64,000 bases of DNA. Source: an uncultured Alphaproteobacteria bacterium (lineage in GTDB: Bacteria; Pseudomonadota; Alphaproteobacteria; Rhodobacterales; Rhodobacteraceae). Below are positions 1-64,000 of this stretch, one piece after another (the first letter of the stretch is position 1; every line of letters begins with the position of its first letter). The stretch spans positions 1-64,000 of the forward strand of contig CAKMYZ010000011.1 of assembly GCA_929200255.1 (NCBI GenBank), given 5' to 3'. The position numbers and the translations under genes are program-made. Under the pieces are notes generated by a model. The model searched no databases and had not been told where the DNA came from. It was given only the letters and a program-made list of their open reading frames with translations.

Positions 1-140
1 CTTGTAAGTCGTCGCTGTCCAACTGCTCATCCATGCCAGCTAGCACACTGGATTCACACAGTGAATCCTCTCAAGCAATTTATGCAACAAAGCCGTTTTA
101 TTGGCAACGTTTTAAGCATGGGGTCAGCGTGGAAAGGTAA

Positions 141-371
141 TGTGGAGGAGCGGCTGAATTGGGTATTGTCGATGAGTTAACAGAAAATGCCGTGAAAGTG
201 GAGGCGTGATTTTGTGACGATGGAATGGGTGTAGGTTTTCTTTTTGATACCGACACAAAAGAAAGGTTACGAACCGTGGTCTAGGGTGCAGGGCTCAACT
301 TTATTCAGGTGGCGGATGGTCTGGCTGTGTTCTGTCGAAATATATTGACCCTAGGCAACATTCTTGAATGA
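141..371 (+). pseudogene. Decayed GHKL/histidine-kinase-type ATPase fragment (probable)
   Basis: Reading one frame across this stretch gives a protein-like sequence broken by stops at 207-209 and 282-284 and ending at 369-371. It contains VDELTENAVK, which resembles the N-box of GHKL ATPases, then DDGMGVGF, which resembles the G1 box, then GAGLNFIQ, which resembles the next glycine-rich segment. All three lie in the same frame, in the order expected for the family. The N-box to G1 distance (about 13 residues) is shorter than usual, so an internal deletion is likely as well as the stops. The frame also runs open upstream to about position 3, apart from a stop at 138-140. I read it as a dead gene; chance similarity cannot be excluded without a search. 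Confidence 0.35.
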
Positions 372-412
372 GATTTTTCGCTGAAATTGGTCGTTTTGGG
401 TTCGAATCCGAC

Positions 413-613
413 CTACGGTGCGAAGCACCTCACGGCAGCAAAATATCTTTCGACCCCCGCGCCGTAATCTTTGCGCTGTCGATCGATGTCACCGATGCCA
501 ATGTATTCGTCGGGTTTATGTGCCAACTTTAGGATCCCCGGGCCATTGGCGATACAGTTTTTCAGTTTGCCAATCGGGTCGATGTGTTTTTGGTCATAGG
601 TGTCGGGGGGCAC
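413..613 (-). CDS. Unrecognised short frame, possibly the end of a broken gene
   Basis: This is a 66-residue frame with a GTG start and no clear ribosome binding site. Its composition is protein-like (DPIGKLKN, HKPDEYIGIGDIDRQRKDYG), and the frame continues upstream to a stop near 640. I do not recognise the family. It lies beside the decayed ATPase-like fragment in a gene-poor stretch (372-729), so it is more likely a C-terminal remnant of a lost gene than an intact small gene. Nothing else is visible between 372 and 729. Confidence 0.2.
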   Translation of the reverse strand: MPPDTYDQKHIDPIGKLKNCIANGPGILKLAHKPDEYIGIGDIDRQRKDYGAGVERYFAAVRCFAP

Positions 614-729
614 GCAGTCTGCGAGCTTACCGAGCCCCTTTCAGTCGCTGCCGCGACTGTCAGGTTGCGGGCGGCCCGACACGTCAGCCGATTGATGCGA
701 ACGGCAACTTACGACCTGAGCCCGGTCTG

Positions 730-1266
730 TCAGATTGTGCAGCCCGTGTCATCGCAGGCCGGTCGGCTTTCGTTGATGGGCGCGACGGATTGCGGAGGTG
801 CTTTCGCAACCAGTGAAGCAATCTCCGCGCCGAGTTTGAGTGGGCTGATCTGTCCGAAGTGGTGGGCTACGAGTACTCCGGCTTGATCCAAAAGCAGCAT
901 GGACGGTGTTCCCCGCAGGCCGTAGCGCTGCATTGTGACGGGTGTTGTTGATCCGCCTGGCGCATCTATTCCGACCGGAAAGGTGATGCGGTATTCGTGC
1001 AGGAACGCTTCGAGTGACACGGCTGTCATCGCGGCGTGATGCTCAAACACAGTGTGCAGGCCGATCACGGCCACGTCCTCATGAGAAAAGGTATCGTGGA
1101 CCTGCTGGGCGAGGGGGAGCCCGTGGGCGACACAACCAGGGCAGAGCATCTGGAAAGCCTCGATCAGCACGACCTTGCCGTGCAACTCCAACGGCGAGAT
1201 CGGCTTTGGTGTGTTGAACCACTGATCCACAGACCAGTTGGGGAGTGGTAGTTGCGCGTCTTGCAT
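730..1266 (-). CDS. Thioredoxin-fold (TlpA/peroxiredoxin-like) protein
   Basis: The 178-residue protein has a thioredoxin-like fold: a strand leading into FQMLCPGCVAHG, with the redox pair C42-P-G-C45, and a cis-proline segment GLRGTPSMLL near residue 121. Members of this group are thiol-disulfide oxidoreductases or peroxide-reducing enzymes. There is no clear signal peptide, so it may be cytoplasmic. The C-terminus carries two more cysteines (ACDDTGC). The start ATG overlaps the TGA of the preceding 76-residue gene by one base (TGATG), so the two are probably translationally coupled. The physiological substrate is not evident. Confidence 0.8.
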   Translation of the reverse strand: MQDAQLPLPNWSVDQWFNTPKPISPLELHGKVVLIEAFQMLCPGCVAHGLPLAQQVHDTFSHEDVAVIGLHTVFEHHAAMTAVSLEAFLHEYRITFPVGIDAPGGSTTPVTMQRYGLRGTPSMLLLDQAGVLVAHHFGQISPLKLGAEIASLVAKAPPQSVAPINESRPACDDTGCTI

Positions 1267-1496
1267 CAGTTTCTCCAGTAGTTGTTGGCTGCCGCGACTG
1301 TCTGAAAGTTGGTCGCGACCACTGCGGCGGTCGCGATCAACGCTTCGGCGTCCTTTTCGTAAACGGCCCGCAAATCGTTGCGAACGGCGGGGTTGCTTTG
1401 GGTGATCCTGACGGCGGCGCGCGACAGTTTCACGGCTAGTTCATAACCCTCCTGCGGTGTGTTCGTGAGCAGGTTCGGCAGCCAAATGTCGGCCAT
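1266..1496 (-). CDS. Conserved-looking small protein upstream of the thioredoxin-fold gene
   Basis: A 76-residue soluble, mostly helical protein beginning MADIWLPN. I chose the ATG at 1496 because an AAGGAG ribosome binding site sits just upstream, although the frame stays open further. It overlaps the start of the thioredoxin-fold gene by one base, so they form an operon. I do not recognise a family. Tight coupling to a redox protein suggests a partner or substrate, which is inference only. Confidence 0.6.
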   Translation of the reverse strand: MADIWLPNLLTNTPQEGYELAVKLSRAAVRITQSNPAVRNDLRAVYEKDAEALIATAAVVATNFQTVAAANNYWRN

Positions 1497-1549
1497 GCCA
1501 GTCTCCTTTCTTGGTCGGGGGGCAACGCAGAGGATAGGGCCCTTGGGGA

Positions 1550-2302
1550 TCAGTCGATTGTGCCGGGCAGGCTCAGGTCGCCGGAGGCAACATCGAAGAC
1601 ATCCGTGACACACAGAAGTGGCGCGTGGATGTTTTCGTTGACGCGTAGGGCAGAGGTGACGCCGTCATATGCGACGCCTGCGACTGCCTCTCCATCGGTG
1701 AACGGAACTGTGACGGCGATTTCCGGCCCGTCAAACAGTGGCGTGTATCCCGGGCTGTCGATGAAAATCGGCAGGCCCGGCCAGGTCACGGGCATGGTGG
1801 GTGTTGTTCCTGCGGGGATGTCTCGGACACCAAGTGCACCTTCGCCGCAAGCCTCGGTCGGCGTCAGCACGACCCAGTGGCTGTGCCACAAAAGCCCGTC
1901 ATTGGCCGGATCGCCGTCATTGTTTTCATCAAACAACGGCGTGTCGTCGAAGTCCGGATGGCTGGTCACCGCCAATGCGAGGATTCCGGTCCCACCGTCA
2001 AATCCCACACTCGCCGGATTGAGAGAGGTCGGCCAGACATAGGACCAGACCGACGCGTTGCCGAGGGCCCCGATCTGGTCTGGTTTGTTCGCTCCGGCGA
2101 CGCCATTCGTGGTCATGTGGAAAGTGACAAGGCGACCATTGCGATGGGCATGGGCAGCCAGGATATCGAAGGACGCAACCTTGGAACTGTCCGCTGGTGA
2201 CGTGATTGCCGTGTCTTGATGTACGGCATGGTTTTCGTCGGCAAAAGCCGCGCCGGTCAGGAGCAAGGCGGCTGCGGACGCAGAAAGAAGAAGTCGGGTC
2301 AT
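1550..2302 (-). CDS. Secreted or periplasmic protein of unknown function
   Basis: A 250-residue protein with a classical signal peptide (MTRLLLSASAAALLLTGAAFA, cleavage near residue 21). The mature part is acidic and beta-rich, with FDENNDGDPAND, a loop typical of calcium-binding or solvent-exposed turns, and a LLWHSHW segment that could bind metal. A GGAG site precedes the ATG. It is transcribed divergently from the MarR-type regulator across a 23-bp palindrome, so it is the likely target of that regulator. No family was recognised. Confidence 0.7.
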   Translation of the reverse strand: MTRLLLSASAAALLLTGAAFADENHAVHQDTAITSPADSSKVASFDILAAHAHRNGRLVTFHMTTNGVAGANKPDQIGALGNASVWSYVWPTSLNPASVGFDGGTGILALAVTSHPDFDDTPLFDENNDGDPANDGLLWHSHWVVLTPTEACGEGALGVRDIPAGTTPTMPVTWPGLPIFIDSPGYTPLFDGPEIAVTVPFTDGEAVAGVAYDGVTSALRVNENIHAPLLCVTDVFDVASGDLSLPGTID

Positions 2303-2328
2303 CTTTGTCTCCGTTGAATTTATTAATA

Positions 2329-2351
2329 TCGACTCGATACCATTGAGTCGA
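2329..2351. promoter_or_regulatory. Palindromic operator between the secreted-protein gene and the MarR gene
   Basis: The arms TCGACTC and GAGTCGA form a perfect 7-bp inverted repeat separated by 9 bases, midway between two divergent starts (2302 and 2392). Palindromes of this size in a marR intergenic region are typical MarR operators. A looser repeat with a TTGACTC half lies at about 2371. Confidence 0.55.
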
Positions 2352-2391
2352 GTTCATTGCAACAGCTGTTTTGACTCGCTATCAAGTGCCT

Positions 2392-2934
2392 ATGACAACA
2401 GCTGACCAAATCCGTGACCTCATCAGCCGGCTCGCTCGCCTCGATGCAGCTGAAACCTGGGAGGTGAACCTGAACCCCACCCAGATCGCCGCGTTGGACT
2501 ATCTGGCCCGGGCAAACCGCTTTTCTCGGGCGCCTTCTCACGTGGCCGAATATCTGGGGACCACCCGAGGGACGATGTCACAGACATTGAAAACCCTGGT
2601 GCGCAAAGGCTACTTGGAGGAGAGCCGCTCGGAGAGCGACAGGCGTTCCATTACATACGACCTGACGGACAGCGGCCTTGCACTGGTGGATCGGCAAAAC
2701 ACTCTTGCCCAAGCGATCTTGTCGCTCTCGCCGTCGCAACGTCGTGGCCTTGCCGATGGGCTATCATCAACTCTCAAGGCCCGGCTTGCAGTGAATCAGG
2801 GCCGATCATTTGGCATATGCAAGGACTGTGTCCACCACGAGGAGAGGGGCAAAGGGGCGTTCTGCGCCCTGCTTTTGGTGCCGCTCGCGCCCGCCGAGAC
2901 TGGTCTGACGTGTCACGAACATACCGCTGATTGA
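2392..2934 (+). CDS. MarR-family transcriptional regulator with a Cys/His-rich C-terminus
   Basis: The 180-residue protein has a winged helix-turn-helix (residues about 28-100): helix-turn-helix SHVAEYLGTTRGTMSQTLKTL, then the DRRSITYDLT wing. Unusually for the family, the C-terminus carries C143-x2-C146-x-H-H, C158 and C174-H-x-H177, a set that could bind metal or sense redox state. The ATG at 2392 is preferred over the in-frame TTG at 2371 because MTTADQIRDL matches a normal MarR start. No Shine-Dalgarno sequence is obvious, so translation may be leaderless. It probably controls the divergent secreted-protein gene and itself. Confidence 0.8.
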   Translation: MTTADQIRDLISRLARLDAAETWEVNLNPTQIAALDYLARANRFSRAPSHVAEYLGTTRGTMSQTLKTLVRKGYLEESRSESDRRSITYDLTDSGLALVDRQNTLAQAILSLSPSQRRGLADGLSSTLKARLAVNQGRSFGICKDCVHHEERGKGAFCALLLVPLAPAETGLTCHEHTAD

Positions 2935-3022
2935 ATGAGAACGGTCGCGGCGCAGAGACCTTTCAGTCCTGCAGCAAAATCAGCCTCAATGCCCCGGCTA
3001 TGCCCCAAGGATCAGCCAGTGA

Positions 3023-4195
3023 TCAGGCGCCGGCAACAGGCTCCGGATCAGGGCGGATGGGCTGCTGGAGCATCGACGACAGAAAACCGGTGGTGATGAC
3101 CTGCACCCCAAGCGAAGCACAGACCACTGAAAGGGCCGCCGGGCGCACGATATCGCTGGCGATCATGTCACCAAATCCTTTGGCCCCCCAACTGAAGACA
3201 CCGGCAAGTGTTGCCACAAATGCAATCAACAAAAGGATGCCGCCAAGAATGCAGGCGTTATCAACAGAGACCTTGCTGCGAAACCGCTCATATCGTGGGG
3301 ATGTGGGCAGCAGGTTGAAGCGAACAGCGAATATCCTGGTCAGCACGTGGAAGCAGACCATCTGAAAGCCTGTCAAGACCAACGCACTCGCCAGGATCAG
3401 CGATGCGATGTCAAAGCTGATGCCGCCGATGGTGATGGGTCCGAACATCAGTGCTGAGAACCCCAGCATCCCAATGGCAAAAAGCGCCAACCCCGGATAG
3501 TAGAACAGCCAGTATGGCGCAAAAGTCAGCAATAGTTTCAGGTGCAACCAACCGTCCCGCCAACTGCGCAGATGTGGTGGCCGCGAGCGCCCATCCGGTT
3601 TCAGGGTCGTTGGCACCTCGCGGATATCCAGTCCAAAAAGTGTGGAGCGGATCACCATTTCAGAGGCGAACTCCATTCCCGGTGTGTTCAGATGTAGCGC
3701 GTTGATCGCCTCACGCGAAAACCCGCGCAGACCGCAGTGAAAGTCGCCGACGGGCGTGCGGTAGAATATGCGCCCTACAGCTGACAAAACCGGGTTGCCC
3801 AGATAGCGGTGCAGTGGCGGCATTGCGTTTTTGGCGATACCACCCTGAAAACGATTGCCCATGACAAGATCGGCGCCATCGCGCAATTCTTCAACAAAGG
3901 GGTCAAGGTTGGAAAAATCGTAAGAATCGTCACTGTCACCCATGATGATGTAACGCCCCTTGGCATTGGCGATGCCTGTTCCCAATGCGGCACCATAACC
4001 TTTAATTGGCACGTCAACGACGCGCGCGCCAAGGCGCTTTGCGATGTCCTGACTTCCATCTGTTGAACCGTTGTCGGCAATCAATACCTCACCATCGACC
4101 CCGGACCGGGCAAGGTAGTCTTTTGCCTTTACGATACATGTCTCAAGTGTTTCGGCCTCGTTCAGGCAAGGCATCAGGATCGTCAGTTCGGTCAT
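3023..4195 (-). CDS. Family 2 glycosyltransferase, polyprenyl-phosphate (GtrB/DPM) type
   Basis: A 390-residue protein with an N-terminal GT-A catalytic domain: TILMPCLNEAETL, D41, and the DxD-like MGDSDDSYDF at about 85-94. About four membrane helices follow after residue 240. This layout matches enzymes that load a sugar onto undecaprenyl phosphate at the inner membrane (GtrB/dolichol-phosphate mannosyltransferase relatives). The start at 4195 is chosen because MTELTILMP is the expected N-terminus; the longer open frame runs into the divergent gene region. It lies opposite a GT-C transferase and a GtrA-like flippase, which supports a shared role in surface glycosylation. Confidence 0.85.
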   Translation of the reverse strand: MTELTILMPCLNEAETLETCIVKAKDYLARSGVDGEVLIADNGSTDGSQDIAKRLGARVVDVPIKGYGAALGTGIANAKGRYIIMGDSDDSYDFSNLDPFVEELRDGADLVMGNRFQGGIAKNAMPPLHRYLGNPVLSAVGRIFYRTPVGDFHCGLRGFSREAINALHLNTPGMEFASEMVIRSTLFGLDIREVPTTLKPDGRSRPPHLRSWRDGWLHLKLLLTFAPYWLFYYPGLALFAIGMLGFSALMFGPITIGGISFDIASLILASALVLTGFQMVCFHVLTRIFAVRFNLLPTSPRYERFRSKVSVDNACILGGILLLIAFVATLAGVFSWGAKGFGDMIASDIVRPAALSVVCASLGVQVITTGFLSSMLQQPIRPDPEPVAGA

Positions 4196-4398
4196 CAGTA
4201 ACCCTTGCTTGATCGTCATTTTCCATGGCCGAAGCCGCGAATTGGGGCGCGACCTGCTCGCGCGTTCGCCGCACCTTGGGCACGTCGCGTCCTTTGTGCA
4301 ACAGCAATCATTGGGCTGGGTGTCGTGTGAGCGATAGAGTGTTGCGCGATGTGCGCACATGCTATGCCGCAGCAACCCGTAGTAAGGCTGAATGCACA

Positions 4399-6189
4399 AT
4401 GTCCGACCTGCCCATCACACGCTTGGCCCGGCAACAGCCGTTTCTTCTGGTCATGGTTTTGTCTGTCACCTTGGTAATAGGCAAGGCGACTGCCGCTGGC
4501 CTCGGGATGGAGGCCAATTTTTCCAAAATGGGGAATGATGACATTACTCGCCTGATGATGGTGCGTGACTGGATCGCTGGACAGGGATGGTATGATACCA
4601 CACAGTATCGGATTGCCCCCCCTGATGGTGTCTCGATCCACTGGTCGCGCTACATTGATGCCGGAATTGCTGCAATCATCCTGCCCCTGTCGTTATTTGT
4701 GCCGATGGAGACAGCCGAGCAGATTGCCGTAACCGTTTGGCCGACGCTGATCTTGATTGTCACACTGTTGGTGGTCGGATTTGGCACCCGACGTTTGTTT
4801 GGGACGATGGCGGCTTGTTTTGCGGTGCTGTGCACGGTGCTTTGGCCCCTGACAGCTGATTTGCATTCGCGTGCGGGCAATTTGGACCACCACAATGTTC
4901 AATTTTTGATGATGATCATCCTGGCGATGGCTGCGGTCTGGCCCGTGCGCCCGGTTGCGGCAGGTGTTGTCGGAGGTCTGGCTGCGGCCTTTTCGCTGTC
5001 GACCGGGTTGGAGGCACTCCTCTTCATCGTTGGTGTGGGTTTGATCATCTTTGCGCGCGGCGTCTTTGGCCAGACGACGGACGCGGCACGCTTGCTGGTT
5101 GCGTTTTGCCTGGCCTTGTTTGTCGGCAGCCTCGCCCTTTGGTTGGGCCTGATTGCCCCAGAGGCGCGGGCTATGCCCGTTTGTGACCAGCTGGGTTTGC
5201 CGGTGTTTAGTCTTATTGCGGCGGCTGCGCTTGGCAGCATCCTGCCGTTCGCCTTGCGCAAATGGGTTGCCAGCCCGGTGGTGCATGTCGCGGGCACAGT
5301 GCTCATCGTCGCTATTGGCCTGGCGCTTGCCTGGCCTTTGCTTGCTACATGTCTTGCAGGACCATACGGAAACCTGCCCGAGCAACTTCAAGAGATGATC
5401 AGCGCGCGGATCACCGAGGCCAAACCAGCCTTGGTCTATGCGCAAACGAATACTGCTGCCGCATTCGTGTTTTTGTTGCCGATTCTGACGGCGCTTGTTT
5501 CGGGGTTTGTGTTGTGGGTCACCAAAGTACGTCAGGATGATGGGCCGAACGCACAACGCACGGCCCTTGGCCTTTTGCTAGTGCTCTGTGCGTTCAGCAT
5601 CACACTTGTATTCTATCAGATGCGTACGGTGACTCTGGCCGCCTCTGTTGTGCCAATTATTGGCGGCGTTGTATTGGCGGTACTGCTGCAATCCTATCTG
5701 TCGACACGCCACATCGGGACAGCCGTGGCGATGTTTGCGATTGCGATCGCGATCGCAAACCCTGCGCTCTATTTGCGCCCGTTTGCAGCTTATCTTCCCT
5801 TAGGTGCAGACGATGCCAAGATCGCACAAGGTGATTGTCGACAATACGATGCAATGACCGCGTTGAACGCTGTGCCGCCAGCGCAGATCCTGACAAACGC
5901 CAATTTTGGACCAACGCTTATCTGGGCCACACACCATAGCAGCCTTTCGGGCCTCTATCACCGTGGCGCCGCCGCAATGTCGCATGCTTTGGTGCCTTGG
6001 CGTTTGGATTCCGAGGCATTTGCTGACTACGTTACCGGCACGAATGCCACCTATCTGCTGCTTTGCCGCGGCTATGGTCAACCTCGCGCGTTTGCCACCC
6101 AGCTTGCGCAAGGTGAGGCGTCCGCAGACTGGTTACGCCCGGTCCCGCTTGATAGCGAGCATCTGCTGCTTTTTGAGGTGCTCCGTTGA
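4399..6189 (+). CDS. Polytopic GT-C fold glycosyltransferase (STT3-like)
   Basis: A 596-residue membrane protein with roughly 11-13 hydrophobic segments. The first periplasmic loop carries the acidic pair GNDD at 45-48 and the HWSRY segment typical of GT-C enzymes, and DHHN follows at 163-166, reminiscent of STT3-type proteins. GT-C enzymes move sugars from polyprenyl-phosphate donors to a periplasmic acceptor. The start is the ATG at 4399 (MSDLPITRL), because the upstream extension lies in a divergent promoter region. A GtrA-like gene begins at its stop codon, and a GtrB-like gene is divergent. The acceptor cannot be told from sequence. Confidence 0.75.
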   Translation: MSDLPITRLARQQPFLLVMVLSVTLVIGKATAAGLGMEANFSKMGNDDITRLMMVRDWIAGQGWYDTTQYRIAPPDGVSIHWSRYIDAGIAAIILPLSLFVPMETAEQIAVTVWPTLILIVTLLVVGFGTRRLFGTMAACFAVLCTVLWPLTADLHSRAGNLDHHNVQFLMMIILAMAAVWPVRPVAAGVVGGLAAAFSLSTGLEALLFIVGVGLIIFARGVFGQTTDAARLLVAFCLALFVGSLALWLGLIAPEARAMPVCDQLGLPVFSLIAAAALGSILPFALRKWVASPVVHVAGTVLIVAIGLALAWPLLATCLAGPYGNLPEQLQEMISARITEAKPALVYAQTNTAAAFVFLLPILTALVSGFVLWVTKVRQDDGPNAQRTALGLLLVLCAFSITLVFYQMRTVTLAASVVPIIGGVVLAVLLQSYLSTRHIGTAVAMFAIAIAIANPALYLRPFAAYLPLGADDAKIAQGDCRQYDAMTALNAVPPAQILTNANFGPTLIWATHHSSLSGLYHRGAAAMSHALVPWRLDSEAFADYVTGTNATYLLLCRGYGQPRAFATQLAQGEASADWLRPVPLDSEHLLLFEVLR

Positions 6190-6593
6190 GCCAGAATGCG
6201 GGTCATATCGGGGCCTTTATCCGCTTCCTCTTGGTTGGCGGCAGCTTCAGTCTTATCTACGCCGTCACGACATCGGCCATGATCCGTTTTGTTGATACCT
6301 CGCCGTTTCCGACCAGTGTGGTGGTGTATCTGTGCTGCATTCCGCCGGCATTCTGGGCGCAGCGCAGGTTTGCGTTTCGTGCAGAGCAATCTGGTGGCAC
6401 GGCGATGCTGAAGTATGTTGCGACACAGGTTGCAAGCCTGACGCTGGTTTCGGTGATCACCAGCCGTTTTGTCACAAAGGTGTTTGTCTATGACACGTTG
6501 TTGTTTCTTATGGCCGCCGGATGTGCAGCCGTGATGAGTTATCTGATTTGCAGGTTCATCATTTTCAGGCCGTCAGAACCAGACGCACAGTGA
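6186..6593 (+). CDS. GtrA-like membrane flippase
   Basis: A 135-residue protein with four membrane helices and the GtrA-type start FIRFLLVGGSFSLIYAV. GtrA proteins are proposed to flip undecaprenyl-phosphate-linked glucose across the inner membrane. The start is a TTG that overlaps the TGA of the preceding GT-C gene (TTGA), so the pair is translationally coupled. Together with the divergent GtrB-like gene it completes a GtrA/GtrB/GT-C set. Confidence 0.8.
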   Translation: MSQNAGHIGAFIRFLLVGGSFSLIYAVTTSAMIRFVDTSPFPTSVVVYLCCIPPAFWAQRRFAFRAEQSGGTAMLKYVATQVASLTLVSVITSRFVTKVFVYDTLLFLMAAGCAAVMSYLICRFIIFRPSEPDAQ

Positions 6594-6627
6594 TACGTAT
6601 CTTGGGCGGGGTTTTGGTGTGTAAACG

Positions 6628-8634
6628 ATGACTTATCTTCTGGGTGTGGATACAGGCGGCACTTATACCGATGCCGTGATCATTGATGAGGCGACCGACA
6701 CCGTTGTTGCATCGGCAAAGGCGCTGACCTCGCGCCCTGATTTGGCGATGGGAATTGGCGAGGCAATTGATACGGCATTGACAGAGGCCAAAATTGCGCC
6801 TGTCGACATCGCGATGGTGTCGCTGTCAACAACGCTTGCTACAAATGCGTTGGTCGAAGGCCAAGGTGGCCGTGTGGCGCTGGTCGCGATTGGGTTTGAT
6901 CAGGCGGATCTGGGTCGCGCTGGCCTGACAGAGGCGTTGCGGGGTGATCCGGTGATCGGCCTTGCCGGTGGTCACAACCATGCGGGCGGCGAGGTGGTTG
7001 CCCTTGATTTGACTGCCCTTGAGGCAGCGTTGAAGGCGCTGGAGCCGGGGATCACCGGGTTCGCCGTTGCCGCCAACTTTGCCACGCGCAATCCAGCCCA
7101 TGAAGTTGCCGCCCGTGATATGATCCGCAATCTGACCGGCAAACCGGTGAGTTGTTCGCACGAGTTGAGCCAGGCGCTGGGCGGTCCGAAGCGTGCCCTG
7201 ACCGCCGTGTTGAATGCCCGCCTGATTGGCATGATTGATCGGTTGATTACGGCATGCGAGACGCATCTGGCGCTTGTCGGCATTCCAGCCCGCCTGATGG
7301 TGGTGCGCGGTGATGGCGCATTGGTGTCTGCGGTTGTGGCCCGCGAAAAACCGATTGAAACGATCCTGAGCGGGCCTGCGGCCTCGATCGCTGGCGCAAG
7401 TTGGCTGAGTGGTGAAACCGATGCGTTGGTCAGCGACATCGGGGGCACGACCACGGATGTTTGCCTGTTGCGCGATGGCCGCCCCAAGATTGATCCGCAA
7501 GGCGCGCGCGTTGGCCCGTTCCGCACCATGGTCGAGGCGGTGGCGATGCGCACCACCGGGCTGGGAGGTGACAGCGAAGTCCATGTGGTTGAAGGGATGA
7601 GCGGGGGCTTGCACCTTGGTCCCCGCCGTTTGATGCCGATATCGCTGGCAGCACAGCACTTCCCGGAGTTGGTGCATCAGACCCTGGATCGCGGGTTGGC
7701 GCAGGATCTGCCGGCCAGCGATGGCGGGCAGTTCGTCATTCCTTTGTGGGATGCTTTGCCAGAAGGACTGGACCCGCGCGAACGGGCGGTCGCCCAGCGT
7801 TTGGCGGAGGGTGGCCCGTTGCGGATGGGGCATGCGGTGCAGTCACGTCCCGAAGGACCCGCATTGGCCCGCATGGTGGCACGCGGGCAGGTCATTTTGG
7901 CTGGTGTCACACCCTCAGACGCGGCCCACGCATTGGGTCTCGCATCAGCATGGGACGCAGAAGCGGCCGAGAAGGCGCTGACGCTTTTTGCGCGCCGTCG
8001 TAGCGGCGCGGGTGGGCGGCTTGCGCCGGATGGGGCCAAATTGGCGCAGCAGATCGTGGATCAACTGATGGCTCAGACGGTGGATTTTCTACTGCAGGCC
8101 GCATTTGCCGAAGATGATCGTGGTTGGGATGATTCTGTTGCTTTGGCACGGCATCCCCTGACGCGGGCAGGGCTTGACGGTCATCAGGGCTTGTTGCGGA
8201 TGCAAATGTCACTCGGCGTGCCTGTTGTGGGGCTTGGGGCCTCTGCTGCGACATACTACGGCGCGGTTGGACAGCGCTTGGGTGCGTCGATGGTGCTGCC
8301 GCAGCACGGCGGCGTGGCCAATGCGATTGGGGCCGTGGTGGGACAAGTGCAGATGCAGGCAACCGGCACCGTCAGCAGCGCTGGCGAAGGCGCATTTTCG
8401 GTCCATTTGCCGGGTGGGCCGAAGGTCTATGCCAGCAAGGATCAGGCTCTGGCCGCGCTGGAAACGCATTTGCGCACCGACGCCGCAGCCCGCGCGCGGG
8501 CGTCGGGCGTTGAGGATATTCGGTATTCCGTCAGCAGCGACATCTCGGAAATTGAAATTGAGGGCCGCGCGATGTTCATTGAGGCAAAGATGCGGGTTGA
8601 GGCCAGCGGCCGACCACGGATAGCCTCTGAATAG
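6628..8634 (+). CDS. Hydantoinase/oxoprolinase (HyuA-type) family protein
   Basis: A 668-residue protein with the ASKHA-type phosphate loop GVDTGGTYTDAV near residue 6, STTLATNAL near 67, and the second loop SDIGGTTTDVCLL near 270, as in HyuA/OplA. These enzymes open cyclic amides such as hydantoins or 5-oxoproline in an ATP-dependent way. No HyuB partner lies beside it, so the substrate is unknown and a stand-alone role is possible. It starts 34 bases after the GtrA-like gene on the same strand, so it may be co-transcribed, but functional linkage is doubtful. Confidence 0.8.
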   Translation: MTYLLGVDTGGTYTDAVIIDEATDTVVASAKALTSRPDLAMGIGEAIDTALTEAKIAPVDIAMVSLSTTLATNALVEGQGGRVALVAIGFDQADLGRAGLTEALRGDPVIGLAGGHNHAGGEVVALDLTALEAALKALEPGITGFAVAANFATRNPAHEVAARDMIRNLTGKPVSCSHELSQALGGPKRALTAVLNARLIGMIDRLITACETHLALVGIPARLMVVRGDGALVSAVVAREKPIETILSGPAASIAGASWLSGETDALVSDIGGTTTDVCLLRDGRPKIDPQGARVGPFRTMVEAVAMRTTGLGGDSEVHVVEGMSGGLHLGPRRLMPISLAAQHFPELVHQTLDRGLAQDLPASDGGQFVIPLWDALPEGLDPRERAVAQRLAEGGPLRMGHAVQSRPEGPALARMVARGQVILAGVTPSDAAHALGLASAWDAEAAEKALTLFARRRSGAGGRLAPDGAKLAQQIVDQLMAQTVDFLLQAAFAEDDRGWDDSVALARHPLTRAGLDGHQGLLRMQMSLGVPVVGLGASAATYYGAVGQRLGASMVLPQHGGVANAIGAVVGQVQMQATGTVSSAGEGAFSVHLPGGPKVYASKDQALAALETHLRTDAAARARASGVEDIRYSVSSDISEIEIEGRAMFIEAKMRVEASGRPRIASE

Positions 8635-8736
8635 GGTGATTGTGTCAATCAGGGTGGTCGCTCTCACATTCCTGTCAGGTGAATTGCGTCACCCGGTCGC
8701 ATCGGTCACAAGAAGGCAAACTTTGGACCAGACCGC

Positions 8737-9345
8737 ATGTTAGACCGCCACGCCCGCCAGATTATTGACCCACCGCTGAACCATATTGGTGCAACGCTGG
8801 CTGCGCGTGGGTTTACGGCGGATGGGGTGACATTGATTGGGCTTGGACTTGGGCTTTTTGCCGCTTTGTTAATTGCCGTGGGCCTGCCCGGCTGGGCACT
8901 GATCCCGCTATTGGCCAGCCGTCTGGCGGATGGATTGGACGGGGCCGTCGCCCGGGCGACGCGCAAGACCGACTTTGGCGGATATCTCGATATTGCGGTT
9001 GATTTTCTGTTTTATGGGGCCATTCCGATGGCCTTTGTCCTTTATGATCCGGCCAGTAACGGTGCTGCGGGTGCTTTTCTGCTTACTGCGTTCTACTTCA
9101 ACGGGACCAGTTTTCTGGGCTATGCGATCCTTGCCGAAAAGCATGGTCATAAGACTGATGCGCAGGGGCAAAAATCGCTTTACTACTCCAACGGCATTCT
9201 GGAAGGGACAGAGACGATTGCGTTTTTTGTCCTACTTTGTCTGCTGCCCGGTTACTTTTCGCCGCTGGCATGGGTCTTTGGTGCCCTGTGCTTTGCGACT
9301 GCTGTTTTGCGGATCTATGCCGCCAAGAAAATGTACACGAACTAG
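8737..9345 (+). CDS. CDP-alcohol phosphatidyltransferase family membrane protein
   Basis: A 202-residue inner-membrane protein with the family signature D65-x2-D68-G-x2-A-R-x7-G-x3-D85-x3-D89 (DGLDGAVAR then GGYLDIAVD). The enzymes swap CMP of a CDP-alcohol for another alcohol, making phospholipids or related headgroups. Which lipid is made cannot be decided. The gene lies 10 bases upstream of the ynjB-like gene and may share its transcript. Confidence 0.85.
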   Translation: MLDRHARQIIDPPLNHIGATLAARGFTADGVTLIGLGLGLFAALLIAVGLPGWALIPLLASRLADGLDGAVARATRKTDFGGYLDIAVDFLFYGAIPMAFVLYDPASNGAAGAFLLTAFYFNGTSFLGYAILAEKHGHKTDAQGQKSLYYSNGILEGTETIAFFVLLCLLPGYFSPLAWVFGALCFATAVLRIYAAKKMYTN

Positions 9346-9355
9346 AGGAAAAATT

Positions 9356-10555
9356 ATGAAATATCTTCCCATTCTGGCCGCTTTGCTGGCCCCGGTGCCT
9401 GCATTGGCCGACACTGATCCTGCAAATTGGGACGCTGTGACAGCAGCGGCTGACGGCCAGACCGTATACTGGAACGCCTGGGGTGGCTCGACGACGACCA
9501 ACGATTTTATCGCGTGGGTTGGTGACCGTGTGATGGCAGACTATGGCGTCACACTCGAGCATGTTAAGCTGACCGATACTGCCGATGCAGTCACTCGCGT
9601 CCTGTCTGAAAAGCAGGCGGGCGGGAATGATGATGGTGCCATCGATATGATCTGGATCAACGGTGCCAATTTCGCCGCGATGAAAGAGGCTGATCTGCTG
9701 TTTGGCCCCTATGCCGAGCAATTGCCGAACTGGGCTGCTGTCGACGCCGAAGGCAAGACTGTGCAAACCGATTTCACTGTGCCGGTTGAGGGTTTCGAGA
9801 GCCCATGGGCAATGGCGCAGGTTGTCTTTGTGCATGACACCGCCACCATGCCCGATCGCTTGGGGTCTATGCAGGCACTGCAAGAGTGGGCGGCGGCCAA
9901 TCCGGGCCGCTTTAGCTATCCTCAGCCGCCGGATTTCCTTGGCACGACATTCCTCAAGCAGGTGTTGGTTGATATCTTACCTGATCCCTCTGTGCTGGCC
10001 GATCCCGCCACGGACGAAAACTATGACACCGTGACCGCCCCGCTGTGGGCTTATCTGGATGAATTGACACCGAACCTGTGGCGTGAAGGCAAAGCCTATC
10101 CGGCCACCGGCACTGCCATGTTCCCGCTGATCGCGGATGGTGAACTTGATCTGTCGATTTCGTTTAGCCCCGGTGCGGCTTCGACGGCGATTGCCAATAG
10201 CGAACTGCCGCCGTCTGTGCGCACTTTCGTCTTGGACAAGGGCACAATTGGCAACGCGTCCTTCGTGGCAATTCCTTACAATTCCGGCTCCAAGGAAGGT
10301 GCCATGGTCGTGGCCAATTTCCTGATGTCCCCGGAGGCACAGGCGCGCGCGCAGGACCCCGCGATTTTGGGCTATGGCACAGTCTTGAACATGGCCGCCC
10401 TGTCGGATGATGACCGCGCGCTGTTTGATGCGCTGGAACTGGGTGTTGCGACGCTGTCACCTGCTGAGCTGGGCACCGTGCAGGCAGAGCCGCACCCAAG
10501 CTGGGCGACGCGCATCGCCGATGACTGGATGACCCGCTTCGGTGTATCCGAGTAA
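9356..10555 (+). CDS. ynjB: ABC transporter periplasmic substrate-binding protein, YnjB type
   Basis: A 399-residue protein with a signal peptide (MKYLPILAALLAPVPALA) and the architecture of the ThiB/YnjB group of binding proteins: VYWNAWGGSTTTNDFIAWV near the N-terminus and DMIWINGANF in the middle. The ATG at 9356 follows an AGAGGA site and lies 10 bases after the preceding gene. It is followed by a double-length permease and an ATPase in YnjB-YnjC-YnjD order. The natural substrate of the Ynj system is not known; thiamine-related compounds are a guess from homology. A strong hairpin follows the gene. Confidence 0.82.
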   Translation: MKYLPILAALLAPVPALADTDPANWDAVTAAADGQTVYWNAWGGSTTTNDFIAWVGDRVMADYGVTLEHVKLTDTADAVTRVLSEKQAGGNDDGAIDMIWINGANFAAMKEADLLFGPYAEQLPNWAAVDAEGKTVQTDFTVPVEGFESPWAMAQVVFVHDTATMPDRLGSMQALQEWAAANPGRFSYPQPPDFLGTTFLKQVLVDILPDPSVLADPATDENYDTVTAPLWAYLDELTPNLWREGKAYPATGTAMFPLIADGELDLSISFSPGAASTAIANSELPPSVRTFVLDKGTIGNASFVAIPYNSGSKEGAMVVANFLMSPEAQARAQDPAILGYGTVLNMAALSDDDRALFDALELGVATLSPAELGTVQAEPHPSWATRIADDWMTRFGVSE

Positions 10556-10576
10556 GCGTGTCAGAAGTGGTACCAC

Positions 10577-10603
10577 GCAGTCCTGGGGTTGACCCGGGAC
10601 TGC
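10577..10603 (+). terminator. Intercistronic hairpin between ynjB and ynjC
   Basis: An 11-bp stem with one G-T pair (arms GCAGTCCTGGG and CCCGGGACTGC, loop GTTGA) lies in the 55-base gap. There is no T-run after it, so it is more likely a partial terminator or an mRNA-stabilising element that favours the binding protein over the permease. Confidence 0.6.
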
Positions 10604-10610
10604 TTATCAT

Positions 10611-12305
10611 ATGAACCGTCGTAACTTTCTTCCTGTCCTGCCGATCCTGACCTTGCTTGCGATGCTGGGGCCGGTTGTGGCGGGTCTATGGGGCACTCTG
10701 TTGCCTGCGTTTGGCCATTTGCCGGCCGCCGGTCTGACCGGGCCATCGCTGGACCCGTTCCGCGGTTTGTTCGATTGGGCCGGACTGCCCCGCGCGGTGT
10801 TCTTGTCGGTCTCGACCGGGCTGCTTGCCACAGGAATATCGCTGGCCATCGTGATGCTGATCACCGCAGGCTGGTCCGGCACGAAACCATTTCGCGCGTT
10901 AGAGCGGCTCTTGTCGCCGCTCTTGTCCGTGCCACATGCGGCGGCGGCCTTTGGCCTCGCTTTTCTGATCGCACCATCTGGGTGGGTGTCGCGTCTGCTG
11001 TCACCCGTGGTCACCGGCTGGGACCGTCCGCCTGACCTTTTGATTGTGCAGGACACCTGGGGTTTGACGATGACCGCCGGGTTGATCGTCAAGGAAGTTC
11101 CCTTTCTGCTGCTGATCACTTTGGCCGCTCTGGGGCAGGCCGACGCACAACGCAGTGTCGTGATTTCGCAAGCGCTGGGCTACGGTCGGTTGACCGGTTG
11201 GCTCAAGACAGTGTTCCCGCGCGTCTATGTCCAGATCAGGCCGCCGGTTTACGTTGTGCTTGCCTATTCGATGTCCGTTGTGGATGTCGCCGTGATCCTT
11301 GGACCGAACACGCCGCCGCCGCTGTCGGTGCAGATCGTAAAATGGATGTCCGACCCGGACCTCGCGATGCGATTGGGCGGTGCCGCAGGCGCGCTGTTGC
11401 AACTGGGATTGGTCATCGGCGCGTTGATTTTCTGGCGGTTGGGTGAACACGCCGTGGCCCGGATCGGTCAGCGCTGGATCGCCTCGGGTGCGCGGGGCAG
11501 GTTTGATCCAGTGGTCGCGCAAGGCGCGTTGGCCGCGGGCGCGATTTGTGCGCTCACCGTGTTGTTTGGCCTTGTTGTTCTGACCATCTGGTCGTTTGCC
11601 GGGTTTTGGGGTTTTCCCGATGCGCTGCCTGATACGTTCACATGGCGCAATTGGATGCGGTTTGGGCCCGGCACGTTAGAGGCGCTGGGTGAAACCGCGC
11701 TGATCGCCGTCACGGTCGCCCTGGCCGCATTGGTTCTGACGATCGGGTGTCTTGAGGCAGAATATCGCTTTGGTTTGTCATTCTCTGCCCGCGCAGTATG
11801 GCTGTTGTATTTGCCGTTGCTTATTCCGCAAACGGCGTTCTTGCCCGGATTGCAAACCCTTATGCTGAGCCTTGGCGCCGATGTCGGGCGCGGGCCGGTG
11901 ATGCTGGCCCATCTGGTTTTTGTGTTGCCTTACGTATTCCTGTCATTGGCTGACCCGTTCCGGGCATGGGACACCCGCATGGGCACGATTGCGGCGGCCC
12001 TGCGCGCCAGTCCAAATGGGGTGCTCTGGCGCGTCCGTTTGCCGATGCTGTTGCGCCCGATCCTGACGGCCTTGGCAGTTGGTTTGGCGGTTTCGGTGGG
12101 GCAGTATTTGCCGACACTTCTGATTGGCGGAGGCCGGGTTGAAACACTGACGACCGAGGCGGTTGCCCTTGCCTCTGGTGGCGACAGGCGGGCGATTGGC
12201 GTCTATGGGTTGATGCAAACCGGGGCGGCACTGGTGCCATTTGCGCTGGCCCTGCTGATCCCGGCGCTGGTGTGGCGGAACAGGAAAGGGCTACGGCATG
12301 GATAA
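10611..12305 (+). CDS. ynjC: ABC transporter permease with two fused membrane domains, YnjC type
   Basis: A 564-residue protein with about 12 membrane helices in two repeated permease modules (about residues 60-290 and 350-560). Each module has a coupling-helix region (for example EVPFLLLITLAALGQADAQR and IAAALRASPNGVLWRVRLPM). The fused arrangement is that of YnjC/ThiP. It overlaps the ATPase gene by 8 bases. With the binding protein and ATPase it forms a complete importer in the inner membrane. Confidence 0.85.
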   Translation: MNRRNFLPVLPILTLLAMLGPVVAGLWGTLLPAFGHLPAAGLTGPSLDPFRGLFDWAGLPRAVFLSVSTGLLATGISLAIVMLITAGWSGTKPFRALERLLSPLLSVPHAAAAFGLAFLIAPSGWVSRLLSPVVTGWDRPPDLLIVQDTWGLTMTAGLIVKEVPFLLLITLAALGQADAQRSVVISQALGYGRLTGWLKTVFPRVYVQIRPPVYVVLAYSMSVVDVAVILGPNTPPPLSVQIVKWMSDPDLAMRLGGAAGALLQLGLVIGALIFWRLGEHAVARIGQRWIASGARGRFDPVVAQGALAAGAICALTVLFGLVVLTIWSFAGFWGFPDALPDTFTWRNWMRFGPGTLEALGETALIAVTVALAALVLTIGCLEAEYRFGLSFSARAVWLLYLPLLIPQTAFLPGLQTLMLSLGADVGRGPVMLAHLVFVLPYVFLSLADPFRAWDTRMGTIAAALRASPNGVLWRVRLPMLLRPILTALAVGLAVSVGQYLPTLLIGGGRVETLTTEAVALASGGDRRAIGVYGLMQTGAALVPFALALLIPALVWRNRKGLRHG

Positions 12306-12933
12306 AGGTTTGTCGTTGCGCGACGTGACAATCAGGAAAAACGGAGCACCGCTTTTGTCGGTAAGCCATGACATAGCGCCTGGTGAGGTGTTGACGGTGA
12401 TGGGCCCATCGGGGGTGGGTAAATCGACCTTGTTGGCCTTTATCACCGGCACCTTGGCGCTGGATTTTCAGGCGACCGGCACGGTCTGGCTGGATGGTCA
12501 GGACATCACCCACGCCGCACCGCATCAGCGGCGCGTTGGCATTCTGTTTCAGGATGACCTGTTGTTTCCGCATTTGTCTGTGGGTGCAAATCTTGCCTTT
12601 GGTTTGCAGCCCGGTGGTAGCCGGGCCGCGCGTGCCGCCAAGATTGCAGAGGCTTTGGATGAGGTTGGTCTGAGCGGTTTTGAAGACCGCGATCCGGCGA
12701 CGTTATCGGGGGGGCAAAAGGCGCGCGTGGCACTGATGCGGATGCTGTTGTCAGAGCCATGTGGCTTGCTGCTGGACGAGCCATTTTCCCGGTTGGACGC
12801 GGCCTTGCGGGCGCAGGTGCGCGATAAGGTGTTTGAGCGCGCGCGGGCACGGCAATTGCCAGTGTTGATGGTAACACATGACGCGGATGATGCGCAGGCA
12901 GCGGGCGGTGTGGTCGTAACGCTGGGTGAGTAA
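12298..12933 (+). CDS. ynjD: ABC transporter ATPase, YnjD type
   Basis: A 211-residue ATPase with Walker A GPSGVGKST (near 39-47), Q-loop LFQDD, signature LSGGQKARVALMR and Walker B GLLLDEPFS followed by the switch histidine in MVTHDADDA. It is short, with no C-terminal regulatory domain, as in YnjD. It powers the preceding permease. Confidence 0.9.
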   Translation: MDKGLSLRDVTIRKNGAPLLSVSHDIAPGEVLTVMGPSGVGKSTLLAFITGTLALDFQATGTVWLDGQDITHAAPHQRRVGILFQDDLLFPHLSVGANLAFGLQPGGSRAARAAKIAEALDEVGLSGFEDRDPATLSGGQKARVALMRMLLSEPCGLLLDEPFSRLDAALRAQVRDKVFERARARQLPVLMVTHDADDAQAAGGVVVTLGE

Positions 12934-12983
12934 GACGCAGGGTTAGAACCAAGACACGCAGGTTTCGTCCGCCCTATGCCGAC

Positions 12984-14093
12984 CTACAACGGGGCAGTCT
13001 GAAACAACCAGACCTTCAGCCCACCATGTGGGATCGGCGCGCCCTTTGGTCTGAACGGCAACCCTGTCGCCTTGGCCAGCCCCGCCTCGCTCGTCACGAT
13101 GCCGACACGCCAGCCAGCGAAGTCACGTTTGATTGCCTCGCCCAACCCGGCGTAAATACCGTAGAGCATCTTTTGATTGCCGATCCGTCCGCCATAGGGC
13201 GGGTTGCAGATGATCAGGCCGGGTGGGCCATCGGGGCGGGTGATGTCGGCGGCTGAGAGATTACCGAAGGTGATGTGCTTTGCCACACCAGCGCGTTCGG
13301 CATTCGCGGTGGCCATGCGGATGGCACCCGCGTCGCGGTCGCTGCCGTGGAAGTGTTGTGGGGGCGTGTGGGTTTCACCCACCCTACGTAAGCCCTGCCA
13401 TCGATCTGCGTTGAATGTCGCCAAATCCTCGAACGCGAAGCGGCGCGTGCGTCCGGGGTGCAGCCCCACCGCCATTTCTGCCGCCTCGATCAGGAACGTG
13501 CCTGAGCCGCACATCGGGTCCAGCACAGGTTCCTGCCCGTCATAACCACAGGCACGCAGCATCAATGCAGCCAATGTTTCGCGCATGGGGGCCTTGCCCA
13601 CCGCTTCTTTGTGGCCGCGCTTGTGCAGACTATCGCCGGAAGTATCGAGGCTGATCGTCACGCGGTTGTCGTCGATGCGTGCTTTCACGGTGACGGACGC
13701 ATCTGCGCTGATGGCAATCCCGTGGCTTTCCTTCAATGCGGTCTCGATCCGCTGTGCTGCAGCCCCGGCATGATAGATCTTGGACTTCTTTGAGGTGCTG
13801 ACCTCAACCCGGATGGGCACGTCCGCGCGCAGCACGTCACCCCAGGGGAATTTGCGCGCCCGTTTGTCCAGTTGTGCCAGATGAAAGGCCATGAAGCTGC
13901 CGATACGCGCCAAAACCCGCGTGGCCCCGCGCAGCACCAGATTGGCGCGCCAGACGTCTTCCCAAGTCCCTGTGATCGTCACGCCGCCGGTGGTTTCCTG
14001 CGGGTCGGCAAAACCATTTGCCACAACCTCGGCCAGCAGGGCCTTTTCAAGCCCCGGTGTGCCTGTGATGAAAATCTCAAATGTTGCGCTCAT
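12984..14093 (-). CDS. THUMP-domain 23S rRNA guanine-N2 methyltransferase (RlmL N-terminal type)
   Basis: A 369-residue protein with an N-terminal THUMP-containing region (about 1-160) and a Rossmann methyltransferase domain: LDPMCGSGTFLIEAA at about 191-205 for S-adenosylmethionine and catalytic NPPYGGR at 297-303. This matches the RlmL/YcbY N-terminal half, which methylates G2445 of 23S rRNA, in a single-domain alphaproteobacterial form. The ATG at 14093 (MSATFEIF) is chosen over an upstream in-frame start because the extra residues look non-coding. Confidence 0.82.
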   Translation of the reverse strand: MSATFEIFITGTPGLEKALLAEVVANGFADPQETTGGVTITGTWEDVWRANLVLRGATRVLARIGSFMAFHLAQLDKRARKFPWGDVLRADVPIRVEVSTSKKSKIYHAGAAAQRIETALKESHGIAISADASVTVKARIDDNRVTISLDTSGDSLHKRGHKEAVGKAPMRETLAALMLRACGYDGQEPVLDPMCGSGTFLIEAAEMAVGLHPGRTRRFAFEDLATFNADRWQGLRRVGETHTPPQHFHGSDRDAGAIRMATANAERAGVAKHITFGNLSAADITRPDGPPGLIICNPPYGGRIGNQKMLYGIYAGLGEAIKRDFAGWRVGIVTSEAGLAKATGLPFRPKGAPIPHGGLKVWLFQTAPL

Positions 14094-14144
14094 CCGGCGT
14101 CCATACGTGCATTGGCATGGCAGATGCAAATGCCGCGCGGCGGA

Positions 14145-15524
14145 TCAAAAATTCGATGCAATCCCAAAGCGGATCTGAAGGGCCGAGGATTCAACCTCTT
14201 CCGCGTTGGAGCGGGTGCGTGTGGCCGACACATCAAGGCTGGGGGAAAAGCCAAAATACCGGATGTCTTCAAAGACGGTATTGGCGCCAAGGGTCACAAA
14301 ATGATCGCGCCGCCCGTCAAGCGTCGTCGCATAGGCCCGGTAATTGCGGTACCCCAGCTCGAGCGCACTTGACCAGCGGGTGCCAAAGACGGGCTGCGCA
14401 AACTCATAACTGATCCCGGTGGTGTATTCGGTGTAACTGCTTTCTGCTCCGGCTTCGTTCCTGCGCCCCGTCAAGGAGAACTGGATCCTGTCATTGTTCG
14501 GCAGCGCGGTGCTGAAACGGCCGCGCAGATCATAGCTCAACGTATCCACAAGAGCATTGCTGCGCACGTTCTGATCGCGGACAGAGGCGCGCAGGGAGTA
14601 AGCCGCCTGATCGTTCACCGGGATCGTATGGCTGACGATGTAGTCGGTGAAATCCACGATGCGCTCTCCGCCTGACCAGTAGCTGCCGATGTTGAAGCCA
14701 AAGGTGACCGGACCAAGCGGGCTGAGGTTTTTGCGGGTATGGCTTGCGCCAATCTGGGCAAGAAATGTTGAGAAATCCTGGCCTGTGACGGACCGGACAT
14801 CTTCACTTGGCGAGGAATCGAGCAGGGCCCTTGCGTCGGAGGACAGCGTATAGGCCTGACCAGACATCGCGGCGTTAAGTGATGTGCGCTGCGCCGCGTC
14901 CTCTGACAGCCGGTAATCCAATTCCACGCTCGCGAAATATTCGATCCCGGACAGGGCCCGCCGGTCTTCCGGCAACAGGAACGTCAGCGGGATGCCCTCA
15001 AATTCAAGTATGCCTTCGTCGGACCCGTTGTTGACGTTGTCAGAGGGTGCGACAGAGCCGTTCAGCTGCACTGAAAGCGGGTTGGCAGAGGTGATGCGCA
15101 CATATTCGGTCACCACCGCCTGTGCATCTTCGTCAGAAGAGATATTGTTGGCCGCCCGCCGCAGCCAGAACTCTGCCCGCACGAAATGCTTCAGCCGCCC
15201 GCGCGCCCGCGCCGCCAGCCGTGCGGATTGCAGGCGGCTTTGCTCGTCCGGGGCGACATCATAGGCGCGTGCGGCGGTTCTGGCAGATGCGGCGTCCTGG
15301 CCTAGGTCAGATTGCGCCACGGCCAGCAGGAACAGGGCGGCATAGCTGTCGGGGGCCTGCACCAGCATTTGTTCGGCCAGCGCCGCGGTTTGTGCGGGCT
15401 CTCCGGCGACCAGCGTTGCCTCGGCCTGTGCTTGCAGCTCTGCCAGGTTGGTTTGGCTCGCGGCAGGCGCGCCGGTTAGTCCAAGCGCAAGGACAAGGCT
15501 GCAAAGGCAGAGCAGTTTTTGCAT
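14145..15524 (-). CDS. Slam-type surface lipoprotein assembly modifier (TPR plus outer-membrane barrel)
   Basis: The 459-residue protein has a signal peptide (about 1-22), helical TPR-like repeats to about residue 145, then the segment GSVAPSDNVNNGS at 156-168, which resembles the barrel entry of Slam proteins, and a long beta-rich region of alternating strands ending in IRFGIASNF, a typical outer-membrane C-terminus with a final aromatic. Slam proteins move lipoproteins or secreted proteins across the outer membrane and usually neighbour their client. Here the divergent neighbours are two CAP-domain lipoproteins. The start at 15524 begins the signal peptide. Confidence 0.75.
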   Translation of the reverse strand: MQKLLCLCSLVLALGLTGAPAASQTNLAELQAQAEATLVAGEPAQTAALAEQMLVQAPDSYAALFLLAVAQSDLGQDAASARTAARAYDVAPDEQSRLQSARLAARARGRLKHFVRAEFWLRRAANNISSDEDAQAVVTEYVRITSANPLSVQLNGSVAPSDNVNNGSDEGILEFEGIPLTFLLPEDRRALSGIEYFASVELDYRLSEDAAQRTSLNAAMSGQAYTLSSDARALLDSSPSEDVRSVTGQDFSTFLAQIGASHTRKNLSPLGPVTFGFNIGSYWSGGERIVDFTDYIVSHTIPVNDQAAYSLRASVRDQNVRSNALVDTLSYDLRGRFSTALPNNDRIQFSLTGRRNEAGAESSYTEYTTGISYEFAQPVFGTRWSSALELGYRNYRAYATTLDGRRDHFVTLGANTVFEDIRYFGFSPSLDVSATRTRSNAEEVESSALQIRFGIASNF

Positions 15525-15727
15525 TATGTCGGGCCTGTGATCATTGCTGCCAAAGCAATACAAAGTTCTGGGGCTAGCGCAAGTTAGCTGAAATCAGAGG
15601 CGGATAGAGTCCCATCACCGCCGCATCATTGGCGAAAACCTGCCACGCGAGGTGTCGCGCGGAGTTTTCCTTTTCGGATGCAACCGCTTGCGGTTAGCAG
15701 TGCTGGGCGTGATCAGGAGGGGAATCC

Positions 15728-16282
15728 ATGAAATACTTTGTATCAATATTGGCGTTGGCTGCATTGCCGGCATGTATAAAAAGCGATGACAGTGCGGTTG
15801 ATCTGACCCCAAGCACTCCAAGCGTGAGTATGAACAATGATATGGGTGCCATACTGAACGGCGCGCGCACCGGTGGGTTGGAGCCGCTTGTGTATGATGG
15901 TCGTGTTGGCCAAATTGCGCAAAATCACGCAAACGACATGTTCGACCGGGATTACCTAAGTATCTATGAACTTGGCAGCACCAATGGAACTGCGCCCGAT
16001 GGTCGTCGCGACCTCGGCGATGACTTGAACGCTGCTAATCTCCGATGGGAGCAGATTGAGCAGTTTGTGGCTGAAGGTGACAAGACAGTCGCAGTCTTGT
16101 TCAACGAATTTAGCAACCGCCCCTTAGGTGGCCCAATTGAAGGTAGTATCGATCAGGGTATGGATGATGCTCTTGAATTGGCTGATTTTGAGTTCTTTGG
16201 CATAGGCAAAGCCGGGAGCGGTTCGGACCAGAAGTTCGCGCTTTTGCTAGTACACCCGATGTCCTACTGGTCAGACCGTTGA
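15728..16282 (+). CDS. Lipoprotein with a divergent CAP (SCP-like) domain
   Basis: A 184-residue protein with a lipoprotein signal (LPAC, lipid-modified C16) and a weak CAP-like domain: an N-terminal helix (ILNGARTGGLEPLVYDGRV), then IAQNHANDM, and a terminal strand segment FGIGKAGSGSDQKFALLLVHP. The usual SPGH motif is replaced by SNRPLGGPI, so catalytic-type residues seem lost. A strong AGGAGG site precedes the ATG. It is a probable paralogue of the next gene and lies divergent to the Slam-type gene, so it may be a surface-exposed client (inference). Confidence 0.6.
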   Translation: MKYFVSILALAALPACIKSDDSAVDLTPSTPSVSMNNDMGAILNGARTGGLEPLVYDGRVGQIAQNHANDMFDRDYLSIYELGSTNGTAPDGRRDLGDDLNAANLRWEQIEQFVAEGDKTVAVLFNEFSNRPLGGPIEGSIDQGMDDALELADFEFFGIGKAGSGSDQKFALLLVHPMSYWSDR

Positions 16283-16469
16283 GCCTCGGACGCGGTTAGC
16301 AAATTCGTAAGAGTGCCTCGCCCCTCACGACAAAGGTAAAATGCAGCCTCTCAAGTAAAAAGCAGTGCCCGGATTTGAATGGTATTGTCGCTGAACTGGC
16401 GATAATTTTAGGTTCCCTGGCGCAGGCCTCTGCCTGTCTACCATACCGAAACGGCATAAGCCTGCCGAG

Positions 16470-16491
16470 CCAGCGTCCTGTGGGACGCTGG
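16470..16491 (+). other. Perfect hairpin in the leader of the second CAP lipoprotein gene
   Basis: Arms CCAGCGTCC and GGACGCTGG form a perfect 9-bp stem with loop TGTG, 58 bases before the next start codon. No T-run follows on the plus strand, so it could be a 5' UTR stem, an operator, or a weak terminator of the preceding gene. The rest of the 267-base gap shows nothing I can name. Confidence 0.5.
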
Positions 16492-16549
16492 TGTTGTGTG
16501 ACCCGTTCCGCCTGTTTTAGGCCTGTAACGCAACGTAAGGGAATCACTA

Positions 16550-17059
16550 ATGAAAAACCGCATCTTCTGTGCCATCGCTATCTGTTTGACTGCCGCATGC
16601 ATGGGCGGTGGCGGGTCCGGTGGATCGGGAGGGTCTGGTGTTGATCGGGTGCAGGCGTCATTGACGGCGATAGATAACTCCCCCGATCGCAGTTTTGACG
16701 CGCTGCTCAACAGCGTGCGGTCTGTATACGGTTCCGGCAATGTATCCTATGATGCGCGCCTTGGCGTTGCCGCGCAGGCTCATGCCGATGACATGCTGGC
16801 CAATAACTTCTTTGCGCACCAAGGCAGTGATGGCTCTGGGGCGGGCCAACGTATTCGGCGTGCAGGCTACAACTGGCGTGCCTGGGGCGAGAATATCGCG
16901 AAGGGTCAACAGAGCGAGGAAGCGGCTTTGCGCGGCTGGGTCAATTCACCGGGTCACCAGAGCAACAATGTGAACCCGAATTTTGAGGATTTTGCCCTCG
17001 CCCGTGCGGGGGCGGGGCGCGACCTTTACTGGGTTCTTGTCCTTGCCGCTGAACGCTAG
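16550..17059 (+). CDS. CAP (SCP/PR1-like) domain lipoprotein
   Basis: A 169-residue lipoprotein: lipobox ending at C17 (LTAAC), a glycine/serine-rich tether (about 19-29), then a CAP domain with [25 protein letters not shown] and [14 protein letters not shown], the standard CAP motifs, ending in WVLVLAAER. Bacterial CAP proteins are extracytoplasmic and mostly of unknown function. The flexible glycine tether suits display away from the membrane. It overlaps the convergent methyltransferase by four bases. Its paralogue lies upstream and a Slam-type gene is divergent. Confidence 0.85.
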
Positions 17060-17841
17060 CCAGACGGATCACCTGCGATGTCGCGGGTGGGGACGTTTTC
17101 GGGTTTCGGTTTGGGCTTTGCGATTCCCTCAAGTGCCCTCAGCGGTTTGCGCACCGCTTCCGTCAGGCCGGGCCGTGATGGGGCTGCCATCTGTTTGCTG
17201 ACCTCAATCATCAACACACCGCCTGCCGTGATGGCTGGCAGGTTATGCCCTACACGTTCCAGAAACCCGGCTGATTTGCGCCAGAGTTTGCGCGCAGCGG
17301 GCGGCTGATACAGGGTCGACAGTGTCCGTTCGGTGACAAAGCGGTGTTTGCGCAGCTGTGTCTCTAGCTGGCCAAGTGAGTAGGGCCGTCCAAAGCCAAA
17401 GGGTGTTTGATCTGATCGCGACCACAGCCCGCCCCGGTTTGGCACGATAAACACCGCCCGCCCGCCGGGGCCAAGTACCCGCCATGCCTCTTCCAGCAGG
17501 GACGACGGTTGTTCTGTTGTTTCCAGCCCGTGCAGCATGACCAGCTTGTCCACGTGCCCGGTTTCAATCGGCCAGAGCGTATCTTCGCAAAGCACGCTGA
17601 CGTTCGGACCATCCGGCGGCCAGGGCATCACCCCCTGCGGCCCGGGCATCAGCCCGATCACCCGCCGCGCATCTTTCAGGAACGGCCGCAACAGGGGCAC
17701 CGCAAACCCAAAGCCTACAACCATCTGCCCCTTTGCCTCGGGCCACATGGCGACCAGTTCATCACGGATCACCTTTTGCGCGGCACGCCCAAGCGCGCTG
17801 CGATAATAGAACTTTCGCAGGTCCAGAACATCAAGGTGCAT
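17056..17841 (-). CDS. Class I S-adenosylmethionine-dependent methyltransferase
   Basis: A 261-residue protein with a Rossmann methyltransferase layout: [16 protein letters not shown] for motif I near 40-55, the acidic turn region [12 protein letters not shown], and the [21 protein letters not shown] strand after motif III. The C-terminal tail is proline/lysine-rich (KPKPKPEN). The substrate is unknown. It is divergent from gloB, 63 bases apart, an arrangement I associate with Rhodobacterales. Confidence 0.8.
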
Positions 17842-17904
17842 TGCGGTTCACCGCTCCTTGGGCAAAGCTACCTCTGCAACATATCAACGGGGGCCCGTAA
17901 TGCC

Positions 17905-18678
17905 ATGCCAAAGACATCTGCGATTGAATTGGTCACCGTGCCGTGCTTGCACGACAACTATGCCTTTCTTGTCCATGACGCAGCGACAGGCGCGACCGCG
18001 TTGATCGATGCCCCGGAAGCGGCCCCCATTCAGGCCGCGCTGGACGCGCGTGGCTGGGTGCTGAGCGATATCCTGATCACCCACCATCATGATGATCATA
18101 TTGCAGGGGTGGCGGCGCTGCGCGAAACCGCCCGTGTTATAGGTGCCGCTGCGGATGCCCATCGCTTGCCCGATCTTGATGTGGCGGTGGGTGACGGCGA
18201 CTGCATTACCGTCTGTGGTCAGGCCACAGATGTGATCGATGTTTCAGGCCATACGATCGGACATATTGCCTTTCATATGCCGGACGCGGCACTTGTCTTT
18301 ACTGCCGACAGTCTGATGGCGCTGGGCTGTGGCCGCCTGTTTGAAGGCACGCCGGCCCAGATGTGGGACAGCCTGCAAAAATTGCGTGATTTACCCGATG
18401 AGACGGTGATGTGTTCAGGCCATGAATACACCGCCGCCAATGCGCAGTTCGCGGCAACCCTTGACCCTGACAATCTTGATCTTATCTCACGTATCAAGGC
18501 CATCACCAAAGCCCGCGATGCGGGTCAGCCGACCGTCCCGTCCCGCCTTTCCGAAGAGAAACGCACAAACCCCTTTTTGCGCGCTGATGATCCGGCGCTC
18601 AAAGCCATTCTTTGCATGTCAGATGCGTCCAATGTCGATGTATTTTCATATATCCGGGCCAGCAAAGACAAATTTTGA
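17905..18678 (+). CDS. gloB: Hydroxyacylglutathione hydrolase (glyoxalase II)
   Basis: A 257-residue metallo-beta-lactamase-fold enzyme with the metal motif T59-H-H-H-D-D-H65 (pattern THxHxDH), further ligands in VSGHTIGHIAFH, FTADSLMALGCGRLFEG and CSGHEYT, and the C-terminal substrate helix region (PSRLSEEKRTNPFLRADD). It hydrolyses S-lactoylglutathione to lactate and glutathione in methylglyoxal detoxification. The ATG at 17905 gives the usual length; the open frame extends upstream through the divergent gene. Confidence 0.93.
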   Translation: MPKTSAIELVTVPCLHDNYAFLVHDAATGATALIDAPEAAPIQAALDARGWVLSDILITHHHDDHIAGVAALRETARVIGAAADAHRLPDLDVAVGDGDCITVCGQATDVIDVSGHTIGHIAFHMPDAALVFTADSLMALGCGRLFEGTPAQMWDSLQKLRDLPDETVMCSGHEYTAANAQFAATLDPDNLDLISRIKAITKARDAGQPTVPSRLSEEKRTNPFLRADDPALKAILCMSDASNVDVFSYIRASKDKF

Positions 18679-18725
18679 CCATCTTGCTGTGCTGTATTGA
18701 CAAAAGACGGGTCAAATCACGGACT

Positions 18726-18740
18726 TCACAAAGTTTGTGA
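18726..18740. promoter_or_regulatory. Perfect palindrome upstream of clpA
   Basis: TCACAAA-G-TTTGTGA is a perfect 15-base palindrome in the 182-base gap between gloB and clpA, about 120 bases before the clpA start. Its shape suits a dimeric repressor. No specific regulator can be named. Confidence 0.4.
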
Positions 18741-18860
18741 TGCCGAAACGAAAAAAAGCCCTTGAAGGTTGGCGAATAAAACCAAACCTTAAAGGTATAA
18801 GGCCACGGTTGGTGCAAGCCTACAGCAGGCATCGACCCCCGATATGAAGGAGCGCGGAAC

Positions 18861-21188
18861 GTGCCATCATTTTCGACCACATTAGAGCAGTCCATTCATG
18901 GGGCCCTTGCGCTGGCCAATGAACGCAAGCACGAACTCGCCACGTTGGAGCATCTGCTGCTGGCGTTGATCGACGAACCCGACGCTGTGCGTGTGATGCG
19001 CGCCTGTTCGGTCAATCTGGATGACTTGCGTAAGGATCTGGAAGATTTCATCGAGGATGATCTGTCGACCCTGATCACCGATGTCGAAGGCTCTGAGGCG
19101 GTGCCGACCGCCGCGTTTCAGCGGGTCATTCAGCGTGCTGCGATCCACGTTCAATCCTCCGGCCGCAGCGAAGTGACCGGTGCGAATGTGCTTGTCGCCA
19201 TCTTTGCCGAACGTGAAAGCAATGCCGCCTATTTCCTTCAAGAACAGGAAATGACCCGGTATGACGCGGTGAACTTCATCGCCCATGGGGTGGCGAAAGA
19301 CCCGGCCTTTGGTGAGGCGCGCCCGGTGACTGGCTCTACCGAGGAAGGCGAGACCATCGCCCCCGGTGAGGGGAGTGAGGAGAAGGAAAGCGCGCTCGCA
19401 AAATATTGCGTTGATCTGAACGCCAAGGCGACCAAGGGTGACGTTGATCCCCTGATCGGTCGCGCACATGAGGTTGAGCGCTGTATTCAGGTTCTGTGCC
19501 GCCGTCGCAAGAACAACCCGCTGCTGGTGGGGGATCCGGGCGTGGGCAAGACCGCGATTGCCGAGGGCCTGGCCTTTAAGATCGTGAATGGTGAAACGCC
19601 CGAGGTGCTGTCGCAGGCGACCATCTATTCGCTTGATATGGGTGCGCTGCTGGCTGGCACACGCTACCGCGGTGATTTTGAGGAACGCCTGAAAGCCGTG
19701 ATGACCGAAATGGAAGATCATTTGGATGCGGTACTGTTCATCGACGAAATCCACACGGTGATCGGTGCCGGTGCAACATCCGGCGGGGCCATGGATGCCT
19801 CTAACCTGCTCAAGCCTGCCTTGCAGGGTGGCAAGCTGCGCTGCATGGGGTCGACCACCTATAAGGAATTCCGCCAGCACTTTGAGAAGGATCGCGCGCT
19901 GTCACGCCGGTTCCAGAAGATTGACGTGACAGAACCTTCGGTCCCTGACTCGATCAAGATTTTGCAGGGCCTGAAGCCATATTTTGAAGAGCATCACAGC
20001 ATCAAATACACAGCTGATGCGATCAAGACGGCGGTCGAACTGTCCGCGCGTTACATCAACGACCGGAAATTGCCGGACAAGGCAATTGACGTGATTGATG
20101 AAGCTGGCGCCGCGCAGCATCTGGTCGCGGAAAGCAAACGCCGCAAAACGATTGGCGCCAAAGAGATCGAGAATGTCGTGGCGAAGATTGCCCGCATTCC
20201 GCCTAAGAATGTCTCGAAAGACGATGCAGAGGTTCTCAAGGATCTTGAGAAATCTCTCAAACGCGTCGTCTTTGGCCAGGATATGGCAATTGAAGCGCTG
20301 TCATCTGCCATTAAACTGGCGCGGGCTGGCCTGCGCGAGCCGGAAAAGCCAATTGGCAATTACCTGTTCGCAGGGCCAACCGGCGTGGGTAAGACCGAAG
20401 TGGCGAAGCAATTGGCGGATACGCTGGGTGTGGAACTGATGCGCTTTGACATGTCCGAGTACATGGAAAAGCACGCCGTTTCACGGCTGATTGGCGCGCC
20501 TCCGGGCTATGTTGGGTTTGATCAGGGCGGCATGCTGACCGACGGCGTCGATCAGAACCCGCATTGTGTGCTGCTGCTGGACGAGATGGAAAAGGCCCAT
20601 CCGGATGTCTATAACATCCTGTTGCAGGTCATGGACCACGGCAAGCTGACCGATCACAACGGGCGGACCACGGATTTCCGCAATGTGATCATCATTATGA
20701 CGTCGAACGCGGGTGCGGCTGAAATGTCGAAAAACGCGCTGGGCTTTGGGCGTGAGGCACGGACTGGCGAAGATACAGCCGCGATTGAGCGGACGTTCAC
20801 ACCTGAATTCCGCAACCGTCTGGATGCGGTGATCAGCTTTGGTGCACTGCCAAAACCTGTGATCATGCAGGTGGTTGAAAAGTTCGTGCTGCAACTTGAG
20901 GCGCAACTGATTGACCGAAACGTTCATATTGAGCTGACAAATGCCGCTGCCGAATGGTTGGCCGACAAAGGCTATGATGAGAAAATGGGTGCGCGCCCGC
21001 TGGGCCGCGTCATTCAGGAACACATCAAAAAACCGCTGGCCGAAGAGCTGCTTTTTGGCAAGCTGGTCAAAGGCGGGATCGTCAAGGTTGGGGTCAAGAA
21101 AGGCGAATTGGACCTCAAATATGAAGCGCCCGCGCAGGGGCGGATTACCGGTGGTGGAGATAAGCCACCGCTGCTGACCGCGGATTGA
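18861..21188 (+). CDS. clpA: ATP-dependent Clp protease ATP-binding subunit ClpA
   Basis: A 775-residue Hsp100 ATPase: N-terminal Clp_N repeats (about 1-145), a first AAA+ domain with Walker [10 protein letters not shown] near 226 and Walker [10 protein letters not shown], and a second with Walker [10 protein letters not shown] near 505, [12 protein letters not shown] and the SNAGAAEMS region. It lacks the ClpB middle coiled coil, so it is ClpA. It unfolds substrates for ClpP, with ClpS as the usual adaptor. The start is GTG at 18861, preceded by GAAGGAG. A strong terminator follows. Confidence 0.95.
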
Positions 21189-21207
21189 CTCTGAACAGAA
21201 TGAGACG

Positions 21208-21242
21208 AAAAAGCCGCCGCATCCATGATGCGGCGGCTTTTT
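21208..21242. terminator. Rho-independent terminator after clpA
   Basis: GCCGCCGCAT and ATGCGGCGGC form a 10-bp stem with loop CCATG, flanked by A5 before and T5 after, extending the pairing to 15 bp. The symmetrical A and T runs let it act in both directions. Confidence 0.92.
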
Positions 21243-21324
21243 CATGTGTTCACGGACCACATAGACGTTGCGTCGCCAGAGCCTTCGCCGCAGGCTTACC
21301 CCAATTGGGACAACGGGGGTCGTT

Positions 21325-22260
21325 ATGACACCGCAAAATGAAAGTTTGCCGCAGGCAGGTGGGCGCCTCTTTCTGACCTATGTTGGTATGGAAACGGACC
21401 TGATTTTTAATCAGGAGATCGATCTGCCAGGGTTTGCGTCCTTTCCGCTGCTGGAAACAGAGGACGGACGCAGGCGTCTGCGCGGGTATTGCACTGATAT
21501 GATCAGCCTCGCGCGGGCCCATGACCTTGGCGTCATCCTCGAAAGCCCGACATGGGTGGCAAATCGCGACCGCGGCGCGGCCATCGGTTATGATCCGCAA
21601 ACCCTGGCCCAAAGGAATAGGCAGGGGATAGCGTTGATGGCCGATGCCAGAGCAGGAAAAAATGACGTTCCGATCATCATTAGCGCAAATATCGGCCCCC
21701 GAAGTGATGCCTATGCGCCCGGGGCTCAGATGACGGCCGAAGAGGCTGAACACTATCACGCGGAACAGATTGGTATTTTGTCGCAGACGGAAGCTGATGT
21801 GATCAGCGCCTACACGCTTGCCTACCCAGAGGAGGCGATCGGCATTGTCCGCGCCGCGCAGCGGTTACAATTGCCGGTCACTATTTCCTTCACCGTGGAA
21901 ACAGATGGCTGTCTGCCGACCGGCATGCCTATCGGCGACGCGATTGAGACCGTGGATGCCGGGACCGCAGGCTATGCCGCCTACTTCATGATCAACTGCG
22001 CCCATCCTGACCATTTCGCGGCAACGCTGACAGGGCAGGCTTGGATGAAACGTCTGCGGGGTGTGGTCGCCAACGCCTCAAGGTGCAGCCACGCAGAACT
22101 GGATGAGGCAGAAGTTCTTGATGATGGCAATCCGATGGAACTGGGTCAGCAACTGGCCGAAATCCACCGCAACCATCCCGCCATTGCGGTGCTTGGGGGG
22201 TGTTGTGGGACGGACCTGCGACATATGACGCAGATCGCCCAAGCGGTGGCCGAAGGCTAG
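21325..22260 (+). CDS. Homocysteine S-methyltransferase family protein
   Basis: A 311-residue TIM-barrel methyltransferase with the zinc-binding cysteines in the terminal GGCCGTDLRHM motif and an upstream NCAHP, both typical of homocysteine or betaine methyltransferases. It transfers a methyl group from a donor such as S-methylmethionine or a betaine to homocysteine or a related thiol. I start it at ATG 21325 (MTPQNESL). Its stop overlaps the convergent DUF3726 gene. The methyl donor cannot be read from sequence. Confidence 0.85.
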   Translation: MTPQNESLPQAGGRLFLTYVGMETDLIFNQEIDLPGFASFPLLETEDGRRRLRGYCTDMISLARAHDLGVILESPTWVANRDRGAAIGYDPQTLAQRNRQGIALMADARAGKNDVPIIISANIGPRSDAYAPGAQMTAEEAEHYHAEQIGILSQTEADVISAYTLAYPEEAIGIVRAAQRLQLPVTISFTVETDGCLPTGMPIGDAIETVDAGTAGYAAYFMINCAHPDHFAATLTGQAWMKRLRGVVANASRCSHAELDEAEVLDDGNPMELGQQLAEIHRNHPAIAVLGGCCGTDLRHMTQIAQAVAEG

Positions 22261-22907
22261 TCGTTGTCTGATGCGCCCGCCCCAGCGCCAAGTCGCCGGG
22301 ATGCTTCGGTTGCGGGGGCGTAGGTCCGTTGTGCGAAGTTGTTCAGTGCGGCCCAGGCACTTGGGCTGACCTCTCCGCGCGACTGGGGCTGAGACAATGC
22401 GCCGGTCGCAGTGGTCACTTGTGCGCAGGACAATTGCGGGGCTTTTGTGACCAACAGGGCGTCGTCGGGGTTGGAAATGAACAACCCGTTGCCATCCGTC
22501 ACGACACGCAATCCACCCCATGACACAGCAACCTGCGCAGCGATGTGCAGCGCGGCCCAGGCGGCAAAGGGCACCACCAGCAACGGATAGCTGACATCGC
22601 GCATGGCGATACCGGTGCCGGCGGCCAATCGCTCGGCGCAATCGTTCAATGCCGCCCCGCTGCCCAACGGGCACAGCGCGCCGTCCGATGCATGCCAATC
22701 CCCGTCAAGCGCGCAGGGCGCTGTTTTATCAGTGGTAATGGCGTCGTTTTGTGTCAGAAGGCCCGCAAGTGCTTCGCCCGCCGGTAACCCATGCGAGGTC
22801 AGCCAGCGCACCGCCTTGCCCGCCTCTTCGGATATTCCCCATGACAAGCCGCCACCGCGCGCTGCGCGTTTGGCGACGGCTTCGATTTCATTGAGAGAGT
22901 AGCTCAT
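22257..22907 (-). CDS. DUF3726-like protein of unknown function
   Basis: A 216-residue alanine-rich soluble protein (MSYSLNEIEAVAKRAARGGGLSWGISEE...) that resembles DUF3726 proteins of Rhodobacterales. It starts within the stop codon of the preceding 567-residue gene and is the last gene of a four-gene operon with the ALDH and dipeptidase genes. No catalytic motif is visible. Its persistent operon place suggests a role in the same pathway. Confidence 0.65.
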   Translation of the reverse strand: MSYSLNEIEAVAKRAARGGGLSWGISEEAGKAVRWLTSHGLPAGEALAGLLTQNDAITTDKTAPCALDGDWHASDGALCPLGSGAALNDCAERLAAGTGIAMRDVSYPLLVVPFAAWAALHIAAQVAVSWGGLRVVTDGNGLFISNPDDALLVTKAPQLSCAQVTTATGALSQPQSRGEVSPSAWAALNNFAQRTYAPATEASRRLGAGAGASDND

Positions 22908-24607
22908 GACGTTGCAACACTGTCGGTTGGGTAAGGCCAGAAATCAGCATCGTCGGATTGCAGGTCCTCGGGGTAAGGCGCGTTGCCAAACATGCAGATG
23001 CGCACCCACCGGTCCGAGCGTGGGTCGAAATGCGTGGCCCCAAAGAACGACAGCTTGCAGCGCAGCATATCGATGGGCAGCAGATCAGCGCTGATCGTGT
23101 TGTCGCGAATTTCTGCATAGGGCGCATGTGCCACAATCTGTGCGCGCCGGACCGTATGGCGATGCTCTGGATGGGTAAGCAGAAAAGCCGCGATGGCATC
23201 ATCCGGCGCCCAGCCGGTAAGCGCTGCGTGCAGCGCCGCCGCATCCCGGCCCGGTGCCAGAGGTTGTTCAAAGGGTGCGATGGGTTCTTCGAACCTTTCA
23301 CCCAGACGTGGTTCCAACTTTTCGGCAGAGACATACCATGCGCGGGCGCAGTGTTCTTTGGCATCCCAATCAATATCCAACGCCCAGCCGTAAGCGTCTT
23401 CAAGGATGCCGATCAATCTGGCAACCCGCATTGCCCCATTGATGCGGAATGTGTTGGTTTGGGTGTGGGCCATTGTGTCGGCCAGATCATCAACGAGGTC
23501 GCCGTAGGGTTCCAGCATCAGCGAGGCCAGGCACTCTTGTGCATCAATGCCAAGGTTGGACACGGCCCATTTGTAAAGGCGGCTCCACGGGCGGTCAGAC
23601 AGTAATTCAGCTTGTGCGACATGCGCCGACAGCGCCGCCATGTCCTGCCGAAGCTCTTGCAGTTTCGCGGTCTGGATCGGGTGGTCGGACCGCCATTGCG
23701 CGGCAGAGTGGACGGACCGCGCAAGCAGGCCCACGAACAGCGCCACCTCTTTGGCAGAGGCTGCCGCTAGATTGCGTACCCGTGCAATCGCCTCTTCGCG
23801 TGCGGCGATCCAGTTGTTGAACAGCATCGGGTGGTTGACGATGAACGGCGCCATGCCAAGCCCGGTTGAGTTGCCGATGCCCATGCTTCGCGCTGTTTGT
23901 GGTGCCAGCGTCACCGCGCGCTTACCACCTTTGAGGTTCGCCATATGCTGCATCAGGTCGCGCACATAGGTGCGGGTCAAAAAGACAGAGAGCATCTCAA
24001 TCTGGAAAGGGGCTGCGCATTCCGGGCGCGTCGCGATGACCTCGCGGTCAGCCGCCCCCAGCTTGCCAGAGCCATAGACCGCCGTTGTCCGCATCAAATA
24101 CCCGACCTTGGCGACCTCAGTCGGGTCGGGCTGTTGCCCCTTGGCCAGACAGGACACCATATAATTCCAAAGCCGCACCGACCGGTTGGCCCGCGACACC
24201 GAGAGTTCGGACTCAGTCACACGCCCGGCTTCTTGCAGGGGGATATTGGCGCGCAGTCGGTCGATATCTGCCTCTGTTGGCACCCCGTCGAACAAGGTGA
24301 ATGTGCTATCCCACGCCTCTGCGATCACCCGGTCAGAGCGTTTTTCGGCGGGCAGATCATGGGCAAAAGCGATAAGCGAGTAGATGCGGTCGGGTGTGTG
24401 GGCGCAATAGACCGCATGCCCGACGCCATTGGCATCAATCTCGAAGACGGGGCCCGAGAAAGTCCAGCCTTCGCGTTTCATCCGCCGGGTGAGGATTCGC
24501 ATGAACGACATGCGGGACTGGTGAAAGGACCCAAGGCGTGCCAGCCGCATGACCGTTGCAGGGTCACGTTGCGGAATGTCTGATACTGGGTTCAGCGCTG
24601 CATCCAT
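22904..24607 (-). CDS. Large conserved-looking protein of unknown function in the ALDH/dipeptidase operon
   Basis: A 567-residue, mostly helical soluble protein. I recognise no family and no Walker, Rossmann or metal motif. Visible features are a histidine/arginine-rich start (RLARLGSFHQSRMSFMRILTRRMKREGW) and a charged helical middle. The ATG at 24607 follows an AAAGGA site with good spacing; the longer in-frame start has none. It sits between the dipeptidase gene (11-base gap) and the DUF3726 gene (four-base overlap). Its size and place suggest a novel enzyme or scaffold of the pathway. Confidence 0.6.
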   Translation of the reverse strand: MDAALNPVSDIPQRDPATVMRLARLGSFHQSRMSFMRILTRRMKREGWTFSGPVFEIDANGVGHAVYCAHTPDRIYSLIAFAHDLPAEKRSDRVIAEAWDSTFTLFDGVPTEADIDRLRANIPLQEAGRVTESELSVSRANRSVRLWNYMVSCLAKGQQPDPTEVAKVGYLMRTTAVYGSGKLGAADREVIATRPECAAPFQIEMLSVFLTRTYVRDLMQHMANLKGGKRAVTLAPQTARSMGIGNSTGLGMAPFIVNHPMLFNNWIAAREEAIARVRNLAAASAKEVALFVGLLARSVHSAAQWRSDHPIQTAKLQELRQDMAALSAHVAQAELLSDRPWSRLYKWAVSNLGIDAQECLASLMLEPYGDLVDDLADTMAHTQTNTFRINGAMRVARLIGILEDAYGWALDIDWDAKEHCARAWYVSAEKLEPRLGERFEEPIAPFEQPLAPGRDAAALHAALTGWAPDDAIAAFLLTHPEHRHTVRRAQIVAHAPYAEIRDNTISADLLPIDMLRCKLSFFGATHFDPRSDRWVRICMFGNAPYPEDLQSDDADFWPYPTDSVATS

Positions 24608-24618
24608 GGTCTGTCCTT

Positions 24619-25593
24619 TCACTGTGTCGGGGTGAAGTTCTCTGCGTAAAAACGGTGCCAGTTGTCGCCCATGATTCCGGCTGTTTCTGCTTCGCTCAGG
24701 CCCGTGGCACGCAGACCGCGTTCGATATTGTCAAAGTCCCGGTTGTCATTGAACCAGCCTGGCATTGGCGGGAAACCGGGGGCTGCGGCAGAACCTTCGC
24801 CATAGTCGATTTCCTTGCTCCACCGGCCGACGCGCATCCATTCCACGATACTGTCGGGCTGATCCTGACACAGGTCGGTCCCAATCCCGAGGTGCCCTGC
24901 ACCGAATTTCTCTGCCGTGCGCGCGATCATTTCACAGAAGCTTTCCAGCGTGCAGTCGGATTTGTTTTTGAGGTGATGCGGGTAGACTGAAAAGCCAAGC
25001 ATGCCGCCGTTCTCGGTGACCGCACGGATGACATCGTCCTTTTTGTTGCGCAGTGCGGGCGACCATTCGTAAGGGTTGGCATGGGTGATGGCGATCGGGC
25101 GCTCGGATATCTCAGCCGCTTCTATTGTTGACCGGTCGGCAGAGTGGCTCATGTCCACAACCAACCCAACCCGATTCATTTCCTTGATCACCTGTTTGCC
25201 CATGCGGGTGATGCCGGTGTCTTCGGCCTCATAACATCCTGTCGCGAGAAGCGATTGGTTGTTGTAGGTCAACTGCATGAACCGCGCGCCAAGCGTATGA
25301 ACGATTTCGACCAGCCCGATGTCGTCCTCAATCGGGCTGGGGTTCTGGAACCCAAAGAAGATCGCTGTGCGCCCGGTTTCGCGGGCCTTATCCACATCGC
25401 TGGCCCATTGACCCTTCATGATCAGGTCGGGGTACTGTTCGAACCAGCGGTTCCACTGTTCGAAGTTCAGGACCGTTTCGCGGAAATTTTCGTGATACGA
25501 AATGGTGACATGGACAGCGTCCACGCCCCCTTCGCGCATTTGCCGAAAGATCTTTTCCGACCAATTGGCATATTGCAGATTGTCGATCCGCAT
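24619..25593 (-). CDS. M19 (renal/membrane dipeptidase) family protein
   Basis: A 324-residue TIM-barrel amidohydrolase with family landmarks FMQLTYNNQSLLATGC, VVDMSHSADRSTIEAAEISERPIAITHANP and HLGIGTDLCQDQ. M19 enzymes cleave dipeptides, often with D-residues or N-acyl groups, using two metal ions. The usual N-terminal DGHxD metal pair is not seen; the protein starts MRIDNLQYANW, so it may bind one metal or belong to a subgroup with different chemistry. The start overlaps the ALDH stop by one base (TGATG). Confidence 0.8.
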   Translation of the reverse strand: MRIDNLQYANWSEKIFRQMREGGVDAVHVTISYHENFRETVLNFEQWNRWFEQYPDLIMKGQWASDVDKARETGRTAIFFGFQNPSPIEDDIGLVEIVHTLGARFMQLTYNNQSLLATGCYEAEDTGITRMGKQVIKEMNRVGLVVDMSHSADRSTIEAAEISERPIAITHANPYEWSPALRNKKDDVIRAVTENGGMLGFSVYPHHLKNKSDCTLESFCEMIARTAEKFGAGHLGIGTDLCQDQPDSIVEWMRVGRWSKEIDYGEGSAAAPGFPPMPGWFNDNRDFDNIERGLRATGLSEAETAGIMGDNWHRFYAENFTPTQ

Positions 25594-27038
25594 CAGAGCG
25601 GTGTCCCCGATGAGATATAGGCAGTCTTGACCGTAGTGTAGAATTCCGCGGCGGCCTTGCCCTGTTCGCGCGGTCCGTAAGAGCTGTCACCGCGCCCGCC
25701 AAATGGCACGTGATAGTCAGTGCCAGCGGTTGGCAGGTTCACCATCACACAGCCCGATTGCGCATTGCGCCGGAAATGTGTTGCACGGGCGAGGTTTGTT
25801 GTGACGATACCTGCCGTCAGGCCAAAGTTGGTGTCATTGACCACATGCAGGGCCTCTTCGTATCCGCCAACGGGGATTACACAGGCCAGGGGCGCGAACA
25901 TCTCTTCGCGGTTGATGCGCATGTCGTTGGTTGTGCCGGTGAACACGCCGGGGGACATGTAGTAACCTTCGGTTGGCATTTCCAAACGCTGACCGCCGCA
26001 AAGCAATTCGGCCCCTTCGGTTGCCGCCAGATCGACATAGGCGAGGTTTTCGTTCAACTGCTGTTCAGAGACCACGGGGCCCAATTGCGTGCCTGCTTCC
26101 AAGGCGTGGCCCACTTTCATCGCCTTGGCACCAGTGACGAGCTTTTCGACAAATTGGTCATGCACGGCCTGATGCACAACCAGACGTGAGGACGCGGTAC
26201 ATTTCTGACCCGAGCCACCAAAGGCCCCGCCAAGCGCCAACGTCACAGCAAGGTCGATATCTGCGTCATCCATGACGGCCAGCGCGTTCTTTGATCCCAT
26301 TTCCATCTGCACCTTGGTCAGGTTCTGGATCGCGGCGGCAGCGATGCCTTTGCCGACAGGGACAGACCCGGTAAAGCTGATCGCGTTGATTTTCGGGCTT
26401 TCGACCAGACGCTGCCCGATAGCACCGCCCGCACCCATGACCAAAGAAACGAGGCCCTTTGGGATATCCTGCCGCGAGATGATCTCGACCAGGGCCACGG
26501 CAGAGGCAGGGGTGACATTTGCAGGTTTCCAGACAACGGCGTTGCCATAGCACAGCGCAGGCGCGATTTTCCACGATGCGGTGGCCGTTGGGAAGTTCCA
26601 GGGCGAGATGATTGCGACAGTGCCCACGGGTTCGCGCCGCACGTCGATTTCGATACCGTCACGCACGGAATCGGCGTTTTCACCGATCTGCCGCAGGCAT
26701 TCGGCAGCGTAATAGGTGAAGAACTGCCCAGCGCGGAATACTTCGCCTTTGCCTTCGGCAAGCGGTTTGCCTTCTTCGCGCGACAGCAGCGTGCCCAGCT
26801 CTTCGGCGCGGGCCATCATTTCGTTGCCGATCGCCATCAGGACATTCTGTTTGCGCTCTAACCCATAGGCCGCCCATTCGGCCTGCGCCCGGCGTGCCTG
26901 GTCCAATGTGGCATCCAGTTGATCGGGTGAAGCCTGCGCAAACGTGCCGATAAGATCGCTCAGATCTGATGGGTTTCTGTTCTCGATCTCAGAGCTGCCC
27001 GCAACCCATTCACCCGCGATATAGTTCAGATTTTGCAT
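25593..27038 (-). CDS. NAD(P)-dependent aldehyde dehydrogenase, alpha-ketoglutaric-semialdehyde type
   Basis: A 481-residue enzyme with SPWNFPTATASWKIAPAL, general base MEMGSKN near 245, catalytic cysteine in SGQKCTASSR near 278 and EEMFAPLACV near the C-terminus. Overall it resembles alpha-ketoglutaric semialdehyde dehydrogenases, which produce 2-oxoglutarate from sugar acids or hydroxyproline, but other semialdehydes are possible. It is the first gene of the operon that continues with dipeptidase, the 567-residue protein and the DUF3726 protein. A LysR-type box lies about 95 bases upstream. Confidence 0.85.
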   Translation of the reverse strand: MQNLNYIAGEWVAGSSEIENRNPSDLSDLIGTFAQASPDQLDATLDQARRAQAEWAAYGLERKQNVLMAIGNEMMARAEELGTLLSREEGKPLAEGKGEVFRAGQFFTYYAAECLRQIGENADSVRDGIEIDVRREPVGTVAIISPWNFPTATASWKIAPALCYGNAVVWKPANVTPASAVALVEIISRQDIPKGLVSLVMGAGGAIGQRLVESPKINAISFTGSVPVGKGIAAAAIQNLTKVQMEMGSKNALAVMDDADIDLAVTLALGGAFGGSGQKCTASSRLVVHQAVHDQFVEKLVTGAKAMKVGHALEAGTQLGPVVSEQQLNENLAYVDLAATEGAELLCGGQRLEMPTEGYYMSPGVFTGTTNDMRINREEMFAPLACVIPVGGYEEALHVVNDTNFGLTAGIVTTNLARATHFRRNAQSGCVMVNLPTAGTDYHVPFGGRGDSSYGPREQGKAAAEFYTTVKTAYISSGTPL

Positions 27039-27131
27039 GCCGTACCCCTAATTTCCTGCATTCACATCAGTGCTTGTGGCGATAATATGCGATCACACCG
27101 ATTCAGACACGCAAGAATTGGTGTAGGTTAA

Positions 27132-27146
27132 TTCAGTTTTTCTGAA
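27132..27146. promoter_or_regulatory. LysR-type box upstream of the ALDH operon
   Basis: TTCAG-N5-CTGAA is a perfect palindrome containing a T-N11-A core, 94 bases before the ALDH start and at the 3' end of lysR. The same arms occur at 28039-28053 next to the lysR start. The pairing extends to eight bases (TAATTCAG/CTGAATTA). Confidence 0.6.
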
Positions 27147-28037
27147 TTATGACGCAGGGAAAACTGTGCCGTGTTTTTGCATATCGGCTATCAGCGCAAG
27201 GAACTCGCGTGCTGCTGGCATCAGTTTTGCATGGGGTTGTGATGCGATGTGGACGGTCCTGCGGGCGGTCACATCCCTGAGGGGGAGAAAGGCGATATCA
27301 TCCTGTTCTTGCGAGACGGCCAAACGTGGCAGAACCGATATGCCGACGCCCGCGCGGACAAGCCCCAGAAGCGATGTGATGCTGGGCACCATCAAGCGGG
27401 ATTTGGCAAGGATCGGTGCAAAGTCCGGGTCGGTGATCAGGTTGGACAGCCCGTTGGCGATCAGCACGTGGTCCTGCATATCGCGCCAGCGCAGTTGGTC
27501 CCAGTCGCGGGCCAGTTGATGGTCCTTTTGGCACACCACGCCAAAGCGGTCGCTGAACAGCTCTCGCCGGGTCAGATCACCCACCTGCGACAAGGTGCCA
27601 ATACCGATGTCGGCGCGTTCATGCAGCAACTCACGCTCAATCGCGGTGGAGTCCATGTCGCGAATATCGATCTGCACCCCTGCAAATTGCTGCGTGAAGC
27701 GCAGTACCACTTGGGGCAGAAGATTCTTTGCCACGGACGGCGTGACAACCAGCCGCAGATACCCCAGGTCGGATCGGCTCAGCCCTTCGATCACGGCGAT
27801 CGAGTTTTCAAAATGGCTGACTTCGCGGCGGGCCTCTTCGTAGATCAATGCGCCCAAGGCAGTCAGGTTCGATTTTCGTGCCGTTTCAAACAGTGGCACG
27901 CCGATGTGGTCCTCAAATTGTTTGAGCATCATGGACACTGCCGATGACGTCCGCCCCAATTTCTCTGCCGCGTCAGACAGATTGCCTTGCTGCACGACAG
28001 CGGTGAAGCATTTGAGCATTTCAATTTTGATCGCCAT
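27147..28037 (-). CDS. LysR-family transcriptional regulator
   Basis: A 296-residue LysR protein: N-terminal winged helix (about 1-60, LSDAAEKLGRTSSAVSMMLKQFEDHIGVPLFE) and a periplasmic-binding-like effector domain (about 90-290). It is divergent from the ridA-like gene and upstream of the ALDH operon on the same strand. A TTCAG-N5-CTGAA palindrome touches its start codon, indicating autorepression, and a second copy precedes the ALDH gene. The inducer is unknown. Confidence 0.92.
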   Translation of the reverse strand: MAIKIEMLKCFTAVVQQGNLSDAAEKLGRTSSAVSMMLKQFEDHIGVPLFETARKSNLTALGALIYEEARREVSHFENSIAVIEGLSRSDLGYLRLVVTPSVAKNLLPQVVLRFTQQFAGVQIDIRDMDSTAIERELLHERADIGIGTLSQVGDLTRRELFSDRFGVVCQKDHQLARDWDQLRWRDMQDHVLIANGLSNLITDPDFAPILAKSRLMVPSITSLLGLVRAGVGISVLPRLAVSQEQDDIAFLPLRDVTARRTVHIASQPHAKLMPAAREFLALIADMQKHGTVFPAS

Positions 28038-28038
28038 T

Positions 28039-28053
28039 TTCAGAAACCCTGAA
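28039..28053. promoter_or_regulatory. LysR-type box at the lysR start
   Basis: TTCAG-N5-CTGAA ends one base before the lysR start codon and covers its ribosome binding region. A further ATTCA-A-TGAAT palindrome lies at 28058-28068. Both sit in the 95-base divergent lysR/ridA promoter region. Confidence 0.6.
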
Positions 28054-28132
28054 GTCTATTCAATGAATTCAAGTTTGCCTTGCCTTTTGACATGTGTCCA
28101 TAAGAGGGCAACCAGACTGAGGGATTTGAAAC

Positions 28133-28474
28133 ATGATCGAACGTATTGAAACCGGTGAACGGTCTTCAAAAATCGTCAAGCATAACGGCGTTGCCTATCT
28201 GACCGGCCAGGTGGCCGAGGGTGAGACAATTCAGGAGCAGGTCCGCCTGTGTCTTGAAAAGATCGATGCGTTGCTGATCAAGGCCGGATCTTCACGCGAG
28301 CAGATGCTGCGCGTTACGATTTGGCTGGCGGATATGAAAGATTTTGCGGGCCTGAACGAAGTATGGAACGCATGGGTTCCCGCCGGCCATGCCCCCGCAC
28401 GCGCCTGCGGAGAGGCAAAGCTGGCGCGCGCAGAGTTGAAAGTCGAGTTTATCGTGGATGCGGCCTACGCATAG
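28133..28474 (+). CDS. RidA (YjgF/UK114) family protein
   Basis: A 113-residue protein with the RidA trimer fold signature: [72 protein letters not shown] in overlapping order, with the Arg expected to bind a carboxylate (PARACGEA). RidA enzymes hydrolyse reactive enamines or imines. A GAGGGA site precedes the ATG. It is divergent from the LysR gene and probably part of the same catabolic regulon. Confidence 0.9.
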
Positions 28475-28485
28475 GCCGCTCAGCG

Positions 28486-29778
28486 TTAGTTCCGACACCT
28501 GCCGTTGTCGTAGCTTCCCACTTCTCGGATCACATCAGAAGATGCCGCTTCAACGCGGTGCCCGCTGAGTTCGGACCGCAAGACCCGCACCATCAGGTCC
28601 TTCAGCCGGGTGACGCGGTAGCAGGACACCGTGGGTTCGGCGTGGCTGAAGCCGACCCCGCTGTCATCCGTCAGGAACAAGTATCGCCCGCCGGTGATGG
28701 CCGATCCCTGCCGCATCAGATATTCCAACCGATCCTCAACCCCGCTGGCCGCCAGACCAAAGACCTGAATGCCGTTAGCGGCGGCGGTCTGGGCTGCATC
28801 ATAATAGGTCCGGGTTTGTGAGGCCCGCGGCGGCTCATCTCCGATCTGGAACAACAGGCGCTCACCCCGTCCGCGCCGCCAGTCCAATTGTATGGCGGCC
28901 TGCAAGGCGTCCGCCACGACCTCTGGTCCCCCTGCGCCGCCTGAGGCCCGCTCTGATGTTACCCACCGCGTGAATTGGGACAGATTGCGCGTGAAACCAT
29001 AGCTTTTGATTACATAAGGGTCGGCGGGCGCTTTGTAGACAACCAGACCAAAGCGAATATCGACGTTTGGAGCCGCAGTTTTTGCTGTGCGTGTGATCTC
29101 GTCAATTTCCTGTGCAAGCCAGGCCAGTTCGTCGGCCATGCTGCCGGTTGTGTCGACAACAAAGACAAGATCAAGGAAATCAGGTGCCCATGTGCTGTCA
29201 AACGGAACGGCAACCGCATGCCGCCTTTGTCCGGTTTGGAGCGTTACCGAGACCGCGTTGCCACCGGCGGCCGGGAACGCGCGCATCTCGACCGAGCGCA
29301 GCCGCGACTGACCCAAGGTCGCTGGAAAGACCGTGACGTTGCCATCAACGCCGGAATAGCCGTCATAAAACGGGTTAGTCGCACCGGGTTCACGCAACGT
29401 GATCCGCACGCCGGGGGCCGGTGTGCCGTCCGGCCCATGCAATTGCGCCAATAAGGGGCGGTCCAGATTTGCCTTGGGCAGGCGCAGATCCGTGCTCGCC
29501 GCGCCCTGATACTGCAGGAAGGCCGTCAGGTTCAGCGTGTCGTCGATATCACCAGCTGTGACCACACCGGCCGAGGGCGCCGCCCGCGGCGACGGAGGCG
29601 GTGCAATGATCATGGCGGGTGCTTCTGTCATCGCTTCCGCCATGACAATTGGGGCCTCCACTGCCGGAGAAGCGGGCAGTTGCACACCGGTCATGACCGG
29701 GCCCTGTGGCATACTGGAGGGTGCACAGGCCCCGACAAGTGTAGCGATTGCGATGGTAAGTTGCGCTTTGAGTTTCAT
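28486..29778 (-). CDS. VWA-domain lipoprotein
   Basis: A 430-residue lipoprotein (lipobox VGAC, lipid-modified C18) with a proline/alanine-rich tether, a small beta domain (about 80-195; carboxypeptidase-regulatory-like LHGPDGTPAPGVRITLRE), and a von Willebrand A domain with the metal site DTTGSMADELAW near 207. VWA domains bind proteins in a metal-dependent way. It is divergent from the DUF6502-like gene across twin palindromes. Its function is unknown. Confidence 0.8.
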   Translation of the reverse strand: MKLKAQLTIAIATLVGACAPSSMPQGPVMTGVQLPASPAVEAPIVMAEAMTEAPAMIIAPPPSPRAAPSAGVVTAGDIDDTLNLTAFLQYQGAASTDLRLPKANLDRPLLAQLHGPDGTPAPGVRITLREPGATNPFYDGYSGVDGNVTVFPATLGQSRLRSVEMRAFPAAGGNAVSVTLQTGQRRHAVAVPFDSTWAPDFLDLVFVVDTTGSMADELAWLAQEIDEITRTAKTAAPNVDIRFGLVVYKAPADPYVIKSYGFTRNLSQFTRWVTSERASGGAGGPEVVADALQAAIQLDWRRGRGERLLFQIGDEPPRASQTRTYYDAAQTAAANGIQVFGLAASGVEDRLEYLMRQGSAITGGRYLFLTDDSGVGFSHAEPTVSCYRVTRLKDLMVRVLRSELSGHRVEAASSDVIREVGSYDNGRCRN

Positions 29779-29800
29779 ATCATGACTCGTTCAAAGTAAA

Positions 29801-29815
29801 TGTGTAAATTGCACA
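29801..29815. promoter_or_regulatory. First copy of the TGTG(T)AAnTTGCACA palindrome
   Basis: TGTGTAAATTGCACA is a near-perfect palindrome (one mismatched pair) between the divergent VWA-lipoprotein gene (start 29778) and the DUF6502-like gene. An almost identical copy lies 47 bases downstream, about four and a half helical turns. Confidence 0.65.
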
Positions 29816-29847
29816 TATTTTGAATCCTATGGACCTGTCAATGAAAA

Positions 29848-29862
29848 TGTGTAACTTGCACA
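29848..29862. promoter_or_regulatory. Second copy of the TGTG(T)AAnTTGCACA palindrome
   Basis: TGTGTAACTTGCACA differs from the first copy only at the central base and ends two bases before the ATG at 29865. Binding here would block expression of the DUF6502-like gene. Confidence 0.65.
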
Positions 29863-29864
29863 TT

Positions 29865-30623
29865 ATGATTGACCTGCTTGATAGATTGCTGGGGCCCTTT
29901 GCCCGTTTGATGGTGGCGCGGGGCGTTCAGTTTCCTGAATTGGCCGAGCGGCTCAAGGCGCATTACGTTGAGGCGGCCAAGGGTATGTCCGATGGCAAGA
30001 TGACGGACAGTCGCCTGTCTGTGCTGACCGGTTTGCAGCGTCGCGATATCGCGCGATTGCGTGCCTTGCCCGCGCCGGAACCACGGACACATCACCTTGC
30101 CCGGCTCTTGGCGCTTTGGCAGAATGAACCTGCATTTGCGGGCCGTGACTTACCCAAAAATGGCCCGGCGCCATCATTTGAGGCGCTGGCCAAGATCGTA
30201 CGCAAGGATATCCATCCGCGCACCATGCTGGACACGTTGGCGGCAGCGGGGGCCGTTGCCATTGACGATGAAACCCAGGAAGTCAGCCTTTTGCAGGCCT
30301 CGTATCAACCCTTGTCGGGGTCCGAGGACCAACTGGCCTATTTGACGCAAAACCTGGGAGATCATTTTGATGCGGCGACTGACAATGTGCTTGGGCAGGA
30401 CCCGCCGCATTTTGAACGCGCTGTGCATTATTCCGGTTTGACAAAGGATCATATCGCGGAACTGAAAGCCGACCACGATACCGGGCAGATGGCCCTCTTC
30501 AAACGTCTGAGCGCGCGCGCTGCTGAGATGAAGAAAGATGCCATGAAAAGGCCATCCGAGAACCGGGTCACGCGTTTTCGTGCGGGCGGCTATTTTTACC
30601 AAACACAGGAAGACGAGTCATGA
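29865..30623 (+). CDS. DUF6502-like protein, probable DNA-binding regulator
   Basis: A 252-residue soluble protein (MIDLLDRLLGPFARLMVARGVQFPELAERLKAHYVEAAKG in overlapping segments), with a helix-turn-helix-like N-terminal region (SDGKMTDSRLSVLTGLQRRDIARLR) resembling DUF6502 proteins. I start it at 29865, because the earlier in-frame starts (29820 TTG, 29829, 29841, 29847) would put the coding region over the paired operators. No Shine-Dalgarno sequence is visible for any of them, so the start is uncertain. It overlaps the mini-lipoprotein gene by four bases (ATGA). It may bind the palindromes upstream (inference). Confidence 0.6.
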   Translation: MIDLLDRLLGPFARLMVARGVQFPELAERLKAHYVEAAKGMSDGKMTDSRLSVLTGLQRRDIARLRALPAPEPRTHHLARLLALWQNEPAFAGRDLPKNGPAPSFEALAKIVRKDIHPRTMLDTLAAAGAVAIDDETQEVSLLQASYQPLSGSEDQLAYLTQNLGDHFDAATDNVLGQDPPHFERAVHYSGLTKDHIAELKADHDTGQMALFKRLSARAAEMKKDAMKRPSENRVTRFRAGGYFYQTQEDES

Positions 30624-30805
30624 AACGCTTGATCATCTGTCTAACACTGGCGCTGAGCGCCTGCGGCCTGCCACAACAAGAGCGGGCTGCCGTCGTACCA
30701 CCAGTTCTGGAATCACCCGCCGTGATGGCCGCGCCTGTGATGTTGCCTTGCGATATCCTCGAGGTGGCCGCGCATGACGGGATCGGCGGGACAGGTTGCA
30801 GATAG
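30620..30805 (+). CDS. Mini-lipoprotein
   Basis: A 61-residue protein with a clean lipoprotein signal (MKRLIICLTLALSAC, lipid-modified C15) followed by a proline/valine-rich stretch and a short tail with two cysteines (MLPCDILEVAAHD, GGTGC). It overlaps the end of the DUF6502-like gene (ATGA) and ends just before the convergent OmpA-like gene. I recognise no family. Confidence 0.6.
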   Translation: MKRLIICLTLALSACGLPQQERAAVVPPVLESPAVMAAPVMLPCDILEVAAHDGIGGTGCR

Positions 30806-30807
30806 GC

Positions 30808-32514
30808 TTAGCGCTCGGTCAGTTTCAGCTCAATCCGGCGGTTCTGCGCGCGCGCCTCGGGCGTGTCCAGAGGGTTGATCGGCTGAAACTCCCCAAAGCC
30901 GTTTGCTGCCAAGCGTCGTGGGTCAATCCCAAGTTCCTCTGACATGTACCGCACCACCGACAGGGCGCGCGCCTGGCTGAGTTCCCAGTTATCGGCGTAG
31001 CGCCCGCCACGGTTCACCGGAATGTTGTCGGTGTGCCCATCCACCCGGATCACCCAATCGATCCCCGGGGGGATATCGTCGGCGATACCGCGCAGGATGT
31101 CGGCGATATTGGCAATCTCGGCCTCGCCCACTTGGGCGAGCGTCGCACTGCCCGGTTCAAACAAGACCTCTGAATTGAAGATGAAGCGATCACCTTCGAT
31201 CCGCACCCGGTCCTGCCCTTCGAGGATCTGGCGCAGTTCTCCGAAGAAGTTCGATTTGAAGCGCGATAGGTCTTCGGCCTCGGCGGCCAGACGCCCTGCT
31301 TCTTCCTCCAGCCGGGCCGCTTCCGCCTCCAGCCGAATACGCTCTGCTTCTTCCAGCGCACGCCGTTGCCGTTCTTCCGAGACCACGCGGGCGAGGGCCG
31401 TATTCAACTGCGCACCCAGTGTTTCGATCTGCACCTGTGCTTCGCGGTCTGCTTCCTCGGCGAGGTTCAGCAATGATTGCAGGTCACCCACCTGCGTACG
31501 CAGGGTGGTGATCTGCTCGTTGAGCAAAGCAACCTCGCGTTGGCTTTCCGCAGACAGCGCCTCTTGCTTGTTCAATTCCTCGTTTGCGAGTGCGAGCAAC
31601 GCGGCCTGCTGATCGGCAGTATCGGCCCCGGATTGCATCTCTGATTGCAGCTGCTCCAATTCGGCGCGGGCCTGCGCCAGTTGCAATGCCAGCGTATCAT
31701 TTTCGTCTGTCAATGAACCACGGAGGGTGTCGAGTTCCTCTTGCGCCGCTCGGGCGGCCGCCAGCAAGGTTAGCGTTTCCTCGGCCTTGCGTCGTTGTTC
31801 CTCAAGATTAAGGGTCATCGCCGTCAGTTCCGTATCAGCGTTAGCAAGGCGTTCGCGCAAAGCTTCTGCTGCGGCTGCGTCTGTCAGGCGTTCCGCTTCA
31901 AGGGCGGTAATGCGGGCGGTGGCCTGGGATTGTTCGTTTTCGAGGTCGGCAATCATTGCCTCGAGCGCCTCGCGGCGGGCGGCGGCCAAACGTGCGGCTT
32001 CGGTTCCGGCGTCGATCTCGCTGCGCGCATCGGCTAGCGCAAGGTTCAGGGCCTCTTGTTGCGACAACAGGCGCTCTTGTTCGGCTTCGAGTCCTGCGAT
32101 GCTGGTGCGCGCATCAGCGCGATCACTCAGCAACCCGGCCACCTGTGCCTCGAATTGTGTAATCTCGCTTTGTGCTGTGGCCAGCGCCTGATCCTGCGCG
32201 TCGCGTTCGGCGATCAATGCGGCAATCCTGCCGGCCTGCCGGCTAGCCTCTGCATTGGCGGCCACAAGGTCGGCGCTCAAAGATGCGGAGCGGTCTTGTT
32301 CAAGCCCCAAGGTCGCAGCCAATGCGGCAACTTCGTTGCTAAGCGCATCCAGTTCGCTTTCCTGCCCGGTGATCTGCTGACGCAGGACAAACTGGATCAC
32401 CATAAAGATGGTCAGGACGAACATCAGCACCAGCAACAGGCCGGTCATCGCATCCACGAAACCCGGCCAAATGGCGTTCTGGAACCTGTTTGATGATCTG
32501 CGGCTTAGCGCCAT
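30808..32514 (-). CDS. Inner-membrane coiled-coil protein with OmpA/MotB peptidoglycan-binding domain
   Basis: A 568-residue protein with one N-terminal membrane helix containing an aspartate (FVDAMTGLLLVLMFVLTIFMVIQFVL), a very long periplasmic coiled coil (about 50-420, alanine/glutamate-rich) and a C-terminal OmpA-like domain (IRVDGHTDNIPVNRGGRYADNWELSQARA in overlapping parts, then RRLAANGFGEFQPINP). The layout is that of MotB/ZorB-type stator proteins. The MotA-like partner lies just upstream (3-base gap), so the pair should form an ion-driven stator unit. It is not the flagellar MotB, which lies at 35247. Confidence 0.82.
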   Translation of the reverse strand: MALSRRSSNRFQNAIWPGFVDAMTGLLLVLMFVLTIFMVIQFVLRQQITGQESELDALSNEVAALAATLGLEQDRSASLSADLVAANAEASRQAGRIAALIAERDAQDQALATAQSEITQFEAQVAGLLSDRADARTSIAGLEAEQERLLSQQEALNLALADARSEIDAGTEAARLAAARREALEAMIADLENEQSQATARITALEAERLTDAAAAEALRERLANADTELTAMTLNLEEQRRKAEETLTLLAAARAAQEELDTLRGSLTDENDTLALQLAQARAELEQLQSEMQSGADTADQQAALLALANEELNKQEALSAESQREVALLNEQITTLRTQVGDLQSLLNLAEEADREAQVQIETLGAQLNTALARVVSEERQRRALEEAERIRLEAEAARLEEEAGRLAAEAEDLSRFKSNFFGELRQILEGQDRVRIEGDRFIFNSEVLFEPGSATLAQVGEAEIANIADILRGIADDIPPGIDWVIRVDGHTDNIPVNRGGRYADNWELSQARALSVVRYMSEELGIDPRRLAANGFGEFQPINPLDTPEARAQNRRIELKLTER

Positions 32515-32517
32515 GGA

Positions 32518-33666
32518 TCAGCCTCGGTCCCGGATCGCGCCCGCCAGATTGGCGATGTCCGCGCGCAAGTCACTGATGCTTTCCTGACGGCCTGCCGACA
32601 TTTCTTCAAGAATGCGCAGCAGTTGGACATCAATAGAGCGCAGCCGCATCCGGCTTTCGGCGTCGATCCCTTCCATTCCGCTTTCATCAAGTTTGTTGAT
32701 CAGCGCCTCCTGACTGACAGCGACCCGCTCAAGCATTTCGGATTTCGTGTCGGCGGTTGAATTCTGTGCCATCTGCTCTACGGCTTGCGCAAGCGCCGCA
32801 AACCGCCTGTCGTTCTCTTCGCGGTCCGCATCGGTCTGACCCATCATCATCTGGATGGTGTCCATCAGTTCGCCCAGTTGATCCACGAATGCGCCCATCG
32901 CGCCAAGATCGGCCCCGCCACCTTCTTCGCCATCGATGCCCACGCGCGTGATGGTGGACAGCCATTCTTCCAACTCGCGGTAGAACCGGTTTTGCCCATG
33001 ACCTGCGAAAAGCTCCAGCAGGCCGACGATCAGCGATCCAGCCAATCCGAGCAGCGAGCTTGAGAAGGCCGTGCCCATCCCACCCAATTGTGCCTCAAGC
33101 CCCGATTGGAGCCGTGTAAAGATATCGGCACCGCTTTCACCTTCGCCGGGGTTCAGTGAGCGGATCGTCTCAACCAATGCTGGAACGGTTGTGGCCAGCC
33201 CGTAGAACGTGCCCAAAAGTCCAAGGAAAATCAGGACGTTGCCGATGTACCTTGTGATCTCGCGGTCTTCGTCGATCCGTTGCGCAACCGAATCGAGGAT
33301 CGACCGGCCAGAGGAGGAAGACACCTGCGTGCGCGCGCCGCGTGAGCGCAAGAGCGTTGCAAGTGGCGCCAAGAGCGATGGTGCAGCACTGTAGGAATGC
33401 CCGCCAGCATCACGCGCGAACCGTTCGATCCATCGCACTGAATTCATCAGCAGAAAAACCTGATTGAAGCAGGACAGCACACCCAGCACAAAAACGCCCA
33501 GAATGACGCCGTTCAGATAGGGATTGGATTGATAGATCGCTGTGATCTGGGACAACCCCAGATAAAAGCCAGAGCCGACAAGCCCAAGCACGGTCAGCAT
33601 GAACAGAAGCTGGCGAATAGGTTGTGAAAACTGCGGTTGCGCCTTGGGTTCCCGTTTTTCCGACAC
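32518..33666 (-). CDS. MotA/TolQ/ExbB-like proton-channel protein (ZorA-like)
   Basis: A 382-residue protein with about four membrane helices (near 20-42, 55-78, 140-165, 200-225), including the ExbB/MotA core region LLGTFYGLATTVPALVETI, GGMGTAFSSSLLGLAGSLIVGLLE. The C-terminal 130 residues are helical and charged and would project into the cytoplasm. The start is GTG at 33666. With the downstream OmpA-like protein it forms a stator-like pair. The arrangement recalls ZorAB of Zorya, but no ZorC, ZorD or ZorE gene is present here. Confidence 0.8.
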   Translation of the reverse strand: MSEKREPKAQPQFSQPIRQLLFMLTVLGLVGSGFYLGLSQITAIYQSNPYLNGVILGVFVLGVLSCFNQVFLLMNSVRWIERFARDAGGHSYSAAPSLLAPLATLLRSRGARTQVSSSSGRSILDSVAQRIDEDREITRYIGNVLIFLGLLGTFYGLATTVPALVETIRSLNPGEGESGADIFTRLQSGLEAQLGGMGTAFSSSLLGLAGSLIVGLLELFAGHGQNRFYRELEEWLSTITRVGIDGEEGGGADLGAMGAFVDQLGELMDTIQMMMGQTDADREENDRRFAALAQAVEQMAQNSTADTKSEMLERVAVSQEALINKLDESGMEGIDAESRMRLRSIDVQLLRILEEMSAGRQESISDLRADIANLAGAIRDRG

Positions 33667-33756
33667 GGATGGGAGTCCTCATATAGTGTGTTGTTGCTGC
33701 CCCCCATAGCACCATATGGCGAAATCTCTGCAAACCCAAATAAATTCGGGTCTGAT

Positions 33757-34287
33757 CTATGTTGCCGTCAAAGCACGCACGCGTTGGGTCAGCCAGGCTA
33801 TATCATCGTCCTTGATGCCCAGCTCGGTCAGGTGCTCGGCCGTATTGTACAAGTACTCGGTGTTGGGTCCGCGTCCACCGACTGCGCGGGCAATGATCTG
33901 CGCCTGTTTTTCAAGGTCAAACTGGCAATACTGCCTATGGTCGCGATTGATAATATAGGCCAGCGCCGGGATCGCCTCGCCGTCTTCGGTGGTCAGATCA
34001 ACGGTGTCTTCGTAGTAGGCAGATGAGATCAGCTCGCGGTCGCGCAGCATGGCCAGCACGGTGTCTGCTTCGCTGTCGCGCACTTTAAAGGCCACTCCGG
34101 TGCATTGCCCTTCCGCTTGCGTATCCAGCGCCAGTACCAGGCCCGGTTCGTCTTCGCTGCCCCTGTGGTGAATCGAGAGCATGCAAAAGCTGCGGTGATA
34201 GTCACGCAGTCGGGCTTTGACAGTCCTTTCGGGGGTAAAGCCGGGGTTCCACAATAGTGACCCATATCCAAATACCCAGAATGCCAT
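33757..34287 (-). CDS. Gamma-glutamylcyclotransferase (ChaC-type)
   Basis: A 176-residue protein with the family entry motif FGYGSLLW at about 6-13 and the internal YSGR-like region replaced by FCMLSIHHRGSEDEPGLVLAL, then ALAYIINRDHRQYCQ. ChaC enzymes degrade glutathione to 5-oxoproline and Cys-Gly. The ATG at 34287 (MAFWVFGYG) is chosen; the longer frame overlaps the idi gene and looks non-coding. It is on the same strand as idi, 62 bases downstream. Confidence 0.85.
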   Translation of the reverse strand: MAFWVFGYGSLLWNPGFTPERTVKARLRDYHRSFCMLSIHHRGSEDEPGLVLALDTQAEGQCTGVAFKVRDSEADTVLAMLRDRELISSAYYEDTVDLTTEDGEAIPALAYIINRDHRQYCQFDLEKQAQIIARAVGGRGPNTEYLYNTAEHLTELGIKDDDIAWLTQRVRALTAT

Positions 34288-34349
34288 TCTCGCCGTCCCG
34301 TTTTTCCGCTCCTGCCCATAAACACTGTTATGGGTGAAACGAAAAGGGG

Positions 34350-34883
34350 TTAGACCCCGCGGACCATGTCTGGAAAAATCGCGGTGATATGCTGTTGCAG
34401 GTAGATCTTCAGCCAAGGGGTGTAGTGGTTGGGGTTCCGCGCCACATCCGCGCAGAGGTCGTAAAACCCGACCCAGCGTGTCGCCATCACCTCTTCTGGG
34501 TTGGGCGCGAGCGTCAGATCGTCCGGCGCTTCCGCAACATAGACGTCAACCACCTCATGTTCGACCAACCCGCCGCCCACATCGACGCGATATTCGATCT
34601 GATCACGGTGTATCGGATCAAGCCCAGCGATTCCCAGTTCTTCTTCCAGGCGGCGCACGGCGCAATCGATCGCATCCTCGTTCCATGCGGGATGCGTACA
34701 ACAGGAGTTCGCCCAGAGCCCCGGCGTGTGGTATTTGCCCATCGCGCGCTGCTGGATCAGGACGTGCCCCCGGTTCAACACAAAGATACTGACGGCCTTG
34801 TGCTTCAGTCCGCGTACATGCGCGTCGAGTTTTTCAACAGGTTGAAGTGTGCCGTTTACCCAGGCCGGGATCATGATCGTCAT
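34350..34883 (-). CDS. idi: Isopentenyl-diphosphate delta-isomerase, type I
   Basis: A 177-residue Nudix-fold isomerase with GKYHTPGLWANSCCTHP (catalytic cysteine at 61/62) and the glutamate motif RRLEEELGI at about 78-86. It interconverts isopentenyl and dimethylallyl diphosphate for isoprenoid synthesis in the cytoplasm. Starts at 34883 or 34874 are both possible. Confidence 0.93.
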   Translation of the reverse strand: MTIMIPAWVNGTLQPVEKLDAHVRGLKHKAVSIFVLNRGHVLIQQRAMGKYHTPGLWANSCCTHPAWNEDAIDCAVRRLEEELGIAGLDPIHRDQIEYRVDVGGGLVEHEVVDVYVAEAPDDLTLAPNPEEVMATRWVGFYDLCADVARNPNHYTPWLKIYLQQHITAIFPDMVRGV

Positions 34884-35246
34884 GCGCGCTGCGAAAAAAC
34901 AGGCTGTGTCAGATGTGTCGGGTTCCGGATGCCAATTTTGAGGTGTGCCATGGGCCGCGCCTTTATCCGTCTCTTGTTCATATCGGCCTCAAACGCCAGC
35001 TATTGTGGGCCGACAACATGCACTGGGGCATAAACCGCGCGCCACTGCGATCATACGCGTTTTGTACCACGCCGAGAACCCGAAAAAGCTCATCTGCCTT
35101 CGCGCATGAGTGGGTTGCGTGCTGGCGGCGGCTCGCTTGTGCGATCAGGCTGACTAACCAGCGACATTTTCATCGAATTGTACCATTAAGTCGGCTTTCA
35201 TTTCCCACCGGATATCCCGGATTTCAGGTGAAAAAAGAGGTAGGCC
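34884..35246. other. Gap between idi and motB without a convincing gene
   Basis: I see no credible gene here: open frames are present on both strands but have no recognisable family, no good ribosome binding site and arginine/cysteine-rich compositions. The last 60 bases hold a CtrA-like box (35186-35200) and the ribosome binding site AGAGGT of motB. Confidence 0.5.
35186..35200. promoter_or_regulatory. CtrA-like box upstream of motB
   Basis: TTAA-N7-TTCA matches the CtrA consensus TTAA-N7-TTAA at 7 of 8 positions and lies 47 bases before motB. The same arms occur upstream of fliC. Confidence 0.5.
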
Positions 35247-36077
35247 ATGGCCGCGGAAACAAATGCGCCCACAATCATCAAACGTAAAAAGGTCACAGGG
35301 GGTGACGGCCACCACGGGGGCGCTTGGAAGGTGGCCTATGCGGATTTCGTGACCGCGATGATGGCGTTCTTTATGTTGATGTGGTTGCTGAACGCCACGA
35401 CTGAACAGCAGCGCAAGGGTCTTGCTGACTATTTTTCACCGACGATAGCGGTGAACAGGGTGTCGGGCGGCGGGTCCGGCGCCTTTGGCGGCGACAACAT
35501 GTTTACGCAGGACACGCTGGCCCAAAGTGGCGAAGGTGTGATCAGGCCTGCGATCATGGCGATGCCGATCGCCGGTGATACGGAAGTAGACGCAGCCGTT
35601 GCTGCACAAGTCGCCGCTCTGCGCGATCTTGAAGAAGTATTGCTGGCGCAGGGGGGCGAAAGCATGCTGTCTGATCAGGCACTTCGCCATATTATTACGC
35701 GCCTGACCGACGAAGGTCTGATCATCGAGATTTTCGACCTGCCCGATGTGGCGCTTTTTCAGGGTGACACGGCAATAGCGAACCCAGTCACGGGCGAGAT
35801 TGCGGCGGTGCTGGCAAGGCTCTTTGCGGCGGTCAGCAACGCCGTGGTGGTTGAGGGGCATCTAAGCGCAAAGCCTATCCTTCAGGTGAACAACCCGATC
35901 TGGGACCTCTCGACTGCGCGTGCTGCGCAAATGCGCCTGATGCTGGAAAGTGGCGGGTTGGACCCGCGCCGTGTAATGCGGTTGACTGGTGCAGGCGATC
36001 GGGAACCGGCTGTGGGTAACCCAACAGCGCCCCGCAACAACCGGATCGAGGTGATCTTGCTACGCAGCGATCTGTAG
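35247..36077 (+). CDS. motB: Flagellar motor protein MotB
   Basis: A 276-residue stator protein: cytoplasmic basic start (IIKRKKVTGGDGHHGG), one membrane helix with the proton-path aspartate D33 (AYADFVTAMMAFFMLMWLLN), a plug-like segment and a C-terminal OmpA-like peptidoglycan-binding domain with VVEGHLSAKP in place of the usual GHTD. The partner motA is at 46361, in a separate operon. An AGAGGT site precedes the ATG. Confidence 0.92.
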   Translation: MAAETNAPTIIKRKKVTGGDGHHGGAWKVAYADFVTAMMAFFMLMWLLNATTEQQRKGLADYFSPTIAVNRVSGGGSGAFGGDNMFTQDTLAQSGEGVIRPAIMAMPIAGDTEVDAAVAAQVAALRDLEEVLLAQGGESMLSDQALRHIITRLTDEGLIIEIFDLPDVALFQGDTAIANPVTGEIAAVLARLFAAVSNAVVVEGHLSAKPILQVNNPIWDLSTARAAQMRLMLESGGLDPRRVMRLTGAGDREPAVGNPTAPRNNRIEVILLRSDL

Positions 36078-36115
36078 GGGGCAAGAGGCGGGCATTTTAT
36101 TGCGTATTTTAGACG

Positions 36116-36130
36116 TTAGGGAGGCATTAA
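36116..36130. promoter_or_regulatory. CtrA-like box upstream of flgE
   Basis: TTAG-N7-TTAA matches the CtrA consensus at 7 of 8 positions, 60 bases before the flgE start, in the 113-base gap after motB. Confidence 0.45.
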
Positions 36131-36190
36131 GGACGGGTCTTTATGTGTTGCAGAGATGACGGTTGGTTCGATGCAGAAAGGCTATCTTTA

Positions 36191-37525
36191 ATGACAATCT
36201 CCTCTTCCCTGAATGCCGGTGTTGCAGGGCTGGCGGCAAATGCCTCTCGCTTGGCAACGATTTCTGACAACATTTCGAATTCCTCTACATATGGGTACAA
36301 GCGCGCCGTGACGGATTTTCAGTCGATGGTGATCGATGGTGGCAGAGGTACGTATTCTGCCGGCGGTGTGCGCACCACGACCACACGGCTGGTTGACGAA
36401 CGCGGCGCGCTTGTCTCAACAAACAATTCGACGGATTTGGCTGTGCGCGGTCGGGGCATGTTGCCAGTGACGTCTGCAACATCAGTTGCGATAGACAACG
36501 GCGACAACCCTTTGCTTTTGACAACGACAGGATCGTTTCGGACTGATGCGCAGGGCTATCTGACGACGCCGGGTGGGTTGGTTCTGTTGGGCGTGCCCGC
36601 GGCACCTGATGGCACAATCCCCAACTACTCTCGTGATTCTGTCGACGGGCTTGTGCCGGTTCAGATCAACGCCAACCAGTTTGTGGGTGAACCGACGACG
36701 CGTGTCGATCTTGCGGTGAATCTTCCGGCTACATCAACACGCGCGGGGGCGTCGGGCGATACGGAATCGCTCACGGTTGAGTACTTTGACAACCTAGGCG
36801 CATCTTCCAACCTGATCATCGTCTTTACACCAACGGTGCCTGCCGGCGGGGCATCAAACGAATGGACGATGAGCATCAGCGACAGTGAGACTGATATTGA
36901 TGCTGACGGTGTGCCTGATGTTGTCGGCGAATATCGGTTGACGTTTGACGATACCCGTGGCGGCGGGGGTACACTGGCGGATGTTGAATTTGCTGATCTG
37001 GGCACACCGATTGGTGGACCGTACGACCCGGCTACCGGTACACTGACCATCAATGTTGATGGCGGCCCGATGGAGATCAACATTGGCGAGTTGGGCAGTT
37101 CTGTCGGCCTGACCCAACTGTCGGATGCCTTTGCGCCGGTATCGATTTCAAAGAACGGGACACCGGTTGGCAGCCTGACGTCGGTTGAAGTTGATCAGAA
37201 TGGTTTTGTGCGGGCGTCATTTGATATTGGTATCAATCGCGTCTTGTATCAGATCCCACTTGTTGATGTGCCCAATGTGAACGGACTCGAAGCGCTTGAC
37301 CAACAAAGCTTTCGTGTAACTCCCGATAGCGGCTCATTCTTCCTGTGGGATGCGTCGGATGGCCCCACTGGTGATATTGTCGGGTTCGCACTTGAGGAAT
37401 CAGCGACAGATGTCGCTGGCGAATTGACGGAACTGATTCAGACACAGCGGGCCTATTCCTCCAACGCCAAGGTGATTCAGACGGTGGACGAGATGCTGCA
37501 AGAAACCACCAACATTAAACGCTAG
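36191..37525 (+). CDS. flgE: Flagellar hook protein FlgE
   Basis: A 444-residue protein with the rod/hook N-terminal helix SLNAGVAGLAANASRLATISDNISNSSTYGYKRA in overlapping form, a large middle region that forms the hook surface, and the C-terminal helix TELIQTQRAYSSNAKVIQTVDEMLQETTNIKR. It builds the hook outside the cell. The ATG at 36191 gives the standard start. It is the first gene of flgE-flgK-flgL-flgI. Confidence 0.93.
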   Translation: MTISSSLNAGVAGLAANASRLATISDNISNSSTYGYKRAVTDFQSMVIDGGRGTYSAGGVRTTTTRLVDERGALVSTNNSTDLAVRGRGMLPVTSATSVAIDNGDNPLLLTTTGSFRTDAQGYLTTPGGLVLLGVPAAPDGTIPNYSRDSVDGLVPVQINANQFVGEPTTRVDLAVNLPATSTRAGASGDTESLTVEYFDNLGASSNLIIVFTPTVPAGGASNEWTMSISDSETDIDADGVPDVVGEYRLTFDDTRGGGGTLADVEFADLGTPIGGPYDPATGTLTINVDGGPMEINIGELGSSVGLTQLSDAFAPVSISKNGTPVGSLTSVEVDQNGFVRASFDIGINRVLYQIPLVDVPNVNGLEALDQQSFRVTPDSGSFFLWDASDGPTGDIVGFALEESATDVAGELTELIQTQRAYSSNAKVIQTVDEMLQETTNIKR

Positions 37526-37549
37526 CCCTAGGGCCCGGAGGATGCGACC

Positions 37550-38998
37550 ATGAGTATGACCAGCGCCCTGAACAATGCCCTAACGGGTCTGAATGCTTCG
37601 TCGCGTATGACAGAGGTCGTGTCATCGAACCTGTCGAACGCTTTGACAGATGGCTACGGCCGGCGGTCCGTCTCGCTATCTTCTGTGCAAGTGGGCGGCC
37701 GGGGCGGCGGCGTGCGGATCGATGCAATCAATCGCTTTGTTGATGCGGGGATTCTTGCCGACCGGCGGCTGGCGGATTCGGCCCTTTCGGGACACGAGAG
37801 GAGTGCCGATATGCTTCTCCGGCTCGAGCTTGCGCTGGGCGGGGCAGATGATGCCGCCAGCCTGAACGCGCGACTGGCCGCGTTCGAAGGTGCGCTTATC
37901 AGCGCAAGTGCTGACCCGGCATCAGAGACCCGGCTGGCCAATATCGCGGCCCGCCTTGAAGACGTGGCACTGACGCTGAATGACAACAACCGCACGATTC
38001 AGACCATGCGACAAGACGCGGACGCGGCAATCGGGCGCGATATCGACGCGCTCAATGCCAATCTACTGCAAGTTGAGGCACTTAATAGTGACATTCTGCG
38101 GTTGAAAAGTGCCGGGCGTGATCCGTCGTCCTTGTTAGATGCGCGCCAACGAGCCATCGACAATATCGCCGAAATCGTTCCTGTGCGTGAAGTGACGCGC
38201 GACAATGGAACGGTGGGCCTGATGACGACCAATGGGACGACGCTGCTGGACAGCAAGGCCGTCCAGTTTGGGTTCCAGAAAACACCGACGATCACGGCGG
38301 ATATGACCTTTGCGTCGGGGGCGTTGCAGGGGATCACCCTGGATGGCGCGCCACTTGACACAACTGACGGTGTTGGACGGCTCGGTGGTGGGTCACTTGG
38401 GGCTGCCTTTGCACTGCGTGATCAGACGTTGGTCGAGGCGCAGGCGGCTTTGGATGGGGTCGCAGCGGACCTCATGGCACGACTGCAAGATCCGGCAAAT
38501 GACGCGACGATCACACCGGGTGATGTGGGGCTTTTGACTGACGAAGGCGGTGTGCTGGACCTGACCGATCTTCCCGGCCTGGCAGGGCGGATTACCGTCA
38601 ATCCTGCAATACTACCACTCGCCGGTGGTGATGCGCGACTGCTGCGCGATGGCTTGGGTTCGACAGTGCCCGGGCCGCCGGGTGATGCCACACAGTTGAA
38701 CGCCTGGATCGCGTCACTGGGTAGTTTTCGCGCGGATGTTCCAGGTGCCGCTTTGCAATCTGCGGGGGGGCGCATGGCGAGTTTCGCATCTGACATTGGG
38801 GCGACACGCCTCGCTGCCGAAGAGAAGCTCAGCTTTTCATCCGCGCGATGGGACACCTTGCGCGAGGCCGAACTGGCGGGTGGCGTCGACACGGACGTCG
38901 AGCTGCAGACGCTCCTCCTTGTTGAACAGGCCTATGCGGCAAATGCAAAAGTTATTCAAACCGTTGATTTCATGATGCAACGCCTGATGGAGATATAA
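37550..38998 (+). CDS. flgK: Hook-filament junction protein FlgK (HAP1)
   Basis: A 482-residue protein with the axial N-terminal helix LNNALTGLNASSRMTEVVSSNLSNALTDGYGRRSVS in overlapping form and C-terminal VEQAYAANAKVIQTVDFMMQRLMEI. It joins hook to filament. The gene lies 24 bases after flgE and one base before flgL. Confidence 0.93.
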   Translation: MSMTSALNNALTGLNASSRMTEVVSSNLSNALTDGYGRRSVSLSSVQVGGRGGGVRIDAINRFVDAGILADRRLADSALSGHERSADMLLRLELALGGADDAASLNARLAAFEGALISASADPASETRLANIAARLEDVALTLNDNNRTIQTMRQDADAAIGRDIDALNANLLQVEALNSDILRLKSAGRDPSSLLDARQRAIDNIAEIVPVREVTRDNGTVGLMTTNGTTLLDSKAVQFGFQKTPTITADMTFASGALQGITLDGAPLDTTDGVGRLGGGSLGAAFALRDQTLVEAQAALDGVAADLMARLQDPANDATITPGDVGLLTDEGGVLDLTDLPGLAGRITVNPAILPLAGGDARLLRDGLGSTVPGPPGDATQLNAWIASLGSFRADVPGAALQSAGGRMASFASDIGATRLAAEEKLSFSSARWDTLREAELAGGVDTDVELQTLLLVEQAYAANAKVIQTVDFMMQRLMEI

Positions 38999-38999
38999 C

Positions 39000-40004
39000 A
39001 TGACAGCTTTGTCCGTTGGTGATCTCGCCCAACACTTCACGTCAATGCGAAACGGCGGTTTGATCAAGTCTGAACTTGCACGCTTGTCGGATAGCCTTTC
39101 CAGCGGCAAGGTTACCGATGTTACGCGACACCTTGGCGGTGAAACAGCGGGACTTGCGGGCATCGAATACAGCCTGACACAGTTGGGCGCCTACGCACAG
39201 ACCGGCTCGGAGACCCAGCAATATCTTGCGGCACAGCAAACGATCCTGACTGAGGTCGACGATGTGCGTAGCGCTACTGCGGCGCGGCTCTTGCTGGTCA
39301 GTGATGCAAGCACAGTCGCACAGGTGAACGAAGCTGCCGTTTCGGCACGGTCGAGCTTTGAAACCGTGGTGCGTAGTCTGAACACTCAAATTGCGGATCG
39401 TAGTGTGATGGGTGGGGCGAATGTGGCGAACGCCCCGCTGGCGCCGGCGGAGCAGATGCTCTCCGATATTCAAACTGCCATCGGCGGCGCGTTTGACGCT
39501 GCGACGATTATTGCGACGGTTAATGACTGGTTCGACGACCCTGGCGGTGGCTTTGCCACTATGGGGTATGTTGGTGATACCGGGCCAGCCCAGGAAAGGC
39601 GGGTGTCCGAAACAAGAAGCGTCGGCCTTACCGCCCGCGCGGATAACCCCGCGATCGTCGCAGTTCTGAAAAGCACGGCATTGGCGGCATTGGCCAATGA
39701 CATGCCGGCGTTGGACGCCGACACCAAACGGACGCTCCTGCAAGAGGCGGGCGCGGATATGTTCGGCGCTGCAAGCGACCTGGTTGGCGTGCAGGCGCGC
39801 GTCGGTTTCGCTGAGGCGCAGGTCGCCGACGCGCTGGCGGAGAATGCGGCGCAGCAGACCGGCCTGGGCATTGCACGCAATGATCTGATCTCGGCCGACC
39901 CGTTTGATACCGCATCACGGTTGCAGCAGGTCCAGCTTCAACTTGAGACCCACTACGCTGTCACGGCCCGTCTGTCGCAGCTTAGCCTGTTGAGGTATAT
40001 CTGA
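39000..40004 (+). CDS. flgL: Hook-filament junction protein FlgL (HAP3)
   Basis: A 334-residue protein beginning MTALSVGDLAQHF with a flagellin-like helical N-terminus and the C-terminal TASRLQQVQLQLETHYAVTARLSQLSLL. It is the second junction protein under the filament. Its stop overlaps the start of flgI by one base (TGATG). Confidence 0.92.
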   Translation: MTALSVGDLAQHFTSMRNGGLIKSELARLSDSLSSGKVTDVTRHLGGETAGLAGIEYSLTQLGAYAQTGSETQQYLAAQQTILTEVDDVRSATAARLLLVSDASTVAQVNEAAVSARSSFETVVRSLNTQIADRSVMGGANVANAPLAPAEQMLSDIQTAIGGAFDAATIIATVNDWFDDPGGGFATMGYVGDTGPAQERRVSETRSVGLTARADNPAIVAVLKSTALAALANDMPALDADTKRTLLQEAGADMFGAASDLVGVQARVGFAEAQVADALAENAAQQTGLGIARNDLISADPFDTASRLQQVQLQLETHYAVTARLSQLSLLRYI

Positions 40005-41110
40005 TGCGCATTCTCTGCATGCTCATCGCCGCGGTGCTTGTCTTGGTTGCACCGGCAGCCCAATCAAATCCGATTAGGATCAAGGATCTGGTTGAATTTG
40101 ACGGTGTGCGCGCCAACGACCTTGTCGGCTATGGTCTGGTTGTGGGGCTCAACGGCACGGGCGATGGCTTGCGGAACTCACCCTTTACCGAAGACATCCT
40201 GAGCAATGTGTTGGAACGTCTTGGCGTCAATGTGACCGGCGAACAATTCCGCCCCAAAAATGTGGCGGCGGTTCTTGTCACTGCCTCCTTACCACCATTT
40301 GCACGGGCGGGTAGTCCGATAGATGTGACGGTTTCGGCGATCGGCGATGCGAACAGCCTGCTGGGCGGCACGCTGATCATGACGCCGCTCAATGCGGCTG
40401 ACGGTGACATCTACGCAGTGGCGCAAGGCACGATCATTGCCGGTGGTGCTGCGGCTACGGGTGATGGCGCCGCTGTTATTCAAGGGGTGCCGACGGCCGG
40501 CGTTATCCCGTCAGGTGCCACGATTGAGCGAGAGGTGGACTTTGACTTTGGCGGCCTGACCACCGTGCGGCTGGCGCTGCGCACACCTGATTTCACGACG
40601 GCGGGACGGATTGAGCAGGCCATCAACCAAAGCTTTGAGCGCGCGGTTGCTGTGATGCTGGATGCGGGTACGGTGGAACTGAATATCGCAGCCACCCGTA
40701 TGCAATCACCTGCGCATGCTCTTGGCCGCGTCGAGAACATTCTGGTTGAACCCGAACGCCGTGCGCGTGTGGTCGTTGATCAACGTTCTGGTACGATTGT
40801 TATGGGGGAAGATGTCCGGATCAGTCGCGTGGCCGTCAGTCAGGGGAATCTAACGTTGCGCATTCAAGAGGCGCCGCTAGTGGCACAACCCAACCCGTTT
40901 GCACCAGGTGACACCGTTGTTGTGCCGCGTACCGAGGCTGCAATCATTGAAGAGCCAGGTATCGGGTTGGCGGAGGTGCGCGGTGGTACATCGCTAAGTG
41001 AGGTGGTTGCGGGGCTCAATGCGCTGGGCGTTGCGCCGCGGGACATGATCGACATCCTCAAAAGCATCAAGGCTGCGGGTGCTTTGCATGCCGAGTTCAT
41101 AGTTCGCTGA
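40004..41110 (+). CDS. flgI: Flagellar P-ring protein FlgI
   Basis: A 368-residue periplasmic protein with a signal peptide (about 1-20) followed by the FlgI hallmark IRIKDLVEFDGVRANDLVGYGLVVGLNGTGDGL in overlapping form, and the ending DMIDILKSIKAAGALHAEFIVR. It forms the ring in the peptidoglycan layer. It is the last gene of the flgEKLI operon. Confidence 0.96.
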   Translation: MRILCMLIAAVLVLVAPAAQSNPIRIKDLVEFDGVRANDLVGYGLVVGLNGTGDGLRNSPFTEDILSNVLERLGVNVTGEQFRPKNVAAVLVTASLPPFARAGSPIDVTVSAIGDANSLLGGTLIMTPLNAADGDIYAVAQGTIIAGGAAATGDGAAVIQGVPTAGVIPSGATIEREVDFDFGGLTTVRLALRTPDFTTAGRIEQAINQSFERAVAVMLDAGTVELNIAATRMQSPAHALGRVENILVEPERRARVVVDQRSGTIVMGEDVRISRVAVSQGNLTLRIQEAPLVAQPNPFAPGDTVVVPRTEAAIIEEPGIGLAEVRGGTSLSEVVAGLNALGVAPRDMIDILKSIKAAGALHAEFIVR

Positions 41111-41379
41111 AGGCAATCGTGGCGCGGGGCCAACTTCAGAATATCACACACCCCGGTCACCCGGGCCAACTCCCGTCTTAGCCGACGGGTCTTTGCCTTG
41201 TATCCACTTCAGGCTTCCTTGGTGTGGGATCACCAAAAAAGAGTCAGCTTCCTGTAAAGAGAATGGGTGCGGGCGCCCAAGCGCCGAGACACGTCCTACA
41301 CTGGGTACCTCAGCGCCCTGATCTGAGGCACTGCATCTTGCGAACCCGTCATAGCAATTGCCTGTCCGGACGCAGACCT
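41111..41379. other. Gap after flgI without a recognisable gene
   Basis: No convincing coding region is seen. Short inverted repeats (CCGG-rich around 41150-41165) might contribute to termination after flgI, but no T-run follows. Confidence 0.4.
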
Positions 41380-41595
41380 CCTTGCGTCAAAGTGAGGCGG
41401 CAAAGCGTCTACAGGTCTACCGGCACCTCAGGCCTATATCAGATCGAGCAAATGCGCATTGCCTTATCCACGCGGTCAGGCAAAGCAAACTGGGTTTGCT
41501 CTGCTTTCACAATGGCCCCGTCGCACCCCGTGTTGGCAGAGCACATCGAGCGCTGCATTGCGCTGGTCAACTGTAGCTATGCACAAGACTGGTAG
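41380..41595 (+). pseudogene. Possible glycosyltransferase remnant between flgI and fliP
   Basis: The end of this frame reads NWVCSAFTMAPSHPVLAEHIERCIALV, close in style to the C-terminal part of DXD sugar-binding glycosyltransferases, which have a NAFIAAAPGHP-like segment and a following helix. The upstream part has no DXD or start and looks frameshifted. The remnant ends inside the 3' end of the convergent fliP. Such a dead fragment in a flagellar cluster would suggest a lost insertion; this reading is tentative. Confidence 0.25.
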
Positions 41596-42304
41596 CGATC
41601 AGACTCCAGCCGTCGGCAACGACAAAAAATGCAAGCTTGAACGGGAGCGAGACAATGGCAGGTGGCACCATCATCATACCCATCGACATCAAAACCGCGG
41701 CAACAACCAAGTCGATGATCAGGAATGGGATGAAGATAAGGAAACCGACCTGAAACGCCCGTTCCATCTCGCTTAACAAAAACGAGGGGATGACAACGGA
41801 CAGCGGCGCCTCATCCGGGGGTGTCAGGGGTGGCAGGTCCGGGCGCAAATCGGCTAGTGCGGCAAATGTATCTGGCGCGATGCGGAAAATCATGAATTCA
41901 CGCAGCGGTGACATGGTCCGCAAGAAAGCCTCTTCCACGGCGATTTCACCATCAAGCAGTGGGCTGACGCCCTGCGTCCAGGCCGCCAGAAAGACGGGTT
42001 CCATGACAAAATATGTCAGGAATAGCGCCAGGCTGACAATCAGCATATTGGGCGGCGATTGCTGTAGGCCAATCGCCTGCCTGAGGATTGCAAAGACCGT
42101 CACGATAAACGGAAAGCATGTCACCATGATCGCGATGCCCGGCACAAGGCTGAGCACAGTGATCAGGACAAGAAGCTGGATAGATCGGGTCGCGAGCGAT
42201 CCGTCCTCCCCAAGGGAGATCGAGACATCCTGCGCCACGGCCGGTGCAGCCCAAAGGGCCAGCATCAGCGTGCAGATCGCCGTTATGAGGCGATTATTGG
42301 CCAA
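41567..42304 (-). CDS. fliP: Flagellar export apparatus protein FliP
   Basis: A protein of 245 residues with a signal peptide (LITAICTLMLALWAAPAVAQ) and the FliP signature LLVLITVLSLVPGIAIMVTC, MLIVSLALFLTYFVMEPV and VVIPSFLLSEMERAFQVGF, then the VLMSMGMMMV helix. It belongs to the FliPQR core of the type III export gate. I use the TTG at 42304, which gives a full signal peptide and overlaps fliN by 11 bases; an ATG at 42265 is the alternative. Confidence 0.93.
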   Translation of the reverse strand: MANNRLITAICTLMLALWAAPAVAQDVSISLGEDGSLATRSIQLLVLITVLSLVPGIAIMVTCFPFIVTVFAILRQAIGLQQSPPNMLIVSLALFLTYFVMEPVFLAAWTQGVSPLLDGEIAVEEAFLRTMSPLREFMIFRIAPDTFAALADLRPDLPPLTPPDEAPLSVVIPSFLLSEMERAFQVGFLIFIPFLIIDLVVAAVLMSMGMMMVPPAIVSLPFKLAFFVVADGWSLIATSLVHSYS

Positions 42305-42578
42305 AATGGCCCTTGTCCCGGGCGACTTCCGTGAGCCGCACCGCCAATTGCCCAGGCTCACCACCTTCGACTTCTTGCAACTCACCACGTGCAATCAGCC
42401 GATCTCCGATGAAAAGCTCAACAGGATCTTCGATGCATTTATCGAGCGGCAGCACGGTGTTCTCTCCCATGCTGAGTAGATCACGGACCAAGGGCCGTGC
42501 CTTGCCCACCGATACTGATACTTCGATTGGGATGCTGTGCATCACGTGGTCTTGTGTCGATTGGGATGTTTCATCCAT
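42294..42578 (-). CDS. fliN: Flagellar motor switch protein FliN
   Basis: A 94-residue SpoA-domain protein (IPIEVSVSVGKARPLVRDLLSMGENTVLPLDK in overlapping form, then VELFIGDRLIARGELQEV), typical FliN. It forms the lower C-ring with FliG and FliM, neither of which is in this window. The ATG at 42578 follows an AGGATGG site and overlaps the fliH-like gene by eight bases. Confidence 0.9.
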   Translation of the reverse strand: MDETSQSTQDHVMHSIPIEVSVSVGKARPLVRDLLSMGENTVLPLDKCIEDPVELFIGDRLIARGELQEVEGGEPGQLAVRLTEVARDKGHFGQ

Positions 42579-43128
42579 GAGGTTCCATCCTTTCGGAAGT
42601 GAAGTGAACTGCTGAGAGAACTGTGCTGATCTCGTCACATAACCGATCAAGATCGAGATATGATGTGGCCTTGCCAATGCGCAGGCAGGCGGCATGTGGC
42701 GAGAGTGCCGGGTCAGCGATGACCGCTGGCGCAGACACCGTGTCGGAGAGTGTAGAGGTGACCGGATCAACCTGGCTGGGATGCACGCAAAGTGTCAGGC
42801 CACCATCCAATTGGCTTTGCAATGCGGATTGCAACATCGCAGAAAGTTCGACACCAAAGCCGGCAGCCACGCAGTGCGGCAGGATCTTGTCGATAATGTC
42901 AGAAAATAGTGGTGCCAGGGACTGTGTAACTTCTGCTTTGGCCTCGCTATAGGTAAAGCTGTAGTCGGCAATGGCTTGCACGACCTGGGTTTGCAGGGCG
43001 ATTTGTTGTTCCGCGGCCTCTTGCAGGCCAGCTGCATGGCCGGCCGCAAATCCGTCCTCATAGGCTGGATTGGCCTGATGTTCAGCCATCTCGAGATCTT
43101 CAAATGATTCCAGGGCAAAATGACCCAT
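42571..43128 (-). CDS. fliH: FliH-like flagellar export ATPase regulator
   Basis: A 185-residue helical, acidic protein with a glycine-rich coiled N-terminal region (PAYEDGFAAGHAAGLQEAAEQQ, here split) and a C-terminal domain with VELSAMLQSAL, LTLCVHPSQVD and LDRLCDEI. Position between fliF and fliN and layout match FliH, which binds and controls the export ATPase FliI. Sequence similarity in this family is low, so the assignment leans on context. Confidence 0.7.
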   Translation of the reverse strand: MGHFALESFEDLEMAEHQANPAYEDGFAAGHAAGLQEAAEQQIALQTQVVQAIADYSFTYSEAKAEVTQSLAPLFSDIIDKILPHCVAAGFGVELSAMLQSALQSQLDGGLTLCVHPSQVDPVTSTLSDTVSAPAVIADPALSPHAACLRIGKATSYLDLDRLCDEISTVLSAVHFTSERMEPHG

Positions 43129-44724
43129 TTATGCGGACCCCACTTTTGGTGCCGGATCTTCGATCCAGTCCTGCAAGATCTGCAGCGTTTCCGGTTCCCG
43201 GTCTGCGATCATGCGGCGGAGCCGCCCGACCGCATCCTGATCGCCGCCCACGGGGTCGCCCATATCACTGATCATGAAATCGCCTGCGGTATCGTCGCTG
43301 ATTGCCATGGTCGTTGGTGGATCGGAAACCTCACCAAAGCCCTCCTCGACCTGGCCCGCGATTTCCAGTGGCGCTGGGGCAGGACTATTTGCCGAGGCGA
43401 GGATCGGTCGCACAACAAAAAGCCCCAGAATGAGTGCCACGACGGCAAGCACCGCAACCTGAATCAACTGCATCACATCCAGCGCCCAGCCAGCCGCCGG
43501 CATCGCCGCGGTGCCCGCTGCGACAACCGTTTCAAATGGTAAGGAACGCAGGGTCAGCACATCGCCCCTTTCAGGGTTGAGCCCAACGGCGGATGCGACA
43601 AGTTCCTGTAGGGCTGCAAGCTCTTCTTCGGATCTTGGTGTGGATGTGACGGTGCCGTCCGCTGCCGTTTGCGAGATTTCGTTGACAAGGACTGCAACCG
43701 TCAGCCGTTTGATAGCCCCCGGTTCACGCAGTAACTGGCGTTCTGTCTCGGACACTTCGTAGTTGGTGAGCGTTCGGCTTTCGCTGTTTTCGTTGGAGGA
43801 AGCGCCACCCCCGCCTGCCGCATCTCCGTCCGGCAGGTTTGAGGCGACTGTCACGTCGCCGGCGCGGCTATCGGTTGAGGTGCCGGTGCTTTCTGTGACA
43901 TCGGTGCTGATTGCGATCCGGCTGTCCGGATCGACTCGCCGCTCCATGATTGTCTCAGTTTCGGTTTCGGTGTCGACGGATACTTCGACAACAGAATTTC
44001 CGGGCCCGACACGCGCTGCCAAAAGCCGTTCTGCCCGCTGCCGCAACGCGTTAGCCCGCTCGTCACCTGTGCGGTTGGCCAATTCTCCATCCGCTTCGGT
44101 GAGCAACCCACCATCATCATCTATCACCGCGACGGCCTCAGGGCTCAGGCCCGGTACCGCCGCACCGACCAGATATTGCAATGCCTTGATATGCGCCCCT
44201 GAAAGCGCACCGCGTGCAGTTGTGACTGTCACGGCTGCCGTTGGCTGCTGATCCCGTTGAAATGGCCGGTTCGTCGCAACAGAGATATGCACCCGCGCAG
44301 CGCGCACATGCGGGCTGGCCAGAATCGTGCGGGCAAGTTCCCCTTCCTTGGCGCGCCAATAAGCGGCGTCAAACATCTGTGACGTGGTGCTGAACCCGGA
44401 CAGCGAATCAAGCAATTCATACCCGCCGCCGCCGTTCGCGGGCAGCCCTTCACCGGCCAACCCCATACGCAGCACATCGCGCTGCGCCGTTGGCACATAA
44501 ATCGCATTCCCCCGCACCTCATAGGCAACGCCGCGTTGATCGAGTGCCGTGATCACCCCCCCTGCCGCGTTCGCATCGAGCCCGCCGAACAACAACGACA
44601 TGTCCTGGTTGCCCGCTCCGCGGGCCAGTAAGAGTACCGCCCCAAAGACGGCGGCGGTCGCAAGGACAACGAAAAGGCGACGCCCAGCGGAGAGCGTAGA
44701 CCAAACGGTGCTGAGGTTATCCAA
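43129..44724 (-). CDS. fliF: Flagellar MS-ring protein FliF
   Basis: A 531-residue protein with two membrane helices (near residues 15-35 and 420-445) around a large periplasmic region carrying the ring-building motifs (GNAIYVPTAQRDVLRMGLAGEGLP, ARVHISVATNRPFQRDQQPTAAVTV in split form). The C-terminal tail that binds FliG is present (RLRRMIADREPETLQILQDWI). I prefer the TTG at 44724, because GGAG stands eight bases before it; the frame extends to a TTG at 44790 without a site. The gene abuts fliH-like and is divergent from fliL across a CtrA-like box. Confidence 0.9.
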   Translation of the reverse strand: MDNLSTVWSTLSAGRRLFVVLATAAVFGAVLLLARGAGNQDMSLLFGGLDANAAGGVITALDQRGVAYEVRGNAIYVPTAQRDVLRMGLAGEGLPANGGGGYELLDSLSGFSTTSQMFDAAYWRAKEGELARTILASPHVRAARVHISVATNRPFQRDQQPTAAVTVTTARGALSGAHIKALQYLVGAAVPGLSPEAVAVIDDDGGLLTEADGELANRTGDERANALRQRAERLLAARVGPGNSVVEVSVDTETETETIMERRVDPDSRIAISTDVTESTGTSTDSRAGDVTVASNLPDGDAAGGGGASSNENSESRTLTNYEVSETERQLLREPGAIKRLTVAVLVNEISQTAADGTVTSTPRSEEELAALQELVASAVGLNPERGDVLTLRSLPFETVVAAGTAAMPAAGWALDVMQLIQVAVLAVVALILGLFVVRPILASANSPAPAPLEIAGQVEEGFGEVSDPPTTMAISDDTAGDFMISDMGDPVGGDQDAVGRLRRMIADREPETLQILQDWIEDPAPKVGSA

Positions 44725-44783
44725 GTTGGGTTCTCCATATGAGGGGCATTCTGCCGGATCGCTCTCTGTTTGAACCAACAGGC

Positions 44784-44798
44784 TTAACAATCGGTTAG
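44784..44798. promoter_or_regulatory. CtrA-like box between fliF and fliL
   Basis: TTAA-N7-TTAG matches the CtrA consensus at 7 of 8 positions and lies between the divergent fliF and fliL starts (60 and 49 bases away). Confidence 0.5.
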
Positions 44799-44846
44799 GG
44801 CTTGTTGGTTTATCTGGTCGCTGACGCTTGGACGAGAGGACGTGAA

Positions 44847-45338
44847 ATGACCGATGAGGCTGATGTAAGCGATGAGGCGCCCAAAAAGCGGTCTAAGTTG
44901 CCGCTTTTGCTGGGCGTGGTTCTGGCACTCGCAGGTGGTGGTGGTGGCTTTTTTGCGGTGCAGGCCGGCATTGTCGGCGGGGCGAAGGCAGAGGACACAC
45001 CCGAAGAATCGCCAACTTATGCCGAAAGCAAAGTGCCCGACGTGGCCTTTGTTGCGCTTGATCCGGTGGTGATTTCCCTGCCCAGCTCTGGCGGCCGTGA
45101 TCATTTGCGGTTCTCGGCACAGCTAGAAGTCGTACCCGGCAAAGAGGCCGAGGTCGCGGCGATCAAGCCACGGATCATTGATGTTCTGAACAGCTACTTG
45201 CGCGCGGTCGAATTGGCCGAATTGGAAGATCCCGTCGCCTTGTTGCGATTGCGCGCCCAAATGCTGCGCCGGGTGCAGGTTGTCGCGGGGCCGGACCGGG
45301 TCAAGGATCTGTTGATTATGGAATTTGTCTTAAGTTGA
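44847..45338 (+). CDS. fliL: Flagellar basal-body-associated protein FliL
   Basis: A 163-residue protein: acidic cytoplasmic start, one membrane helix (about 18-40, LPLLLGVVLALAGGGGGFF), then a periplasmic stomatin-like domain (FVALDPVVISLPSSGG ... PRIIDVLNSYLRAVELAELEDP). FliL surrounds the stator. The ATG at 44847 follows an AGAGGA site; the open frame extends upstream. A second FliL-like gene lies at 53890. Confidence 0.88.
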   Translation: MTDEADVSDEAPKKRSKLPLLLGVVLALAGGGGGFFAVQAGIVGGAKAEDTPEESPTYAESKVPDVAFVALDPVVISLPSSGGRDHLRFSAQLEVVPGKEAEVAAIKPRIIDVLNSYLRAVELAELEDPVALLRLRAQMLRRVQVVAGPDRVKDLLIMEFVLS

Positions 45339-45351
45339 AGGAGCCATGCTG

Positions 45352-45708
45352 ATGATGGTGATTGCGGATATCTTGTTGGCGGCGGGTGCGTTGGGCGCAG
45401 GTGTGTATTGCTTTGTGTTGTCGCGTCGGTTGCGGCGATTTACCGATCTGGAAAAAGGGGTTGGTGGTGCAGTGGCGGTGATGTCTGCGCAGGTGGACGA
45501 CCTGACAAGGACGTTGGCGGGCGCGCAAAATACCGCACAATCATCGGTTGTGCAGCTGGATGCGGTAAGCACGCGCGCGGAGGCTGCAAGCCAGCGGTTA
45601 GAGCTTTTGGTCGCCTCTTTGCACGACTTGCCGGAACCTGTGGCGCCCCAACCCAGTGAAAGCCCGTTCTTCGTCAGACGCTCTACTGCAGCGGAGGCCG
45701 CGCAATGA
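45352..45708 (+). CDS. Small membrane protein between fliL and motE-like gene, unknown function
   Basis: A 118-residue protein with one N-terminal membrane helix (IADILLAAGALGAGVYCFVL) and a coiled-coil tail (LRRFTDLEKGVGGAVAVMSAQV). It resembles the short protein often found at this place in alphaproteobacterial flagellar operons, possibly DUF6468. The AAGGAG site is best spaced for the ATG at 45352. It overlaps the next gene by four bases. Confidence 0.6.
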   Translation: MMVIADILLAAGALGAGVYCFVLSRRLRRFTDLEKGVGGAVAVMSAQVDDLTRTLAGAQNTAQSSVVQLDAVSTRAEAASQRLELLVASLHDLPEPVAPQPSESPFFVRRSTAAEAAQ

Positions 45709-46277
45709 CAAAGGGCATTCGCCGTAAAAAGGGGCGTGGAGCCCTTCATATTGTTGCTGTGCTGCTGATGGGATCCGCAGCGCTACGCATTGCAGCGGGG
45801 CCGCTTCCGGCGGTGGCTGAGGAAACCATGGCAGAGTCTGGGGCTGAGCTTTCAGCGGCCGCGACGGATGGCGACACCGACGCGCTGATCGCGGCCTTCG
45901 AAACCCGCGAGGCACGGGTGGCCGAACGCGAAGCGCAGCTGCGTGATCGCATGCAGGCGCTTCGGCTGGCCGAGATTGAAATCGAGGACAAGATGCAGGC
46001 TCTGATTGCTGCAGAAGCCGCCTTGAGCGCGACGATCACGCAGGCCGATACAGCTGCACAAACGGATTTGTCACAGCTGACAACAGTTTATGAAAATATG
46101 AAGCCAAAGGAGGCGGCGGATCTTTTCGCGGAAATGCCGCCACAGTTTGCCGCGGGGTTCCTGGGTATGATGCGCCCTGATGCAGCCGCTGCCATCATGA
46201 CGCAGTTGGAACCGGACGTTGCTTATTCCTTTAGTGTTGTGCTTGCAGGGCGCAATGCGACTGTTCCAACCCAATGA
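45705..46277 (+). CDS. MotE-like periplasmic chaperone (MgtE_N-type domain)
   Basis: A 190-residue protein with an N-terminal membrane or signal helix (about 15-37), a coiled coil (EAREARVAEREAQLRDRMQAL region) and the C-terminal MgtE_N-like module YENMKPKEAADLFAEMPPQFAAGFLGMM. This layout is that of rhizobial MotE, a chaperone for the periplasmic motility protein MotC. The large protein two genes downstream is the likely client. Confidence 0.75.
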   Translation: MTKGIRRKKGRGALHIVAVLLMGSAALRIAAGPLPAVAEETMAESGAELSAAATDGDTDALIAAFETREARVAEREAQLRDRMQALRLAEIEIEDKMQALIAAEAALSATITQADTAAQTDLSQLTTVYENMKPKEAADLFAEMPPQFAAGFLGMMRPDAAAAIMTQLEPDVAYSFSVVLAGRNATVPTQ

Positions 46278-46292
46278 TGATGAGAAATCCTT

Positions 46293-46317
46293 AATCCCTT
46301 GCCGGTACAAAGGGATT
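46293..46317 (+). other. Hairpin between the motE-like gene and motA
   Basis: AATCCCTT and AAGGGATT form an 8-bp stem around a nine-base loop in the 83-base gap. No T-run follows, so it may tune motA expression within the operon rather than end it. Confidence 0.45.
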
Positions 46318-46360
46318 CGCATCGCGCCTTTTCACTTAGCCTACAAAGGACACGCACAGA

Positions 46361-47230
46361 ATGGTGGGTCTTATCGGTATTGTCTGTGTCTTCATCACAG
46401 TATTTGGCGGCTACCTCTTGGCCGGCGGTAAGATGGGGATCATCCTCTATTCGCTACCTTATGAGATGATTATGATCTGCGGCGCCGCTATCGGCGCATT
46501 TGTGATCAGCAACGATAAATCCGGCATCGCGCATACGGTCAAGGATGTTGGAAAGGTGTTCAAAGGTCCGAAATGGAAGGCCGATGATTATCGTGATTTG
46601 CTCTGCCTCTTGTTTGAACTGATCCGTATGGCACGCGCCAATCCGGTTGATGTGGAAAGCCATATTGAGGAGCCGGATACCTCGGCGGTGTTTGGGAAGT
46701 ACCCTAAAATTCTTGGTGATGGAGAGGCGATCGCGCTGATCTGCGATACCATGCGGTCCGCCTCCATGAACTATGATGATCCACATCAGGTTGAGGAAAT
46801 ACTGGAAAAACGGATCGAGGCGACCCTGCACCACAATCTGCATTCGACCCATGCATTGCAAACAATAGCCGATGGTCTGCCTGCCCTGGGTATCGTCGCG
46901 GCCGTTCTCGGTGTGATCAAGACTATGGGATCAATCGACCAACCACCCGAGGTACTGGGCAAGCTGATCGGTGGTGCGCTGGTAGGCACGTTCCTGGGGG
47001 TGTTTCTGGCCTATGGTTTTGTTGGCCCATTCTCTGCGCGTGTCAAAGCTGTGATCGAAGAAGACGCTCATTTTCACCAACTCATTCGCGAGGTGCTGGT
47101 GGCCAATCTCTACTCACACACGCCTAACATCTGTATCGAGGTGGGGCGGCAGAACACGCCTGGTCGCTATCGTCCCAGTTTTTCCGATATGGAGGACGCG
47201 CTTACCGCAACCAAGCGAGACGCCGCATGA
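46361..47230 (+). CDS. motA: Flagellar motor protein MotA
   Basis: A 289-residue protein with four membrane helices and the MotA landmarks VFGGYLLAGGKMGIILYSLPYEMIMICGAAIGAF (split), ADGLPALGIVAAVLGVIKTMGSIDQPPEVLGKLIGGALVGTFLGVFLAYGF region. It forms the ion channel with MotB. Its stop overlaps the next gene by four bases (ATGA). Confidence 0.95.
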   Translation: MVGLIGIVCVFITVFGGYLLAGGKMGIILYSLPYEMIMICGAAIGAFVISNDKSGIAHTVKDVGKVFKGPKWKADDYRDLLCLLFELIRMARANPVDVESHIEEPDTSAVFGKYPKILGDGEAIALICDTMRSASMNYDDPHQVEEILEKRIEATLHHNLHSTHALQTIADGLPALGIVAAVLGVIKTMGSIDQPPEVLGKLIGGALVGTFLGVFLAYGFVGPFSARVKAVIEEDAHFHQLIREVLVANLYSHTPNICIEVGRQNTPGRYRPSFSDMEDALTATKRDAA

Positions 47231-49440
47231 ATAAGTTTTGTTGCCTGGCGATGCTTGTGATGTGGCCCGTTGTGGCCACTGCCGCCCCTGTCGCATTGCG
47301 GACGGGCGAACATAGCGATTTCACACGGATTGTCGCCTTTGTTCCGGCCGAGGTTGATTGGCGAATCGGGCGCACACCCACAGGATATATTCTGCGTCTA
47401 CCGGTTGCAGAGGGTTATGATCTGACTGGGTTCTTCGACCCTATTCCAACAGAACGTATCAAGTCGGTCTCTCAGGATATTGACCGGGGTGAATTGCGAT
47501 TGGTAGTCGATTGCATCTGCAATGTTCGTGCGTTTTCACTGCGCCCAACAGTGTTGGTTATGGATGTGCGCGATGGGCCGCCACAGCGCCGCTCAAGTTT
47601 TGAGTTGGCGCTTCCCGCACTTGAGCCGACAGTTCAAAGGGATACAGTACCGCTGCCAGAGGCCTATAAGGTGGCGCGCAACCCGCTTCTGCCCTTGTTC
47701 CCGACAGCCCCTATTTTAGATACTCCGGAGCTCGCCCCTCCGGGAGCCTCTGTCGTCGCGGATGACGTGGAAGATCTACCACCGACGGATGCATCGCAGA
47801 TGGACATCGCGGTGTTGGAACAAGCCGTTACGCAGAGCCTTGCGCGGGGGCTGACGAGCGGTGTGCTCGAGGGTGCGCCACTGTCGGAACAGGTAGAGGT
47901 GGAAGGCGCATTGATGGATGGCGGCACGGCACTTGCACAGCTGCCAGGCGTCGCATCGCGGACAAGCGTTGACCCCCTGGCTGACCCAAGTGCTGCCCCT
48001 GACGACGTAACCCAAGAAGGGCAGACATGCCTGCCGGACGCCTACTTTGATTTTGCCAGTTGGGGGGATGAACGCGCATTCTTTGACCAGGTTGTCGCAG
48101 TCCGCGTCACCTTGGTAACCCAGACCGACGTGGTCGACGAAACGGCGGTAATGACACTCGCCCGGCTATACCTTCATTTTGGGTTTGGACGCGAAGTGGC
48201 GCAAACGCTGGCGCTGGATGGCATACAATCCAAAGAGCGGCAGATCCTCGCTATGCTCGGTCGCATCATCGATGGCGATCCGGTTGCGGGCACAGCTCTG
48301 GCAGGTCAGGTCAGTTGTCCAAGCGATGTAGCGCTTTGGGCGATGCTCGCCAGCGATACACCACCCCTTGACGCGCAGGTTGATCGCAGCGCCGTACTGC
48401 GGGCCTACAAGGCCCTGCCGGGTCCGGTTCAGGACGTTGTCGCGGCGCGCCTGTCAGAACGGTTTCTGCGGATTGGCGATCTTGATGGCGCATCGCAGGT
48501 CCTGAACGCAAAAAGCGCCACGGCGGCAGCGCAGGTTGACGGTTCTCTGGCGACAGCCGCGCTTTCGGAGGCGCTGGGGGAGACGACCCAGGCGCGCCAA
48601 TCCGTTGCGCAAGTCGTTCAATCCGACCCTCGGGCCACACCAGAAGCGATGGTGCTGTTTTTGGAGCAGGGTGGTTATGGTGGTGTTGGCCTGACGGAGG
48701 ATGATTTCCTGCTCGCAGATGCAATGCGATTTGAACACGCCGATACCGAGGCAGCGGTTGATCTGACTGTTGCACAGGCAAGGGCCTACACGACCGGGTC
48801 TCGCTTTGCAGAAGCAAATTCGCTCTTGCAAAATGCCGAACAGCAGATGCCGGAGGATCAGCGGGCTCAGCTTCTGGCGACAAACTGGACAGAAGCTGCA
48901 AACCGGATGCCGGACGCCGCATTCCTGGCGTTGATTTGGTCAGAGGCTGCGAACGTGGCTGACGCCTCTGCGCAAAACGCGGTTGCGTCGCGACTGGTAG
49001 ACATTGGTTTTCCCGATCGCGCGCTTGCTGTCCTGACAGCCCAGACAGAAGGTGTGGTTGCCGACGAACGAAAGCTCATTCAGGCGCGCGCCGCGTTGGG
49101 GCTGGGCGAACCTGTACAGGTTGCAAGTTATTTGGAAGGCGTGACAACGCCAGAGGCTGTGGCGTTGCTTGACAGGGCAGAATCGATGCGGCGGGTTTTT
49201 AATTTTGACCCGACCACAGCACCACAGCAGGACCCTACACAGACGGCCCCGGATGTGTTTTCCAGGCAGGATGACGCTTCGCTTCAGACCGTATCGGCAC
49301 TGGTCACGCAGCGCGAGTCAGTGACGTTGGATCCAGAGGCGCCCTTGGCCGAAAGCCGGGCGCTTTTGGAGCGCTCGGCCAGATCACGTGAAACACTTGC
49401 ACAACTTTTGCAGCGTTTCGCTGTACCCGCTGATTTTTGA
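47227..49440 (+). CDS. Large periplasmic motility protein (MotC/MotK-like)
   Basis: The 737-residue protein has a signal peptide (about 1-19), an AMIN-like beta domain (about 20-110, RTGEHSDFTRIVAFVPAEV), an acidic/proline linker (about 120-270) and a long helical region with TPR-like repeats (about 270-640). It has no enzyme motif. It overlaps motA and lies in the motE-motA operon, as MotC-type periplasmic proteins do in other alphaproteobacteria; the closest role I can propose is a MotK/MotC-like factor that stabilises or activates the stator. The name is by context. Confidence 0.6.
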   Translation: MNKFCCLAMLVMWPVVATAAPVALRTGEHSDFTRIVAFVPAEVDWRIGRTPTGYILRLPVAEGYDLTGFFDPIPTERIKSVSQDIDRGELRLVVDCICNVRAFSLRPTVLVMDVRDGPPQRRSSFELALPALEPTVQRDTVPLPEAYKVARNPLLPLFPTAPILDTPELAPPGASVVADDVEDLPPTDASQMDIAVLEQAVTQSLARGLTSGVLEGAPLSEQVEVEGALMDGGTALAQLPGVASRTSVDPLADPSAAPDDVTQEGQTCLPDAYFDFASWGDERAFFDQVVAVRVTLVTQTDVVDETAVMTLARLYLHFGFGREVAQTLALDGIQSKERQILAMLGRIIDGDPVAGTALAGQVSCPSDVALWAMLASDTPPLDAQVDRSAVLRAYKALPGPVQDVVAARLSERFLRIGDLDGASQVLNAKSATAAAQVDGSLATAALSEALGETTQARQSVAQVVQSDPRATPEAMVLFLEQGGYGGVGLTEDDFLLADAMRFEHADTEAAVDLTVAQARAYTTGSRFAEANSLLQNAEQQMPEDQRAQLLATNWTEAANRMPDAAFLALIWSEAANVADASAQNAVASRLVDIGFPDRALAVLTAQTEGVVADERKLIQARAALGLGEPVQVASYLEGVTTPEAVALLDRAESMRRVFNFDPTTAPQQDPTQTAPDVFSRQDDASLQTVSALVTQRESVTLDPEAPLAESRALLERSARSRETLAQLLQRFAVPADF

Positions 49441-49587
49441 CCAGCCACATATTGATCGACCATTTTGAAACGAATTCTAAAGGAAATCTGCTTAGGCCTG
49501 ATCGTGTAACAGCTTGCGCGCGCGCGACGCAAAGAGAGGCAGAATGCCCAGGGCGACAGATGACCAGATAATACAGCGGGCTGTCGC

Positions 49588-51678
49588 ATGATGGCCTTGT
49601 CATTTCGCGATCTGTTTCAGCCAACGATCCTGCTAGCGGTGGCGCTGATGGCGGTGATCGTCATGATGATCTTACCCATGCCTGCATGGGTTTTGGATAT
49701 TGGATTGGCCGCATCTTTCGCTTTGGCAATCTTGATGTTTACGGTCACGCTTTTCATTGACCGCCCACTGGATTTTTCGGCTTTTCCAACGGTCCTGCTG
49801 GCATCACTTGTGCTGCGGCTTTCGCTGAACGTCTCTTCGACGAAACTGATCATTGGCCAGGGGCACACCGGCACAGATGCGGCAGGTGATGTGATCGAAG
49901 GGTTTGCCAATTTTGTTATGGGCGGCAGCGTGCTCTTGGGGTTGGTTATCTTTTGCGTTCTGCTGATCGTGAATTTCGTTGTGATCAACAAAGGTGCGAC
50001 GCGCATGGCAGAGGTTGGCGCGCGCTTTGCATTGGATGCGATGCCGGGTAAGCAACTGGCGATTGACAGTGACGTGGCCGCCGGCGCCATCGATCATGCC
50101 GAAGCAAAGGCAAGGCGCGAGCGGGAGCAGGCAGAAACGACATTTTTTGGATCGCTTGATGGTGCATCAAAGTTTGTGAAGGGCGATGCCATTGCGGGAT
50201 TGCTGATTACAGCGCTCAACCTGGTCATGGGCCTGATCATTGGCGTCACCGTGCATGACATGCCATTGGGCCGCGCGTTTGAGACATATTCCATTTTGAC
50301 GGTGGGCGACGGGTTGGTGTCGCAAATCCCGGCTGTTGTGATCTCAGTTGCTTCGGCACTGTTGCTGGCGCGCGGCGGGGCAACGGGTGCGACCGATCTG
50401 GCGTTGGTGGCACAATTGGGCAGGCATCCGGCTGCTTTGGCGACGGTTGCCATTCTCATGGGATTGCTGGCATTGGTGCCGGGACTACCATTTCTGCCTT
50501 TCATGGTCGGCGCGATGACGCTTGGCGGTTGCGCCGTTATGGGCGCGCGCAAAACCAATGAAAACGATGACCAAACGGTTGAGGACGCCACGCCCGCAGA
50601 GACGTCGCCGGCGCCTGCGTTGATGGGTGACATCCTTGATCTTGACGATATTCATGTCGAATTTGCGCCCGATCTGGTTGATATGGTACTTGATCCCGGT
50701 ACCGGGTTGGACGCGCGGATTGCCAATATGCGCAGTCACGTCGCAACGGATTTTGGCGTGTTGCTGCCTGAAATTCGGCTGACCGATAACGCGGCTTTAC
50801 CGCCCGGGTGCTATGCCGTTCATGTGCAGGGCGTTGAGCAGGTACGCGACACGCTGAAATCCGGGCAGATCCTGGCCTTGATGAATGACGGTGACGATTC
50901 TGGATTGACAGGAGAACTGGTGAAAGAGCCGGTCTATGGTGCGCCCGCCCGCTGGATCGATAGCGCCAATCAAGAGGCGGCATCGCTTGCTGGGCTAACG
51001 ACGGTGCAACCTGCGGAGGTTTTGGCCACGCATCTTCTGGAAATCGTCAAACGTAACTTCCCGCGACTGCTGACGTTCAAGGCGCTGCGGCGGCGGCTGG
51101 ATGAAATGGTCAACCTCAGCGACAGGGACCGGGCCGAGGCCAATAAACGTATGCTGGATGAGCTGATCCCCGACAAAGTGCCGGTTGATGTGCTGCTTTC
51201 GGTCCTACGGCTGCTGCTGGAAGAACGGGTGTCGATCCGCAATCTGCCTTTGATCATCGAAGCCTGCGCTGAAGGCCGACAGCTGTTTCAAACCGCCGAT
51301 GGGATTGCCGAACATGTGCGCCAACGGCTGGGGTTTCAGCTAGTGGCCAAAATGCGCCGCGAGGATGGAACCATCCCGCTGGTCCAACTGGCACCAGAGT
51401 GGGAAGATACATTTACCACATTTGAAATCAGATCAGACCGGGGAAGTGGGGATGTGGCCCTGCCGCCCGATAGCTTTAATCAACTGGCCGATGGGATCGC
51501 AGACAAGCTGGGGCAAGCCGCCGAGGCCGGAGCCTATGCCGCCGTTGTGACATCAACCCGGCGGCGGCGTTTCTTGCGCACGGTCATGGCGGCCAAGGGG
51601 ATCATGAATCCGGTTCTGTCGTTTGAGGAGATCGGGATTGATGCGCGCCCGGCGCTTGTTGGTCTCGTGCCCGCATGA
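49588..51678 (+). CDS. flhA: Flagellar export gate protein FlhA
   Basis: A 696-residue protein with about eight N-terminal membrane helices, the FHIPEP-type cytoplasmic loop region (VVINKGATRMAEVGARFALDAMPGKQLAIDSD, here split) and a C-terminal cytoplasmic domain (from about 350, LDDIHVEFAPDLVDMVLDP). It is the main gate of the type III export system. The start could be 49588 or 49591. The stop overlaps fliR by four bases (ATGA). Confidence 0.96.
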   Translation: MMALSFRDLFQPTILLAVALMAVIVMMILPMPAWVLDIGLAASFALAILMFTVTLFIDRPLDFSAFPTVLLASLVLRLSLNVSSTKLIIGQGHTGTDAAGDVIEGFANFVMGGSVLLGLVIFCVLLIVNFVVINKGATRMAEVGARFALDAMPGKQLAIDSDVAAGAIDHAEAKARREREQAETTFFGSLDGASKFVKGDAIAGLLITALNLVMGLIIGVTVHDMPLGRAFETYSILTVGDGLVSQIPAVVISVASALLLARGGATGATDLALVAQLGRHPAALATVAILMGLLALVPGLPFLPFMVGAMTLGGCAVMGARKTNENDDQTVEDATPAETSPAPALMGDILDLDDIHVEFAPDLVDMVLDPGTGLDARIANMRSHVATDFGVLLPEIRLTDNAALPPGCYAVHVQGVEQVRDTLKSGQILALMNDGDDSGLTGELVKEPVYGAPARWIDSANQEAASLAGLTTVQPAEVLATHLLEIVKRNFPRLLTFKALRRRLDEMVNLSDRDRAEANKRMLDELIPDKVPVDVLLSVLRLLLEERVSIRNLPLIIEACAEGRQLFQTADGIAEHVRQRLGFQLVAKMRREDGTIPLVQLAPEWEDTFTTFEIRSDRGSGDVALPPDSFNQLADGIADKLGQAAEAGAYAAVVTSTRRRRFLRTVMAAKGIMNPVLSFEEIGIDARPALVGLVPA

Positions 51679-52457
51679 TCGATCTGTTGGGGGAGTTTGC
51701 GCCCTATTCTCAGGCGGTGCTTTGGTCTGGGTTTGCGGTGTTGATCCGCCTTGGCGCGATTATGGCGGTGCTGCCAGCGTTTGGTGATCAGCCTGTGCCG
51801 ACGCGCGTGCGCCTGATCCTTGCGGGAATGTTCTCACTGATTGTCGGCCCTGCAGTCGCGCCAACAGTTGCACCGATGCCTGATACCCTGTTGGGCGCCG
51901 TTACGGTGCTGGGCCCCGAGGTATTGACCGGGCTGCTGTTTGGCATCTTTCTGCGGTTCTTTATTCTTGTGCTGCAAATAGCAGGGTCGATCGCCGCACA
52001 ATCCACGTCGCTTTCACAGATCTTTGGCGGCACAGCTGCTGTCGATCCGCAACCGGCCATTGGGCATATGCTGGTTGTCGCGGGCACAGCCCTGGCGGCA
52101 ATGTCAGGGCTGCATGTGCAGGCAGCGGCCTATATGATCCAAAGTTATACATTGGTGCCCTTTGGCCAACCACCCTCACCATCATTGGTGGCAGAGGCCG
52201 GGGTCGGCCGGATATCGGAAACCTTTGCATTGGGTTTCACGCTCGCGGCGCCATTTCTGATCGCTTCGTTGATTTACAACGTCGTGCTTGGGGTCATCAA
52301 TCGCGCCATGCCGCAGTTGATGGTGTCCTTTGTCGGGGCGCCGGCAATCACGGCGGGTGGATTGCTTTTGTTTTTTCTGACAGCGCCCATCATGCTGGGG
52401 CTCTGGATCGTCGCCTTTCTGGATTTCATGCAAATGCCATTTGGTGCGGGACCGTGA
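51675..52457 (+). CDS. fliR: Flagellar export apparatus protein FliR
   Basis: A 260-residue membrane protein with about six helices and FliR landmarks (RLGAIMAVLPAFGDQPVPTRVRLILAGMFS, split; FRFFILVLQIAGSIAAQSTSLSQIFG). It is part of the FliPQR gate. It overlaps flhA and flhB by four bases on each side. Confidence 0.94.
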   Translation: MIDLLGEFAPYSQAVLWSGFAVLIRLGAIMAVLPAFGDQPVPTRVRLILAGMFSLIVGPAVAPTVAPMPDTLLGAVTVLGPEVLTGLLFGIFLRFFILVLQIAGSIAAQSTSLSQIFGGTAAVDPQPAIGHMLVVAGTALAAMSGLHVQAAAYMIQSYTLVPFGQPPSPSLVAEAGVGRISETFALGFTLAAPFLIASLIYNVVLGVINRAMPQLMVSFVGAPAITAGGLLLFFLTAPIMLGLWIVAFLDFMQMPFGAGP

Positions 52458-53545
52458 GCACAGAAGAGGAAGACAGCGACAAGCAGTTTGAGCCCAGCCA
52501 GCGCAAGCTGGAGGAGGCGCGCAAGAAGGGCGAAATCGCGCGCTCAACGGATCTGACAACCGCTGCCAGTTATGCGGGCTTCCTTTTGGCGTTGATGACT
52601 TTTGGTCCGCTTGCTTTGGTTGACATGGCCGATGGGATGGTGGTGCTTTTGGCGCAATCGGACCACTTGGCAACAGAGGTCTTTGCAGGGTCGGGCACTG
52701 CATTGCATGGTGGTATTCTGCAATCCGTCTTGCTGGGCATGGCCATCTGGTTTGCCTTACCCGCCGCGATGGCCATCCTCAGCGTGACCCTGCAGCGGGC
52801 CTTCTTGTTTACCCCCAGCAAGATCGCGCCAAAGCTGAACCGCATCTCGCCTATATCGGGTGTCAAAAACAAGTTTGGGCGGCAGGGGCTTTTTGAGTCC
52901 GCCAAAAGCACGACGAAACTCAGCATCTATTGCGTGGTATTGGGGTTCTTCCTGGTCGCGCAGATCGACAAGATCATGGGTAGCCTGCAATTGCCGCCGC
53001 GTTTGATCGTGATGGAACTGGGGCGAATGATCGCAGGGCTTATGGCCATCGTTTTGCTGGTTTCGATGGTGCTGGGTGCTGTCGATTATCTTTGGCAGCG
53101 CGCAGAGCACATGCGCAAAAACCGGATGAGCCGCAAGGAAATGATGGATGAGCTTAAACAGTCCGAAGGGGATCCGATGATGAAGCAGCAGCGCCGTCAG
53201 CGGGGCCATGATATCGCCACCAATAAAATGCTGGCTGAGGTGCCAACCGCCGATGTGATCATTGTCAACCCGACCCATTTTGCGGTTGCGCTGAAATGGG
53301 ATCGGATGTCGGCCACGGCGCCCATCTGCGTGGCCAAGGGTGTGGACGAAATTGCCGCACGGATCCGGGAACTGGCGCATGAACATGCAATCCCGCTACA
53401 TTCCGATCCGCCGACCGCGCGCGCCCTGTTCGCCGAAGTTGCCCTTGGCGAAGAAATCTCTCAGCAGCACTATCAAGCGGTTGCCGCGGCCATCCGGTTT
53501 GCAGAAGCCATGCAGGCCAAGGCACGGAGGCGGCAATGGAGTTAA
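52454..53545 (+). CDS. flhB: Flagellar export substrate-switch protein FlhB
   Basis: A 363-residue protein: four membrane helices (about 35-220) and a cytoplasmic domain with the self-cleaving NPTH motif near residue 271 (VNPTHFAVALKWD). Cleavage lets export change from hook to filament proteins. The start is GTG at 52454. The C-terminus overlaps the FliJ-like gene by ten bases. Confidence 0.96.
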   Translation: MSTEEEDSDKQFEPSQRKLEEARKKGEIARSTDLTTAASYAGFLLALMTFGPLALVDMADGMVVLLAQSDHLATEVFAGSGTALHGGILQSVLLGMAIWFALPAAMAILSVTLQRAFLFTPSKIAPKLNRISPISGVKNKFGRQGLFESAKSTTKLSIYCVVLGFFLVAQIDKIMGSLQLPPRLIVMELGRMIAGLMAIVLLVSMVLGAVDYLWQRAEHMRKNRMSRKEMMDELKQSEGDPMMKQQRRQRGHDIATNKMLAEVPTADVIIVNPTHFAVALKWDRMSATAPICVAKGVDEIAARIRELAHEHAIPLHSDPPTARALFAEVALGEEISQQHYQAVAAAIRFAEAMQAKARRRQWS

Positions 53546-53883
53546 AACGTATCAAAGCGCTGGGCCGCATCACTGCGTTGAAGCATCACGCGATCCAGAT
53601 TGAAATGGCGGCGCTTCTGGCACGTGAAAGGGCGCTGCGTCGCAACCTGGCGGACCTTGCTTCAGAACGCAAAGCGACCTCAGAAGTCGAACGCAGCGCG
53701 GATGATCCTGCCCGTGTGGCGGGCGCAGAGGTACGGTGGCAGGTCTGGGTTGATCAGCGGCGTGCGACGATCAATGCAGAGCTGGCACAGGTGTTGGCGC
53801 AAAAGGCTGATTGCACCGCAAGGCTTCGACTGGCGTTCGGCAAAGATCAGGTTGCCCAGGCGTTGGTCTATCGCGCGCGGTAA
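53536..53883 (+). CDS. FliJ-like coiled-coil protein
   Basis: A 115-residue, entirely helical, charged protein that overlaps flhB. Size, helicity and its place in an export operon fit FliJ, which promotes assembly of the export ATPase and escorts chaperones. Sequence conservation of FliJ is low, so context carries the call. Confidence 0.5.
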   Translation: MELKRIKALGRITALKHHAIQIEMAALLARERALRRNLADLASERKATSEVERSADDPARVAGAEVRWQVWVDQRRATINAELAQVLAQKADCTARLRLAFGKDQVAQALVYRAR

Positions 53884-53889
53884 GCACCG

Positions 53890-54393
53890 TCAGTTGTCCT
53901 GACGCACAATATCAATCAGCAATACGTCTGTGATACGTTCACCGCTCACGTGTTGAGCGGCTTTCAACAGTTCATTGCGCAGCGCACGCATGTTGGGCCC
54001 GGTCGTGAAATTACCCGAAAATCCACCAATATTGGCATGATCAAACATAACCTGAAGAAAGCGGTCTCGCAGTTTTGGTTCCGCGGCAAATACCGCCGCT
54101 CGGTCGCCAACGGTGACTTCTAGGCTAAGTGACATGACAACCAGCGCTTCGACCCGCCCCTCATCGACGACGGGGATCACGAACTGGTTGTTGAGTTTGG
54201 CATATTCGCGTTCTTCACTCACGTCGACGACCGCTGGAATGGGCTCTGCGGCATACTGATCCGGTGCAGGGCAATCATGCAATGCGTCGGCGGTGTCTTC
54301 CTCCACCGGGGGTGGAGCCAGAAACAACCCTGCCCCGATGCCGGACCCAGTGCCGAGAACAAGCAGGATGAGAGGTAAAAGAAGTGCTTTCAT
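53890..54393 (-). CDS. Second FliL-like flagellar protein
   Basis: A 167-residue protein with one N-terminal membrane helix (MKALLLPLILLVLGTGSGIGAGLFL, here split), an acidic linker and a periplasmic domain (FVIPVVDEGRVEALVVMSLSLEV, RDRFLQVMFDHAN) matching the FliL fold. The ATG at 54393 is chosen because AAAGGT precedes it; the GTG at 54414 has no good site. It is the last gene of the flgB-to-flgH operon, distinct from fliL at 44847. Confidence 0.7.
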   Translation of the reverse strand: MKALLLPLILLVLGTGSGIGAGLFLAPPPVEEDTADALHDCPAPDQYAAEPIPAVVDVSEEREYAKLNNQFVIPVVDEGRVEALVVMSLSLEVTVGDRAAVFAAEPKLRDRFLQVMFDHANIGGFSGNFTTGPNMRALRNELLKAAQHVSGERITDVLLIDIVRQDN

Positions 54394-54414
54394 AAGAAAC
54401 CTTTTCGGGGTCAC

Positions 54415-55146
54415 CTAAAATGGGAGAATGGATTCAAGAACTTGGTGGCCGATGCGTGGTTGCTGCATCTGTGTGATTTGCCCGCGGCCGCCATAAGAAA
54501 TCCGCGCCGAGGCGATCTTGTCATAGGTAATCTCGTTCTGGCGGGTGATATCTTCAGGGCGGACGTAGCCGGTGACGATCAGTTCGCGCAGCTCAAAGTT
54601 CACGCGCACTTCTTGCTGCCCGACAATCGCCAAAATGCCGTTTGGCAGCACATCCGTGACCGTGACTGCGACGCGCAGCGTCAGCTTTTCATTGCGGCGG
54701 ACGGAACCGTCGCCCGATGCATTGCTCTGCGAGTTGAGATCAACCAAAGCCGCTGAAGAGGCGCCATCGGGCAAAGTTGGGTCGAGGCGCTGTGGGATCC
54801 CAAGAAGTTGCGGAATACCAGCCTGTTGTGATGCAGAGCGTGACCGATCAGAGGAGTTTGAAATCTCGGCGCTGTCGTCGATTTCGATTACAACGGTCAT
54901 GATATCGCCGCGCTGCATCGCACGTCGGTCGCCCAACAGTGACCCGCGTGCGCCGGTCCATAGTGACGCCCGTGATGACGTGCCAAGACTGGTTGTCTGT
55001 ATTTCGGGTGGCCGCCCGGGGTTGATCATCGCAGCCCGTTCGATGTTCTGCCCAGGCGGGGAAAACGCAGGTGGGTGACCTATCGGCGTGGCACAGGCCG
55101 CCAGACCCGCCAGGCAAATCGCAAGGTGGATTTTAATTCTGAACAT
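54415..55146 (-). CDS. flgH: Flagellar L-ring protein FlgH
   Basis: A 243-residue lipoprotein (lipobox LAAC, lipid-modified C18) with FlgH landmarks SLWTGARGSLLGDRRAMQRGDIMTVVIEI (split) and NFELRELIVTGYVRPEDITRQNEI. It forms the outer-membrane ring. The ATG at 55146 follows GGAG; an in-frame ATG at 55158 overlaps flgA further. Confidence 0.94.
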   Translation of the reverse strand: MFRIKIHLAICLAGLAACATPIGHPPAFSPPGQNIERAAMINPGRPPEIQTTSLGTSSRASLWTGARGSLLGDRRAMQRGDIMTVVIEIDDSAEISNSSDRSRSASQQAGIPQLLGIPQRLDPTLPDGASSAALVDLNSQSNASGDGSVRRNEKLTLRVAVTVTDVLPNGILAIVGQQEVRVNFELRELIVTGYVRPEDITRQNEITYDKIASARISYGGRGQITQMQQPRIGHQVLESILPF

Positions 55147-55546
55147 ATGCCGCTCCATCGCTGCCGATCCGCGCGGTTACGGTCGCGCGCGAACTGAGGT
55201 TCATCACGCGGATCAGGTCACCTGCAGCGCCTCGTGCCAGCGCGCGTCCGTCGGTTGAAATCATCAACCCATTGCCTTGATAAAGAAGCGGGACGATTTG
55301 GTTGCGGTCCACAACGGCAGGCACGCCGATGTCGCCCACCCGAATGGGGCGCCCGGCAAATAGTGCCACCCGCGCTTCCATGCCGATGACGACGCCCGGG
55401 TCGGCAACGCCACCCGGCACGGTCTGGGTGTTGATCGCGACATCTTCTGCGCGAATGAGGGATTGTGCCGGGATCGTCCGGGCCGCGACAACAGTGTCCG
55501 CGGCGGCGGGGGCCACCCATAACAGTATGGCAAGAATACGGATCAT
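55133..55546 (-). CDS. flgA: Flagellar P-ring chaperone FlgA
   Basis: A 137-residue periplasmic protein with a short signal peptide and a SAF-type domain (VVAARTIPAQSLIRAEDVAI, VGDIGVPAVVDRNQIVPLLYQGNGLMISTDGRALARG in split form). It helps FlgI form the P ring. It overlaps both flgG and flgH. Confidence 0.9.
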   Translation of the reverse strand: MIRILAILLWVAPAAADTVVAARTIPAQSLIRAEDVAINTQTVPGGVADPGVVIGMEARVALFAGRPIRVGDIGVPAVVDRNQIVPLLYQGNGLMISTDGRALARGAAGDLIRVMNLSSRATVTARIGSDGAAYVQN

Positions 55547-56328
55547 CTGAGCTGCACCATCGCGCTGAGCATCTGGTCGGCTGCTGTGATCACCTTTGAA
55601 TTCAGCTCATACCCGCGCTGTGCTTCAATCAGGTCGGTCACCTCGCGCACAGGATCAACAGAGCTGTTCTCCAGATAGCCTTGTCGCAGCACGCCAAGCC
55701 CATCTTCACCCGGCGTTGTGATGACGGATGCGCCGGAGGCGGGGGTTTCAAGGAAAAGGTTTGAGCCAATCGCCTCTAACCCCTTAGGGTTCGTGAACCC
55801 GGCCAAAGTGAATTGACCCAGCAGTTGTGGTTCAACTTGGTCGATGAAGTAACCATAGACCTCACCTTCTGCATTGATCGAGATGGAGCGGGTATCCCGG
55901 GGGATCGTCAAATCGGGGACGACGGGGTAGCCGTCTGATGTTACGATCAGCCCGTCACCTGTCAGTTTCAGCCCGCCATCGCGGGTGTAGGCGGACACGC
56001 CAGATGGCAGCGTCACCTCAAAATACCCGTCTCCTTCGATCGCAATGTCCAGATCGCCGCCAGTGGCCCCCAAAGCCCCCTGGCTGAGCATCACAGAAAC
56101 AGAACTGGCGCGCACACCAAGCCCCAACTGCACGCCGGTTGGCAAAACAGTGCCGTCAGAGGCATTGATGGTACCGGGCCGCGCCATCTGTTGGTAATGC
56201 AGATCGGCGAATTCGGCCCGTCGCGCATTGTAGCCGGTGGTGTTCATATTCGCGAGGTTGTTTGAAATCACTTCAACCCGCATCTGCTGGGCTGTCATAC
56301 CTGCTGCGGCGATTTTGAGTGCGCGCAT
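55543..56328 (-). CDS. flgG: Flagellar distal rod protein FlgG
   Basis: A 261-residue rod protein: N-terminal [38 protein letters not shown] (split) and C-terminal [34 protein letters not shown]-like ending ([19 protein letters not shown]). It forms the distal rod. It overlaps flgA by four bases. Confidence 0.96.
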   Translation of the reverse strand: [261 protein letters not shown]

Positions 56329-56340
56329 GTTGGGGCTTCC

Positions 56341-57057
56341 TTATCTGCGGATTGCTTCAATGACGCCGCGAATGCGGGCGTCTTCTTTGTCGAGAAAGCT
56401 CTGACCTAACTCGTAGGCGCGCTGCACCTCGATCATGCGACCAATCTGGATGATCGGGTTCACGTTCGAATCTTCCAAAAAGCCCTGCAACATGCGGCCT
56501 TCTGCGGCGGGTTCAAACCCACCGCGGGCCTCAAACATCACGCCGCCTTCGCGGAACATCTGATTGGGATCGATCGGGGTGACCAACCCAATCTGCCCAA
56601 TTGGCTGACCGCCCGCGCTGATCGTGCCGTCCGGGCCAATGCCGATGGGCCCAACCCCTTGGGGAATGAACACCGGCGCGCCGCCTGCATCCAGAACAGC
56701 ATCGCCGTCCTGCGTGACCAGATCGCCATTGCCATTGGGGGTGAACGCGCCCGCACGGGTTAACCTTTGCCCGCTGGGTGTTTCGATCAAAAAGAATCCA
56801 TCACCCTCGACGGCAAGGTCAAAGGTCCCGCCGGTCTGGCTCAGCCCACCTTGGGTCATGACGGTGTCGCGCACGGTTGCGGTGGCCATCGAAAGTGACG
56901 GGCCGTCAGGGCCAAGCGCCTTGATGTGTTCGGAAAACATGACCCCCTCGGCCCGAAACCCGGTGGTTGACGCATTTGCGATGTTGTTGGCGAGCGTCTG
57001 CATCTCGCGCATCAGCCCAGATTGCCGCGTCAGGGCGGCATATGATGCATTGTCCAT
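56341..57057 (-). CDS. flgF: Flagellar proximal rod protein FlgF
   Basis: A 238-residue rod protein with SGLMREMQTLANNIANASTTGFRAEGVMF (split) and the C-terminal helix NPIIQIGRMIEVQRAYELGQ. Its length and position before flgG fit FlgF. Confidence 0.94.
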   Translation of the reverse strand: MDNASYAALTRQSGLMREMQTLANNIANASTTGFRAEGVMFSEHIKALGPDGPSLSMATATVRDTVMTQGGLSQTGGTFDLAVEGDGFFLIETPSGQRLTRAGAFTPNGNGDLVTQDGDAVLDAGGAPVFIPQGVGPIGIGPDGTISAGGQPIGQIGLVTPIDPNQMFREGGVMFEARGGFEPAAEGRMLQGFLEDSNVNPIIQIGRMIEVQRAYELGQSFLDKEDARIRGVIEAIRR

Positions 57058-57060
57058 TTG

Positions 57061-57327
57061 CTACCCTCCGGCAATGATTGGGATCAGCGTGTCCTGAAAA
57101 AGCGACACAAGCGTTTCGGTCATGAAGGCCATGGTGATCCAGAAAACCCCAATGATCGCGGCAAGTTTCGGCACAAACGTCAGTGTCATTTCCTGAATTG
57201 AAGTGAGCGCCTGAAACAGGCCGACCACAAGGCCAGAGGCGAGGGCGACCGTCAGGATCGGGATCGAGATGACAAATGCCACCCAAAGTCCCTGTCGCAA
57301 CGTGTCGTAAAAGATGGCCTCGCTCAT
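57061..57327 (-). CDS. fliQ: Flagellar export apparatus protein FliQ
   Basis: An 88-residue protein with two membrane helices (VAFVISIPILTVALASGLVVGLFQALTSIQEMTLTFVPKL, split), the standard FliQ layout. It completes the FliPQR gate. It abuts fliE (one-base overlap) and lies 3 bases before flgF. Confidence 0.95.
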   Translation of the reverse strand: MSEAIFYDTLRQGLWVAFVISIPILTVALASGLVVGLFQALTSIQEMTLTFVPKLAAIIGVFWITMAFMTETLVSLFQDTLIPIIAGG

Positions 57328-57608
57328 CAGACAGGCATCCTCAGGATTTCTTGATAGGCTTCGACCACACGGTCGCGGACGGTCACGGCGGTTTGCACCG
57401 CAAGCTCTGTCTGGGCGAGCGCTTCGACCAGGGCATGCGGATCCGCCCCGGACGTCATGGCCTGTAGTGCAGTTGTTTCACTGGCCTGAAGTGTCGCCAT
57501 GAAATCCTTGGCGGCACCCATAATGGCCGCACTGCCACCGCCATCCTCGGGTGCGGTGACATTTTTGCTGGCGGCATAATTCTGGGCAACAAGTGCGCTG
57601 ATATCCAT
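57327..57608 (-). CDS. fliE: Flagellar hook-basal body junction protein FliE
   Basis: A 93-residue helical protein with the C-terminal FliE hallmark ELAVQTAVTVRDRVVEAYQEILRMPV (split). It joins the MS ring to the rod. It overlaps fliQ by one base. Confidence 0.93.
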   Translation of the reverse strand: MDISALVAQNYAASKNVTAPEDGGGSAAIMGAAKDFMATLQASETTALQAMTSGADPHALVEALAQTELAVQTAVTVRDRVVEAYQEILRMPV

Positions 57609-57619
57609 TTTATTGCTCC

Positions 57620-58012
57620 TTATCTGCGAAGAAGATCCATGAGGGCAGAGGACATCTGCCGCACTTGGTCGAACATTTTGAGGTTGGCCTCGTAACTGCG
57701 CTGCGCCTCGCGGGCGTCGGCGATTTCAATCAGAAGGTTGACGTTTGAACCGTCGTAATGGCCGCTTTCATCAGCAAGCGGGCTGGCGGGGTCATAGATG
57801 CGCTTCAACTCACTTTGATCCAGCCGCATCGGGCCTGTGCTTACCGCGCCAGAGCGCTGACCGTTCTGGACCAACTCCTCAAAGGACACGGTTTTCCGAC
57901 GATACCCAGGCGTATCCGTATTGGCGATATTCTCGGAAAGATGGCGGAGCCGACTGGCTTGGGCCCTCATCCCGCTGGTGGCAACCGACATGGCGTCATT
58001 GAAGTCTGTCAT
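57620..58012 (-). CDS. flgC: Flagellar proximal rod protein FlgC
   Basis: A 130-residue rod protein with SVATSGMRAQASRLRHLSENIANTDTPGYRRKTVSFEE (split) and the C-terminal EANLKMFDQVRQMSSALMDLL helix. Sits between flgB and fliE. Confidence 0.95.
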   Translation of the reverse strand: MTDFNDAMSVATSGMRAQASRLRHLSENIANTDTPGYRRKTVSFEELVQNGQRSGAVSTGPMRLDQSELKRIYDPASPLADESGHYDGSNVNLLIEIADAREAQRSYEANLKMFDQVRQMSSALMDLLRR

Positions 58013-58018
58013 TGCATC

Positions 58019-58405
58019 TTACCCTCTGCCAAGGCTGCTGCGCAGCACGGTCATGGTGTGGCGGTAGATGGTCAGCGCGCGATTATGTTCGCGCGCGACG
58101 GCGACGGAGTTCAGCAACTCCTCCTCAAGGGACACGGTGTTGCCATTGGGCGAGGGGGTGCCGGTCGCAATCTGCGTGCGCGTGGCCGATGCCCTGCTTG
58201 CGTCATCCATGAAGTGTCCGGCGCGTGTTGCACGCATCTGTGTGGCCTGCGCGGCGCGGTAGCTGTCTTTGAAGGGGGCAATGCTTTGCGCCTGAAAGCC
58301 AGGGGTGTCGGCATTTGCAATATTGCGTGCGACAGTGGCTTGTCTTGCGCCTGCGTGGCGGGCCATCGCGCCGGCCGTCTGGAAAAGGTCCAGAGATTGA
58401 TACAT
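58019..58405 (-). CDS. flgB: Flagellar proximal rod protein FlgB
   Basis: A 128-residue rod protein with the N-terminal ARHAGARQATVARNIANADTPGFQAQ segment (split). The ATG at 58405 follows GAGGGAG; the longer in-frame extension has no such site. It is the first gene of the operon running to the second FliL-like gene and is divergent from fliI. Confidence 0.93.
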   Translation of the reverse strand: MYQSLDLFQTAGAMARHAGARQATVARNIANADTPGFQAQSIAPFKDSYRAAQATQMRATRAGHFMDDASRASATRTQIATGTPSPNGNTVSLEEELLNSVAVAREHNRALTIYRHTMTVLRSSLGRG

Positions 58406-58438
58406 CGGGGATTCTCCCTCGTTTGACTTCAACGAAGG

Positions 58439-58458
58439 CTTAAGGGTGATTCCTTAAG
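58439..58458. promoter_or_regulatory. Palindrome between divergent flgB and fliI
   Basis: CTTAAGG-N6-CCTTAAG is a perfect 7-bp inverted repeat in the 86-base divergent promoter gap. It contains two TTAA halves spaced by ten bases, which does not fit the CtrA N7 spacing; a further TTAAC half lies at 58472. Confidence 0.45.
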
Positions 58459-58491
58459 AAGAGGTGTGTGGTTAACGGGTAGGACGATCAA

Positions 58492-59841
58492 ATGCAGAAA
58501 AATATCTTCGATCAGATGCGCGCGGCGATTGCCCCTCTGGAGCCATGGCAACGTGTGGGTTTTGTGACGGGTGTGGGGCAAGGTGCCGTTCAGTTTCAAT
58601 GTGTTGATGGGGAAATACGCCTTGGAGACCGTGCAGTCATTCATGCCGGGTCACAGCGGATCAATGCCGAGGTTATTCGGCTGAACATCAATGTCGCAGA
58701 TTTGATTGTGAGTGGCGCGCCAGAGGGGATCTCCATCGGTGATCCGGTTATCATGGAGCCCGCAAAGGTCTTTGCCCCCGATGCCAGTTGGGTCGGGCGG
58801 GTGGTTGATCCTGACGGCGTGCCGCTTGATATGCAACCACTGCTTCCCGGCAGCCAGCCGCGCAATCTGCGCGCGCCACCACCGCCACCACATTTACGTC
58901 GGGCCATGGGTGGAAGAATGGAAACCGGGCTAGCCGTCTTTAACACGCTCTTGCCGTTGGTGCGCGGGCAGCGGATCGGGCTTTTCGCCGGGTCCGGCGT
59001 TGGGAAATCGACGCTTCTGGCCGATTTGGCCCGCGGTGTGGCCGCAGATGTGATCGTCATCGCACTTGTGGGCGAACGTGGTCGTGAAGTGCGGCACTTT
59101 GTGGAGGAGGTGCTTGGCCCGGAAGGGATGAAACGCGCGGTGATCGTCGCCGCAACATCTGATCGGGCGCCGCAGGTGCGCCAGCGCTGTGCTTTGTCAG
59201 CGATGGCTGTGGCAGAGCATTTTCGCGATCAGGGTAAGCAGGTGCTGTTGCTGGTCGATTCGATCACACGGTTTTGCGAGGCACATCGCGAGGTCGCCAT
59301 CAGTTCTGGGGAACGGTCTGACCTGCGTGGTTTCCCTGCGTCAACCAGCAGCGCAATCGCGGGGCTATGCGAAAGGGCTGGGCCGGGTGCCGGCGATGCG
59401 GGGGACATCACAGCGGTATTCTCCGTGCTGGTAGCCGGATCGGATATGGAAGAACCCATCGCGGATATGCTGCGTGGCGTGCTGGATGGGCATGTCGTGC
59501 TTGACCGCGAGATCGCAGAACGGGGGCGGTTCCCTGCGATTGACGTGCTGCGGTCGGTCTCGCGGGCGCTGCCCGCAGCGGCAAGCACGCAGGAGAACAA
59601 TATGATCGCGCAAGCGCGCACGCTGATGGGTAGCTACGCCCGATCAGAGCTGATGATCCAATCGGGGCTCTATGCTGCGGGATCTGACCCCAAGATTGAT
59701 GCGGCGATCCAATGTGCGCCAGCGTTAGATGAATTTCTGTCAATGAAGGATGATCGGGGGGTGATGGCGCATTTTGCCAAACTGCGTCAGGCTATTGTCA
59801 GCGCACCCATGCAACCTGATGAACGGCTTAAAATGGCATAG
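58492..59841 (+). CDS. fliI: Flagellar export ATPase FliI
   Basis: A 449-residue F1-beta-like ATPase with Walker A GLFAGSGVGKST near 164-175, ERGREVRHFVEEVLG, and the catalytic region LLVDSITRFCEAHREV. It energises protein export together with FliH and FliJ. It is a single-gene unit divergent from the flgB operon and converges on the DUF1217 gene. Confidence 0.96.
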   Translation: MQKNIFDQMRAAIAPLEPWQRVGFVTGVGQGAVQFQCVDGEIRLGDRAVIHAGSQRINAEVIRLNINVADLIVSGAPEGISIGDPVIMEPAKVFAPDASWVGRVVDPDGVPLDMQPLLPGSQPRNLRAPPPPPHLRRAMGGRMETGLAVFNTLLPLVRGQRIGLFAGSGVGKSTLLADLARGVAADVIVIALVGERGREVRHFVEEVLGPEGMKRAVIVAATSDRAPQVRQRCALSAMAVAEHFRDQGKQVLLLVDSITRFCEAHREVAISSGERSDLRGFPASTSSAIAGLCERAGPGAGDAGDITAVFSVLVAGSDMEEPIADMLRGVLDGHVVLDREIAERGRFPAIDVLRSVSRALPAAASTQENNMIAQARTLMGSYARSELMIQSGLYAAGSDPKIDAAIQCAPALDEFLSMKDDRGVMAHFAKLRQAIVSAPMQPDERLKMA

Positions 59842-59860
59842 CGGTTTAGTTCCTGCAGAC

Positions 59861-60658
59861 CTACCGTCGCGCTGCCTGCAAAAGCGTCAGCGCGGTGGAT
59901 GCCCCTGTTGCGGCGCTGATCTGCGCGGCCTCAGATCTGACAAGGAACAGCCGGATGAGTTTTTCCTGCTCAGCGGGGTCCGCGAGGTCGACCACCTCGC
60001 CACTGCCAAGGATGGCTGCGGCGCGTTCCTCGAAAATCTCGCGCTGCTGGTCAAGATCAATGCTTGCGATGCTGCTCGGCAGGCCAAGTGCGGTCTGAAA
60101 CACCGAACGCAGGGGCGCGTTACCCATGATCGAGAACCACCGGCCTGTGTTTGTCGAGTTTTGCTCCAGAACGTCACCAATCCCGGTGGCGACATTCATT
60201 GCCAGACGCAGATCGTTGTTCTGATCGCCCACGGCGCGGGAAAACTGCTGCGTCTCAAAGCGATCGATAATTTCATTGGGAAAACTGGGCAGGCCGGTAC
60301 GGGGGAATATCCGATCTCCAAACCCAAAGGCGCGGCTGAATTCGGCATAGCGACTGTCGGCGAGCCGATTGGCGAGCGCGTCATCGGTCAAAGTGCCGTC
60401 TTCCAGAATCTTGCGGATAAAGAACCGGTTGTCGATATCGTCATCCAGGCCGAAGGCGCCAAGGGCGACGGATAGCAGCTGGCGATTTGCAACAAGATCG
60501 GCGGCACTTTGCACATTGCCAATGTTTTCACGAAAGTAGTCTGTCGCGCGGGAGACCGGTTGGCTTTGTGAAAAAGCTGCCTGCTGTGCCTCGATCGTGC
60601 GATCAAGAAACCGCCAGCCGACATACCCCGTCAGCGGGACAACCGGTTGAAAACTCAT
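59861..60658 (-). CDS. DUF1217-family flagellar protein
   Basis: A 265-residue helical protein (VVPLTGYVGWRFLDRTIEAQQAAFS at the start, YFRENIGNVQSAADLVANRQLLSVALGAFGLDDD in split form), which resembles DUF1217 proteins found in alphaproteobacterial flagellar clusters. Function unknown; a structural or assembly role near the hook is possible. It overlaps flbT by four bases and so shares its operon. Confidence 0.75.
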   Translation of the reverse strand: MSFQPVVPLTGYVGWRFLDRTIEAQQAAFSQSQPVSRATDYFRENIGNVQSAADLVANRQLLSVALGAFGLDDDIDNRFFIRKILEDGTLTDDALANRLADSRYAEFSRAFGFGDRIFPRTGLPSFPNEIIDRFETQQFSRAVGDQNNDLRLAMNVATGIGDVLEQNSTNTGRWFSIMGNAPLRSVFQTALGLPSSIASIDLDQQREIFEERAAAILGSGEVVDLADPAEQEKLIRLFLVRSEAAQISAATGASTALTLLQAARR

Positions 60659-61059
60659 GAATGCCCGACGCCCAGAAGGCGTGCCTCACGCGGCAAAAGA
60701 TTGCGGAGCGACTTGAGCGTTCTGTAGAAATCCATACGTCCAACGGCGTCGGTGGCTGCGTCCAGTTGCGTGCGGCTGTCGTCATCACGCAAGGCCTGGC
60801 TGAGTTGTTCGATCCCGCGCAGGATTTGCAGCTTGGCATCCTCTGGGGCGGCATCGCCGGACAAAACCAGTTGCGCAATGTAGCAGACTCGGCGGACCGG
60901 GGTGGTCACCTCATCGGGGTTGATCGCGTCGCGCAAGCGCAGAATGTTTGCGTTCGGTGTCAGGATCGAAACCCGGCTGCGGCGATCGCCGTTTTCAATG
61001 ACCGCACCGTTGACCAACACCCTTTCGCGCGGGTTCAGTTTGAGAACAAGACCTGACAT
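60655..61059 (-). CDS. flbT: Flagellin translation regulator FlbT
   Basis: A 134-residue protein beginning MSGLVLKLNPRERVLVNGAVIENGDRRSRVSI (split), the FlbT pattern. In Caulobacter FlbT limits flagellin by acting on the 5' UTR of flagellin mRNA. It lies between flaF and the DUF1217 gene and abuts flaF (one-base overlap). Confidence 0.93.
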   Translation of the reverse strand: MSGLVLKLNPRERVLVNGAVIENGDRRSRVSILTPNANILRLRDAINPDEVTTPVRRVCYIAQLVLSGDAAPEDAKLQILRGIEQLSQALRDDDSRTQLDAATDAVGRMDFYRTLKSLRNLLPREARLLGVGHS

Positions 61060-61433
61060 TATTGTGCCCTCTGGCCGTTCAGGCCCCGCATCACGGCGGT
61101 ATTCACCTCGATTAACGCATCAGCGGTCGCGTCACCGCGAATGATCTGCTGACTGTGGTGATCGGTGAACTCTGCCAGATAGAAGATCTGCGCGCGCAGT
61201 GGTGCTGGCAAACCATTGCCCTTGTCGGCAACATCTGCGGCCATGGTTGTCCACATGCGGCGGTTTTCATGAAGCGCAGTCATAAAGGCTGCATAGTTCC
61301 GGGTTTGATCCTTGGCGGCTTTGCGTAGTCGAGCAGTGACTTGGCTGATCAATTGTGCCTCGACTGATCTATCGGTGCGGATACCCATTTGCGTTGGTGC
61401 ATAGGCTTGGCGAGCTTGTTCAATAGCGTTCAC
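61059..61433 (-). CDS. flaF: Flagellin-production regulator FlaF
   Basis: A 124-residue helical protein starting VNAIEQARQAYAPTQMGIRT, the usual FlaF N-terminus. I use the GTG at 61433, because AAAGGACC precedes it and FlaF proteins begin here; the longer frame starts at 61454. It acts with FlbT and flagellin in alphaproteobacteria. Confidence 0.9.
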   Translation of the reverse strand: MNAIEQARQAYAPTQMGIRTDRSVEAQLISQVTARLRKAAKDQTRNYAAFMTALHENRRMWTTMAADVADKGNGLPAPLRAQIFYLAEFTDHHSQQIIRGDATADALIEVNTAVMRGLNGQRAQ

Positions 61434-61491
61434 GAGAGGTCCTTTCAGGGACAAAGTGGAACGAACGCGGTTTTACCGCGCCATTTGGGGG

Positions 61492-61517
61492 AGTGGCGCC
61501 AGTTACCTGGCGCCACT
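61492..61517. terminator. Hairpin after fliC
   Basis: AGTGGCGCCAG and CTGGCGCCACT form an 11-bp perfect stem with loop TTAC just after the fliC stop, between fliC and flaF. There is no strong T-run on the flagellin strand, so it may be an mRNA 3'-end stabiliser or a partial terminator that lets some transcripts reach flaF. Confidence 0.65.
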
Positions 61518-61524
61518 TATGATA

Positions 61525-63075
61525 TTACCGGAACAGTGACAGGATTGTCTGTGGTGCCTGGTTGGCGATGGACAAGGACTGAACACCCAACTGCTGCTGG
61601 ACTTGAAGGGCCTGCAGACGTGCAGACGTTTCTTCCATATCCGCATCTACCAACGCGCCGATCCCGGACTTGAGCGAGTCAGTCAAGTTTGAGATGAACT
61701 CTGATTGCGTATCAATCCGGCCTTGGCTGGAACCAAAGGCAGCAGCTGAATCAATCGCAGTGTCGATCATCGTTTCGATGTTCGCGAGTGCAGCCGCAAC
61801 ACCGTCGTCGGTTGTCACGTCAAGCGTATCGATACCAACAAGACCACCTGTTGCCTGACCTTCGGCGGCACCTTCTGCGGTCAGGGTCATATCGGCGCCA
61901 GCGTTGTCAAGCTGCAAGACCCATTCGTTGGTTGTGCTGTCCTGGACCACCTGCGTTGTGACGTTGGCGATTTGCGCGCCATCGATCACCGTTTTCAGCC
62001 CGCGTGCGACGTCTTCTGCGGTCTCGTTCTTGCCAGCGACGTAGTCATAGGCAACACCTCCGACATTCACGCGGTAGCCATCACCCTCAGAGACCGCAGC
62101 AGTGGCACTGAAGGAAACAGTCGACGCGCGTGCATCAATTGTTTCATCTGTGAAGCCAGCGCCCGCTGCGCCAGCACCACCGCCGTTGACGTTGGCTGTA
62201 ACGGTTGCGTCAGACGTGCTGAAGTTGACCTCGACATCATCAAACTGCGAAGAAGATGTCAGCGTGATCGTGCCCGTTGCCTCGGTGGCTGTGATGCCTT
62301 CGATACCTGCTGCATTCAGCGCGGCAGTGATACCTGCGGCGACCGATGTTGCCGTGTTGCCGGCGGCGTCAGAGGTATAGGTGATTGTCTCACCGGCGAC
62401 CTGAAGGTTGTAGGTGTTGGCAGCAGCAGCCGTTGGCGCAGCCAGCTGGATTGTCATCGTATTCCCGGCATTCGAGAAATCAGCGCCGCCGCCGGCGGCG
62501 AGGTTGCCAGCACCATCTGCGGCCGTCACGTTTGGCGACAGATCGGCACCTGTGCCATAGACACCGGCTTCAGCACTCAAATCCTGGCGCGCAACTGTGA
62601 TGTTGCTTGAAACCACTTGACCATCGCTGCTGCGGTCAAGCGAAGACAGAACATTCACGTCGTCGGTGCCTTGCAGAAAGTTCAACCCGTTGAACTGGGC
62701 TGCGCTGACAACCGAGGAGATCTGATCACTCAGCGCGGTGATGTCTTCCTGCAGTTTTGTGCGGTCGACGTTTTCACCGCGGGCTGCGACGATCTTTTCC
62801 TTCATGTCGGTGAGCAGATCGGTCACAGTCTCTGCGCCGTTGCGGGCCACCGCGACAGACGATGCCCCAAGTGAGAGGCTTTCAGAGATCGCCTTGAAAC
62901 CCTTCACATCGGATTCCATCACCTTTGAGATCGCCCAGATGGCAGAGTTGTCACGTGCGGATCCGACTTCTTTACCGGTCGAGATCATCGCCTGCGTCTT
63001 GGACAGGTCGTTGTTGATTGATTTGAGGGTTTGCAGCGCGACCATGGCGCTGTTGTTTGTGAGAATACTAGACAT
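61525..63075 (-). CDS. fliC: Flagellin
   Basis: A 516-residue flagellin with a conserved N-terminal D0/D1 helix pair (SILTNNSAMVALQTLKSINND, LNFLQGTDDVN) and C-terminal D1/D0 (FISNLTDSLKSGIGALVDAD, QVQQQLGVQSLSIANQAPQ, split; ends LFR). The middle (about 180-430) is alanine/threonine-rich and contains two similar modules of about 70-80 residues with TYNLQVAGETITYTSDAAG and GYRVNVGGVAYDYVAGK, each like flagellin IN repeats. It forms the filament. A CtrA-like box is upstream. Confidence 0.95.
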   Translation of the reverse strand: MSSILTNNSAMVALQTLKSINNDLSKTQAMISTGKEVGSARDNSAIWAISKVMESDVKGFKAISESLSLGASSVAVARNGAETVTDLLTDMKEKIVAARGENVDRTKLQEDITALSDQISSVVSAAQFNGLNFLQGTDDVNVLSSLDRSSDGQVVSSNITVARQDLSAEAGVYGTGADLSPNVTAADGAGNLAAGGGADFSNAGNTMTIQLAAPTAAAANTYNLQVAGETITYTSDAAGNTATSVAAGITAALNAAGIEGITATEATGTITLTSSSQFDDVEVNFSTSDATVTANVNGGGAGAAGAGFTDETIDARASTVSFSATAAVSEGDGYRVNVGGVAYDYVAGKNETAEDVARGLKTVIDGAQIANVTTQVVQDSTTNEWVLQLDNAGADMTLTAEGAAEGQATGGLVGIDTLDVTTDDGVAAALANIETMIDTAIDSAAAFGSSQGRIDTQSEFISNLTDSLKSGIGALVDADMEETSARLQALQVQQQLGVQSLSIANQAPQTILSLFR

Positions 63076-63228
63076 TGTAAGGGTCTTTCGAATGAGGCGC
63101 TTTGCACCAGGTGTTTTCAGGAATCTGCAACTTGGCTGCAGGTTGAGGCGTCATTCTGACGAAAAGCACCGGCACCATGAGGCACCAGCCAGCCGTTTTG
63201 GCATTGGCTCAAGTAAGCTTATGTACCC

Positions 63229-63243
63229 TGAACAACCCCTTAA
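63229..63243. promoter_or_regulatory. CtrA-like box upstream of fliC
   Basis: Read on the fliC strand, TTAA-N7-TTCA; on the plus strand the TTAA is followed by C, matching the TTAAC half of the consensus. It is 154 bases before the fliC start. The 204-base gap shows no other feature I can name. Confidence 0.45.
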
Positions 63244-63279
63244 CCCGCGCGCACCAAATACGGAGAATTTGAGCGAAAT

Positions 63280-63621
63280 TTACGCTTTTCTTTCAAGACC
63301 TTTACGGCCTGTGGGCACAGTCGCCAGATTGCCGGATTGATCATAAACACTTAGCCCCTGCTGCACCTGCAAGAGTTCCGCAACCCGTGCGCGCGCAGCA
63401 TTCAGGCCGCCGATCGCCGCCTGCAGTAGCGCCTGATTGGCCTGCAACTTCGTCCTTACCTGTTGCAATGCTTCTGACGGGTGCTGGTCAGGGTGCAATT
63501 GTTCCATCTGCACGGTGATCGACTTTTGGATTGGGCCAAGTTCCTGGTAGCGTGAAAACTTAATTGCCTCAGCCTCAGTCTCGAGCGTTTCGAGCAATGT
63601 TTCAACCGGTGACAGTGTCAT
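63280..63621 (-). CDS. FlgN-like flagellar chaperone
   Basis: A 113-residue helical protein (LLETLETEAEAIKFSRYQEL, LQQVRTKLQANQALLQAAIGGLNAARARV in split form) with the size and helical-hairpin layout of FlgN, the chaperone for FlgK and FlgL. It overlaps the FlgJ-like gene upstream. Confidence 0.6.
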   Translation of the reverse strand: MTLSPVETLLETLETEAEAIKFSRYQELGPIQKSITVQMEQLHPDQHPSEALQQVRTKLQANQALLQAAIGGLNAARARVAELLQVQQGLSVYDQSGNLATVPTGRKGLERKA

Positions 63622-63907
63622 AGCCGCGCGCCTTCATCGCCTCGAATAGGGCTTCGGCCAGTCCGATGCCGCCGGATTTGACCATCTCTTCTGCCTGTGC
63701 CTCGCGCAGGAAGGATCCAAATTGTTCTTCGCCATGCCCGCCGCCGAAGGTGTCCCGCGGTGCGCCGACACCGGCAGATTTGAGCATCTCGGCCAGGAAA
63801 GTCGCCTCAAGTTTTTCGGCAGCTTCGCGTAACTTAGGGTTGGATTGCATATAGTTAGGCAGGCTGGCCGCAGGTCGGGGTGGCGGCAACACAGGAATCG
63901 TGCTCAT
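63602..63907 (-). CDS. FlgJ-like rod-binding protein (muramidase-less)
   Basis: A 101-residue protein with the rod-binding domain pattern KLREAAEKLEATFLAEMLKSAG and EEQFGSFLREAQAEEMVKSGGIGLAEALFEAM (split). It lacks the C-terminal muramidase of enterobacterial FlgJ, as is common in alphaproteobacteria. The ATG at 63907 follows GGAG; the open frame extends to 63958. Confidence 0.78.
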   Translation of the reverse strand: MSTIPVLPPPRPAASLPNYMQSNPKLREAAEKLEATFLAEMLKSAGVGAPRDTFGGGHGEEQFGSFLREAQAEEMVKSGGIGLAEALFEAMKARGYDTVTG

Positions 63908-64000
63908 CGGGTTCTCCGTTGTCAACTCGGCGGCAAGATGCGCGATAGTCCTAAACATTCAGTAAGTTTTTTGGGGCAAAGCTGTGATTAGTCAGATTCT

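Follow-up and report, generated by a model that had tools for sequence, protein, structure and literature searches.

According to PMC12282271, the predicted cargo proteins of type 11 secretion (T11SS), the pathway of the Slam (SlipAM) outer-membrane proteins, are united by a C-terminal barrel, and the T11SS proteins of its cluster 3 rarely adjoin recognised cargo genes. What the T11SS/Slam proteins of marine Rhodobacterales carry is the question that the locus described here addresses. The nearest described CAP lipoprotein is DalA, which binds peptidoglycan (PMC10470522). A CAP-superfamily surface lipoprotein, BB0689, is known in Borrelia (PMC11784157; PMC7857515), and PMC7857515 describes other phyla with surface lipoproteins as lacking Slam homologues. 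Our search of the literature found no report of a Slam/T11SS barrel paired with CAP lipoproteins.

The locus lies in a window of 64,000 nucleotides, the whole stretch of DNA analysed, from an uncultured member of the Rhodobacteraceae. A gene for a 459-residue SlipAM/T11SS outer-membrane protein (P0001; 14145-15524, minus strand; hereafter the barrel gene) is divergent from two genes on the plus strand, CAP1 and CAP2, and is separated from CAP1 by an intergenic region of 203 bp (15525-15727). On the left the locus is bordered by an RlmL-like methyltransferase gene (12984-14093, minus strand) and on the right by a SAM-dependent methyltransferase gene (17056-17841, minus strand), both identified by profile match and from the comparative loci. 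A shared RNA element or promoter was considered and rejected: the one Rfam match was sub-threshold (26.9 against 55 bits), a sigma-70-type scan of 14000-17200 gave one promoter-like site against 1.7 in shuffled sequences, with none in 15525-15727, and terminator-like sites at the locus numbered four against 3.8 in shuffles.

The initial annotation had taken the 459-residue protein for a Slam-like barrel, and the profile search bore this out. Against PF04575, the profile of the SlipAM/Slam proteins of type 11 secretion, it scores 26.5 bits with E 5.6e-6, where the curated cut-off is 22, and the best stretch lies at residues 348-441 (14202-14483, minus strand). Furthermore, a full-length profile comparison aligned it over 427 columns with 24 other SlipAM-type proteins of Rhodobacterales (probability 100). 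Its layout comprises a signal peptide, identified by eye, a putative TPR-like N-terminal region and a presumed C-terminal barrel that ends in phenylalanine; this last residue is nearly invariant, which is consistent with a barrel. The N-terminal region scores 15.4 bits against TPR_19, under the cut-off of 25, and aligns with the same region of relatives, 11 of 24 of which match TPR_19; TPR_16 is matched in 13 of the 29 members of the barrel clade. Searches of solved structures by sequence gave TPR proteins only as matches above chance.

The two lipoproteins are related and differ in how well the CAP domain is preserved. CAP2 (P0003; 16550-17059, plus strand; 169 residues) exceeds the cut-off for PF00188 with 62.5 bits, the domain covering residues 52-163, and carries the lipobox TAAC with its cysteine at position 17. 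From Cys17 towards the CAP domain runs a tether rich in glycine and serine (16598-16693, plus strand, its end set by eye); among 28 relatives of CAP2, the stretch from the cysteine to the HMM match has a composition of 0.31 glycine and 0.26 serine. Five CAP2 residues (H78, H90, E114, E123 and H136) are invariant in all 28 aligned rows. CAP1 (P0002; 15728-16282, plus strand; 184 residues), with the lipobox LPAC at Cys16, scores 21.0 bits, just below the cut-off of 21.1 and so a narrow miss under Pfam's rule. However, the profile of the CAP1 family (12 members) matches that of the CAP2 family (28 members) with probability 100 and E 6.9e-46 (hhalign), and CAP1 is thus a degenerate CAP relative. 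In a joint alignment its family keeps mainly the first of the five invariant residues (11/12); the second histidine occurs in 1/12, the glutamates in 1/12 and 0/12, and the last histidine in 0/12. The earlier description of two CAP-domain lipoproteins, one with a tether, therefore holds in full for CAP2, and for CAP1 as a degenerate member narrowly under the cut-off. The linked CAPs do not stand out by a longer tether, which could have indicated surface display: over the 27 of 28 CAP2 rows and 20 of 23 DalA rows in which linker length was measured, the medians were 45 residues for linked CAPs and 41 for DalA.

The pairing recurs in relatives. A barrel orthologue is present in 28 of 56 genomes of the genus (Yoonia-type), and in all 28 carriers (the fetched loci plus the window) a CAP gene lies beside it, so that a barrel orthologue without an adjoining CAP gene occurs in 0/28. 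The CAP gene is divergent in 23 carriers, on the other side in four and on both sides in one. Yoonia vestfoldensis DSM 16212 and Yoonia maritima, which can be cultured, belong to the carriers. In the remaining 28 Yoonia-type genomes, the right-border gene was found in 27, and none of these 27 loci has a barrel or CAP gene within about 1.4 kb on either side of it; in 13 of them the left- and right-border genes adjoin. Barrel and CAP genes are therefore present or absent together at this site, and carrier state changes at least seven times on the host tree, three of these changes being forced by starred branches. The pair also occurs in two further genera, in G140 and Cognatishimia sp. SS12, at loci from which the Yoonia border genes are absent. 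On a tree of 82 barrels, the label 'CAP neighbour' changes once, with support 100, whereas shuffled labels gave a mean of 21.6 changes and as few as one in 0/500 shuffles. These neighbour scans used HMMs built from sequences gathered in the analysis, one set of loci was limited to the best 80 of 129, and the barrel, host and CAP trees come from quick searches, the CAP tree with few columns for its rows. Barrel and CAP2 distances also correlate after both borders have been partialled out (partial r 0.43, 0/2000 permutations as high, control 0.08) in 25 of the 27 fetched carrier loci, two CAP1-only loci and the window being left out. Since every carrier has an adjoining CAP gene and the tree requires one change against 21.6 in shuffles, the linkage between barrel and CAP exceeds chance. 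Chance or mere synteny, examined through empty sites, side switching and the other genera, was rejected. The recurrence of CAP lipoproteins beside the Slam gene, which the initial annotation had proposed as a check, is thus found throughout the Yoonia-type carriers, in two other genera and with changed gene order.

The usual neighbour of related barrels is a different one. An upstream co-directional lipoprotein of at least 200 residues accompanies 47 of 52 non-CAP barrels (after four of 56 non-CAP loci with fewer than 900 bases upstream were dropped) against 0 of 24 barrels of the CAP clade. The genome studied here also has a paralogous pair, C2, whose lipoprotein is encoded upstream. The best reading of these neighbourhoods is that the barrel lineage has probably exchanged the lipoprotein gene that usually adjoins it for CAP lipoproteins. 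Whether the relatives' upstream lipoproteins are TbpB-barrel proteins was also considered, and was confirmed by neither method: 7/10 had no TbpB or FHBP match in Pfam and 3/10 had a sub-threshold one, and their profile did not match two TbpB-barrel proteins of this genome (hhalign, probability 13).

For the locus as a whole, we see an even chance that it is a cassette in which a T11SS (Slam/SlipAM) barrel is accompanied by one or two CAP lipoproteins as its dedicated cargo. The exchange of neighbours suggests a new type of cargo displayed by this machine, and from gene content and motifs the CAP lipoproteins are plausible Slam clients: as expected of a client, they are lipoproteins encoded next to the translocon in every carrier, with a lipobox in 40/40 linked CAPs as judged by a simple pattern rather than by SignalP. 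On this model, the lipoproteins would be exported by Sec, lipidated at the conserved cysteine, as the lipobox indicates, and then taken to the outer membrane. On the periplasmic side they would be received by the TPR-like part of the barrel protein; the barrel would bring them into the outer leaflet, and there the tether could hold the CAP domain, with any ligand it may bind, off the cell surface. Several observations count against the CAP proteins as cargo. First, they lack the C-terminal barrel: neither CAP1 nor CAP2 has a TbpB_B_D match, and the weak hhalign match of the CAP2 alignment to TbpB (probability 71) covers columns 7-77, which are the signal peptide, lipobox and linker end. Second, some relatives of the linked CAPs have no barrel gene: on a CAP tree from which CAP ORFs under 60 bits from unlinked loci were dropped, the linked-CAP clade also holds six CAP lipoproteins, from five Yoonia-type genomes, whose fetched loci contain no barrel gene, and among the matches listed another high-scoring relative, in G304 (217.9 bits), has the same kind of barrel-less locus. 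The cargo reading is also weakened by the peptidoglycan binding of DalA, by linkers of much the same length in DalA, by the unlinked TbpB-barrel proteins as alternative cargo, and by PF04575 matches in 12 of the 29 clade members only.

Alternatively, the CAP lipoproteins could be periplasmic partners that, like DalA, attach to peptidoglycan and keep the translocon in place or regulate it, its cargo lying elsewhere, for example among unlinked TbpB-barrel lipoproteins. We consider this unlikely. In its favour, DalA is likewise a CAP lipoprotein from this order; it is an outer-membrane protein that binds peptidoglycan, and divisome proteins co-precipitate with it (PMC10470522). CAP2 also keeps the five conserved histidine and glutamate residues. 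However, CAP2 is not DalA: it scores 68.6 bits against the equivalog cut-off of 200 (NF052539) and falls in another clade of the CAP tree, which led us to reject that identity, and the genome has its own separate DalA (247.5 bits). That the CAPs occupy the place of another adjacent lipoprotein in relatives also argues against a periplasmic role. Unlinked candidates do exist, as the genome has four matches to PF01298 (TbpB-barrel) with E no higher than 1, three of which exceed the cut-off and all of which lie off the contigs of its two SlipAM genes, and among the matches listed the mean is 4.3 in the 28 carriers against 2.2 in the 28 non-carriers (p 0.03, with kinship ignored). This excess is unclear in near relatives, however: carrier G156 has at least seven matches and its host-tree neighbour, the non-carrier G158, at least nine, and among the matches listed carriers G152, G153 and G160 have one each and the nearby non-carriers G164, G173, G187 and G200 have 1, 2, 4 and 2.

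It is less probable still that the barrel and CAP genes have no function in common and are passed on together, by descent or by transfer, as a small island. The border genes are common to the Yoonia carriers, so adjacency within Yoonia is partly shared descent; the one change on the barrel tree is compatible with a single joining, and related CAP lipoproteins exist without a barrel gene. However, an island of this kind fits poorly with a CAP gene that switches sides and yet stays beside the barrel gene, with the different context of the pair in G140 and Cognatishimia, and with the lack of any CAP-less orthologue among the 28 carriers. Finally, it seems very improbable that the clade's barrel has lost secretion and become a simple porin or a channel connected with polysaccharides, with the CAP lipoproteins travelling by another route. 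In favour of this, PF04575 also includes PgaA-like exopolysaccharide exporters (PMC8406197), the share of proteins that match the family at E 0.01 is lower in the clade (12 of 29) than in non-CAP Rhodobacterales relatives (20 of 24), and the barrel protein evolves fast (mean identity 44%), but it matches SlipAM-type relatives over its full length and the scanned flanking genes are methyltransferases rather than polysaccharide genes.

Export of the CAP lipoproteins as cargo, if it occurs, would break the rule of a C-terminal barrel in clients and add a second class of cargo to a widespread translocon. The broader claim, that a T11SS/Slam lineage recognises and displays CAP lipoproteins without a C-terminal barrel, that the barrel handle is not required and that the range of cargo can be re-specified in evolution, we put forward tentatively, at somewhat short of an even chance. 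If the CAP lipoproteins are not exported, the pair would indicate that T11SS can have a partner in the periplasm, for which we know of no described case. The pair is small and lends itself to testing, since the genus also includes relatives in which the site is empty.

In comparison with known systems, the locus most resembles the T11SS/Slam outer-membrane proteins (PF04575, DUF560) of marine cluster 3 (PMC12282271), sharing with them the family match, a putative TPR-like N-terminal region, the occurrence in Rhodobacterales and an adjoining lipoprotein gene; we infer that the barrel protein belongs to that cluster. It differs in that the adjacent lipoproteins here are CAP-domain proteins without a recognisable C-terminal barrel. 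DalA, which is divisome-associated (PMC10470522), is likewise a CAP-domain lipoprotein of Rhodobacterales, and stands apart from CAP2 in score and clade. BB0689 of Borrelia burgdorferi (PDB 4D53), distant in sequence and matched by profile at E 1e-4, is a CAP-superfamily lipoprotein of the outer surface.

The gene at 14145-15524 on the minus strand encodes a presumed outer-membrane barrel protein of 459 residues that belongs to the SlipAM (Slam/DUF560) family. In a Pfam profile scan PF04575 matched its C-terminal part at 26.5 bits (curated cut-off 22), and the N-terminal part carries, by eye, a signal peptide followed by a TPR-like region that scores below the cut-off of TPR_19. Furthermore, the profile of its clade aligned with that of 24 Rhodobacterales SlipAM-type proteins at probability 100 over 427 columns. 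The clade is divergent, because PF04575 (E 0.01) matches 12 of its 29 members compared with 20 of those 24 relatives. According to PMC12282271, SlipAM-type proteins are T11SS, and the marine Rhodobacterales ones fall in cluster 3, a group for which most cargo has yet to be established; we infer that the barrel protein is a cluster 3 member. Upstream, at 9300-12933, a substrate-binding protein, a permease and an ATPase are encoded, a set that we take to resemble a YnjBCD-type ABC transporter.

Divergent from the barrel gene are those for two lipoproteins, CAP1 (15728-16282; 0.1 bit under the PF00188 cut-off) and CAP2 (16550-17059; 62.5 bits). Some CAP proteins elsewhere bind lipids. The profiles of 12 CAP1 and 28 CAP2 proteins matched each other (probability 100, E 6.9e-46). 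Residues H78, H90, E114, E123 and H136 of CAP2 are kept in all 28 aligned sequences, and in the CAP1 family (n = 12) the first histidine is kept in 11 and the other four residues in 1, 1, 0 and 0. A Gly/Ser tether follows the lipobox cysteine in the CAP2 sequence. At 50.8%, the G+C content of CAP1 is below the 58.3% of the window, and members of its family differ strongly from one another (mean pairwise identity 0.38). A PF00188 search of the source genome listed three CAP proteins over cut-off. The third, on another contig (C2:225619), lies in a type of locus that recurs in other genera (L362, L364 and L365), where amidohydrolase-like ORFs (by eye) adjoin tandem CAP proteins.

Within the Yoonia-type genus some match to the barrel protein was found in 54 of 56 genomes and an orthologue in 28, the window's genome included; the orthologue cut was placed where E values jump from 4e-72 to 9e-48 (557 versus 284 bits on the clade profile, loci checked). 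All 28 carriers have a CAP ORF directly beside the barrel gene: 10 have both CAP1 and CAP2, 16 CAP2 only and 2 CAP1 only. In 23 carriers the CAP gene occupies the divergent side, in four the opposite side and in one both. The right-border gene, a SAM-dependent methyltransferase (17056-17841, minus strand), was located in 27 of the 28 genomes lacking the orthologue, and neither a barrel nor a CAP ORF was seen at any of these 27 loci (about 1.4 kb each side, less in two). At 13 of them it adjoins the left-border gene, an RlmL-like methyltransferase (12984-14093, minus strand), which was not seen there in the other 14. On a 55-host tree of two border-side proteins, cassette presence needs at least seven changes, three of them forced by starred branches. 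From the 27 sites without either gene and these changes, it follows that the barrel and CAP genes were gained or lost jointly here on more than one occasion.

Beyond the genus, the barrel protein was matched in 80 of 149 family genomes; among the CAP matches listed for these 80, a list incomplete at weak scores and compared by eye, a CAP protein lay within 5 kb only in the window's genome and in G140, a genome of another genus. In the best 80 of 129 named barrel loci, with 6 kb flanks where the contig allowed, 24 have a CAP gene, always adjoining the barrel gene, and the fetched flanks of the other 56 have none. The named records under Yoonia, Loktanella, Roseobacter sp. CCS2 and uncultured Rhodobacteraceae are for the most part the genus genomes over again, which makes the two sets dependent on each other. 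The 24 include G140's record and Cognatishimia sp. SS12, and at neither of these two loci were the Yoonia border genes found. In a tree built from 82 barrels, a single branch (support 100) separates the 25 that have CAP neighbours from the rest; shuffled CAP labels required 21.6 changes on average, and none of 500 shuffles gave as few as observed.

The relatives without CAP genes have a different neighbour. A co-directional upstream lipoprotein ORF of at least 200 aa accompanies 47 of the 52 non-CAP barrels that have at least 900 bases upstream, versus none of 24 CAP-clade barrels. Relative to the barrel ORF start, 46 of the 47 end in the range from 238 bases inside to 25 bases ahead, and one ends 577 bases ahead. 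One such lipoprotein occurs in the closest relative without CAP (L159, from a Marinosulfonomonas MAG), where it is surrounded by ThyX-like and glyoxalase-like ORFs (named by eye). The source genome also has a second SlipAM gene on contig C2 (27% identity to the barrel protein; 26.3 bits), and a 308-aa lipoprotein gene lies just upstream on the same strand (L132:5670-8000), the usual arrangement and a natural control within one genome. On the basis of the literature, the upstream lipoproteins of non-CAP relatives likely contain a barrel domain. In a Pfam scan of ten, nine from the 47 plus that of C2, three matched TbpB_B_D or FHBP_C below threshold and seven matched neither; a joint profile of these lipoproteins gave no match to two TbpB-barrel proteins from the source genome (probability 13). 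An adjacent upstream lipoprotein is thus present at 47 of 52 non-CAP Rhodobacterales SlipAM genes, although most of the ten escape the Pfam barrel models; the scarcity of cargo reported next to cluster 3 proteins may reflect how cargo is detected. The linker of these lipoproteins (L159, L161-L216) is often acidic or Gly-rich.

CAP1 and CAP2 belong to the CAP superfamily and are not DalA, the peptidoglycan-binding CAP lipoprotein of the same order; CAP2 reached only 68.6 bits on the DalA model (cut-off 200). The DalA equivalog of the source genome is a CAP protein on contig C4 (247.5 bits), next to ORFs that resemble, by eye, L,D-transpeptidases; in PMC10470522, the DalA partner list includes a YkuD-domain protein with the neighbouring locus number. 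When 95 CAP domains were placed on a tree, the 28 CAP2 and 12 CAP1 proteins encoded beside barrel genes all grouped together (support 100), separate from the 23 DalA rows and the other CAPs; six unlinked rows fall inside this group.

Across 25 carriers, the barrel proteins share on average 44% identity, the CAP2 proteins 60% and the border proteins 77% and 85%. With both borders removed, barrel and CAP2 distances remain correlated at a partial r of 0.43, a value that none of 2000 permutations reached; the control, barrel versus left border, gave 0.08. Joint transfer could also be the source of this correlation.

In our judgement the most likely reading, at about even odds, is that the barrel protein takes the CAP lipoproteins as cargo and displays them at the surface on the Gly/Ser tether. 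What the data establish is the pairing, its repeated occurrence, the shared presence or absence of both genes at the locus, and the change of neighbour; under the proposed mechanism the CAP proteins would in addition be lipidated, transported by the barrel protein and located on the cell surface. Counting against them as clients, the Pfam scan revealed no C-terminal barrel in the CAP proteins, and their linker length did not differ from that of DalA. Furthermore, the six unlinked members of the group occur in five Yoonia-type genomes at different sites, where the stretches fetched contain no barrel gene, and genome G304 has a further high-scoring unlinked CAP (217.9 bits) in a locus of the same kind, so linked-type CAP lipoproteins can exist without the barrel protein. 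Relatives of the linked CAPs lie at a recurring locus (L324-L328, L360) beside dehydrogenase-, racemase-, acyltransferase- and membrane-protein-like ORFs (by eye), with no SlipAM gene in the fetched stretch. The real cargo might instead be other TbpB-barrel proteins of the source genome; such proteins average 4.3 per genome in carriers versus 2.2 in non-carriers (p 0.03, uncorrected for kinship), although counts show no clear difference between near relatives.

PMC9090332 describes reconstituted transport of TbpB by Slam1, with the chaperone Skp helping; PMC11784157 and PMC7857515 describe a surface CAP lipoprotein of Borrelia, and PMC10470522 a CAP protein that binds peptidoglycan. Neither the literature listings searched, nor the main text of PMC12282271, nor PMC5449769 mentioned CAP genes next to Slam/T11SS. 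The SlipAM family and the CAP superfamily are themselves known; within this search their combination appears to be new.
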